Of a stretch of DNA of 36,728 nt, positions 1 through 36,728 are shown piece by piece (position 1 is the first letter of the stretch; each line of letters begins with the position of its first letter). This stretch comes from Actinomycetota bacterium (GTDB lineage Bacteria > Actinomycetota > Thermoleophilia > Gaiellales > Gaiellaceae). The stretch spans positions 1 to 36,728 of the forward strand of contig VAXK01000205.1 in NCBI GenBank assembly GCA_005885565.1, in the 5' to 3' direction. The position numbers were made by a program, and so were the translations under genes. The notes under the pieces are model-generated. The model saw only the letters and a program-made list of their open reading frames with translations, was not told where the DNA came from and did not search any database.

Positions 1-1146
1 CACGATCACGACGCAGTCGTAGGCGGCCGGCTCGAGCGGCGACGAGCGCAGGCCGTGCTCCGGCAGCTCGGGCACGTGCGGGTCGTGGTACGAGACCTCC
101 GAGCCTCCGTTCCGCAGCAGCTCGACGAGCTTGAGCGCCGGCGACTCGCGGACGTCGGCGATGTCGGCCTTGTAGGCGACGCCGAGCACGAGCACCTTCG
201 AGCCCTTCAGCGAGCGCTCCTTGCCGTGGTTCAGGGCCTGCGAGATGAGCGAGCGGCAGAAGTACGGCATGTTCTCGTTCACCTTGCCCGCCAGCTCGAC
301 GAACTCGGTGTAGAAGTCGAACTCCCGCGCCTTCCAGGTGAGGTAGAAGGGGTCGACCGGGATGCAGTGCCCGCCGAGGCCCGGGCCGGGCTGGAAGGGC
401 ATGAACCCGAACGGCTTCGTGGACGCCGCGTCGAGGACCTCCCAGACGTCGATCTCCATCCGGTCGCAGAGCTGCGCGAGCTCGTTCACGAGCGCGATGT
501 TCACCGAGCGGAAGATGTTCTCGAGCAGCTTCGAGAGCTCGGCCGCCTCGGGGGACGAGACCGGGTGGACCGTGCCGATCGCCGACGCGTAGAGCTTCGC
601 CGCCGCCTCCGTGCAGGCCGGCGTGATTCCGCCGACGACCTTCGTCACGTTCTTCGTCGTCCAGTCGCGGTTGCCGGGGTCGACCCGCTCGGGGGCGAAG
701 GCGAGGTGGAAGTCGGAGCCCGCCTTCAGCCCGCTCTCCTCGAGGATCGGGAGCAGGCAGTCGCGCGTCGTGCCCGGGTAGGTGGTCGACTGGAGGACGA
801 CGAGGTGGCCCCGCCGCAGGCGCTTCGCGATGTCGGCGCCGGCCGCGCGGACGATGCCGAGGTCCGGCTCGCGCTGCTTCGAGAGCGGCGTCGGGAGCGC
901 GACCAGGATCGCGTCGCGCTCGCGGAGCTCGTCGTAGTCGGCCGTCGCGCGTAGGCCGTGGTCGCGAACGAGCCGCTGGAGCGTCTCGGAGGGCACGTCC
1001 TCGATGTAGCTGTCGCCGCGGTTCAGCCGGGCGACGCGCTCGGCGTCGACGTCGACGAGCAGGACGCTGTGGCCCGCCTCAGCGAATACCTGCGCCATGG
1101 GCACCCCGACATAGCCCGCGCCGACGATTGCGATCCCGCCGCTCAT
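1..1146 (-). CDS. wecC: Nucleotide-sugar dehydrogenase, UDP-N-acetyl-D-mannosamine dehydrogenase type (partial, runs off left edge)
   Basis: Minus-strand translation from ATG at 1146 begins MSGGIAIVGAGYVGVPMAQVFAEAGHSVLLVDVDAERVARLN (Rossmann GxGYVG). 4-bp overlap with the downstream end of wecB. Confidence 0.88.
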   Translation of the reverse strand, partial: MSGGIAIVGAGYVGVPMAQVFAEAGHSVLLVDVDAERVARLNRGDSYIEDVPSETLQRLVRDHGLRATADYDELRERDAILVALPTPLSKQREPDLGIVRAAGADIAKRLRRGHLVVLQSTTYPGTTRDCLLPILEESGLKAGSDFHLAFAPERVDPGNRDWTTKNVTKVVGGITPACTEAAAKLYASAIGTVHPVSSPEAAELSKLLENIFRSVNIALVNELAQLCDRMEIDVWEVLDAASTKPFGFMPFQPGPGLGGHCIPVDPFYLTWKAREFDFYTEFVELAGKVNENMPYFCRSLISQALNHGKERSLKGSKVLVLGVAYKADIADVRESPALKLVELLRNGGSEVSYHDPHVPELPEHGLRSSPLEPAAYDCVVIV

Positions 1147-2186
1147 CGGCCGGGAAGCATAGAGAGGAGGGCTTCCGCCACCCGCTCGGAGGCGTGACCG
1201 TCGCCGTACAGGGGTGGCCGCTCCGGTGGCATACGCGCCTCGCGGACGGCCCGGACGATTCGGTACGGATCGTCGTCGACGAGCGTGTTCGCGCCCGCCT
1301 CGACCGTGTCGACCCACTCGGTCGAGGGGCGGAGCGTCACGCACGGCACGCCGTACCAGTACGCCTCCTTCTGCAGGCCGCCGGAGTCGGTGAGGATCAC
1401 ACGCGCCTGCGAGGCGAGCGCGGCCAGGTCGAGGTAGCCGAGCGGGTCGATCGTCGGGATGTCGAGGCGGCTCGCGTCGAGCGCCGCGCGCGTGCGCGGG
1501 TGCGCGGGAAAGACGAGCGGCTCGCGGAGACGCCGCAGCCCCGCGACGATCCGGCGCAGGCGCTCGGGGTGCACGTTCGCCTCGCGATGGACGGTGACGA
1601 GGAGGTAGCGGCCCGGCTCGACGCGGAGCCGCGTGAGCGCGTCGGAGCGCTCGCGCGCGACCGGCGCAAAGCGGAAGCACGCGTCGGCCATGACGTCTCC
1701 CACTACCACGGCCTCTCCTGCCACGCCTTCGGCTGCGAGCGTGGCGCGCGATCGCTCGTCCGGGCAGAGGAGCAGCCGGGCGAGCCGGTCGACCTCGATC
1801 CGGTTCCGCTCCTCGGGCATCTCGAGGTCGCCGCTGCGGAGCCCGGCCTCGACATGGGCGAGCGGGATCCCGGTCTCGGCGGCGGCGCGCGCTCCCGCGA
1901 GGGTCGAGTTCGTGTCGCCGTAGACAAGCGCCCAGTCCGGCCGCTCGGCCCGCAGGGCATCGACGATCCCAGGGGTCATCGCGACCGGGTCGGCGGTGTG
2001 CGCTTCGAGCCGGTAGCGAGGCTCGCCGAGCCCGAGCTCGTCGAAGAAGACCTGCGAGAGCTCGCGGTCGTAGTGCTGCCCCGTGTGGAGCACGACCTCC
2101 TCGATCCCGAGGTCGCGCAGAGCCACCGAGAGCGGCGCCGACTTGACGAACTGAGGCCGGTTCCCGACGACCGAGAGCACCTTCAC
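1143..2186 (-). CDS. wecB: UDP-N-acetylglucosamine 2-epimerase (non-hydrolysing)
   Basis: 347 aa; MKVLSVVGNRPQFVKSAPL, VYGDTNSTLAGA, HVEAGLRSGDLEMPEERNR, LTDSGGLQKEAYWYGVPCVTLR are epimerase motifs. Confidence 0.95.
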   Translation of the reverse strand: MKVLSVVGNRPQFVKSAPLSVALRDLGIEEVVLHTGQHYDRELSQVFFDELGLGEPRYRLEAHTADPVAMTPGIVDALRAERPDWALVYGDTNSTLAGARAAAETGIPLAHVEAGLRSGDLEMPEERNRIEVDRLARLLLCPDERSRATLAAEGVAGEAVVVGDVMADACFRFAPVARERSDALTRLRVEPGRYLLVTVHREANVHPERLRRIVAGLRRLREPLVFPAHPRTRAALDASRLDIPTIDPLGYLDLAALASQARVILTDSGGLQKEAYWYGVPCVTLRPSTEWVDTVEAGANTLVDDDPYRIVRAVREARMPPERPPLYGDGHASERVAEALLSMLPGR

Positions 2187-2211
2187 GCGCGGCTACACTA
2201 CGCGCCGCCCC

Positions 2212-2284
2212 GGGCCGTTAGCTCAGCTGGTAGAGCAGGGGACTCTTAATCCCAAGGTCGAAGGTTCGAATCCTTCACGGCCCA
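2212..2284 (+). tRNA. tRNA-Lys(CTT)
   Basis: GGGCCGT...ACGGCCC acceptor pairing, GCTCAGCTGGTAGAGC D-arm, anticodon loop ctCTTaa, GGTTCGAATCC T-arm; CCA not encoded. Confidence 0.95.
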
Positions 2285-2287
2285 CTG

Positions 2288-2334
2288 CCTCGCGAAGTCC
2301 GGCCCGCTTCGCGGGCCATGACGACTTCGCGAGG
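2288..2334. repeat. Nested palindrome (REP-like element, copy 1)
   Basis: 12-bp perfect outer arms CCTCGCGAAGTC (2288-2299)/GACTTCGCGAGG (2323-2334) enclosing inner hairpin GGCCCGC-TTC-GCGGGCC (2301-2317). Confidence 0.8.
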
Positions 2335-2574
2335 TTCGTCTCTACCGGTGAGCCGAGGTGAGCCGCGCCCGCCATGTCGGTCGCGGCGGCGGGTCAATTG
2401 CAGGGGGTGCTGTCGCTCCTGTAGCCTCCTCCGATTCCGGGGGAGCGCCCAGCACCTCACGCGGCGCTTGCTGGCGTCGCCCTGGCGGCCGTCCTCACGG
2501 CCGCCGCTGCTTCGGCTACGGCGCGCCCGCGTGAGAGCAGCCTGCCGGCGCAGTGCCTCGGCGTCACGCCGCGG

Positions 2575-3045
2575 TTGAAGACGCTCAGCGATCCCGACCG
2601 CAAGCTCGTTCGGCTCCAGCCCCGACAGACGACCATCGCGGCGCTGAACCAGACTGCGGCGCCGCACCCGACGCCGGTCCGGAGGCGGACCGGGTTCCAG
2701 CGCCAGGCCTGGAAGGTCGTGGCCCAGATCACGCAGTTCCGGCTCCTCCCGGACGGGTCGATCGAGCTCGCCCTCTACGACCACAACTCGTACGTCCGGG
2801 CGGGAATGCCGTCGCCGAAGTGTCTGTCGGGCAGCTCTCGGGCCAGGCGGGCGGTGCTCGCGGCGCGGGCCCGGTTCATCGCCACGTGCGGCGACCCCAA
2901 GCCCGGCTGGCAGGACCTCGGCGCGGTGGGCTACGTCACCGGCGTCGGGTTCTGGAGCGCCGAGACCCCCAAACTCCAGGCGGCGGGGAACGGCGCCGAG
3001 CTCCAGCCCGTCACGAGCCTCCACCTGATCGCCGGCTGTCGCTGA
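2575..3045 (+). CDS. Hypothetical secreted protein (start uncertain; signal-peptide-like codons lie upstream in frame)
   Basis: 156 aa ORF from a TTG codon. In-frame codons 2461-2530 encode AALAGVALAAVLTAAAASATARPR, a signal-like h-region and Ala-x-Ala, without a canonical start. Confidence 0.5.
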   Translation: MKTLSDPDRKLVRLQPRQTTIAALNQTAAPHPTPVRRRTGFQRQAWKVVAQITQFRLLPDGSIELALYDHNSYVRAGMPSPKCLSGSSRARRAVLAARARFIATCGDPKPGWQDLGAVGYVTGVGFWSAETPKLQAAGNGAELQPVTSLHLIAGCR

Positions 3046-4567
3046 GGCCGACGCCGCGGGGTTCGCCCGCCGCCGCCAGCGGGAGGTCGAACCAGAACGT
3101 CGATCCCTGCCCTTCGCCGCTCTCGAAGCCGATCCGCCCGCCGTGGGCCTCGACGATGTCGCGCGCGAGCGCAAGGCCGAGGCCGGTGCCGCCGATCCCG
3201 AGCCTGCGGCCTGCGTCGCCGCGGAAGAACTTCGTGAAGATCTGCCGCTGCTGGGCGGTGGGGATGCCCATCCCCTCGTCGCGGACGGTCACGCGCACCC
3301 GCGAACCGGAGCATCTGGCCTCGATGTGGACGACTCCGCCGTCGGGCGAGTACTTGATCGCGTTCGAGACCAGGTTGCCGATCACCTGCGCGAGGCGGTC
3401 GCGGTCGGCGCGGACGAGGCAGCCCTCGTCGCTTTCGAGCTCGAGCGAGTGTCGGTCGCTCTGCGCCGAGTAGAGGACGACCTGTGCCTCCAGGAGCTTC
3501 GACAGGTCGAGCTCCTCGCGCGTCAGCTGGACGCCGGTCTCCTCGATCCGCTGGAGGTCGAGCAAGTCGTTGAGGAGCGCTGCCAGCCGATCGGCCTCCG
3601 TGCGGACGAGCTCCAGGTACCGCCGCCGGTCGGCCGGGTCGAGATCGCGCTGGAGCATGAGGTCGGAGAAGCCGAGGATGCTGGCGAGCGGCGTCCGGAG
3701 CTCGTGCGAGACGCTGCTCACGAGCTCGCTCTTCACCCGCTCGCTCTCCCGCAGCTTCCGGTTCTGCTCCTCGAGCGCCCGGCGACCGCGCTCGAGCGAC
3801 GCGGCCATGCTGTTGAACGCGCGCTGGAGCGCGCCGACCTCGGCGACGCCGCGCTCGTCGACGCGGCTCGAGAGGTCGCCGTCGGCGAGGCGGCCCGCGG
3901 CGTCGGCCGCCAGCCGGATCGGCCGCGCGACACGGCGGGCCAGGTAGGCGGTCAGCAGGACGATCAGCAGCACCGCGAGCGCGAGGCTCACCCCGCCGAG
4001 CACGATCGCGATCCGGCCGGTGCGACGCGCCCTCGAGTTGCGCACGTCGGCGAGCTTGCGCTCTCCAGTGATGAACTGGTCGAACCGGACTCGAACCGCG
4101 TCGAGACGATGAAGGCCGGTTCCCCCGCGGACGACCTGCCGCGCTAGGGCGGGGTTTCTGTGCATGAACGCGACGAGCGGGACGGAGAAGTCGCGCAGGT
4201 ATGCGTCGATCGATCGCTTGATCTTCAGTGCGCGCTGCTCCTGCCGCGGATTGTCGGACGCGAGGCGCAGGAGCTCGCGCATCTGTCCCGGGTAGGCGGC
4301 GTGGGCGTCGTTCCAGGGCTTGAGCGAGCTCTCGTTGTTCGTGATGATGAAGCCACGGAGACCGGTCTCGAGATCGAGCGCGAGCGTCTCGAGCTGGTTC
4401 GCGCTCGCGATCGCCTGCTGCGCGTGCCGCGCCGTGGTCGAAGCGTCGCGGTACGACAGGATCGCCACCAGCAGGAGCGCGAACAGCGTGACGAGCGCGA
4501 CCGCGACCGCCGCGGCGGCGAGGCTCATCGCGGCTGCGAGGCCGGAGGGTGCGCGAAGCCTCCTCAC
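3011..4567 (-). CDS. Sensor histidine kinase with CHASE3-like, HAMP, HisKA and HATPase domains
   Basis: 518 aa; N-terminal TM, LETGLRGFIITNNESSL, HAMP, VSHELRTPLASILGFSDLM H-box, NLVSNAIKYSPDGG N-box, GTGLGLALARDIVEAHGGRI. Confidence 0.93.
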   Translation of the reverse strand: MRRLRAPSGLAAAMSLAAAAVAVALVTLFALLLVAILSYRDASTTARHAQQAIASANQLETLALDLETGLRGFIITNNESSLKPWNDAHAAYPGQMRELLRLASDNPRQEQRALKIKRSIDAYLRDFSVPLVAFMHRNPALARQVVRGGTGLHRLDAVRVRFDQFITGERKLADVRNSRARRTGRIAIVLGGVSLALAVLLIVLLTAYLARRVARPIRLAADAAGRLADGDLSSRVDERGVAEVGALQRAFNSMAASLERGRRALEEQNRKLRESERVKSELVSSVSHELRTPLASILGFSDLMLQRDLDPADRRRYLELVRTEADRLAALLNDLLDLQRIEETGVQLTREELDLSKLLEAQVVLYSAQSDRHSLELESDEGCLVRADRDRLAQVIGNLVSNAIKYSPDGGVVHIEARCSGSRVRVTVRDEGMGIPTAQQRQIFTKFFRGDAGRRLGIGGTGLGLALARDIVEAHGGRIGFESGEGQGSTFWFDLPLAAAGEPRGVGLSDSRRSGGGS

Positions 4568-4935
4568 GTCCGCGTGACGAGCGTCGCCGCGAGCTCGGCG
4601 AGCTCCTCGGGCGCGAACGGCTTGACGATCACGCCGTCGGCGCCGTGTTCCCGTGCCTCCGCTTCCGAGGCCGGCTGGGCGGTGACGACGAGGACGCGCG
4701 TGCGCTCGAGCCCGGGGTCGGCCTTCAGCTTCGATAGGACCTCGAGGCCGTTCAGCCTCGGCATCATCAGGTCGAGGACGACGAGGTCGGGCTCGAGCGA
4801 GCGGGCCAAGGTCAGCGCTTCCTCGCCGTCGCTCGCCTCGTGGACGGCCCAGCCCGGGCCCAGGCTGACGCGGATCAGCTCCCGCAGGTTCGGCTCGTCA
4901 TCACAGACGAGCACGCTCGGTCTGGTCATCGGCAC
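4564..4935 (-). CDS. Response regulator (receiver domain only)
   Basis: 123 aa; VLVCDDEPNLRELI, DLVVLDLMMPRLNGLEVL, IVKPFAPEEL; overlaps the kinase start (GTGA). Confidence 0.93.
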   Translation of the reverse strand: MPMTRPSVLVCDDEPNLRELIRVSLGPGWAVHEASDGEEALTLARSLEPDLVVLDLMMPRLNGLEVLSKLKADPGLERTRVLVVTAQPASEAEAREHGADGVIVKPFAPEELAELAATLVTRT

Positions 4936-5076
4936 CGGTCAATCTTCGGCTGTATTCGCTGCGGCCCTCCTCCGCCGATCCTGGCTTCGCCGGTCGAGCC
5001 GCAGTCGGACTCCGTTGTAACAGGGGCGGCGGCTGCCGGTCAACCCGCCAAACGCCGTCTGCGCTACGGTCGGGAG

Positions 5077-6489
5077 GTGGCAGAGCCGCTGAAACCCGAG
5101 GAGCTGGCGAGCGCGCTGCGCGACCTCACCGCGTGGGCGGCTGCGCACGCGCCGGTCGAGGAGTCTCCGCTCCGCGCGCGGATTCGCGACCACCTCGGCT
5201 GCGATCCGGCCGAGCTTCCGGTCGTCTCGAAGGAGATCCCGGTGTGGGAGCGCGCGAACCTCCAGGTCGCGCTCGACGCCTACCTCGCGGCGGGCGGCCG
5301 GTCCCACGAGTACGTCGGCCTCTCGGCCCAGCGCGGCTGGCACATGGGTCTCGCGGAGCTCGCCCAGCGACCGCAGCGCGGCCCTCGCGGCTGGGTCAGC
5401 TACGGCATCGATCCGCAGGCCGGTCCGCAGGAGCACGTGACCGTGCAGGTGGGCGAGCGGACGATCGTCTGCGTCGCCGCGGGGCTCTTCCTGATCCGCG
5501 ACGACGAAGGGCCGCTGATCGCGTCCGTCCGCAGCGCCGAGGAGCACGGGCCGGAGCCGGGCCTCCTGGTCGAGGCGATGGCGGCCTCCCGGGAGCCTGC
5601 CGAGGCGTTCCTCGCCGACGTCGTGCGGTTGATGGCGGTTCACAACGTCTATCGCGGCCGTGTCCTCGAAGTCGGCGGGACGCACTTCGGCGGGACGAGC
5701 TTCGAGGTCCGTGAGCTTCCCAAGGTGACCCGAGAGGGAATCGTCCTGCCGGAAGGGATCCTCGAGCGAATCGAGCGCCACACGCTGAAGTTCGGCGAGG
5801 AGGCCGACCGGCTGCGGCAGGCCGGCCGGCACGTGAAGCGAGGCCTGTTGCTGCACGGCGCGCCGGGCACGGGCAAGACGTTGACGGCGATGTACCTCGC
5901 GAACCGCATGCCGGACCGGACGGTCCTCATCCTCACCGGCGCGGGCCTCGGCGCGATCGGCCCGGCATGTGAGATGGCCCGGGCCCTCGCGCCGTCGATG
6001 GTCGTGATGGAGGACGTCGACCTGGTCGCCGTGGAGCGCGACGAGTACGAGTCGAGCGCGCTCCTCTTCGAACTCTTGAACGAGATGGACGGCATGCAGC
6101 AGGACCTCGACGTCGTCTTCCTGCTCACGACCAACCGGCCCGACCGGCTCGAGCCTGCGCTCGCCTCTCGCCCGGGACGCGTCGACATGGCGGTCGAGCT
6201 CCCGCTGCCTGACGCGGACGGACGGCGGCAGCTGATCACGCTCTACGGCCGGGGCCTGGAGCTCCGGGCGACGAACCTGCCCGACGTGATCGAGCGAAGC
6301 GCGGGAGCGAGCCCGGCCTTCATCCGCGAGCTGCTGCGGCGGGCCGCTCTGCTCGCGGTCGACAGCGCGAACGGCGACCTCGTCGTCGGAGACGGCGAGC
6401 TCGCCGGCGCCCTCGAGGAGCTCACCTCAGGCGCCGGGCCGCTCACCGGCACGCTGCTCGGGATGCAGCAGCCGCCCGAGCCGGCCTAG
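5077..6489 (+). CDS. AAA+ family ATPase
   Basis: In-frame GTG at 5077 preceded by GGGAG; Walker A LHGAPGTGKT, Walker B MVVMEDVDLVA, TTNRPDRLEPALASRPGRVD. Confidence 0.85.
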   Translation: MAEPLKPEELASALRDLTAWAAAHAPVEESPLRARIRDHLGCDPAELPVVSKEIPVWERANLQVALDAYLAAGGRSHEYVGLSAQRGWHMGLAELAQRPQRGPRGWVSYGIDPQAGPQEHVTVQVGERTIVCVAAGLFLIRDDEGPLIASVRSAEEHGPEPGLLVEAMAASREPAEAFLADVVRLMAVHNVYRGRVLEVGGTHFGGTSFEVRELPKVTREGIVLPEGILERIERHTLKFGEEADRLRQAGRHVKRGLLLHGAPGTGKTLTAMYLANRMPDRTVLILTGAGLGAIGPACEMARALAPSMVVMEDVDLVAVERDEYESSALLFELLNEMDGMQQDLDVVFLLTTNRPDRLEPALASRPGRVDMAVELPLPDADGRRQLITLYGRGLELRATNLPDVIERSAGASPAFIRELLRRAALLAVDSANGDLVVGDGELAGALEELTSGAGPLTGTLLGMQQPPEPA

Positions 6490-7226
6490 CGCACCCGGAA
6501 GGTGACGCTCACGACGGAGTAGACCTCCTTGTCGCGCGAGGCCGTGTCGTTGATGCCGTAGTCGCTCACATTCGTGGAGTTCCGAGCCACGACCTGGTAG
6601 ACGCCGAGCTCTGCGCTCTTCACCGAGCCGAGCTTGCCGCCGATGCCGGCCACGATCGCCTCGGCGCGCCGGTGCGCGTCGGCGACGGCCCGCTTCAACG
6701 CCCGGATCTTGGCGTCGGCGAGCTTCGTCGCGAGGTAGCTGAGGCTCGTGGTCGAGACCGGGATCCCTTGCGCGAGGAGGTCGCTCGTCCGCGCCGCCAC
6801 GGCCTCGACCCGGTCGATGTCGGTCGAGCTGACCCGGAACCGCTGCACGACCCGGAAGCCGGGCAGGCGGCGCTTCCCGACCCGGAGCAAGATCGAGCGG
6901 GTCACGAGCGGCGGCTCCGAGACGGCATCCCCCGGCAGGCCGCCGCCGTGGAGGAAGGCACGGACGGCGGCCGCCCGCGCCTGCACTTGGCGAACGGCGT
7001 CCTGGGGACGCACGGACTCGGTGTCGACCGCCAAGCTCCAGTGGACGACGTCTGACGTGATCGGCTCGCGCGCCGACCCCGTGACGGTGATCGTGTCCCG
7101 GGCTCGCTTGACGTCGCGAACGGCGTGTGCGACCGAGACGCCGGTCACCGCCACGGCGACGGCGACCGCGGTGAGACCCAGCAAGAGCTCCGGCAGGCGG
7201 AGCTTCCGTCCGACCCCGTCGGGCAT
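6486..7226 (-). CDS. SIMPL-domain (DUF541) protein
   Basis: 246 aa; N-terminal TM then ITVTGSAREPITSDVVHWSLAVDTES and RAVADAHRRAEAIVAGIGGKLGSVKS, typical of SIMPL proteins. Confidence 0.8.
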   Translation of the reverse strand: MPDGVGRKLRLPELLLGLTAVAVAVAVTGVSVAHAVRDVKRARDTITVTGSAREPITSDVVHWSLAVDTESVRPQDAVRQVQARAAAVRAFLHGGGLPGDAVSEPPLVTRSILLRVGKRRLPGFRVVQRFRVSSTDIDRVEAVAARTSDLLAQGIPVSTTSLSYLATKLADAKIRALKRAVADAHRRAEAIVAGIGGKLGSVKSAELGVYQVVARNSTNVSDYGINDTASRDKEVYSVVSVTFRVR

Positions 7227-7318
7227 GAACCACTCTTCGGTCTGCCACCCTCGCTCCGTGAGATGCGTTTGGGGGAGAGACGGACGGGCGACGACCCTCG
7301 AAACGAGCAGGAGGTCGC

Positions 7319-7786
7319 ATGAGCGAAAAGCGAGGCTTGCGCAAGTTCGTCTTCGGCGGCGTCCTCGGCACCCTCGGGGCGCTCTTCTTCGACCCGCAGC
7401 AGGGCCGGCGGCGGCGGAAGGAGCTCGCCGACCGCGCCGCGGCGCTCTTCCGCCGTACCGGTGACCGCGCCGAGCGGGCGGGGCGCGGTGTCGGAGCGCG
7501 CGTCTACGGCATGGCGCAGCAGGCGCAGCACCTGAAGGAGGAGCCGAAGGACTTCGACGACGTGACGCTCGCGCGCAAGGTCGAGAGCGAGATCTTCCGG
7601 GACGCCGACGCGCCGAAGGGCCAGGTAGACGTGAACGTCCAGGACGGCGTCGTCCAGCTGCGCGGCGAGGTGCCGGACCAGGACATGCTGGACGACCTCG
7701 TCGAGAAGACGCGCCGGGTCCAGGGCGTGCGCGACGTCGAGAGCCTGCTCCACCTGCCGGGCACTCCGGCGCCGATGCACGAGTAG
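7319..7786 (+). CDS. BON-domain protein
   Basis: 155 aa; VESEIFRDADAPKGQVDVNVQDGVVQLRGEVPDQDMLDDLVEKTRRVQGVRDVESLLHL. Confidence 0.82.
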   Translation: MSEKRGLRKFVFGGVLGTLGALFFDPQQGRRRRKELADRAAALFRRTGDRAERAGRGVGARVYGMAQQAQHLKEEPKDFDDVTLARKVESEIFRDADAPKGQVDVNVQDGVVQLRGEVPDQDMLDDLVEKTRRVQGVRDVESLLHLPGTPAPMHE

Positions 7787-7798
7787 CATCGCCTCGGC

Positions 7799-8839
7799 GT
7801 GGCCGAACGCGCCGAGATCGTCGTCGTCGGCGCCGGTGTCATGGGCGCAGCGACGGCGTACGCACTCGCCCGCGCCGGCCGCGACGTGGTCGTCTGCGAG
7901 CAGTTCGAGCTGGGCCACGCGCGCGGGTCGAGCCACGGCGAGGCGAGGATCTTTCGCCTCGTCTACGCCGACGCGCATTGGGTCGCGCAGGCGCAGCGCG
8001 CGCTGCCGCTGTGGCGGGAGCTCGAGGTCGAGAGCGGCGAGGAGATCCTGCGGACGACCGGCTCGCTCGACCTCGGGCCCGGAACAGACGAGCGCGCCGC
8101 CGCGCTGGCCGAGTGCGGCGCCGAGTTCGAGATCCTCGACGGCGCCGACCTGCCCTCGCCGCTCCGGATCGACGGCGGAACGGCCGCCCTCCTCCAGCGC
8201 GACGGCGGCGTCCTCAACCCTGCCCGCGCCGAGCGGGCCTTCCTGCGCGGCCTTGCGGTGCGCGAGCGTGCCCGCGTGAGCCGGATCGAGGCCGACGGCT
8301 GCGTGCACCTCGACGGAGCGACGATCGAGGCGCAGGCGGTCGTCGTCACCGCCGGCGCCTGGGTGTCACGGCTCCTCGAGCCGCTCGGGATCAGTCCGCC
8401 GGTCACACCGACGAGGGAGAGCGTCGCGTACTTCCCGCTTGCCGCGCCGGACGGCCTCCCGACGGTCATCGACTGGCGCGTGCCCGAGGGCTACGACCTC
8501 CCGCGCCGCGGCGACTCGGTCTACGCGCTCCCGAGCCCGGACGGCCTGAAGGTCGGCGTCCACCGCACCGGGCCGCCGACCGACGCCGACGAGGAAGGCG
8601 TCGTCGACCGCGAGGCCGTGCGGTGCGCGCGCGACTGGGTCGCGCAGCACGTCGAAGGCGCCGGCCCGGAGCCGCACCGCACCGAGACCTGCCTCTACAC
8701 GAACATGCCGGACGAGAGCTTCGTCCTCGAGCGGCAAGGCCGCATCGTCGTCGGCTCGCCCTGCAGCGGGCACGGGTTCAAGTTCGCGCCGCTCGTCGGG
8801 CGCGAGCTAGCCTCTCTCGCGATCGAGGCGCTCGGCTGA
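7799..8839 (+). CDS. FAD-dependent oxidoreductase, sarcosine oxidase / N-methyltryptophan oxidase type
   Basis: 346 aa; VVVGAGVMGAATAYALARAGRDVVVCEQFELGHARGSSHGEARIFR and C-terminal GSPCSGHGFKFAPLVGRELA. Confidence 0.88.
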   Translation: MAERAEIVVVGAGVMGAATAYALARAGRDVVVCEQFELGHARGSSHGEARIFRLVYADAHWVAQAQRALPLWRELEVESGEEILRTTGSLDLGPGTDERAAALAECGAEFEILDGADLPSPLRIDGGTAALLQRDGGVLNPARAERAFLRGLAVRERARVSRIEADGCVHLDGATIEAQAVVVTAGAWVSRLLEPLGISPPVTPTRESVAYFPLAAPDGLPTVIDWRVPEGYDLPRRGDSVYALPSPDGLKVGVHRTGPPTDADEEGVVDREAVRCARDWVAQHVEGAGPEPHRTETCLYTNMPDESFVLERQGRIVVGSPCSGHGFKFAPLVGRELASLAIEALG

Positions 8840-8896
8840 AGCGACCGCGCTTGGGTATCGCGGGGCGCCAAGCGGGATGGGTTCGGCGCCCTCCGC

Positions 8897-9442
8897 GTGT
8901 ATACGGAGTACGTGAGCGTGCTGGCCGAGCTGATCGAAGAGGCAAGAACTGGCTCCCAAACCGCGGCGTCGAAGCTTTTCCGCGTCTGCTGGCCTATCGC
9001 CTGGAACGCAGCCTTCAGGATCACTCAGCAGAGGGCGCTCGCCGAGGACGCTGCGCAGACGGCCGTGCAGAATGTCTTCCGCTCTCTCGCGACCTTCGAC
9101 GAGACGAGACCGATCGAGCCGTGGGTCAGACGCATTGCGGTCAATGCGAGCCTGAACGCCTTGCGGACCGAATCGAAGACGAGTCCTGTCGACACGAGCG
9201 AGCTCGACGTCAGCAGCCCGCTCACGGTGGCTGAGGGGAGCCCGGAGTCCGGCGCCGTGATCGCGGCGGTTGCGGCGCTGCCGCTCGAGCAGCGACTTGT
9301 GGTTGCGCTCCACTACTGGCTCGACTACAGCGCCGCCGAGATCGCGGAGCTCCTGGAGCTCCCTGTCGGCACCGTCGCCTCTCGAGTAAGCCGTGCGCTC
9401 AAGACCTTGCGAACCGAGTTGGAGGAAGAACATGTCAGCTGA
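8897..9442 (+). CDS. ECF-type RNA polymerase sigma factor
   Basis: 181 aa; sigma region 2-like AEDAAQTAVQNVFRSLATFD, sigma region 4-like LPLEQRLVVALHYWLDYSAAEIAELLELPVGTVASRVSRALKTLR. Confidence 0.88.
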   Translation: MYTEYVSVLAELIEEARTGSQTAASKLFRVCWPIAWNAAFRITQQRALAEDAAQTAVQNVFRSLATFDETRPIEPWVRRIAVNASLNALRTESKTSPVDTSELDVSSPLTVAEGSPESGAVIAAVAALPLEQRLVVALHYWLDYSAAEIAELLELPVGTVASRVSRALKTLRTELEEEHVS

Positions 9443-10148
9443 CCTCGAGAAGCTCCTACGGGAATCGCGACCCGCGGTGCCTACGCCTCGACCGGAGGCG
9501 ACCGAGCGTGCGGAAGCGCTTGCCCTGGCTGAGCTCCCGCGCGCACGAGAACGCGCTTGGCGGCTTCGCCTTCCGCGCGTCACTCGCCGTCCCGCACTTG
9601 CCCTCGCCGCCGCCGCGGCCGCGATCGCGATCGGTATCGGCATCGGCCTGGCCGTCGGCTCGAGCCCGAGCAGCGCGGGCGTTCGGCTTGAAGGCACGCT
9701 GACGCCGAGCCTCGGCGTGAGCGTCGATCTTCCGGCCGGCTGGACCGGCCGCATCTACAACGCGCAGCCGGCGAGCGCACCCACCTCGGCCACGGTCCAG
9801 CTCGCGGACCTCGCACTGCCGCCGGACGATGACGACACTGCCACGAAGGCAGCCCAACAGATGGGCCCGGACGACGTCTTGATCATCCTGCTCGAGTCGA
9901 CCGGTTCGAAGACGGGCTTCACCTACCCTCCGCTCGCCGCGCCGCTCCGGATCTCGGACTCCGACTTCCTGCCTGCATTCGAGGGCGTCTCGGACTCCCA
10001 CGCGTTTGCACGGCGGCTCTTCTCGACGCACGGCCGCCGGTTCATGCTGTGGGTGCAGTTCGGTCAGAAGCCGGCACCGAGTAGCGTCGTCGCAAGGGCC
10101 AACCGCGTCCTCGAGACCATGCGCTTCACCGCGCTCGGGCACTCATAA
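9432..10148 (+). CDS. Membrane-anchored GWxGRIY-domain protein, putative anti-sigma/sensor partner of the upstream sigma factor
   Basis: ATG 9432 overlaps the sigma gene end; short cytosolic N-terminus, TM ALALAAAAAAIAIGIGIGLAVG, extracytoplasmic domain LPAGWTGRIYNAQ...ATVQLADLALPPDDDDTATKAAQQMGPDDVLIILLES. Confidence 0.7.
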   Translation: MSADLEKLLRESRPAVPTPRPEATERAEALALAELPRARERAWRLRLPRVTRRPALALAAAAAAIAIGIGIGLAVGSSPSSAGVRLEGTLTPSLGVSVDLPAGWTGRIYNAQPASAPTSATVQLADLALPPDDDDTATKAAQQMGPDDVLIILLESTGSKTGFTYPPLAAPLRISDSDFLPAFEGVSDSHAFARRLFSTHGRRFMLWVQFGQKPAPSSVVARANRVLETMRFTALGHS

Positions 10149-10179
10149 AGGGCCGCCCAGATCGTCGGTCAGTACGCGT

Positions 10180-10229
10180 TTGACACGTCGTAGACAATGG
10201 CCTACCCTTCCCTCGTACGCCATTGTCTA
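10180..10229 (+). promoter_or_regulatory. Predicted promoter with overlapping inverted-repeat operator
   Basis: TTGACA (10180-10185) - 17 nt - TACCCT (10203-10208); perfect 11-bp inverted repeat TAGACAATGGC (10191-10201)/GCCATTGTCTA (10219-10229). Confidence 0.65.
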
Positions 10230-10274
10230 GAGGAGTGATGAGGATCCGCGTGATTCTCCTTACTTCTGCGGCGT

Positions 10275-10865
10275 TTGGAATCCTCTCCGGGAGAGACCGG
10301 ACCGGCGTCACCCGGCCGAGAGGCGGCGTCTACAGCGACTGATCTGCTGCTCGGGCCGCTCTACGTCGCAACGCTGCTCCTCGTGGCGTCCGGCGTCGCG
10401 AAGGCGCGGAACCCAATCCCGACCGCTCAGGCTCTCCTGACTGCGGGCTGGCCGCATCGCCCGGCGTTCGTCCGTGCGCTCGGGGGCGTCGAGCTGGCGG
10501 CGGCAGGGACGATGCTCGTAGAGCCCCGCTACGGAGCTGCGGCGGTCGGAGCACTATACGGCGGCTTCTTCGCCTTCCTCGCCTCCGTGCTGCTCCGAGA
10601 CGTCGACATGGCGTCCTGCGGTTGCACCGGAGCGACGGACACTCCTCCGACGTGGCTCCACGCATCCTTCAACCTCGCGGTGACTGCCTGCGCGGCCGGG
10701 GGTGCGCTGCTCGGAGCTCGAAGCACAGCCGGCCTCGTGCACGTGCTCGGGCCGAGCGCTGTGATCTTCGCCGTGGCTGTGGCCATCGCAGCGTGGCTCG
10801 CCTACCTGATCGTCCAGTTGGGGCCACGCCTCTTTGCCCCGGCTTACCCATCGAAGGAGGCATGA
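10275..10865 (+). CDS. MauE/DoxX-like redox-associated membrane protein
   Basis: 196 aa, about 4 TM; GPLYVATLLLVASGVAKARNP and DMASCGCTGATDTPPTWLHASFNLAV (CxC motif typical of MauE-like proteins). TTG start is uncertain. Confidence 0.75.
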   Translation: MESSPGETGPASPGREAASTATDLLLGPLYVATLLLVASGVAKARNPIPTAQALLTAGWPHRPAFVRALGGVELAAAGTMLVEPRYGAAAVGALYGGFFAFLASVLLRDVDMASCGCTGATDTPPTWLHASFNLAVTACAAGGALLGARSTAGLVHVLGPSAVIFAVAVAIAAWLAYLIVQLGPRLFAPAYPSKEA

Positions 10866-11471
10866 ATGACCCAGCAATTGCAACGACTTGCCGACACGCT
10901 GACCGAGTCGGCCGGCGCGGCTCTCGAACGCCGCACGTCACGCCGCAACCTGCTCGTGCGCATGACCGTCGTCGGCTCGGCGCTCAGCCTGGCGCCGTTG
11001 AAGTACCTCCTGCGGCCGGGCTCGGCGTGGGCGTTCAGCACCACGTGCTCGAGCTGTTCGAGCGGCATTTGCATCACCTCGCACAACTCGGCGTTCTGCT
11101 GCACCATCACCGGCGTCAACCATTGCCCGTCGGGAACGACGGCGTGCGGCTGGTGGCGGTGTTGCATCTCGACGCTCTACTGCTCGACCGGCTACCGCTA
11201 CTTCATCGACTGCTGCGGCGGCTGCGGCGCCGGCCACTGCGTCAACGACTCCTGTAACAACCGCAAGACGTGCTGCTATGGCAAGGAGTGGGACAACTGC
11301 AGCGGCACGGGGACGATCCAGTGCCGTGCGGTCCTCTGCGTCAACCCCTCCCAGGTCTACAGCGCGTGTTCCTCGAGCCCCATCCGGACCTCGAGCACCT
11401 GCTGTCAGGGCTCGTCGGGGTCCGGCTGCCCGAACCATCCGAGCTGCTGCGACACGTGCAGCGCGTGCTAA
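10866..11471 (+). CDS. Tat-exported Cys-rich protein resembling methylamine dehydrogenase light chain (MauA-like)
   Basis: 201 aa; Tat leader RRTSRRNLLVRMTVVGSALSL...SAWA; 28 Cys in the mature region; CPSGT...GWWRCC-x15-DCCG...CCYG matches MauA CPPGT...SWVASC-x15-DCCG...WCFG. Confidence 0.72.
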   Translation: MTQQLQRLADTLTESAGAALERRTSRRNLLVRMTVVGSALSLAPLKYLLRPGSAWAFSTTCSSCSSGICITSHNSAFCCTITGVNHCPSGTTACGWWRCCISTLYCSTGYRYFIDCCGGCGAGHCVNDSCNNRKTCCYGKEWDNCSGTGTIQCRAVLCVNPSQVYSACSSSPIRTSSTCCQGSSGSGCPNHPSCCDTCSAC

Positions 11472-11474
11472 GCG

Positions 11475-12188
11475 ATGACGATTCTCGTCTCGATCGAAAC
11501 CGTCCTCCTCGTCCTCATCGGCCTCCTGGTTGCAGGCATGCTCCGCTCCCACGCCGACATCCTTCGGGCGCTGAAGCTCGGCCCGGTCGACGAGGACGAG
11601 GAGCTCGATGCGTCTCCGCCGCCTCCGCCGCCGGCGAACGTCGACGAGCGGTTGCTCGAGCCGGCCGTGGACATCAGGGGCGTGAACCTCGAGCTGCATC
11701 CGCTCACGCTCGCGATGAAGGGTGGTCGCGGGACGCTGCTCGGGTTCCTCTCGACCGGCTGTCTGACCTGCGTCCGGTTCTGGGAGGCGTTCTCCGACCC
11801 GCAGGACGGATTGGAGCTTCCGGACGGCACACGGTTGATCCTCGTGACGAAGGACGCTGCGGAGGAGCGCGTCGCAAAGCTGCGCGAGCTCGCGCCTTCG
11901 ACCTACCCCGTGATCATGTCCTCCCAGGCTTGGACCGACTACGACGTGCCCGGCGCTCCGTACTTCGTTTGGATCGACGGGCCGACTGCGACGGTTCGAG
12001 GCGTCGGAGCGGCCGACAAGGTCGAAGGCGTCCTCAACCTCCTGCGGGATCAGTTCGCCGAGGAGGGGCTTCCGGATGCCTCGGCAGACCGCGACGAGCG
12101 CCAGCTGCTCGCGGCGGGGATCACGCCCGGCCATCCGAGCCTGTACGGCGCGGGCTGGAGCGACGACGTGAAGGAGAGCGAGAGGTGA
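11475..12188 (+). CDS. MauD-like membrane-anchored thioredoxin-fold protein
   Basis: 237 aa; N-terminal TM MTILVSIETVLLVLIGLLVAGML; thioredoxin-like STGCLTCVRFW (CxxC) and cis-Pro region VPGAPYFVWIDG. Confidence 0.75.
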   Translation: MTILVSIETVLLVLIGLLVAGMLRSHADILRALKLGPVDEDEELDASPPPPPPANVDERLLEPAVDIRGVNLELHPLTLAMKGGRGTLLGFLSTGCLTCVRFWEAFSDPQDGLELPDGTRLILVTKDAAEERVAKLRELAPSTYPVIMSSQAWTDYDVPGAPYFVWIDGPTATVRGVGAADKVEGVLNLLRDQFAEEGLPDASADRDERQLLAAGITPGHPSLYGAGWSDDVKESER

Positions 12189-12265
12189 GCACGATCGGTG
12201 CACTCACCGTCGCGGGTTGCGTCGCGGCGATTGCCGCGGCGTTTCGCGGAGCGTGGTCGCCTTGA
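12185..12265 (+). CDS. 26-aa hydrophobic small ORF, translationally coupled to the MauD-like gene
   Basis: GTGA overlap with the stop of the upstream gene; MSTIGALTVAGCVAAIAAAFRGAWSP. Confidence 0.4.
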   Translation: MSTIGALTVAGCVAAIAAAFRGAWSP

Positions 12266-12298
12266 GGGGCTTCGCTCCTCGCGAGCATGACTCCCCTC
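12264..12298. repeat. Possible degenerate REP-like hairpin (copy 3)
   Basis: GAGGGG (12264-12269)/CCCCTC (12293-12298) enclosing an inner hairpin; GTCAT on the minus strand at the same relative position as copies 1 and 2. Confidence 0.35.
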
Positions 12299-12868
12299 GG
12301 TGAGCGGAGCCGCCAGTCGAACTTCACCGTCACGATCGTGTCGTACGTGATCGGTTGTCTGATCGGCGGAGCTGCTCTCGGCGCCGCCGCCGGCGGCGCG
12401 GGGTCGATCGTCCACGTTCAGCTTCTTCCCGGACGACCGATCGCGTGGGCCGCGCTCGCCGTCGTCGGCGCCCTCGCCGACCTTCGCCCGGTTCCGTGGC
12501 TCCGCGTGCCGACGCACCGGCGTCAGGTGCGCGAGCGGTGGTTCCGCATGTACCGGAACTGGGTCTACGGCCTGGGCTTCGGCGTCCAGCTCGGGCTCGG
12601 CTTCGTAACGGTGATCAACAGCTCGCTCGTCTACCTGGCGGCGCTGGCGGCGTTCCTCGTCGGAAGCCTGCCGGCCGGACTGGTGATCGGCGTCGTCTTC
12701 GGAGCCGCGCGGGCGGCCGCGCTCCTTCCGGCGGCGGCCGTCAGGCGGCCCGACGACCTGATCCGGATGACGCGCGTGATCGACGAGCTGGACACGCCCG
12801 TTCGCAAAGGTGCGGCCACGGTCGCCGGCCTCACGGCCGTCGCAGTCGTGACCCTCACGCTGGTGTGA
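12287..12868 (+). CDS. Polytopic membrane protein of the mau-like cluster, function unknown
   Basis: 193 aa with several hydrophobic segments; RERWFRMYRNWVYGLGFGVQLGLGFVTVINSSLVYLAALAAFLVG. Confidence 0.7.
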   Translation: MTPLGERSRQSNFTVTIVSYVIGCLIGGAALGAAAGGAGSIVHVQLLPGRPIAWAALAVVGALADLRPVPWLRVPTHRRQVRERWFRMYRNWVYGLGFGVQLGLGFVTVINSSLVYLAALAAFLVGSLPAGLVIGVVFGAARAAALLPAAAVRRPDDLIRMTRVIDELDTPVRKGAATVAGLTAVAVVTLTLV

Positions 12869-12880
12869 AAGGAGAGGCAG

Positions 12881-13336
12881 ATGGAAGTCCAAGGCTTCGG
12901 AATCAGGGCCGTCCTGCCGGCCGGTTGGTACGGACGGATCTACACGAACACGGATGGAGAAGACGCAACCCGGAGCGGCACCGTGCAGCTCGCGACGGTG
13001 CCGATTCCGGACAGCGACGACGACGCAGGCACGGCGACGAGGCAGCTGATGGGCCCGACGGACGTGTTGATCATGCTCTTCGAGAGCCCGTACCGGCCAT
13101 GGTTCGACGCGCAGTTCGCTCCAGTGGGCGCGCCGCTCACGATTCGTCCCGCTGACGCGCAGGCTGGTTGGGAGGGCGTCGACTCGTCTCAGTCGGTCTT
13201 CGTGCGACGCGTCAAGGTCAACGATCGCTATTTCCAACTGCGTGTCGTCTTCGGATCGCAGCCCAGTGTGCCGCAGTTCGCCAAGCTGAACGGGCTTCTG
13301 GCGCGTGTCACCATTGGAGCGCCTGTCGCGGCATAA
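12881..13336 (+). CDS. Soluble paralog of the GWxGRIY domain
   Basis: 151 aa; LPAGWYGRIYTNTDGEDATRSGTVQLATVPIPDSDDDAGTATRQLMGPTDVLIMLFES is collinear with the extracytoplasmic domain of 9432-10148; no TM or signal; RBS AAGGAGAG. Confidence 0.75.
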   Translation: MEVQGFGIRAVLPAGWYGRIYTNTDGEDATRSGTVQLATVPIPDSDDDAGTATRQLMGPTDVLIMLFESPYRPWFDAQFAPVGAPLTIRPADAQAGWEGVDSSQSVFVRRVKVNDRYFQLRVVFGSQPSVPQFAKLNGLLARVTIGAPVAA

Positions 13337-13370
13337 CCCGCCTCCGGTGACCGGAGCACTCGGTCGAAGT

Positions 13371-13397
13371 GAACGGGCCGCCCGAAGCGGCCCGTTC
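13371..13397. terminator. Bidirectional intrinsic-type hairpin between convergent genes
   Basis: GAACGGGCCGC-CCGAA-GCGGCCCGTTC, perfect 11-bp stem with 5-nt loop between converging stops at 13336 and 13400. Confidence 0.75.
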
Positions 13398-13399
13398 GG

Positions 13400-13639
13400 C
13401 TAGCGGTAGTACGGATCGGGGGGCGGGCCTTCGTCCACGTACGCGCCGCGCCGCCGCGTGAAGTACCCCGGGCCTGCCCACGTCGACCAGAAGATCAGCG
13501 AGAGCACGATGCCCGCGATCCCGACGATCATCAGGATCCAGCCGACGGTGTGGACGTTCACGGCCGACGACGTGGCATGGACGGCGAACGCGAGGATCGC
13601 GCCCAGCGCGGTCAGGAAGATTCCAACTCCGAGTCCCAT
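13400..13639 (-). CDS. Small two-TM protein, DUF6458-like
   Basis: 79 aa MGLGVGIFLTALGAILAFAVHATSSAVNVHTVGWILMIVGIAGIVLSLIFW; AAGGAGGT upstream of the ATG at 13639. Confidence 0.75.
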   Translation of the reverse strand: MGLGVGIFLTALGAILAFAVHATSSAVNVHTVGWILMIVGIAGIVLSLIFWSTWAGPGYFTRRRGAYVDEGPPPDPYYR

Positions 13640-13719
13640 TCGACCTCCTTTCCAGCCAGAACGGAGATGCGCCGGTTTCGGGTGCGCCCGAGGCGTCGCT
13701 TGAAGTAGGCTCGTGCCCG

Positions 13720-14698
13720 GTGCGCCGGGGGTCCGTCGTCCAGCTCGTGCTCTTCGCCCTCGTTGCAGGCGGGGCGGCCACGGCGCTGGCTCTCGTCCCG
13801 GGATGGCTTCCGACGCCGGCGGGCCGCGATGATCTGCGTGGCGATCTTCGCCGTCGTCGCCGCGGTGATCGCCTACTCGATCTGGAAGTTCCGCGCGCCG
13901 CCCGACGACGAATCGGACGGGCCGCCGATCCACGGTCACACCGGGCTCGAGATCACCTGGACCGCGATCCCGACCGCCCTCGTCGTCGCGATCGCGATCG
14001 TCAGCGCGATCGTGCTGGCGAAGAACGGCGACGCGGGCTCGAACCCGCTGCACGTCGACGTGACGGCGCAGCAGTTCGCCTGGAGCTTCTCGTACCCGGG
14101 CCACGCGAACCTCACCTCCGGCGACCTGCGCCTGCCCCTCGGCCGCAAGGTCGAGCTGAAGCTGCGCTCGCTCGACGTCATCCACTCCTTCTGGGTGCCC
14201 GAGTTCGGCCAGAAGCAGGACACCGTCCCGGGCCTGACGACGAAGCTCGTCATCACCCCTGACCGCGTCGGCACCTACCCGGTGATCTGCACCGAGCTCT
14301 GCGGGCTCGGCCACGCGGTCATGCGGACGAGCGCGATCGTCATGCCGGCCGCCGCCTTCGAGGCCTGGGTGAACAAGCAGGGCAAGGCGCTCGCGGGCCC
14401 GGCGGGCCAGGCCGGGAAGACCGTCTTCGTGAACAACGGCTGCAACTCGTGCCACACGCTCAAGGCCGCCGGAGCGACGGCGAAGATCGGCCCCGACCTC
14501 GACAAGCTCCCCGCCGAGGCCAAGGGCGCCGGCAAGCCGCTCGACGCCTTCGTGCACGAGTCGATCGTGAACCCGAACGCCTACGTCGCGCCGGGCTTCC
14601 CCAAGAACGTCATGCCGCAGACGTTCTCGCAGCTCCCGAAGTCCCAGCTCGACGCCCTCGTGCGGTATCTCGTCTCGTCCTCGAGGAGCGGCCGATGA
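13720..14698 (+). CDS. ctaC: Cytochrome c oxidase subunit II with C-terminal cytochrome c domain (caa3 type); N-terminus in a different frame
   Basis: Body (frame of ORF 13763-14698): TGLEITWTAIPT, DVIHSFWVPEF, CuA motif CTELCGLGHAVM, heme motif CNSCH. N-terminal TM segment MRRGSVVQLVLFALVAGGAATALALVPGWLPTPA is in the frame starting at 13720. Confidence 0.85.
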
Positions 14699-16644
14699 CG
14701 ACCGTCACGCACGAGCACGAACACGTCGACGAGCACGCCGCGCCGCCCGCGCCGACCGGCTGGCGCCGCCTGACCGCGCCTGGCTGGCTGCGCGTGCCGT
14801 GGATGATCGTCGTCTTCTTCGGCATCGGCGCCGGGATCACGGTGCTCGTCCGCTGGCTCGAGGGCTGGCACCCGATCTGGAAGGGCTCGATCATCACCAC
14901 GGTCGAGCTGACGACGGTGCCGCTCGGGTTCCTCGCCGGGATCGGCACCTTCGACTACTGGGTCCGGTACGCAACCGGAGCGCCGACCGCGCCCGAGGAC
15001 CACTCGGGCCACGGCGCGCGGAGCTGGCGCGACTACTTCCGCGTGAACACCGACCACAAGGTGATCGGCGTCCAGTACCTGGTGACGACGATCTTCTTCT
15101 TCCTCGCCGCCGGGATGCTCGCGATGTTCGTCCGCGCCGAGCTGGCGAAGCCGGGGATGCAGTTCTTCGACAACCAGACGTACAACGGCCTGTTCTCCGT
15201 CCACGCCTCGCTCATGATCTTCCTCTTCGTGATCCCGGCCTTCGCCGGGCTCGCGAACTTCGTCGTGCCGCTGATGCTGGGCGCGCCGGACATGGCCTTT
15301 CCGCGCCTGAACGCACTCTCGTACTGGCTCCTCCCGATGGCCGGCTTCATGATGCTCGGGAGCTTCCTCGTCCCGGGCGGCGCCTTCGCCACCGGATGGA
15401 CGAGCTACGCGCCCCTCGCCGTGCACCAGCCGCTCGGCCAGGTGTTCTTCAACATGGGCGTCCAGTGGGCTGGCGCGTCGTCGATCATGACGGCGCTCAA
15501 CTTCCTGGTCACCATCATCACGATGCGCGCGCCTGGGATGACCTTCTGGCGCATGCCGCTCCTCGTTTGGGCCAACTTCACGACGTCACTGCTGGTCGTG
15601 ATCGCGACGCCGTTCATCGCCGGCTCGCAGTTCTTCGTCATGTTCGACCGGGTCATGCACACGCACTTCTTCGACCCGGGCCACGGCGGCTACCCGCTCG
15701 CCTACCAGCACATCTTCTGGTTCTACTCGCACCCGGCCGTCTACATCATGATGCTGCCCGGCTTCGGGATCGCCTCGGAGGTCATCTCGGTCATGTCGCG
15801 GAAGCCGATCTTCGGCTATCGCCTGATGGCGCTCTCGCTGCTCGCGATCCTCGTGCTCGGCTTCTCGGTCTGGGCGCACCACATGTTCGTCTCGGGCATG
15901 GCCCCCTGGCTCCGCGTTCCGATGATGGCGACGACGCTCCTGATCGCCGTCCCGACCGGGATCAAGGTCTTCAGCTGGCTGGCGACGATGTGGGAGGGCC
16001 GGATCAACTTCTCGACGCCGATGCTCTTCGCCGTCGGCTTCGTGTCGATGTTCGTCATCGGTGGCCTCTCCGGGATCTACCTCGGCGCGGTCCCGATCGA
16101 CATCCACGTTTCGGACACGGCCTTCGTCGTCGCGCACATCCACTACGTGCTCTTCGGCGGCTCGCTCTTCACGATCTTCGCCGGGATCTACTACTGGTTC
16201 CCGAAGATGACCGGCCGCATGTACAACGAGCGGCTCGGCAAGCTCCACTTCTGGCTGACCTTCGTCGGGTTCAACCTCACGTTCTTCCCGATGCACCTGA
16301 TCGGCGTCCAGGGCATGCCGCGCCGCGTGGCCGACTACGCGCCGCGCTTCGCGGACTGGAACCTCTTCATCTCGATCGCGTCCTTCGGCCTCGGCGCCTC
16401 GACGGTCGTCTTCCTCTACAACATGATCTGGAGCTGGCGGTTCGGCCCGCCTGCCGGCGGCAACCCCTGGCGCGCTCTCACGCTCGAGTGGCAGGTGACC
16501 TCGCCGCCGCCGATCTTCAACTTCGACGAGATTCCACAGGTCGTGGGCAGCCCGTACGAGTACGGCGTGCCGGGCGCGAGGCACGCCGTCCTGAACGGCG
16601 ACCGCGCCGAGGTCGGTGAGCTCGAGGAGGTGCGGCGGACGTGA
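14695..16644 (+). CDS. ctaD: Cytochrome c oxidase subunit I
   Basis: ATG overlaps the ctaC stop; TDHKVIGVQYLVTTIFFFLAAG, WFYSHPAVYIMMLPGFGIASEV, HHMFVSGM, HIHYVLFGGSLFTIFAGIYYWFPKMTGRMYNE. Confidence 0.97.
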   Translation: MTTVTHEHEHVDEHAAPPAPTGWRRLTAPGWLRVPWMIVVFFGIGAGITVLVRWLEGWHPIWKGSIITTVELTTVPLGFLAGIGTFDYWVRYATGAPTAPEDHSGHGARSWRDYFRVNTDHKVIGVQYLVTTIFFFLAAGMLAMFVRAELAKPGMQFFDNQTYNGLFSVHASLMIFLFVIPAFAGLANFVVPLMLGAPDMAFPRLNALSYWLLPMAGFMMLGSFLVPGGAFATGWTSYAPLAVHQPLGQVFFNMGVQWAGASSIMTALNFLVTIITMRAPGMTFWRMPLLVWANFTTSLLVVIATPFIAGSQFFVMFDRVMHTHFFDPGHGGYPLAYQHIFWFYSHPAVYIMMLPGFGIASEVISVMSRKPIFGYRLMALSLLAILVLGFSVWAHHMFVSGMAPWLRVPMMATTLLIAVPTGIKVFSWLATMWEGRINFSTPMLFAVGFVSMFVIGGLSGIYLGAVPIDIHVSDTAFVVAHIHYVLFGGSLFTIFAGIYYWFPKMTGRMYNERLGKLHFWLTFVGFNLTFFPMHLIGVQGMPRRVADYAPRFADWNLFISIASFGLGASTVVFLYNMIWSWRFGPPAGGNPWRALTLEWQVTSPPPIFNFDEIPQVVGSPYEYGVPGARHAVLNGDRAEVGELEEVRRT

Positions 16645-17489
16645 GCGAGCGGGAGCCGCGGGAGATCCTCGCCGTCGCGAACGAGACGGTCGCGGGGCGG
16701 AGCCTGCTCGAGGCGGTCCGGCGCGAGGCCGCCCGTGGACCGATCCGCGTCACCGTGCTCTGTCCGATCAACCACCCGCGCGAGGGCTACGTCGTCTACG
16801 AGGACACGCGCCGCGCCGCGGCCGGTCGGCGCCTCGACAAGACGCTCGGGATGCTGCGCGAGGCCGGGATCCCGGCGCACGGGCTCGTCGTCGACGCCGA
16901 CCCGGTGAGCGCCGTCCGCGACGCGATCGCCCAGCTCGAGCCGGACGCGATCGTCGTCTCGACCCATCCGGAGTCGAAGTCCGGCTGGCTGCGCCGCGAC
17001 GTTGTGGAGCGGATCCGCGGAGCCGCGGGGTCGATCCCGGTCGAGCACGTCGTCGCGGACATGGAGCGCGAGGAGGGGAGCGAGGCGAACGTCCTCGTCG
17101 TCGCGAACGAGACGGTCATCGGCGAGGCGCTCCTCGAGCGCGTCCGCGAGCGCGCCCGTCGCTCACCCGCGAGCTTCCTCATCGTCTCGCCGCAGAGCGA
17201 CCTCGCGCTGGCGTCGCACCCGGAGGCGGAGCGGCGCCTGCGGAACGCGCTCGCGACGCTGCGGAGCGACGGCATCGAGGCACACGGCCAGATCGCGCAT
17301 CCGGACCCGTACACGGCCGCGATGCAGGCGATCTCGGACGAGCGGATCGACCAGATCATCGTCTCGACGTTCCCGGGCGAGCGGTCGGGCTGGCTCAAGC
17401 GCGACGTCGTCGGCCGGCTGCGGAAGGCGACGCGCATCCCGGTCGAGCACGTGGTCGTCGAGCCGGCCGCCGTCGGAGCGGCGCCCTAG
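16641..17489 (+). CDS. Tandem double Usp-like domain protein (divergent)
   Basis: Two internal repeats: ILAVANETVAGRSLLEAVRREA...STHPESKSGWLRRDVV and VLVVANETVIGEALLERVRERA...STFPGERSGWLKRDVV. Confidence 0.75.
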   Translation: MSEREPREILAVANETVAGRSLLEAVRREAARGPIRVTVLCPINHPREGYVVYEDTRRAAAGRRLDKTLGMLREAGIPAHGLVVDADPVSAVRDAIAQLEPDAIVVSTHPESKSGWLRRDVVERIRGAAGSIPVEHVVADMEREEGSEANVLVVANETVIGEALLERVRERARRSPASFLIVSPQSDLALASHPEAERRLRNALATLRSDGIEAHGQIAHPDPYTAAMQAISDERIDQIIVSTFPGERSGWLKRDVVGRLRKATRIPVEHVVVEPAAVGAAP

Positions 17490-17491
17490 CC

Positions 17492-18082
17492 GTGGCCGTC
17501 CACGTCGAAGCCCACGGACCGCCGCTCGCGCACCGAAGCTCGCGCGTCGACGCCTCGATCCTCGGCATCTTCCTCTTCATCGCGTCCGAGGTGATGCTCT
17601 TCGGCGCGTTCTTCACGGCGTACTTCTTCGTGCGCGTCGCGGCCGGGACGCCGTGGCCGACCCCGCCCTTCCACCTGCCGGTCTTCGTCGCCGGGGTGAA
17701 CACGATGATCCTCGTCACCTCGAGCTTCACGATGCACTGGGCGCTCCAGTCGATCAAGCGCGACAACCACGCTGGCCTCCAGGCGGGCCTGCTGCTCACG
17801 TTCCTGATGGGCCTGACGTTCCTGCTGACCCAGATCCTCGAGTACTCCCGGATCGGCTTCGCGCCCAAGGACGGCGCCTTCGCGACGGTCTTCTACTGCC
17901 TCACCGGCCTGCACGGGGCGCACGTCGCGGTCGGGCTCATGCTCCTCGGAGCCGCCACGATCCGGGCCTTCCGCGGCCACTACTCGTCCGAGGCGCACCA
18001 CGGCGTCGAGATCCCCGGGATCTACTGGCACTTCGTGGACGTAATGTGGATCGTCGTGTACTCGACCGTGTACATCCTCTAG
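17492..18082 (+). CDS. ctaE: Cytochrome c oxidase subunit III
   Basis: In-frame GTG 17492; LGIFLFIASEVMLFGAFFTAYFFVR, GLHGAHVAVGLMLL, IYWHFVDVMWIVVYSTVYIL. Confidence 0.95.
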   Translation: MAVHVEAHGPPLAHRSSRVDASILGIFLFIASEVMLFGAFFTAYFFVRVAAGTPWPTPPFHLPVFVAGVNTMILVTSSFTMHWALQSIKRDNHAGLQAGLLLTFLMGLTFLLTQILEYSRIGFAPKDGAFATVFYCLTGLHGAHVAVGLMLLGAATIRAFRGHYSSEAHHGVEIPGIYWHFVDVMWIVVYSTVYIL

Positions 18083-18735
18083 TGATCAATCCGCTGCGTA
18101 GCGAGGCGGAGGCGTTCAGATTCGTGCTCGCGACGCTGGCGTACTTCGCGGCGATCGTGCTGGCGGCGGTGCTGGGCGGGCGGTGGGTCGGGCTCGCGGT
18201 CTTCATCGTCCTCAGCGCGCTCGTGATCGGGTGGTGGGTGCGCGCCCGGCGCGCCGAGCAGCCGGTGCCGACGCGGCCGACGCGGCAGTCCGCCGCCGGC
18301 GAGCGGCGGATCCTCGTGATCGCGAACGAGACCGTCGGCGGCGAGATGCTGCGCGACTGCATCAGGGAGAAGACCGAGGGCTACCGCGGCGAGGTGCTCG
18401 TCGTCACGCCGGCGCTGAACTCTCCGCTCAAGCACTGGGCGTCGGACGAGGACGAGGCGCGCGCGGCGGCGCAGAAGCGGCTGGACGCGAGCCTGGCCCG
18501 GCTGCGGGAGGCGGGAATCCAGGCGCGCGGCGAGGTCGGCGACGGCGAGCCGCTCCAGGCGATCGAGGACGCGCTGCGCACCTTCGGAGCGGACGAGATC
18601 ATCATCTCGACGCATCCGGAGGGCCGCTCGCATTGGCTCGAGCGCGGCGTAGTGACGCACGCGCGAGAGCGCTTCGCAGTCCCGATCACGCACGTCGTGG
18701 TCGACCTCGAGGCGGAGCGCGAGGAGGTTCGCTAG
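18082..18735 (+). CDS. Membrane-anchored single Usp-like domain protein (third copy)
   Basis: GTG 18082 overlaps the ctaE stop; two N-terminal TM segments then ILVIANETVGGEMLRDCIREK...IISTHPEGRSHWLERGVV, same family as 16641-17489. Confidence 0.75.
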   Translation: MINPLRSEAEAFRFVLATLAYFAAIVLAAVLGGRWVGLAVFIVLSALVIGWWVRARRAEQPVPTRPTRQSAAGERRILVIANETVGGEMLRDCIREKTEGYRGEVLVVTPALNSPLKHWASDEDEARAAAQKRLDASLARLREAGIQARGEVGDGEPLQAIEDALRTFGADEIIISTHPEGRSHWLERGVVTHARERFAVPITHVVVDLEAEREEVR

Positions 18736-18737
18736 CG

Positions 18738-19394
18738 CTACTTCTTGCCGGCGTGGGCGGCGACGTACTTCGCCACCGCCGTGATCTGGGCGTCCGTGAG
18801 CTTGCCCTTGAAGGCCGGCATGATCGCACCGCCGTTGATGACCTGGCGCTTCACCCGCGCGAACGCGGGCTTGAGCTGGTCGAGGTTCGGGCCGACGGTG
18901 CCGTGCGTCCCCGCGGCCGCGAGCGTGTGACAGCTCGCGCAGCTCGACGTGAAGATCGTCTTCCCGTTCGTGCTCTGCGTCGTGCCACCGCTCGCCGCCG
19001 CGGCGAGCGAGGACTGCGTCCCGGCGACCGAAGCGACGTATGCGGCCACGTCGTCGACCTCGCTTCCCTTGACGAGGTTCGCCGGCATGTTCACGCCCTC
19101 GTCGCGCTGAGCCGGGTACTTGACCTGGTCGGCCACGACCTGCTTGATGGTGCTCTCCTCGAAGTGCGTGCTTCGCCCGGATCCGCGCATGGCCGCGAAG
19201 GCCTCGTCCAGGTTCGGCCCGACCTTGCCGCTCGCACCGGCCGCCCCGAGGGTGTGACAGCTTGCGCACTTGGCCGTGAAGAGCGCCTTGCCGCTCTGCG
19301 CGCTTCCGCCTTTGGCGACGCCGCCGGTGCCGCAAGCGGTCCCTCCAAGGGCGATCGAGGCGAGGAGGGCGGCGAGCGCGAGCCGCACCGGCAC
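18738..19394 (-). CDS. Diheme c-type cytochrome (possible lipoprotein)
   Basis: 218 aa; two CASCHTL motifs, N-terminal signal LAALLASIALGGTACG. Confidence 0.88.
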   Translation of the reverse strand: MPVRLALAALLASIALGGTACGTGGVAKGGSAQSGKALFTAKCASCHTLGAAGASGKVGPNLDEAFAAMRGSGRSTHFEESTIKQVVADQVKYPAQRDEGVNMPANLVKGSEVDDVAAYVASVAGTQSSLAAAASGGTTQSTNGKTIFTSSCASCHTLAAAGTHGTVGPNLDQLKPAFARVKRQVINGGAIMPAFKGKLTDAQITAVAKYVAAHAGKK

Positions 19395-19759
19395 TAAGCA
19401 GGCGGGCGGCTCGACGACTGGATCTGCTCGAGGGCCTCGCTCCGCGACGGGTAGATCGTGAACACCCGGTCGAGGCCGGTGATCTCGAAGATCTTCGTGA
19501 TGTTGCGATCGCTGCAGACGAGCGAGAGCTGGCCGTCGTTCGTGCGCAGGCGCTTGACGCCGCCGACGAGCACGCCCAGGGTGGTCGAGTCGATGAAGGT
19601 CGTGTCCGAGAAGTCGACGACGACGTGGCGCGCGCCCTGGCTGATCACCTCGAGCAGCTGCTGCTTGAACTCGGGCGCCGTGTAGAGATCGACCTCGCCC
19701 GCCAGCGAGATGACGTAGCTCGAGTCGCCGAGCTCCTCGGTCTTGATGTCGAAGTTCAT
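19394..19759 (-). CDS. STAS-domain anti-sigma factor antagonist
   Basis: 121 aa; VISLAGEVDLYTAPEFKQQL, VVVDFSDTTFIDSTTLGVLVGGVKRLR. Confidence 0.92.
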   Translation of the reverse strand: MNFDIKTEELGDSSYVISLAGEVDLYTAPEFKQQLLEVISQGARHVVVDFSDTTFIDSTTLGVLVGGVKRLRTNDGQLSLVCSDRNITKIFEITGLDRVFTIYPSRSEALEQIQSSSRPPA

Positions 19760-19792
19760 CGCTCCCCCGGTCGCGGTTCCAAGGGCGCGAGT

Positions 19793-20644
19793 CTAACGAG
19801 TCGGCTTCGAGCTCGACTCGAGGAGCTTGACGTGCTGCTTCACCTGCGCCGCGCTCGGATCGTCCGGAGCGAGCCTCAGGAAGCGCTTGTAGGCGGCGAT
19901 CGCCGTCTTGGTGTCGTTGGCGGACTCGGCCGTCGACGCGAGCTGTAGCTGGACGGTCGGGTCGTTCGGCGTCTTCGCAGCCACGCGCTTGTAGGCGCCG
20001 ACGGCGGCCGAGTAGGCCGTCTGCATCTTCCCGTACGCGTTCGTGAAGGCCGTGCGGGCCGGCGTCGTCGAGGCGTCCGTGATCGGGTTCTGCCCGAGCG
20101 CCGCCCCGAGCTTGCCGGTCGTCGGGTACGGCGTGAAGAGCGACGAGTTCGAGAATGCCGCCTGCGCGGCGATCGCCTGCTGCCGCGCCGCATCGGCCTG
20201 CGAGAGGTATGTCCCGGCGAGCTCCGTCAGGGCGGTCGTGTCCTTCGGCCGAAGCGTCGCGTACGTGTTGAGCGCGGCGATCGCCTTGGTGGTGTCGCCC
20301 TTCGCCTCGTACGCGCGGGCGAGGTCGCGGTAGGCGGCCGCGTCGCGCGGGTTCTTCTTGATCCGGTTCTGCGCGCCGCTCACCGACGTGGACGAGGAGC
20401 CGCCGCCGAAGATGTGGAAGTTCCCCCGCAACAGGTCGCCGATCCCGGAGGAGCCGGAGCCGACGCCGAGGAAGACGAAGCTCAGCGCGAAGACGAGCGC
20501 GAGGAAGATGAAGATCGGCTTCGTCGAGCGACGAAGCCGCATGAAGAACATCGTCTGCTCGGCGACGGGAGGCTTGCGCGCCGCGCGCGGGCGGGGCTGG
20601 GCCTTCGCCTGGCGAGGTCGCTGCTTTGCGGCTCCACGGGCCAT
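19793..20644 (-). CDS. Membrane-anchored TPR protein
   Basis: 283 aa; TM IFIFLALVFALSFVFLGVG, repeats AAAYRDLARAYEAKGDTTKAIAALNTYATLRPKD. Confidence 0.8.
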   Translation of the reverse strand: MARGAAKQRPRQAKAQPRPRAARKPPVAEQTMFFMRLRRSTKPIFIFLALVFALSFVFLGVGSGSSGIGDLLRGNFHIFGGGSSSTSVSGAQNRIKKNPRDAAAYRDLARAYEAKGDTTKAIAALNTYATLRPKDTTALTELAGTYLSQADAARQQAIAAQAAFSNSSLFTPYPTTGKLGAALGQNPITDASTTPARTAFTNAYGKMQTAYSAAVGAYKRVAAKTPNDPTVQLQLASTAESANDTKTAIAAYKRFLRLAPDDPSAAQVKQHVKLLESSSKPTR

Positions 20645-20651
20645 GCGCGCC

Positions 20652-21707
20652 CTAGGGTACCGCCCACTCGTGGGCGTCGCCCACCGCTCGGAGCGCGGCC
20701 TTGAGCTCCTCGTCGGCGAGGGCGCCGGCGACGCCCGCGTCGAAGGCCGCGCGCGGGTCGAGGCCGAGGCGCTGCGCCGCCTCGTAGTCGCGGGTCAGGT
20801 CGGTGTCGAACATGGCCGGGTCGTCGGTCGAGATGGAGCAGAGGACGCCCGCCTCGACGAGCCGCGGGAGCGGATGCTCGTCCAGCGATGCCACCGCGCC
20901 GGTGCGGAGGTTCGAGATCGGGCACACGTCGAGGACGATCTCCCGGGCCGCGAGCTCGCGCACGAGGGCCGGATCCTCGACCGCGCGGATGCCGTGGCGC
21001 ACCCGGTCGGCCCCGAGCGCGTCGAGCGCGCCCCACACCGACGCCGGGCCCACCACCTCGCCCGCGTGCGGGACGGATGCGAGCCCCTCGGCGCGCGCCT
21101 CGCGGAAGACGTCGGCGTACGGCTCGGGCGGGAACTGCGCCTCGAGCCCGCCGAGCCCGACCCCGGCCAGGCCGTACTCGACCGCGTAGCGGACGGTCTG
21201 ACGGGCCTCCTCGAGCGTGAACCCACGCGGGATGTCGGGGGTGAGCGCGACCTCGACGCCGTGCAGCTCCTTCGCCTCCTGGGCGCCGTCGCGGAAGCCC
21301 GAGTACACCTCGTCCCACGACACCCCGCGCCGCACCCGCTCGGCCGGCGAGAAGATGCCCTCGACGTAGAGGGCGCCGTGGGAGGCGGCCTCGGTGGCGT
21401 AGTCGACGACGACCTGTCGGAAGTCGGCCTCCCTCTGGAGCGCGTTCGTCGTCAGGATCCAGACGTCGATGAAGTGCACGAAGTCGCGGAACTCGTACAG
21501 TGCCGCGAGCCCCTCGACGGTGTTCGCCGGAAGCGCGTAGTCGTTCCGGCGCGCGATCTGGAGCAGCGTCGCCGGCCGCACCGTCCCTTCCAGGTGGACG
21601 TGTAGCTCCACTTTCGGAAAGGCACCGCTTGCGGTGGCGGCATCAGGAGGCGCAGGCTGTGCCTGCGCCTCCGTCTGCAATGACCGGTCGACCCGCGTCT
21701 GTTTCAT
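20652..21707 (-). CDS. Adenosine deaminase family protein
   Basis: 351 aa; PKVELHVHLEGTVRPATLLQIA, SVPHAGEVVGPASVWGAL, RVRHGIRAVEDPALVREL, VCPISNLRTG, CSISTDDPAMF. Confidence 0.93.
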   Translation of the reverse strand: MKQTRVDRSLQTEAQAQPAPPDAATASGAFPKVELHVHLEGTVRPATLLQIARRNDYALPANTVEGLAALYEFRDFVHFIDVWILTTNALQREADFRQVVVDYATEAASHGALYVEGIFSPAERVRRGVSWDEVYSGFRDGAQEAKELHGVEVALTPDIPRGFTLEEARQTVRYAVEYGLAGVGLGGLEAQFPPEPYADVFREARAEGLASVPHAGEVVGPASVWGALDALGADRVRHGIRAVEDPALVRELAAREIVLDVCPISNLRTGAVASLDEHPLPRLVEAGVLCSISTDDPAMFDTDLTRDYEAAQRLGLDPRAAFDAGVAGALADEELKAALRAVGDAHEWAVP

Positions 21708-21723
21708 CAGCGGCGGAAAGGCT

Positions 21724-22494
21724 TCACAGAGGCTCGGCGGCCGCGGCCTCGGCTTCGCGAACCCCCCAGCGGCGCTCCACGAGCACCGCGAGCCAGATCG
21801 AGCCCTCGTAGAGGATCACGAGCGGGATACCCTCGAAGGTGGTCGTGACCGGGTCGACTCCCGGCAGGAGCACCGCGATCACCGCGACGATGAAGTAGCC
21901 GAGCCGTCGGTTGTGGCGCAGCGCGTGCGTCGAGAGGATGCCGATGCGGACGAGGCCGAGGACGAAGATCGGCAGCTCGAAGACGATGCCGACCGCGGCG
22001 AGCACGGCGAGCGCGAACGAGAAGTAGTCGCGCGCGCGGATCTGGATGTGGTACAGCCGGTCGTCGTAGTGGGTGAGGAAGTGGAGCGCCTGCGGCAGCA
22101 CGAGCCAGTAGCCGAAGGCGACGCCCGCAGCGAGGAGCACGCTCGCAAAGGCGACGAGGAGCGCGACGATCCGCTGCGAGCTCTCCTCGAAGGCCGGGGC
22201 GAGGAAGCTCCAGAGCTGCCACAGCAGGACGGGGAAGGCGAGCGCGATGCCCGCCATCAGGCTGATCTTGAAGGAGGTGAGGAACGGCTCGGCGACGCCG
22301 AAGGTGATCAGGTGGCGCCGGTCGGGCGGGAGCGGGCGCTCGAGCCAGAGCACCAGATGGCGGTGGAAGACGAAGGTGATCGTCGTCGTGACGACGAGCG
22401 CGAGGAGCGAGATGATGATCCGGCTCCGGAGCTCGTCGAGGTGCTCGACGAGGGTCGCCTCTTCGCGGTGGCCGAGGCGCCGCGGAAGATTCAT
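21724..22494 (-). CDS. tatC: Sec-independent protein translocase TatC
   Basis: 256 aa; HLDELRSRIIISLLALVVTTTITFVFH, AFPVLLWQLWSFLAPAFEESSQR, FELPIFVLGLVRIGIL. Confidence 0.93.
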   Translation of the reverse strand: MNLPRRLGHREEATLVEHLDELRSRIIISLLALVVTTTITFVFHRHLVLWLERPLPPDRRHLITFGVAEPFLTSFKISLMAGIALAFPVLLWQLWSFLAPAFEESSQRIVALLVAFASVLLAAGVAFGYWLVLPQALHFLTHYDDRLYHIQIRARDYFSFALAVLAAVGIVFELPIFVLGLVRIGILSTHALRHNRRLGYFIVAVIAVLLPGVDPVTTTFEGIPLVILYEGSIWLAVLVERRWGVREAEAAAAEPL

Positions 22495-22506
22495 TGCGCG
22501 TCTTTT

Positions 22507-22746
22507 CTAGACGGGATCGTGCTCGCGGGGCGCGGCGGGCGCTGTCGTGTCCTGCGTTCCGACGGGGGGCTCGACGGCGGTGGACTCGAGCTGCCGCGGC
22601 TCGTCGTCCTTGCCCGTGACCGAGTCCTTGAACTCCCGCATGCCCTTCCCGAGCGAGCGTCCGATCTCCGGGAGCCGCTTCGCGCCGAAGAGCACGAGCG
22701 CCAGCAAGAGGAGGAGGACGATCTCGCCGGTTCCGATGTTCGGCAT
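22507..22746 (-). CDS. tatA: Twin-arginine translocase subunit TatA
   Basis: 79 aa from ATG 22746: MPNIGTGEIVLLLLLALVLFGAKRLPEIGRSLGKGMREFKDSVTG. Confidence 0.92.
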   Translation of the reverse strand: MPNIGTGEIVLLLLLALVLFGAKRLPEIGRSLGKGMREFKDSVTGKDDEPRQLESTAVEPPVGTQDTTAPAAPREHDPV

Positions 22747-22800
22747 CGACCCGAGGATAGCGCGTTTGGCTCGGCGCGCCGAGGGAGACGCAAGGGGACG

Positions 22801-23853
22801 ATGCGGAAGAAACCGCTGCATGACCAGGTCGTCGTCGTCACGGGCGCTTCGAGCGGCCTGGGGCGTGCGATTGCGCGCCTCGCCGGGGAGCGCGGGGCGA
22901 AGGTCGTCGTCACCGCGCGGAACGCCGAGGCGCTCGACAACGCCGTCTCGGAGATCGAGGCGTCGGGCTCGGAGGCGCTCGCCGTCCCGGCCGACCAGAC
23001 GCTCCAGGACGAGGTCGCGAAGGTGGTCGAGCAGGCGATCGACCGCTTCGGTCGCATCGACACGTACTGCGCGAACGCGATCGTCACCGTCTACGCGGAA
23101 GCGGAACGGCTCGAGCCGGAGGAGCTCCGCCGCGTCCTCGATGTGAACTTCCTCGGAATGGTCTACGGCTTCTGGGCCGCGCTCCCGCACCTGAAGGAGA
23201 GCAGGGGCACGTTCCTGCATGTGAGCTCGGCGCTCGCGTACCGCGGCATCCCGCTCCAGGCGGCGTACTGCTCCTCGAAGGCCGCCGGGCGGACGTTCCT
23301 CGAGTCGGCGCGCGTCGAGCTCGAGAAAGAGGGCGCCGGCGTGGCCGTCTCGCTCGTCCTGCCGGGAGCGATCAACACGCCGCAGTTCGACCGCGACCGG
23401 CAGAAGATCGGCTACCAGCCCCAGCCGGTCCCGCCCATCTACCAGCCCGAGCCGTTCGCGGAAGCCGTCCTGCACTGCATGGAGCACCCGATCCGCGAGC
23501 TTCCGATCGGCTGGGGCGCGCAGAAGCTCCTCTGGGGTCAGAAGCTGTCGCCGCGCGCCGGCGACCTGATGCTGCTTCGGATGGGCTGGAAGGGCCAGCA
23601 CACCGGCGAGCCGAAGCCGGTCGACTCGCCCGACAACCTCTTCGAGACGCTGCCCGGCGATCCGGGCGCGCACGGGCGCTTCGACGACCGCTCTCGGCGC
23701 TCCACGGCGTGGACGGGGCTGCGGCTGGCGCTGGCCTCGAGGAAGACGGCGTTGGCGCTCGCCGGCCTGGCCGCGCCGGTCGCGGCGACCGCCTTCGCGA
23801 ACCGGAACGGAGGGCACAGAGGTGTCGGCCGGAGGCTCGCAGGGCTCCGCTAG
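22801..23853 (+). CDS. SDR-family oxidoreductase
   Basis: MRKKPLHDQVVVVTGASSGLGRAIARLAGERGAKVVVTAR; YCSSKAAGRTF active-site YxxxK. Confidence 0.9.
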   Translation: MRKKPLHDQVVVVTGASSGLGRAIARLAGERGAKVVVTARNAEALDNAVSEIEASGSEALAVPADQTLQDEVAKVVEQAIDRFGRIDTYCANAIVTVYAEAERLEPEELRRVLDVNFLGMVYGFWAALPHLKESRGTFLHVSSALAYRGIPLQAAYCSSKAAGRTFLESARVELEKEGAGVAVSLVLPGAINTPQFDRDRQKIGYQPQPVPPIYQPEPFAEAVLHCMEHPIRELPIGWGAQKLLWGQKLSPRAGDLMLLRMGWKGQHTGEPKPVDSPDNLFETLPGDPGAHGRFDDRSRRSTAWTGLRLALASRKTALALAGLAAPVAATAFANRNGGHRGVGRRLAGLR

Positions 23854-23912
23854 ACTACGTCACGAGGGACGGCCCGGTCCCGCATCTTTCGAGGCTTTCC
23901 CTTGTTACAAAC

Positions 23913-24695
23913 ATGGCTTTGCTCGAACTCAAGAACCTGCACATCGCGCTCGAGGACGGCACCGAGATCGTCAAGGGCGTCGACCTGGCCGTGAACCCGA
24001 ACGAGGTACACGCGATCATGGGCCCGAACGGCTCGGGCAAGTCGACGCTCGCCTACGCGCTCATGGGCCACCCGGCCTACGAGATCACCGAGGGCGAGGT
24101 GGTCTTCGACGGCCGCAACCTCGTCGAGATGGGCGCGGACGAGCGCGCGCAGGCGGGCCTCTTCCTCGCCTTCCAGTACCCGCACGCGATCCCGGGAGTG
24201 ACGGTCACAAGCTTCTTGCGCTCCGCGATCAACGCGATCCGGAAGGCGCGCGCGGGCGGCATCGACGATCCGATTCCGATCCCCGAGTTCCGGAAGGAGC
24301 TCCTCGCGCAGATGGATCGGCTCAAGGTCTCGCGCGACCTCGCGTCGAGGTACCTGAACGACGGCTTCTCGGGTGGCGAGAAGAAGCGGATCGAGATCCT
24401 CCAGATGGCGATGCTGAAGCCGCGGATCGCAATTCTCGACGAGACCGACTCCGGTCTCGACATCGATGCTCTCCAGACCGTTGCGCGCGGGGTCAAGGAA
24501 GTGGTCGGTCCTGCGCTGGGCGCGCTCGTGATCACGCACTACCAGAGGATCCTCAACTACATCGAGCCCGATTTCGTGCACGTCTTCGTGGGTGGGCGTA
24601 TCGTGGAGGAGGGCGGGCCGGAGCTCGCACACAAGCTCGAGGCCGAAGGCTACGAGGCGTTCACGCCGGTGGCCGTCGGGGAAGGTGAGTCGTAG
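23913..24695 (+). CDS. sufC: Fe-S cluster assembly ATPase SufC
   Basis: ATG 23913 [81 protein letters not shown]. Confidence 0.97.
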
Positions 24696-26119
24696 TGGCC
24701 GTCACGCCAGAGACCGAAGTCGTACGAGGCATCCGCAGCGAGTACAAGTACGGCTTCTCGAACCCGGACGAGGCCGAGGACTACTTCTTCAAGTCCGGCC
24801 GCGGCCTGAACCACGAGATCGTCGAGGCGATCTCTGCGCACAAGAACGAGCCGGACTGGATGCGCAAGTTCCGGCACAAGAGCCTCGACTACTTCCTCGC
24901 GCGACCCTTGCCGACCTGGGGCGGCAACGTCGCCGACATCGACTTCGAGAACATCTTCTACTACATCAGCCCGACCGAGAAGCAGGCGGAGAAGTGGGAG
25001 GACCTGCCGGCCGAGATCCTCGACACATGGAACAAGCTCGGGATCCCGGAGGCCGAGAAGAAGTACCTCGCCGGCGTCGGGGCCCAGTACGAATCCGAGG
25101 TCGTCTACCACAAGCTCCAGGAGGAGCTCACCAAGCAGGGCGTGCTCTTCCTCGACATGGACTCGGGCCTGCGCGAGCACGAGGAGCTCGTGAAGCAGTA
25201 CTTCGGGACGATCATCCCGCAGAACGACAACAAGTTCGCGGCGCTGAACTCCGCTGTCTGGTCGGGCGGCTCGTTCATCTACGTGCCGCCGGGCGTGTCC
25301 ATCGAGATGCCGCTCCAGGCCTACTTCCGGATCAACGCCGAGAACATGGGCCAGTTCGAGCGCACGCTGATCATCGTCGACGAGGACGCGTACGTGCACT
25401 ACGTCGAGGGCTGCACGGCTCCGGTCTACTCGTCCGACTCACTGCACTCGGCGGTGGTCGAGATCATCGTCAAGCCGCGGGGGCGCTGCCGCTACACGAC
25501 GATCCAGAACTGGTCGAACAACGTCTACAACCTCGTCACGAAGCGCGCCGTCGCCTACGAGGACGCGACGATGGAGTGGGTCGACGGCAACCTCGGCTCG
25601 AAGCTGACGATGAAGTACCCGGCGATCTGGCTGATGGGCGAGCGCGCGCACGGCGAGGTGCTGTCGATCGCGTTCGCCGGCGAGGGCCAGCACCAGGACG
25701 CGGGCGGCAAGGTGCACCACTACGCACCGCGCACGACGTCGGTCATCAGCTCGAAGTCGATCTCGAAGAACGGCGGGCGCGCCGGCTACCGGGGCCTGTT
25801 GGAGGTGGCGAAGGGCGCCGAGGGCGCGAAGTCGAAGGTCGTCTGCGACGCGCTCATCCTCGACGAGGAGTCCCGCTCGGACACGTATCCGTACATCCAG
25901 ATCGACGAGTCGAACGTCGACGTCGGCCACGAGGCGACCGTTTCCAAGATCGGCGAAGAGCAGCTCTTCTATCTCATGTCGCGCGGTCTGACCGAGTCGG
26001 AGGCCTCCGCGATGATCGTGTCCGGCTTCGTCGAGCCGATCACGAAGGAGCTCCCGCTCGAGTACGCCGTCGAGATGAACCGGCTCATCCAGCTCCAAAT
26101 GGAGGGCAGTGTCGGGTAG
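24695..26119 (+). CDS. sufB: Fe-S cluster assembly protein SufB
   Basis: 474 aa; [34 protein letters not shown]-type [44 protein letters not shown]. Confidence 0.97.
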
Positions 26120-26486
26120 CGCGCTCGCGGTCGAGCGAGTCGACTTCATCACGATCCCGACACGCGACCCCGAGCGAGCGCGGGGCTTCTACCACGAGAC
26201 GCTCGGCCTGCCGCTCGACGTCGACAACCCGGACGAGGTGACGGCAGGGCAGGTGACCCTCGCGTTCTGGAATCCCGAGAGCGAGGGCATCGAGTTCCAG
26301 CCGAGCATCGGCGGCTTCGCACTCCGAGTCGGGGACGTCGAGGCGGCGAGGAAGGAGCTCGAGGCAAAGGGCATCGAGTTCGTCGGGGCCGACGACACGG
26401 GCGTCTGCCACATGGCCGTTTGCCTCGACCCCGACGGGAACGCGGTCATCCTGCACCGCAGGTACAAGCCGTATGAGCAGGCCTGA
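26109..26486 (+). CDS. VOC/glyoxalase-like protein encoded between sufB and sufD
   Basis: 125 aa; [47 protein letters not shown]; overlaps both neighbours. Confidence 0.85.
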
Positions 26487-27627
26487 GGCGCTCGAGCGCT
26501 ACCGCGCGCTGCCGATGCCCACGACCTCCGAGGAGTCGTGGCGCTTCACCGACCTGCGCGGCTTCGACCCCGACGCCTTCGCCGTGAGCTCGAACGGCCA
26601 ATCCCGGGTGACAGTCACTCGGCCGATGCTCGATCTGGACGTGGCCGGGCTGGCCGTGGCCGGACCGGATGGGATCGAGATCGAGCGCGCGCCGGAGGGG
26701 ATCGTCTTCGAGCCGCTCGACGAGACGCACGAGCGCCTCGGGCAGCTCGTCGGCGCCGACGAGAAGTTCGCCGCGCACAACGCAGCGCTCTGGAAGCACG
26801 GCCTGCTCGTGCACGTGCCGCGCGGCGTCGAGCTCGAGCGGCCGCTCTACGTGCGCATCTCGGCGCCGTTCTGGCGGCTGCTCGTCGTGGCGGAGGAGGG
26901 AGCGCGCTTCTCGCTCGTCGAGGAGTACATCTCGGCCGGCGAGGGCGAGGCGTACTCGAACGCCGTCGCCGAGCTCTTCGTCGAGCAGGCCGCGAAGCTC
27001 GAGTACGTGTCGCTTCAGAACCTGTCACGGGAGACGTGGCACTTCGCCTCGCACCACGCACGGGTCGAGCGCGACGCCGAGCTCGACTGGGTGGCGGGAG
27101 GCTTCGGCTCGAAGAAGGGGAAGACGCGCATCCACAACGATCTGGCCGGACAGGGCGCGACCTCGCGCGTCACCGGCGCGTACTTCGCCGACGGCACGCA
27201 GCACCTCGACTACGACACGTTCCAGGAGCACATAGCCCCGTCGACGACCTCCGACTTCGCGTTCAAGGGCGCGCTTCGCGACGAGGCCACCTCGGTCTGG
27301 CGCGGGATGATCCGCGTCGAGAAGGACGCGCAGAAGACGAATGCCTACCAGGAGAACCGGAACCTCCTGCTCTCGACGAAGGCCCACGCGGACTCGATCC
27401 CGGGCCTGGAGATCCTGGCGAACGACGTGCGCTGCACCCACGGAGCGACGGTGAGCCCGGTGAATCGCGACGAGCTCTTCTACGCCATGGCGCGCGGCCT
27501 GACCCGGCCGGACGCGGAGCGCCTGATCGTGCGTGCGTTCTTCCAGGAGGTGCTCGACCGGGTGGAGCTGGAGCCGGTGCGAGAGGCGCTCGCGAGCGCG
27601 CTCGAGGCGCGCATCCCTCAGGCCTAG
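26473..27627 (+). CDS. sufD: Fe-S cluster assembly protein SufD
   Basis: 384 aa; ALPMPTTSEESWRFTDLRGFDPDAF, TNAYQENRNLLLSTKAHADSIPGLEILANDVRCTHGATV, RGLTRPDAERLIVRAFFQEVLDRV. Confidence 0.95.
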   Translation: MSRPEALERYRALPMPTTSEESWRFTDLRGFDPDAFAVSSNGQSRVTVTRPMLDLDVAGLAVAGPDGIEIERAPEGIVFEPLDETHERLGQLVGADEKFAAHNAALWKHGLLVHVPRGVELERPLYVRISAPFWRLLVVAEEGARFSLVEEYISAGEGEAYSNAVAELFVEQAAKLEYVSLQNLSRETWHFASHHARVERDAELDWVAGGFGSKKGKTRIHNDLAGQGATSRVTGAYFADGTQHLDYDTFQEHIAPSTTSDFAFKGALRDEATSVWRGMIRVEKDAQKTNAYQENRNLLLSTKAHADSIPGLEILANDVRCTHGATVSPVNRDELFYAMARGLTRPDAERLIVRAFFQEVLDRVELEPVREALASALEARIPQA

Positions 27628-28025
27628 AGCTCGGCTTCAGGCGTGACGTCGAGCCACCCGTCCGCTGCGCAGACGGTGACTCGAAAGAAGCGCAGAAAGC
27701 CTTCTTGCCCCAACAAGCTGAACGCGAAGGGCCACGGATCGCAGAAGCTCACGGGCGCGTCGTACCGGGTTCCGGCAATGGTGAGATCGGCCCGTGCCAG
27801 TTTCGCTCTGGCCCGAACACCCCCGACGACGAGCTCCTGCTCCGGCGCGCCGCTCAAGTCGATGCCGACGGCCTCGGCCAGCCAGCCTGCGAACCGGTTG
27901 GTGGTCGCACCTGTGTCGACAAGACACAGTTGCGGAGCTTCTGCGAGATCCTCGACCTGAACGGGGATCGCCGGCCGGATGAGCGGCGTGCGCTCGCCCG
28001 GGAGCTCCACGAACACGTATCTCAC
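27624..28025 (-). CDS. Retropepsin-like aspartic protease domain protein
   Basis: GTG 28025 (GTGA overlap with upstream gene); LCLVDTGATTNRFAGWLAEAVGIDL...LLGQEGFLRFFRVTV. Confidence 0.65.
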   Translation of the reverse strand: MRYVFVELPGERTPLIRPAIPVQVEDLAEAPQLCLVDTGATTNRFAGWLAEAVGIDLSGAPEQELVVGGVRARAKLARADLTIAGTRYDAPVSFCDPWPFAFSLLGQEGFLRFFRVTVCAADGWLDVTPEAEL

Positions 28026-28501
28026 AACGGCGCCGCACCCTCGGCTTCTTCGTCGCGGGCGGGTACCCGGAACATCCCGTATTCGGCGCGTCGCCCATGC
28101 CGTGCCAGCCACCCGAGGACCTCCTGTGGCGTCTCGGCCGCGACAAGCACCTCCGTCGGCGCGCCCAAGGCGATCCAGCGGCCGGCATGGGGCGCGAGAG
28201 CAGCGGCCTGCCGTCCGCCGTGCGGAAGCCCGACCTCTGGGTCGGTTTCGTCGCTGACCTCGCTTGTGACGCGTGAAGCCGTAAAGCCAAGCCGCAGAAG
28301 GATCCGACGTGCTTGGTGGGTGGTGAAATCGGCTCGGTCGAGGCCGGTCGCGCACGTGATGACCTGCTTGGGCGGGTATCGACGACCACGTACGACGACG
28401 TAGTGCTCTTGAATCGGCTCGGGGAGGACGCGCTCGAGGGCCTTCTCGATCCTCTCGCGGTCGAGGTCGACGAGCTGATGGGCAACCTGGAACCGAGACA
28501 T
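28022..28501 (-). CDS. Hypothetical protein with a ScoMcrA-type N-terminal head-like domain
   Basis: 159 aa; ERIEKALERVLPEPIQEHYVVVRGRRYPPKQVITCATGLDRADFTTHQARRILLRLGF resembles the RxYPxKQ...F(T/S)(T/S)HQARRxLxRLGF module. Confidence 0.5.
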   Translation of the reverse strand: MSRFQVAHQLVDLDRERIEKALERVLPEPIQEHYVVVRGRRYPPKQVITCATGLDRADFTTHQARRILLRLGFTASRVTSEVSDETDPEVGLPHGGRQAAALAPHAGRWIALGAPTEVLVAAETPQEVLGWLARHGRRAEYGMFRVPARDEEAEGAAPL

Positions 28502-28584
28502 CTTCTCCGATCTGTATTTACAGCATCGTATCGATCACCGCGCGGTACTTGCTCTATTGCGCACCGCGTAGTAGTGTCCGCCGC

Positions 28585-28920
28585 GTGGATGCCAGCCAGC
28601 TCCTCCGCGGGGCGCTCGACGCCGCCGTGCTCGCCGTCGTCGCCGAGCGGGACGGATACGGCTACGACGTCCTGCGGCGGCTCCGGGCGGCCGGGCTCAC
28701 GGACGTCGGCGACGCGTCGGTGTACGGGACGCTTCGCCGCCTCTACAGGGCCGGTGCGCTCACGTCGTACGTCGAGCCCTCGGACGAGGGGCCGCACCGC
28801 CGCTACTACGGGATCACGGAGCGCGGCCGGGCCCAGCTGGCCGAAGCTCGCTCCGTCTGGGGCGACTTCTCCCGCGCGTTGACGAACCTGCTCGAGTCGA
28901 ACGTGGAGGTGACCGCATGA
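28585..28920 (+). CDS. PadR-family transcriptional regulator (probably leaderless)
   Basis: GTG 28585; LLRGALDAAVLAVVAERDGYGYDVLRRLRAAGLTDVGDASVYGTLRRLYRAGALTSY. Confidence 0.9.
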   Translation: MDASQLLRGALDAAVLAVVAERDGYGYDVLRRLRAAGLTDVGDASVYGTLRRLYRAGALTSYVEPSDEGPHRRYYGITERGRAQLAEARSVWGDFSRALTNLLESNVEVTA

Positions 28921-29786
28921 CCGGTGTATCAGCCGAGGTGACCGCGTACCTCGCCGCCGTGCGCGCGGCGCTGGCCGATCTCCCGCCGACGGAGCGGGAC
29001 GACCTGCTCGCGGAGGTCGAGCCGTCGCTCGTCGAGGCGGCCGCCGAGAGCGGAGGGAACGTCGCCGCGCGGCTCGGGCCGCCCGAGGAGTTCGCCGCCG
29101 AGCTCCGCGCTGCGGCCGGGCTTCACGGCGGCTCGCCCGCCGCCTCGGCTCCGACGATTCGCGACGCGCTGAGCAGGATTGCTGCCGACCCGCGCGTCTC
29201 GGAGCTCCGGCGTCTCGCGCCGCTGTGGTGGCTCGCGCGCGCGTACGTCGCCGTTGCGGCCTTCGCGCTCGCGATCGGCGCTCCCTGGTCGCGCACCTAC
29301 GTCGTCCTCCCTCACCTCGGCAGCGGAGCGATCGCGCTGCTCGTGATCGCCGCCGCCGCCGTCGTCTCGATCTGGCTCGGATTGACCGGCCGCTCGAGGT
29401 CCCTCGTGGAACTCGCGCTCGTCGTCGCGGCCGTACCCGTCGCCGTCCACCTCGCGCACCGCCCGGTCCCGCCGACGAGGGTCTACTACGCTCAGATCGC
29501 GGCGTTCACGCCGGGCCTGACATACGACGGGGCTCCCGTCGGCAACGTCTATCCGTACTCGAAGAACGGGAAGCTCCTCCACGACGTGCTCCTCTACACC
29601 GGCGCCGGCGCGCCGGTCGACCTGCGCCCGGGCGTGCCCGATCCGGAGCGGCGCGTCGTCCACACGCGCTCCGGCAAGGCGGTCTACAACGCTTTCCCGG
29701 TGCGCTACTTCGAGCCGGGAACGAATCGGGTGGCGCACCCGAACGCGGCGCCGAAGGTGCGGATCCCGAGGCTACGAGCCGGTTAG
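28917..29786 (+). CDS. HAAS/DUF1700-like membrane protein, partner of PadR
   Basis: 289 aa; N-terminal VTAYLAAVRAALADLPPTERDDLLAEVEPSLVEAA...LGPPEEFAAELRAAAG, then TM helices; ATGA overlap with padR. Confidence 0.75.
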   Translation: MTGVSAEVTAYLAAVRAALADLPPTERDDLLAEVEPSLVEAAAESGGNVAARLGPPEEFAAELRAAAGLHGGSPAASAPTIRDALSRIAADPRVSELRRLAPLWWLARAYVAVAAFALAIGAPWSRTYVVLPHLGSGAIALLVIAAAAVVSIWLGLTGRSRSLVELALVVAAVPVAVHLAHRPVPPTRVYYAQIAAFTPGLTYDGAPVGNVYPYSKNGKLLHDVLLYTGAGAPVDLRPGVPDPERRVVHTRSGKAVYNAFPVRYFEPGTNRVAHPNAAPKVRIPRLRAG

Positions 29787-30449
29787 GAGGTCTGCGAGCT
29801 CGCGCGGGCACGTGAGGAACGGCGAGTGACCCGCGTCGAGCTCGATCGCCTCGACTCCGAGCCGCTCGCGCGCCGCGCGGCGTGACCAGGCCGGGTCGAC
29901 GGCGTGGTCGCGAGCACAGACCACATACGTGCTCTCCACCGCCGGCCACGTCTCGAGCGGCGTCGTCTCGACGTTGGGAAGGCGCGCCTGACGGCGTAGC
30001 CGTGCGGACGCCCACGCGGCCGCCTCGGGCGGACACTCCGGATACATGCCCTGCTCGGCAGCTCCGTCGGGCCAGTAGGAGCGATCCAACTCGTCGCGGA
30101 CGAGTGCGGCGCCGAAGCCGTCGACGAAGACGCCCTCCTGCTCGCGCAGGCTCAGGCCGACCTGCGGGATCAGGGCACACAGGAAGACGAGCCTCCTCAC
30201 CTGGCGCTCGAGCGCGACGAGCGGAATCGCGAGCCCTGCGAGGGAATGGCCGACGACCACGACGTCATCGGCCACGCCGTCGAGCGCGCGCGTGACGACC
30301 GTCGCGTAGTCGGCGCTCCCGAGTGACGGGTCGTCACACGGCAGGTCGACCGCGACGACGTCGTGGCCGCGGGCCTCGAGCTCGGGCTCGAGGCGCTCCC
30401 AGCACCACGCGCCGTGCCAGGCGCCGTGGACGAGCGCGAAGGTCGTCAC
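29772..30449 (-). CDS. Alpha/beta hydrolase
   Basis: GTG 30449; TTFALVHGAWHGAWCWERLEPEL, VVVGHSLAGLAIPLVA, ELDAGHSPFLTCPRELADLL. Confidence 0.9.
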   Translation of the reverse strand: MTTFALVHGAWHGAWCWERLEPELEARGHDVVAVDLPCDDPSLGSADYATVVTRALDGVADDVVVVGHSLAGLAIPLVALERQVRRLVFLCALIPQVGLSLREQEGVFVDGFGAALVRDELDRSYWPDGAAEQGMYPECPPEAAAWASARLRRQARLPNVETTPLETWPAVESTYVVCARDHAVDPAWSRRAARERLGVEAIELDAGHSPFLTCPRELADLLTGS

Positions 30450-30901
30450 GCCTCGGTTGCGCCCCAGTCCTCGGCGGGGACGTCGCGGACGCGCTCGGCG
30501 AACATCCAGCGATGGCCCTCGAGATCCTCGACCCGGTAGTGGCGATCGCCGAAGGGCGTGTCCTCGACCTCCGAGAGGATCCGCGCCCCACCGGAGCGGG
30601 CCCGCTCGAAGTGCCCGTCCACGTCGTCGACGTAGGCGTGCACGCCGTCGACGACGAACGGCGTCTCCGACCAGCGCGCCGCCGCCTCGCAGCGCTCGCG
30701 ATGCGTCTTCGGGCTCTCGTAGTGCGGGCTCGGGCTCCCGAGCATCACCGCGCCGTCGCCGAGCCGGAGCTCGACGTGCGTGACCCGGCCGTCCGGCTCC
30801 TCGTAGCGAAGCTCCTCGCGGAAGCCGAAGACGCGGACGAGCCACTCCGCGGCACCGGCTACGTCCTCGTAGGACAGCATCGGCGTGATGGTCTGCGGCA
30901 C
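30446..30901 (-). CDS. VOC/glyoxalase-like protein
   Basis: 151 aa; MPQTITPMLSYEDVAGAAEWLVRVFGF, VEDLEGHRWMFAERVRDV. Confidence 0.88.
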   Translation of the reverse strand: MPQTITPMLSYEDVAGAAEWLVRVFGFREELRYEEPDGRVTHVELRLGDGAVMLGSPSPHYESPKTHRERCEAAARWSETPFVVDGVHAYVDDVDGHFERARSGGARILSEVEDTPFGDRHYRVEDLEGHRWMFAERVRDVPAEDWGATEA

Positions 30902-30924
30902 GCGCGACAGCCTAAACTCGCCGC

Positions 30925-31611
30925 GTGGCCGGCTGCTGCACGCCCTCCGGGTACCGGAAGATCTTCGGCGAGAAGACCGCCAGGCGGGACGTGAGGAGGT
31001 ACCAGCGGCGCGGGCTCGACCGAGCGGCGCGGCGGATCGTCGGCTTCCTCGCTGGCCGCGGCGTCGAGGGCGACTCGGTGCTCGAGGTCGGAGGCGGGAT
31101 CGGCGCGATCCAGCTCGAGCTGCTGCGCGCGGGCGCGGCGAGGGCGACGAACGTCGAGCTCTCGCCGGAGTACGAGCCGCCGGCTGGCGAGCTGCTGCGC
31201 GAGGCGGGGCTCGAGGAACGTGTGGAGCGGCAGCTCGGTGACTTTGTCCGGGACGCGGCCGAGCTCGAGCCGGCCGACGACGTCGTGCTGCACCGCGTCG
31301 TCTGCTGCTACCCGGATTCGGAGGCCCTCGTCGGCGCGGCCGCCGACCATGCGCGGCGCAGGCTCGTGCTCAGCTTCCCACCGGACACGGCGCTCTTCCG
31401 GGCGGGGAGCGCCGTGCTCAACGCCTTCCTCGCGGTGACGCGAACCGAGTTCAGGACATTCGTCCATCCGGTCGCGACGATCCTCTCGGCCGCCCGGGCG
31501 CGCGGGCTCGAGCCGGCGCTCGACACCCGAACGCCGATGTGGCGGATCGTCGGGTTCGAGCGCGCCCGCCGCGAAGGGGGCGGCGACGGGCGCGCTCAGC
31601 GGGACGACTAG
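30925..31611 (+). CDS. SAM-dependent methyltransferase-like protein
   Basis: 228 aa; VLEVGGGIGAIQLELLRAGAARATNVELSPEYEP motif I. Confidence 0.82.
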   Translation: MAGCCTPSGYRKIFGEKTARRDVRRYQRRGLDRAARRIVGFLAGRGVEGDSVLEVGGGIGAIQLELLRAGAARATNVELSPEYEPPAGELLREAGLEERVERQLGDFVRDAAELEPADDVVLHRVVCCYPDSEALVGAAADHARRRLVLSFPPDTALFRAGSAVLNAFLAVTRTEFRTFVHPVATILSAARARGLEPALDTRTPMWRIVGFERARREGGGDGRAQRDD

Positions 31612-32072
31612 GCCAGCGCCGCGCAGATCTGCGGGAACGGCGACACGTCCTGGTGGCCGGTCGCCTGGAGGATCCGGAGCGCCGTGTTGAGGTCGCTCGG
31701 GTCGGCGACGTAGACGAGCCGGCCGACGTCCGCGAACACCAGGCCGTAGCCCGGCGCCGTGAAGCGGCCGTTGTTGCCGTCGATCGTCACGGTCACGGTG
31801 CCGTCGCCGTTCGGCTCGACGACGAACGGCCCCGCGAGCGGCGAGGCCAGCGACTTGCCGCCGGGCGGGTTCGACCAGGTGAGGTGGAAGTCCTCGACCG
31901 TGGTCACGTCGCGGCCGCTCGAGTACACCGCTTCGCGGAACGTTCCCGCCGAGTGCACGACGATGTCGAACGGGCAGGTCTCCGCGCTCGTCGGGATGAC
32001 GCGCGTGCGCTCGAAGGGCGTGAGCGTCACGGTCGGCGCGTTCGCGACGGCCGTCGATGCCGCGCAGAGCAG
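31608..32072 (-). CDS. Hypothetical secreted-type protein, 5' end apparently missing
   Basis: LLCAASTAVANAPTVTLTPFERTRVIPTSAETCPFDIVVHSAGTFREAVY...; the signal-like segment has no adjacent ATG/GTG/TTG. Confidence 0.5.
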   Translation of the reverse strand: MLCAASTAVANAPTVTLTPFERTRVIPTSAETCPFDIVVHSAGTFREAVYSSGRDVTTVEDFHLTWSNPPGGKSLASPLAGPFVVEPNGDGTVTVTIDGNNGRFTAPGYGLVFADVGRLVYVADPSDLNTALRILQATGHQDVSPFPQICAALA

Positions 32073-32519
32073 CTCGCCGTCGACCTGCTCAACTCCTGGG
32101 ACGAGCTCGAGCCGGACCCGGAGCTCCTGAGCGTGCGCTGGCTCCGCTTCTACCTCGGCTTCCACGGCTACGAGGCGGCCGCCGCCGCCGTACGCGAGGA
32201 GGACGTACCGGCCGCCAAGGTGCTGCGCGAGCGGCTGCGGGAGGCCTTCGACGCGACCTCGGAGGAGGACGCGGTGTCGACGCTCAACGCCGTGCTCGTC
32301 GAGCACGCGGACCCGCCGCGCCTGGAGCGGACGTCCGACGGGTGGCGCTTCCGGTACGGGCCCGCCGAGGCCGCGGGGCGCTTCGGCCGGTGCAGGGCGC
32401 ATCCGTGCCGATGCGTCTTCGTCGACCGCTCGCGCAACCGCAGCCGCCGTTACTGCTGCGAGCTCTGCGCGGACCGGGCCACGCAAGCCGCGGCGCGTCG
32501 GCGCCGCGCGAAGTCCTAA
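32067..32519 (+). CDS. CGNR zinc-finger (ABATE-type) protein, 5' end apparently missing
   Basis: AEQLAVDLLNSWDELEPDPELLSVRWLRFYL...CRAHPCRCVFVDRSRNRSRRYCCELCADR; no in-frame canonical start near the homology boundary. Confidence 0.6.
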   Translation, partial: EQLAVDLLNSWDELEPDPELLSVRWLRFYLGFHGYEAAAAAVREEDVPAAKVLRERLREAFDATSEEDAVSTLNAVLVEHADPPRLERTSDGWRFRYGPAEAAGRFGRCRAHPCRCVFVDRSRNRSRRYCCELCADRATQAAARRRRAKS

Positions 32520-32543
32520 CACGCCCGTCGTACCTTGTGAGGA

Positions 32544-33410
32544 GTGAGGCTGGCTGTCGCGGCGCTCGCGCTCGTCCTCTTCGGTGCGACATCCGATGCT
32601 CACGCCACGTTTCCGGGCCGGAACGGCCGTGTCGCGTTCGTCCGCGGCGTCTACGACCCGGCGTCCGGCGACTGGCAGAGCCGCGACGTCTACTCCGTCA
32701 GGCCCGACGGAAGCGGGCTGCTGAACCTGACGCGCGACCGGTCGTTCGACCAGTTCTCCCCCGCGTGGTCGGCCGACGGCAGCCGGATCGCGTACGTCGA
32801 GGCCGACGGCGCGACGAACCTCGATCTCTCTGGCGACGAGCTGTGGACGATGCGGGCGGACGGGTCGCGGAAGCGGCGGCTGACGGAGAACGGCACGGCC
32901 GACGAGCAGCCGGCATGGTCGCCCGACGGCAAGTGGATCGTCTTCTCGCGCCGGACGAGCCAGAGGAACGCGGATCTCGCCGTGATCGGCTCGAGCGGCG
33001 GGCGCGTCCGGCTGCTGACGCGGACGACCGATCTCGACGAGCTCTATCCCACCTGGTCGCCCGACGGGCGCCGGATCGCCTACTGGCTCCTGCCGCGCAC
33101 CGAGGCCCTGGCCGGCCGCGGCGGGTACTACGTCCTCACGGTCCGCACCGGCCGCGTCCACCGGGTCGTCCGCGACTACGGCCTCGACGCGCGTCCGACG
33201 TGGACGCCGCGCGGCCGCCTGAGCATCACCCGGGCGGCATGGTCCCCGGACGGAAGGCTGCGCGTGGTCGCGAATCCCCAAAGTCCGTACGAGGTCGCCC
33301 GTCGGATCGAGATCTGGAACCCCGACGGCAGCCTGCGCCGCGTCGTCACGCACAGCGTCGCCCCGGTCGACGACTTCGACCCCTCGTGGCAGCCTCTGCC
33401 GCGCCGGTAG
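32544..33410 (+). CDS. Secreted TolB/PD40-type beta-propeller protein
   Basis: 288 aa; signal MRLAVAALALVLFGATSDAHA; repeats FSPAWSADGSRIAYV, PAWSPDGKWIVFSR, PTWSPDGRRIAYW. Confidence 0.85.
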   Translation: MRLAVAALALVLFGATSDAHATFPGRNGRVAFVRGVYDPASGDWQSRDVYSVRPDGSGLLNLTRDRSFDQFSPAWSADGSRIAYVEADGATNLDLSGDELWTMRADGSRKRRLTENGTADEQPAWSPDGKWIVFSRRTSQRNADLAVIGSSGGRVRLLTRTTDLDELYPTWSPDGRRIAYWLLPRTEALAGRGGYYVLTVRTGRVHRVVRDYGLDARPTWTPRGRLSITRAAWSPDGRLRVVANPQSPYEVARRIEIWNPDGSLRRVVTHSVAPVDDFDPSWQPLPRR

Positions 33411-33438
33411 CCGGGCGGCGCCTCGGTACGATGCGTCC

Positions 33439-34683
33439 GTGGCCGTGACGGAACGGAAGAAGCTCGACGCGCAGAAGCTCCGCGCCGACTTCCCCATCTT
33501 CGAGCAGGAGATCAACGGCAAGCCGCTCGCGTACCTCGACTCGGCGGTGACCTCGCAGAAGCCGCGGCAGGTGCTCGAAGCGCTGCGGACGTTCTACGAG
33601 ACCTCGTACGCCAACGTGCACCGCGGCGTGTACACGCTCTCGGAGCGCGCGACGGCGGAGTACGAGGGCGCGCGCGAGAAGGTGGCGCGCTTCGTCAACG
33701 CGCCGTCGGCGCGCGAGGTCGTCTTCCTCCGCGGCGCGACGGAGGGGCTCAACCTCGTCGCCTATGCCTGGGGGCTCGACAACCTCGGCCCCGGCGACGT
33801 CGTCCTCGTCACCGAGCTCGAGCACCATTCGAACTTCGTCCCGTGGCAGTACATCGCGCAGCGCACCGGCGCCGAGTTTCGCGCGATCCCGCTCGACGAC
33901 CACGGCGAGCTTCGGCTCGACACGCTGGACGAGATCGCCGGCTCCGAGCAGGTGAAGGTGGTCGCGAACAACCTCGTCTCGAACGCCCTCGGCACGATCA
34001 ACCCGGTCGAGCGGCTCTCGGCGTGGGCGCACGAGCGCGGGGCGATCATGGTCGTCGACGCCGCCCAGGCCGCGCCGCACCACCCGATCGACGTCCAGGC
34101 GCTCGGCTGCGACTTCCTCGCCTTCTCGGCCCACAAGATGTGCGGCCCGACGAGCGTCGGCGCGCTCTGGGGGCGGCAGGAGATCCTCGAGCGGATGGCG
34201 CCGTTCAACCTCGGCGGGCACATGATCCGCGCGGTCAACCTCGAGCGGACGACGTGGGGCCAGGTGCCGGCGAAGTTCGAGGCGGGGACGCAGCCGATCG
34301 CCGAGGCCGTCGGCTTCGGCGCGGCCGTCGACTATCTCACCGGGATCGGGCTCGACGCGATCGAGGAGTACGAGCAGGAGCTCGCCGCGCAGGCGCTCGA
34401 GGCGCTGGCCGACGTCCCGGGGATCAAGCTCTACGGCCCGCCGCCGGAGCGTCGCGCCGGCATCGTCTCCTTCAACCTCGAGGGCGTGCATCCGCACGAC
34501 GTGGCGCAGGTGCTCGACATGCGGGGCGTCGCGATTCGCGCCGGCCACCACTGCTGCCAGCCGCTGATGGCGAAGCTCGGCGTGGCGGCGACGAACCGGG
34601 CGAGCTTCTACCTGTACAGCCTCCCCGAGGAGGTCGACCGGCTCGCCGAGGGCGTGCACGAGGCGCGGCGACTCTTCGCATGA
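33439..34683 (+). CDS. sufS: Cysteine desulfurase SufS
   Basis: 414 aa; PLAYLDSAVTSQKPRQVLEALRTFYETSYANVHRGVYTLSERAT, AFSAHKMCGPTSVGALWG, IRAGHHCCQPLM. Confidence 0.96.
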   Translation: MAVTERKKLDAQKLRADFPIFEQEINGKPLAYLDSAVTSQKPRQVLEALRTFYETSYANVHRGVYTLSERATAEYEGAREKVARFVNAPSAREVVFLRGATEGLNLVAYAWGLDNLGPGDVVLVTELEHHSNFVPWQYIAQRTGAEFRAIPLDDHGELRLDTLDEIAGSEQVKVVANNLVSNALGTINPVERLSAWAHERGAIMVVDAAQAAPHHPIDVQALGCDFLAFSAHKMCGPTSVGALWGRQEILERMAPFNLGGHMIRAVNLERTTWGQVPAKFEAGTQPIAEAVGFGAAVDYLTGIGLDAIEEYEQELAAQALEALADVPGIKLYGPPPERRAGIVSFNLEGVHPHDVAQVLDMRGVAIRAGHHCCQPLMAKLGVAATNRASFYLYSLPEEVDRLAEGVHEARRLFA

Positions 34684-35114
34684 GCGAGTTCGACCAGCTG
34701 TATCGCGAGGTCATCCTCGACCACTACAAGAACCCGCGCGGGCACGGGGTGATCGACGACGCCGACGCGAGCGCCGACGGCCAGAATCCGCTCTGCGGCG
34801 ACGAGGTCTCGATCTACGTCAGCTTCGAGCCCGACGGCGACACGATCGAAGAGGTCAAGTTCTCGGGCCGCGGGTGCGCGATCAGCCAGGCGGCGACCTC
34901 GATGCTGATGGAGATGGTGAAAGGCCGAAGCGCGTCCGAGGTGGCCACGCTCTCGAAGGACGAGCTCCTCGACGAAGTCGGGATCCCGCTCACGCCGATC
35001 CGGCTCAAGTGCGCCCTCCTCGGCCTCTGGACGCTCAAGGTCGCCCTCCACAAGGGCAAGGGGACGCCGCTGCCGGAAGAGGCGGCCGGGCTCGACGACT
35101 TGACGCTCGGATAG
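34680..35114 (+). CDS. sufU: SufU-type Fe-S assembly protein
   Basis: MSEFDQLYREVILDHYKNPRGHGVIDDADASADGQNPLCGDEV, SGRGCAISQAATSMLMEMVKG. Confidence 0.96.
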   Translation: MSEFDQLYREVILDHYKNPRGHGVIDDADASADGQNPLCGDEVSIYVSFEPDGDTIEEVKFSGRGCAISQAATSMLMEMVKGRSASEVATLSKDELLDEVGIPLTPIRLKCALLGLWTLKVALHKGKGTPLPEEAAGLDDLTLG

Positions 35115-35431
35115 TGGCGGCTGAGATCGAGGTCTGCCCGGTGGAGGAGCTGCCGCCGGGCGAGGTGAAGATCGTCCACGCAGGCGAGTTCTCGCTCGGC
35201 GTCTACAACCTTGGTGGGGAGTTCTACGCGATCGAGGATCGCTGCTCGCACGACGACGGGCCGCTCGCGGAGGGCGACTTCGACGTCGAGGAGGGGTATG
35301 CGGTGTGTCCGCGGCACGGCGCGCACATCGACATCCGGACCGGCCGGCCGCTGACCCTACCGGCCGTCGAGCCGGTCGAGACCTTCCCCGTACGCGTCGA
35401 AGACGGGATCGTCAAGGTCAGGGTGGCGTGA
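35114..35431 (+). CDS. Rieske [2Fe-2S] ferredoxin-like protein
   Basis: 105 aa; DRCSHDDGPLAEG...YAVCPRHGAHIDIRTGRPL. Confidence 0.92.
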   Translation: MAAEIEVCPVEELPPGEVKIVHAGEFSLGVYNLGGEFYAIEDRCSHDDGPLAEGDFDVEEGYAVCPRHGAHIDIRTGRPLTLPAVEPVETFPVRVEDGIVKVRVA

Positions 35432-36015
35432 GCGAGCCGCGGCGCTGCTGGTCGAGCGCCGATCCGGCCTACGTCGAGTACCACGACCACGAGTGGGGCC
35501 GGCCCGTCACCGACGAGCGCGGGCTCTACGAGCGGCTCTGCCTCGAGGGGTTCCAGTCCGGGCTCTCGTGGCTGACGATCCTGCGCAAGCGGCCTGCCTT
35601 CCGCGCCGCCTTCGCAGACTTCGACCCGGAGGCGGTGGCGGAGTTCGGGCCGCGCGCCGTCGAGCGGCTGCTCGGCGACGCCGGGATCGTCCGGCACCGT
35701 GGCAAGATCGAGGCGGCGATCGCGAACGCGCGCGCGACGCTCGCGCTGCGGGAGGCGGGGTCGTCGCTGCCGGAGCTTGTGTGGTTGCACCGGCCGGCGG
35801 ACGGTGGCGCACCGCGGACCGCCGCCGACTGGCAGGCCTCGACGCCGGAGTCGGCGGCTCTGTCGAAACGGCTCCGCGCGGCGGGCTTCCGCTTCGTCGG
35901 GCCGACGACGGTCTACGCGACGATGCAGGCCTGCGGCGTCGTCAACGACCACCTCGCCGACTGCATCGTGCGCGCCGAGGTCGAGCGGGAGATCGCTTGC
36001 TCGACGACCGTGTGA
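35428..36015 (+). CDS. tag: DNA-3-methyladenine glycosylase I
   Basis: RCWSSADPAYVEYHDHEWGRPVTDERGLYERLCLEGFQSGLSWLTILRKRPAFR; VGPTTVYATMQACGVVNDHLADC. Confidence 0.94.
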   Translation: MSEPRRCWSSADPAYVEYHDHEWGRPVTDERGLYERLCLEGFQSGLSWLTILRKRPAFRAAFADFDPEAVAEFGPRAVERLLGDAGIVRHRGKIEAAIANARATLALREAGSSLPELVWLHRPADGGAPRTAADWQASTPESAALSKRLRAAGFRFVGPTTVYATMQACGVVNDHLADCIVRAEVEREIACSTTV

Positions 36016-36584
36016 GGGAGGTGCTCGCGCGCCTCGAGGCGGAGGACGCGCGCGAGCGGGAGGAGGGCGTGGCGCGCGAGCTGCGGGCGCGGCAGGTCGC
36101 GCGGCCAACGGGCCAGTTCCTGTTCGGGCTCGTCGCGCCGCAGACCGACTGCGAGGTGCTCGAGATCGGCGGCTCGCGCGGCTACTCGACGATCTGGCTC
36201 GCGGCCGGGGTGCGCTACCTCGGCGGCCGCGTGCTCTCGCTCGAGAGCGACCCGGCCAAGATCGAGGCCTGGAGGCGCAACGTCGCCGACGCCGGCCTCG
36301 ACGACTGGGCCGACCTCGTCGAGGGCGACGCTTACGAGACGCTGCCCGCGATCGACGACGTCTTCGACGTCGTGTTCCTCGACGCGGAGAAGGAGGACTA
36401 CGAGCGGCTCTTCGGGCTCGGGCGCGGGAAGCTCGAGCCCGGCGCCCTCGTCGTGGCCGACAACGTCCTGTCCCACGAGGACACCCTCGGCGCGTACTCG
36501 CGCGCCCGCCAGGCCGACCCCACTCTCGAATCGGTGACCGTCCCGCTCGACCGCGGGCTGGAGCTTTCGGTCGTCCTGCGCTGA
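36012..36584 (+). CDS. O-methyltransferase-like protein
   Basis: GTG 36012 (alternative TTG 35997); VLEIGGSRGYSTIWLAAGVRYLGGRVLSLESDPAKIEAWRRNV, FDVVFLDAEKEDYERLF. Confidence 0.85.
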   Translation: MREVLARLEAEDAREREEGVARELRARQVARPTGQFLFGLVAPQTDCEVLEIGGSRGYSTIWLAAGVRYLGGRVLSLESDPAKIEAWRRNVADAGLDDWADLVEGDAYETLPAIDDVFDVVFLDAEKEDYERLFGLGRGKLEPGALVVADNVLSHEDTLGAYSRARQADPTLESVTVPLDRGLELSVVLR

Positions 36585-36650
36585 CCGCCGTGTCGCGCCG
36601 CCGCGACCGACATGGCGGGCGCGGCACACGAACGTTCGCCGGTAGGAGAT

Positions 36651-36695
36651 CGCCGGAAAGTCGTCATGGCGCCGAAGGCGCCGGACCTTCCGGCG
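36651..36695. repeat. Nested palindrome (REP-like element, copy 2)
   Basis: Outer arms CGCCGGAA(A)GTC (36651-36662)/GAC(C)TTCCGGCG (36684-36695) around inner hairpin GGCGCC-GAA-GGCGCC; same bulge as copy 1 in reverse orientation. Confidence 0.75.
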
Positions 36696-36728
36696 TCGGC
36701 TAAAGTGCGGCTACCGCGGAAAGGAGGT

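Follow-up and report, generated by a model that had tools for sequence, protein, structure and literature searches.

The window analysed here, a stretch of 36,728 nucleotides, is one whole contig of a genome of 3.15 Mb that is assembled in 359 contigs and 84% complete. It contains two copies of a nested palindromic element, one behind a tRNA-Lys gene and one near the right end (Table 1). Copy 1 (2288-2334) had previously been read from its letters, on the minus strand, as a 12-bp outer stem, a GTCAT/G internal loop, a 7-bp inner stem and a GAA triloop, and this sequence-only reading was borne out exactly, as was the sequence that it gave for the element at 36651-36695 (+). A covariance model of the family (see below) matches copy 1 at 2285-2337 (+) with 65.9 bits and hairpin 1 of copy 2 with 56.9 bits. 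The pattern describing the shared core, AAGTCGTCATGGCN{3,12}GCCGGAC, has exactly two occurrences in the window and none in 100 shuffles. Each copy is longer than first noted: at a distance of about 25 nt from hairpin 1 there is another conserved block (CGCCGCCGCGACCGACATGGCGGGCGCGGC) of some 30 nt, and within a 55-nt block the copies match by 84%, including 30 identical bases (2342-2396 versus 36591-36645).

Copy 2 is adjoined by AAAGGAGGT, the reverse complement of the 3' end of 16S rRNA (ACCTCCTTT). Judged by this universal 3' end, the last nucleotides of the contig probably belong to a 16S rRNA gene whose body is unassembled, and both window copies would thus be located behind stable-RNA genes. 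A convergent methyltransferase-like gene ends at about 36584, within about 140 nt behind the 16S end (36585-36728); the 23S rRNA gene therefore seemingly does not follow the 16S rRNA gene, which is possibly an unlinked one.

Table 1 Features of the two element copies and of the genes adjoining them in the window
Feature	Position	Strand	Basis
tRNA-Lys(CTT), gene with copy 1 behind it	2212..2285	+	ARAGORN; Rfam RF00005
Copy 1, gene-strand reading, outer stem A, left arm (CCTCGCGAAGTC)	2288..2299	+	sequence
Copy 1, C / stem B GGCCCGC - TTC - GCGGGCC / ATGAC, asymmetric internal loop C/ATGAC	2300..2322	+	sequence
Copy 1, stem A, right arm (GACTTCGCGAGG)	2323..2334	+	sequence
Copy 1, hairpin 2 (GCCGCGCCCG-CCATGT-CGGTCGCGGC) and conserved GGCG end	2362..2391	+	comparison of copies
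Copy 2, hairpin 2	36599..36626	-	comparison of copies
Copy 2, hairpin 1, 16S direction: CGCCGGAAGGTC-C-GGCGCC-TTC-GGCGCC-ATGAC-GACTTTCCGGCG	36651..36695	-	sequence
Putative 16S rRNA gene, last 9 nt (ACCTCCTTT), contig end, reads towards copy 2	36720..36728	-	sequence

Comparison of the copies defines a unit of about 105 nt, which is composed of hairpin 1, about 25 nt, hairpin 2 and a terminal GGCG. Read along the host gene, hairpin 1 consists of stem A (12 bp), an unpaired C, stem B (5-9 bp, with the pairs G-C, G-C at its foot), a triloop, the return of stem B, an unpaired ATGAC and the return of stem A; it is followed by 24-28 nt, which in many copies end in GTGA, by hairpin 2 and by GGCG. 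The folds are strong (z about -3.2). Stem A is locus-specific, its sequence being different at almost every site. The GAA triloop is present in both window copies and is the commonest one, but it is not the sole triloop of the family (gene strand, n = 183: TTC 41, TGC 27, TCC 11, TAC 7, and others), and the GTCAT/G internal loop, which had been taken as identical between copies, is highly though not perfectly conserved (gene strand, n = 171: C/ATGAC 126, C/ATGAT 32). Partial copies representing the left half of hairpin 1 are located directly upstream of complete ones in three loci (L221 near 5906, L185 near 1501, and L076 near 1358). Hairpins that lack the asymmetric loop and match the model about equally on both strands were observed near complete copies or tRNAs (L190 1698-1731, L194 1302-1348, L346 288-337, and L358 210-258); these are ordinary terminators or decayed or other-type elements.

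The covariance-model search proposed in the sequence-only reading was performed with a model built from 48 copies and applied to 12 genomes including the window's own. The own genome was found to have at least 8 copies and the 11 relatives 3-32 each; these copy numbers are lower bounds, since only the best 150 first-look candidates were scored. Among 399 genomes of the class, 45 are carriers according to the covariance model, 44 of them in the window's own family and one elsewhere in the class, and whole genera of the family are devoid of the element; in a sample of 397 genomes of the phylum the own genome alone was positive. A strict pattern scan of 85,000 species genomes returned 61 stretches, about 54 of which are real and stem exclusively from soil MAGs of Actinobacteria/Thermoleophilia, often with several per genome; the class of several carriers is inferred from their recorded name 'Thermoleophilia bacterium'. 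About seven matches of the scan (Nitrospirales, Comamonas, and others) were judged to be chance because their stems do not pair. Phage and plasmid collections yielded no copies. Two weak matches in viral contigs were rejected, the better one (L235) being a stretch that is also found in a Bryobacterales chance match and the other (L236) comprising the core only. No Rfam family matches the element at the gathering score, and the open-access literature contained no description of it. All genomes concerned are fragmented MAGs in which gene calls are approximate and some copies degenerate. The repeat family is apparently undescribed and restricted to one lineage of uncultured soil Actinomycetota.

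The position of the copies at tRNAs and gene 3' ends, which the earlier reading had named as a point to check, is a strongly marked property of the family. The outer stem starts 0 nt past a stop codon or 1-7 nt past a tRNA. Among 102 copies, 31 begin 1-7 nt behind a detected tRNA and 46 are located near the stop codon of an ORF of at least 60 codons; in the set of 183 unique copies, a tRNA T-arm immediately precedes 67. Of the non-tRNA copies with an ORF of at least 100 codons, 21 have no nucleotide between stop codon and stem (0 nt), and in 8 the left arm includes the stop codon, which ends 8 nt into the stem and is mostly the TGA of '..TGAAGTC..'. Random positions have a stop codon at 0 nt in 11 of 3868 cases (0.3%). 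When the gene strand was called by GC-by-codon-position, 79 of 91 classifiable copies had a sense-strand gene upstream and 12 an antisense one, the downstream genes being unbiased. In the own genome, copies follow tRNA-Lys(CTT), Arg(TCG), Ser(GCT), Val(GAC), and Phe(GAA), and about 31 other tRNAs have none. In 12 copies with the stop codon inside the stem, the left arm is formed by the last codons and TGA and the right arm is its (nearly) perfect complement; in one of them (L111) the encoded protein ends ..IKAA*, as in the homologues L197 and L206. Apart from the stop-codon-like T-N-R at -3 to -1, the only feature of flank composition is a weak excess of T after the stem (50% at +2 and 36% at +3 compared to a background of 16%), there being no true U-run, and a terminator scan of the region around copy 1 gave no match.

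The stems had been described as differing by compensating changes, and the covariation is real: in 48 aligned copies, 96% of the pair cells hold standard pairs, the covariation score is 0.546 compared to 0.12, and 229 cells are changed on both sides compared to 70 in shuffles and 30-59 in slid controls. In stem A (n = 171 copies), 1987 of 2052 pairs (97%) are Watson-Crick pairs, the exceptions being 21 G.U, 26 A.C, and 18 others. RNA kept by selection is expected to tolerate G.U far more than A.C. The excess of G.U that would mark RNA-level selection is not seen in stem A, which argues against such selection as the means of upkeep; the symmetry of the mismatches suggests upkeep at the DNA level or fresh insertion instead. 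Going by these counts, the pairing looks like the product of fresh insertion, fold-back copying or a double-stranded DNA constraint, followed by symmetric decay. For the copies whose stem contains the stop codon there are two options: pairing is re-established by selection whenever a base changes, or the arm is a copy of host sequence. The element may serve as a warning that covariation by itself is no proof of a functional RNA.

For the copies of genome G262, the flanking sequences were followed into four congeneric species. The tRNA-Ile site is occupied in G262, G050, and G090, with unrelated stems and second hairpins, and empty in G155, the species closest to G262 by flank identity. At a pantothenate kinase-like locus, the copy is intact in G262 and decayed in G155, where the right arm and hairpin 2 are lost, and G176, G050, and G090 are empty; other sites are occupied in G262 only. 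At one orthologous site, stem B is kept (GGCTCGCGC) and stem A is wholly different between species. The nearest relative of a copy resides in the same genome in 48 of 182 cases (expected 7.9, maximum 21 in 500 permutations) and at the same tRNA of another genome in only 4 of 182, which indicates dispersal within genomes and not simple vertical inheritance. Copies at tRNA-Lys in several genera share the same type of hairpin 2, and some older placements may have been retained. Several duplications involving copies were also observed. In contig C259 of the own genome (7014-7062 and 9357-9408; L010 and L009), tRNA-Val(GAC) is followed by a copy that recurs at a distance of 2.3 kb, and the repeated stretch also takes in the final ~34 nt of the tRNA gene and more than 200 nt of sequence downstream. 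In L208 (2311-2538), a copy is located beside a small SRP RNA gene, with an SRP RNA fragment (model 32-60) on its other side, which suggests that gene pieces were duplicated along with the element. Genome G262 contains two tandem duplications of about 936 bp with an element copy in each (L227 2187/3124; L234 986/1922).

Genes of the IS200/RAYT type (PF01797) occur in 125 of the 399 genomes of the class and, by hand count, in 35 of the 44 carrier genomes of the family, with up to seven in genus g6, which is rich in copies. The RAYT-like Y1 transposase genes of the family are diverse and multi-copy (up to 7 per genome; L239-L258). The associated REP transposase that the earlier reading had envisaged did not emerge from the analysis, since 20 RAYT-like neighbourhoods from carriers contained no convincing copy (best R1 match E = 0.014). 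In the element-rich G068, G125, and G240, whose assemblies are incomplete, no PF01797 gene was found. Spread in trans by a PF01797-type enzyme is a plausible candidate mechanism that the data do not require.

The copies are thus dispersed, oriented, located at gene 3' ends, variably present within a genus, and more similar within a genome than across genomes at one site. The element is probably a non-autonomous, REP-like mobile element of one Thermoleophilia lineage with a two-hairpin unit of about 105 nt. The earlier verdict of a 'REP-like or RNA-structured dispersed element, not a chance terminator' is supported by the copies in the own genome and in relatives and by their placement at gene 3' ends. 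Such an element would spread in trans as a folded single DNA strand that is recognized through the nearly invariant asymmetric loop (GTCAT/G; on the other strand C/ATGAC) next to stem B, and the enzyme, encoded elsewhere, would be an HUH/Y1 (RAYT-like) transposase or another hairpin-reading recombinase. The outer stem would be remade time and again at the individual sites, since coding sequence of the host (last codons and TGA) can supply one arm, to which the other is exactly complementary. Behind a gene the element would be harmless and may double as a terminator or as a hairpin protecting the 3' end. Against mobility stand the 20 neighbourhoods without a transposase gene beside a copy, the incomplete but element-rich genomes that show no PF01797 gene, and the failure to find a target-site duplication or a fixed insertion tetranucleotide; moreover, the strict orientation and position are stronger than random insertion without selection would give, and copies at orthologous tRNAs of different genera, which were often seen, fit long retention as well. 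A more specific version, which we hold to be unlikely, is that the mobile hairpin builds its outer stem from the target: one arm would be made, either on insertion or later by fold-back copying, as an exact complement to the 7-9 bases with which the host gene ends. This version is supported by the complementary arms of the stop-in-stem copies, by the 97% Watson-Crick pairs of stem A in the family and their lack of a G.U excess, and by the difference in stem A at orthologous sites where stem B is similar. If it is true, each copy gains a perfect locus-specific stem and seals the 3' end of its host gene.

Part of the same evidence could be read as that of a structured RNA element, i.e. a terminator or a processing or stability hairpin at the 3' end of tRNAs, rRNA, and mRNAs, whose C/AUGAC loop would be the recognition site of a protein (termination factor or RNase) and which would be maintained by site-wise selection. 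Placement and orientation at gene 3' ends, the massive covariation, the strong folds, the weak T enrichment at +2/+3, and the presence of copies at the same tRNA in several genera are in line with it, but the G.U pairs do not exceed the A.C mismatches, the copies behind orthologous tRNAs, where there are any, are unrelated in their stems and second hairpins, most tRNAs have no copy (about 5 of 36 have one in the own genome), a real U-tract and a terminator-scan match around copy 1 are absent, and related genera of the same family lack the element; we rate this explanation as rather unlikely. A chance likeness among unrelated ordinary terminators is practically negligible: GC-rich hairpins are common behind genes, but the shuffles gave no match, the 85,000-genome scan returned almost only one lineage, and the second hairpin is common to the copies. 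The last point also disfavours another idea that was considered, namely that the core inserted itself into the loop of a terminator which the host already had, because hairpin 2 lies outside that stem.

A classical REP of the GTAG or CGTC superfamily, moved by its cognate RAYT, appears quite improbable. Most REPs, too, are located downstream of genes, and they can provide the stop codon; CGTC repeats in particular are found behind genes, often less than 20 bp from the 3' end, without a dedicated transposase (Di Nocera et al. 2013, PMC3733652, where the two superfamilies are distinguished). GTCGTCAT has CGTC at the foot of stem B, and Corneloup et al. (PMC8266576) show that E. coli TnpAREP requires a bulge in the hairpin and a motif ahead of it. 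The flank composition, however, shows no GTAG next to the hairpin. The tag of CGTC REPs is a terminal CGTC, TGTC or CCTC; most copies have CGTCAT, but in a paired context and with variation (GTCATC forms), so that it may or may not count as such a tag. The stem of 8-9 bp starting with A-T pairs and the unpaired CCA tail of CGTC REPs are missing, the inner stem starting with G-C, G-C. The 3-32 copies detected per genome, although lower bounds, are few for REPs, which usually exceed 100 per genome (PMC2817692), and in the 20 neighbourhoods no RAYT gene was flanked by copies in the manner of a REPtron.

Among known systems, the element shares with REPs in general that it consists of dispersed multi-copy palindromes between genes. 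The CGTC REPs, including Neisseria dRS3 and Rickettsia RPE-4/RPE-6, are alike in the short palindrome, in CGTCAT beside a stem of variable sequence, in the place just downstream of genes, and in the lack of an attached transposase gene. The tag of the element described here, however, is part of an asymmetric internal loop around which a locus-specific 12-bp stem closes, a different second hairpin usually follows the first, and head-to-head dimers were not seen among its copies. The phyla listed for CGTC repeats (PMC3733652) exclude Actinobacteria. GTAG REPs and REPINs moved by RAYT (TnpAREP) are likewise non-autonomous, dispersed, extragenic hairpins behind genes with a required bulge, and the element differs from them by stems whose sequence is not common to the copies, besides GTAG, RAYT gene, and copy number. 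Miniature elements derived from IS200/IS605 resemble it in having two subterminal imperfect hairpins and relatives of the Y1 transposase in the genomes; in the element, however, hairpins 1 and 2 are unlike, no fixed insertion target was found, and no parent IS lies beside the copies. Intrinsic (Rho-independent) terminators also place a GC-rich hairpin immediately behind stop codons and tRNAs, but the U-run that directly follows their hairpin is lacking, and terminators do not need the internal loop. We therefore file the element as REP-like but in neither superfamily, because it is without A-T stem foot, CCA tail, dimers and, apparently, terminal tag and adds the enclosing variable stem and the second hairpin. 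Its anatomy, with nested stems, an asymmetric loop that hardly varies, and stop codons directly at the stem (0 nt), is unlike that of described REPs, and the element offers a natural case for the questions of how short repeats without a transposase move and why stems stay perfect while their sequence changes.
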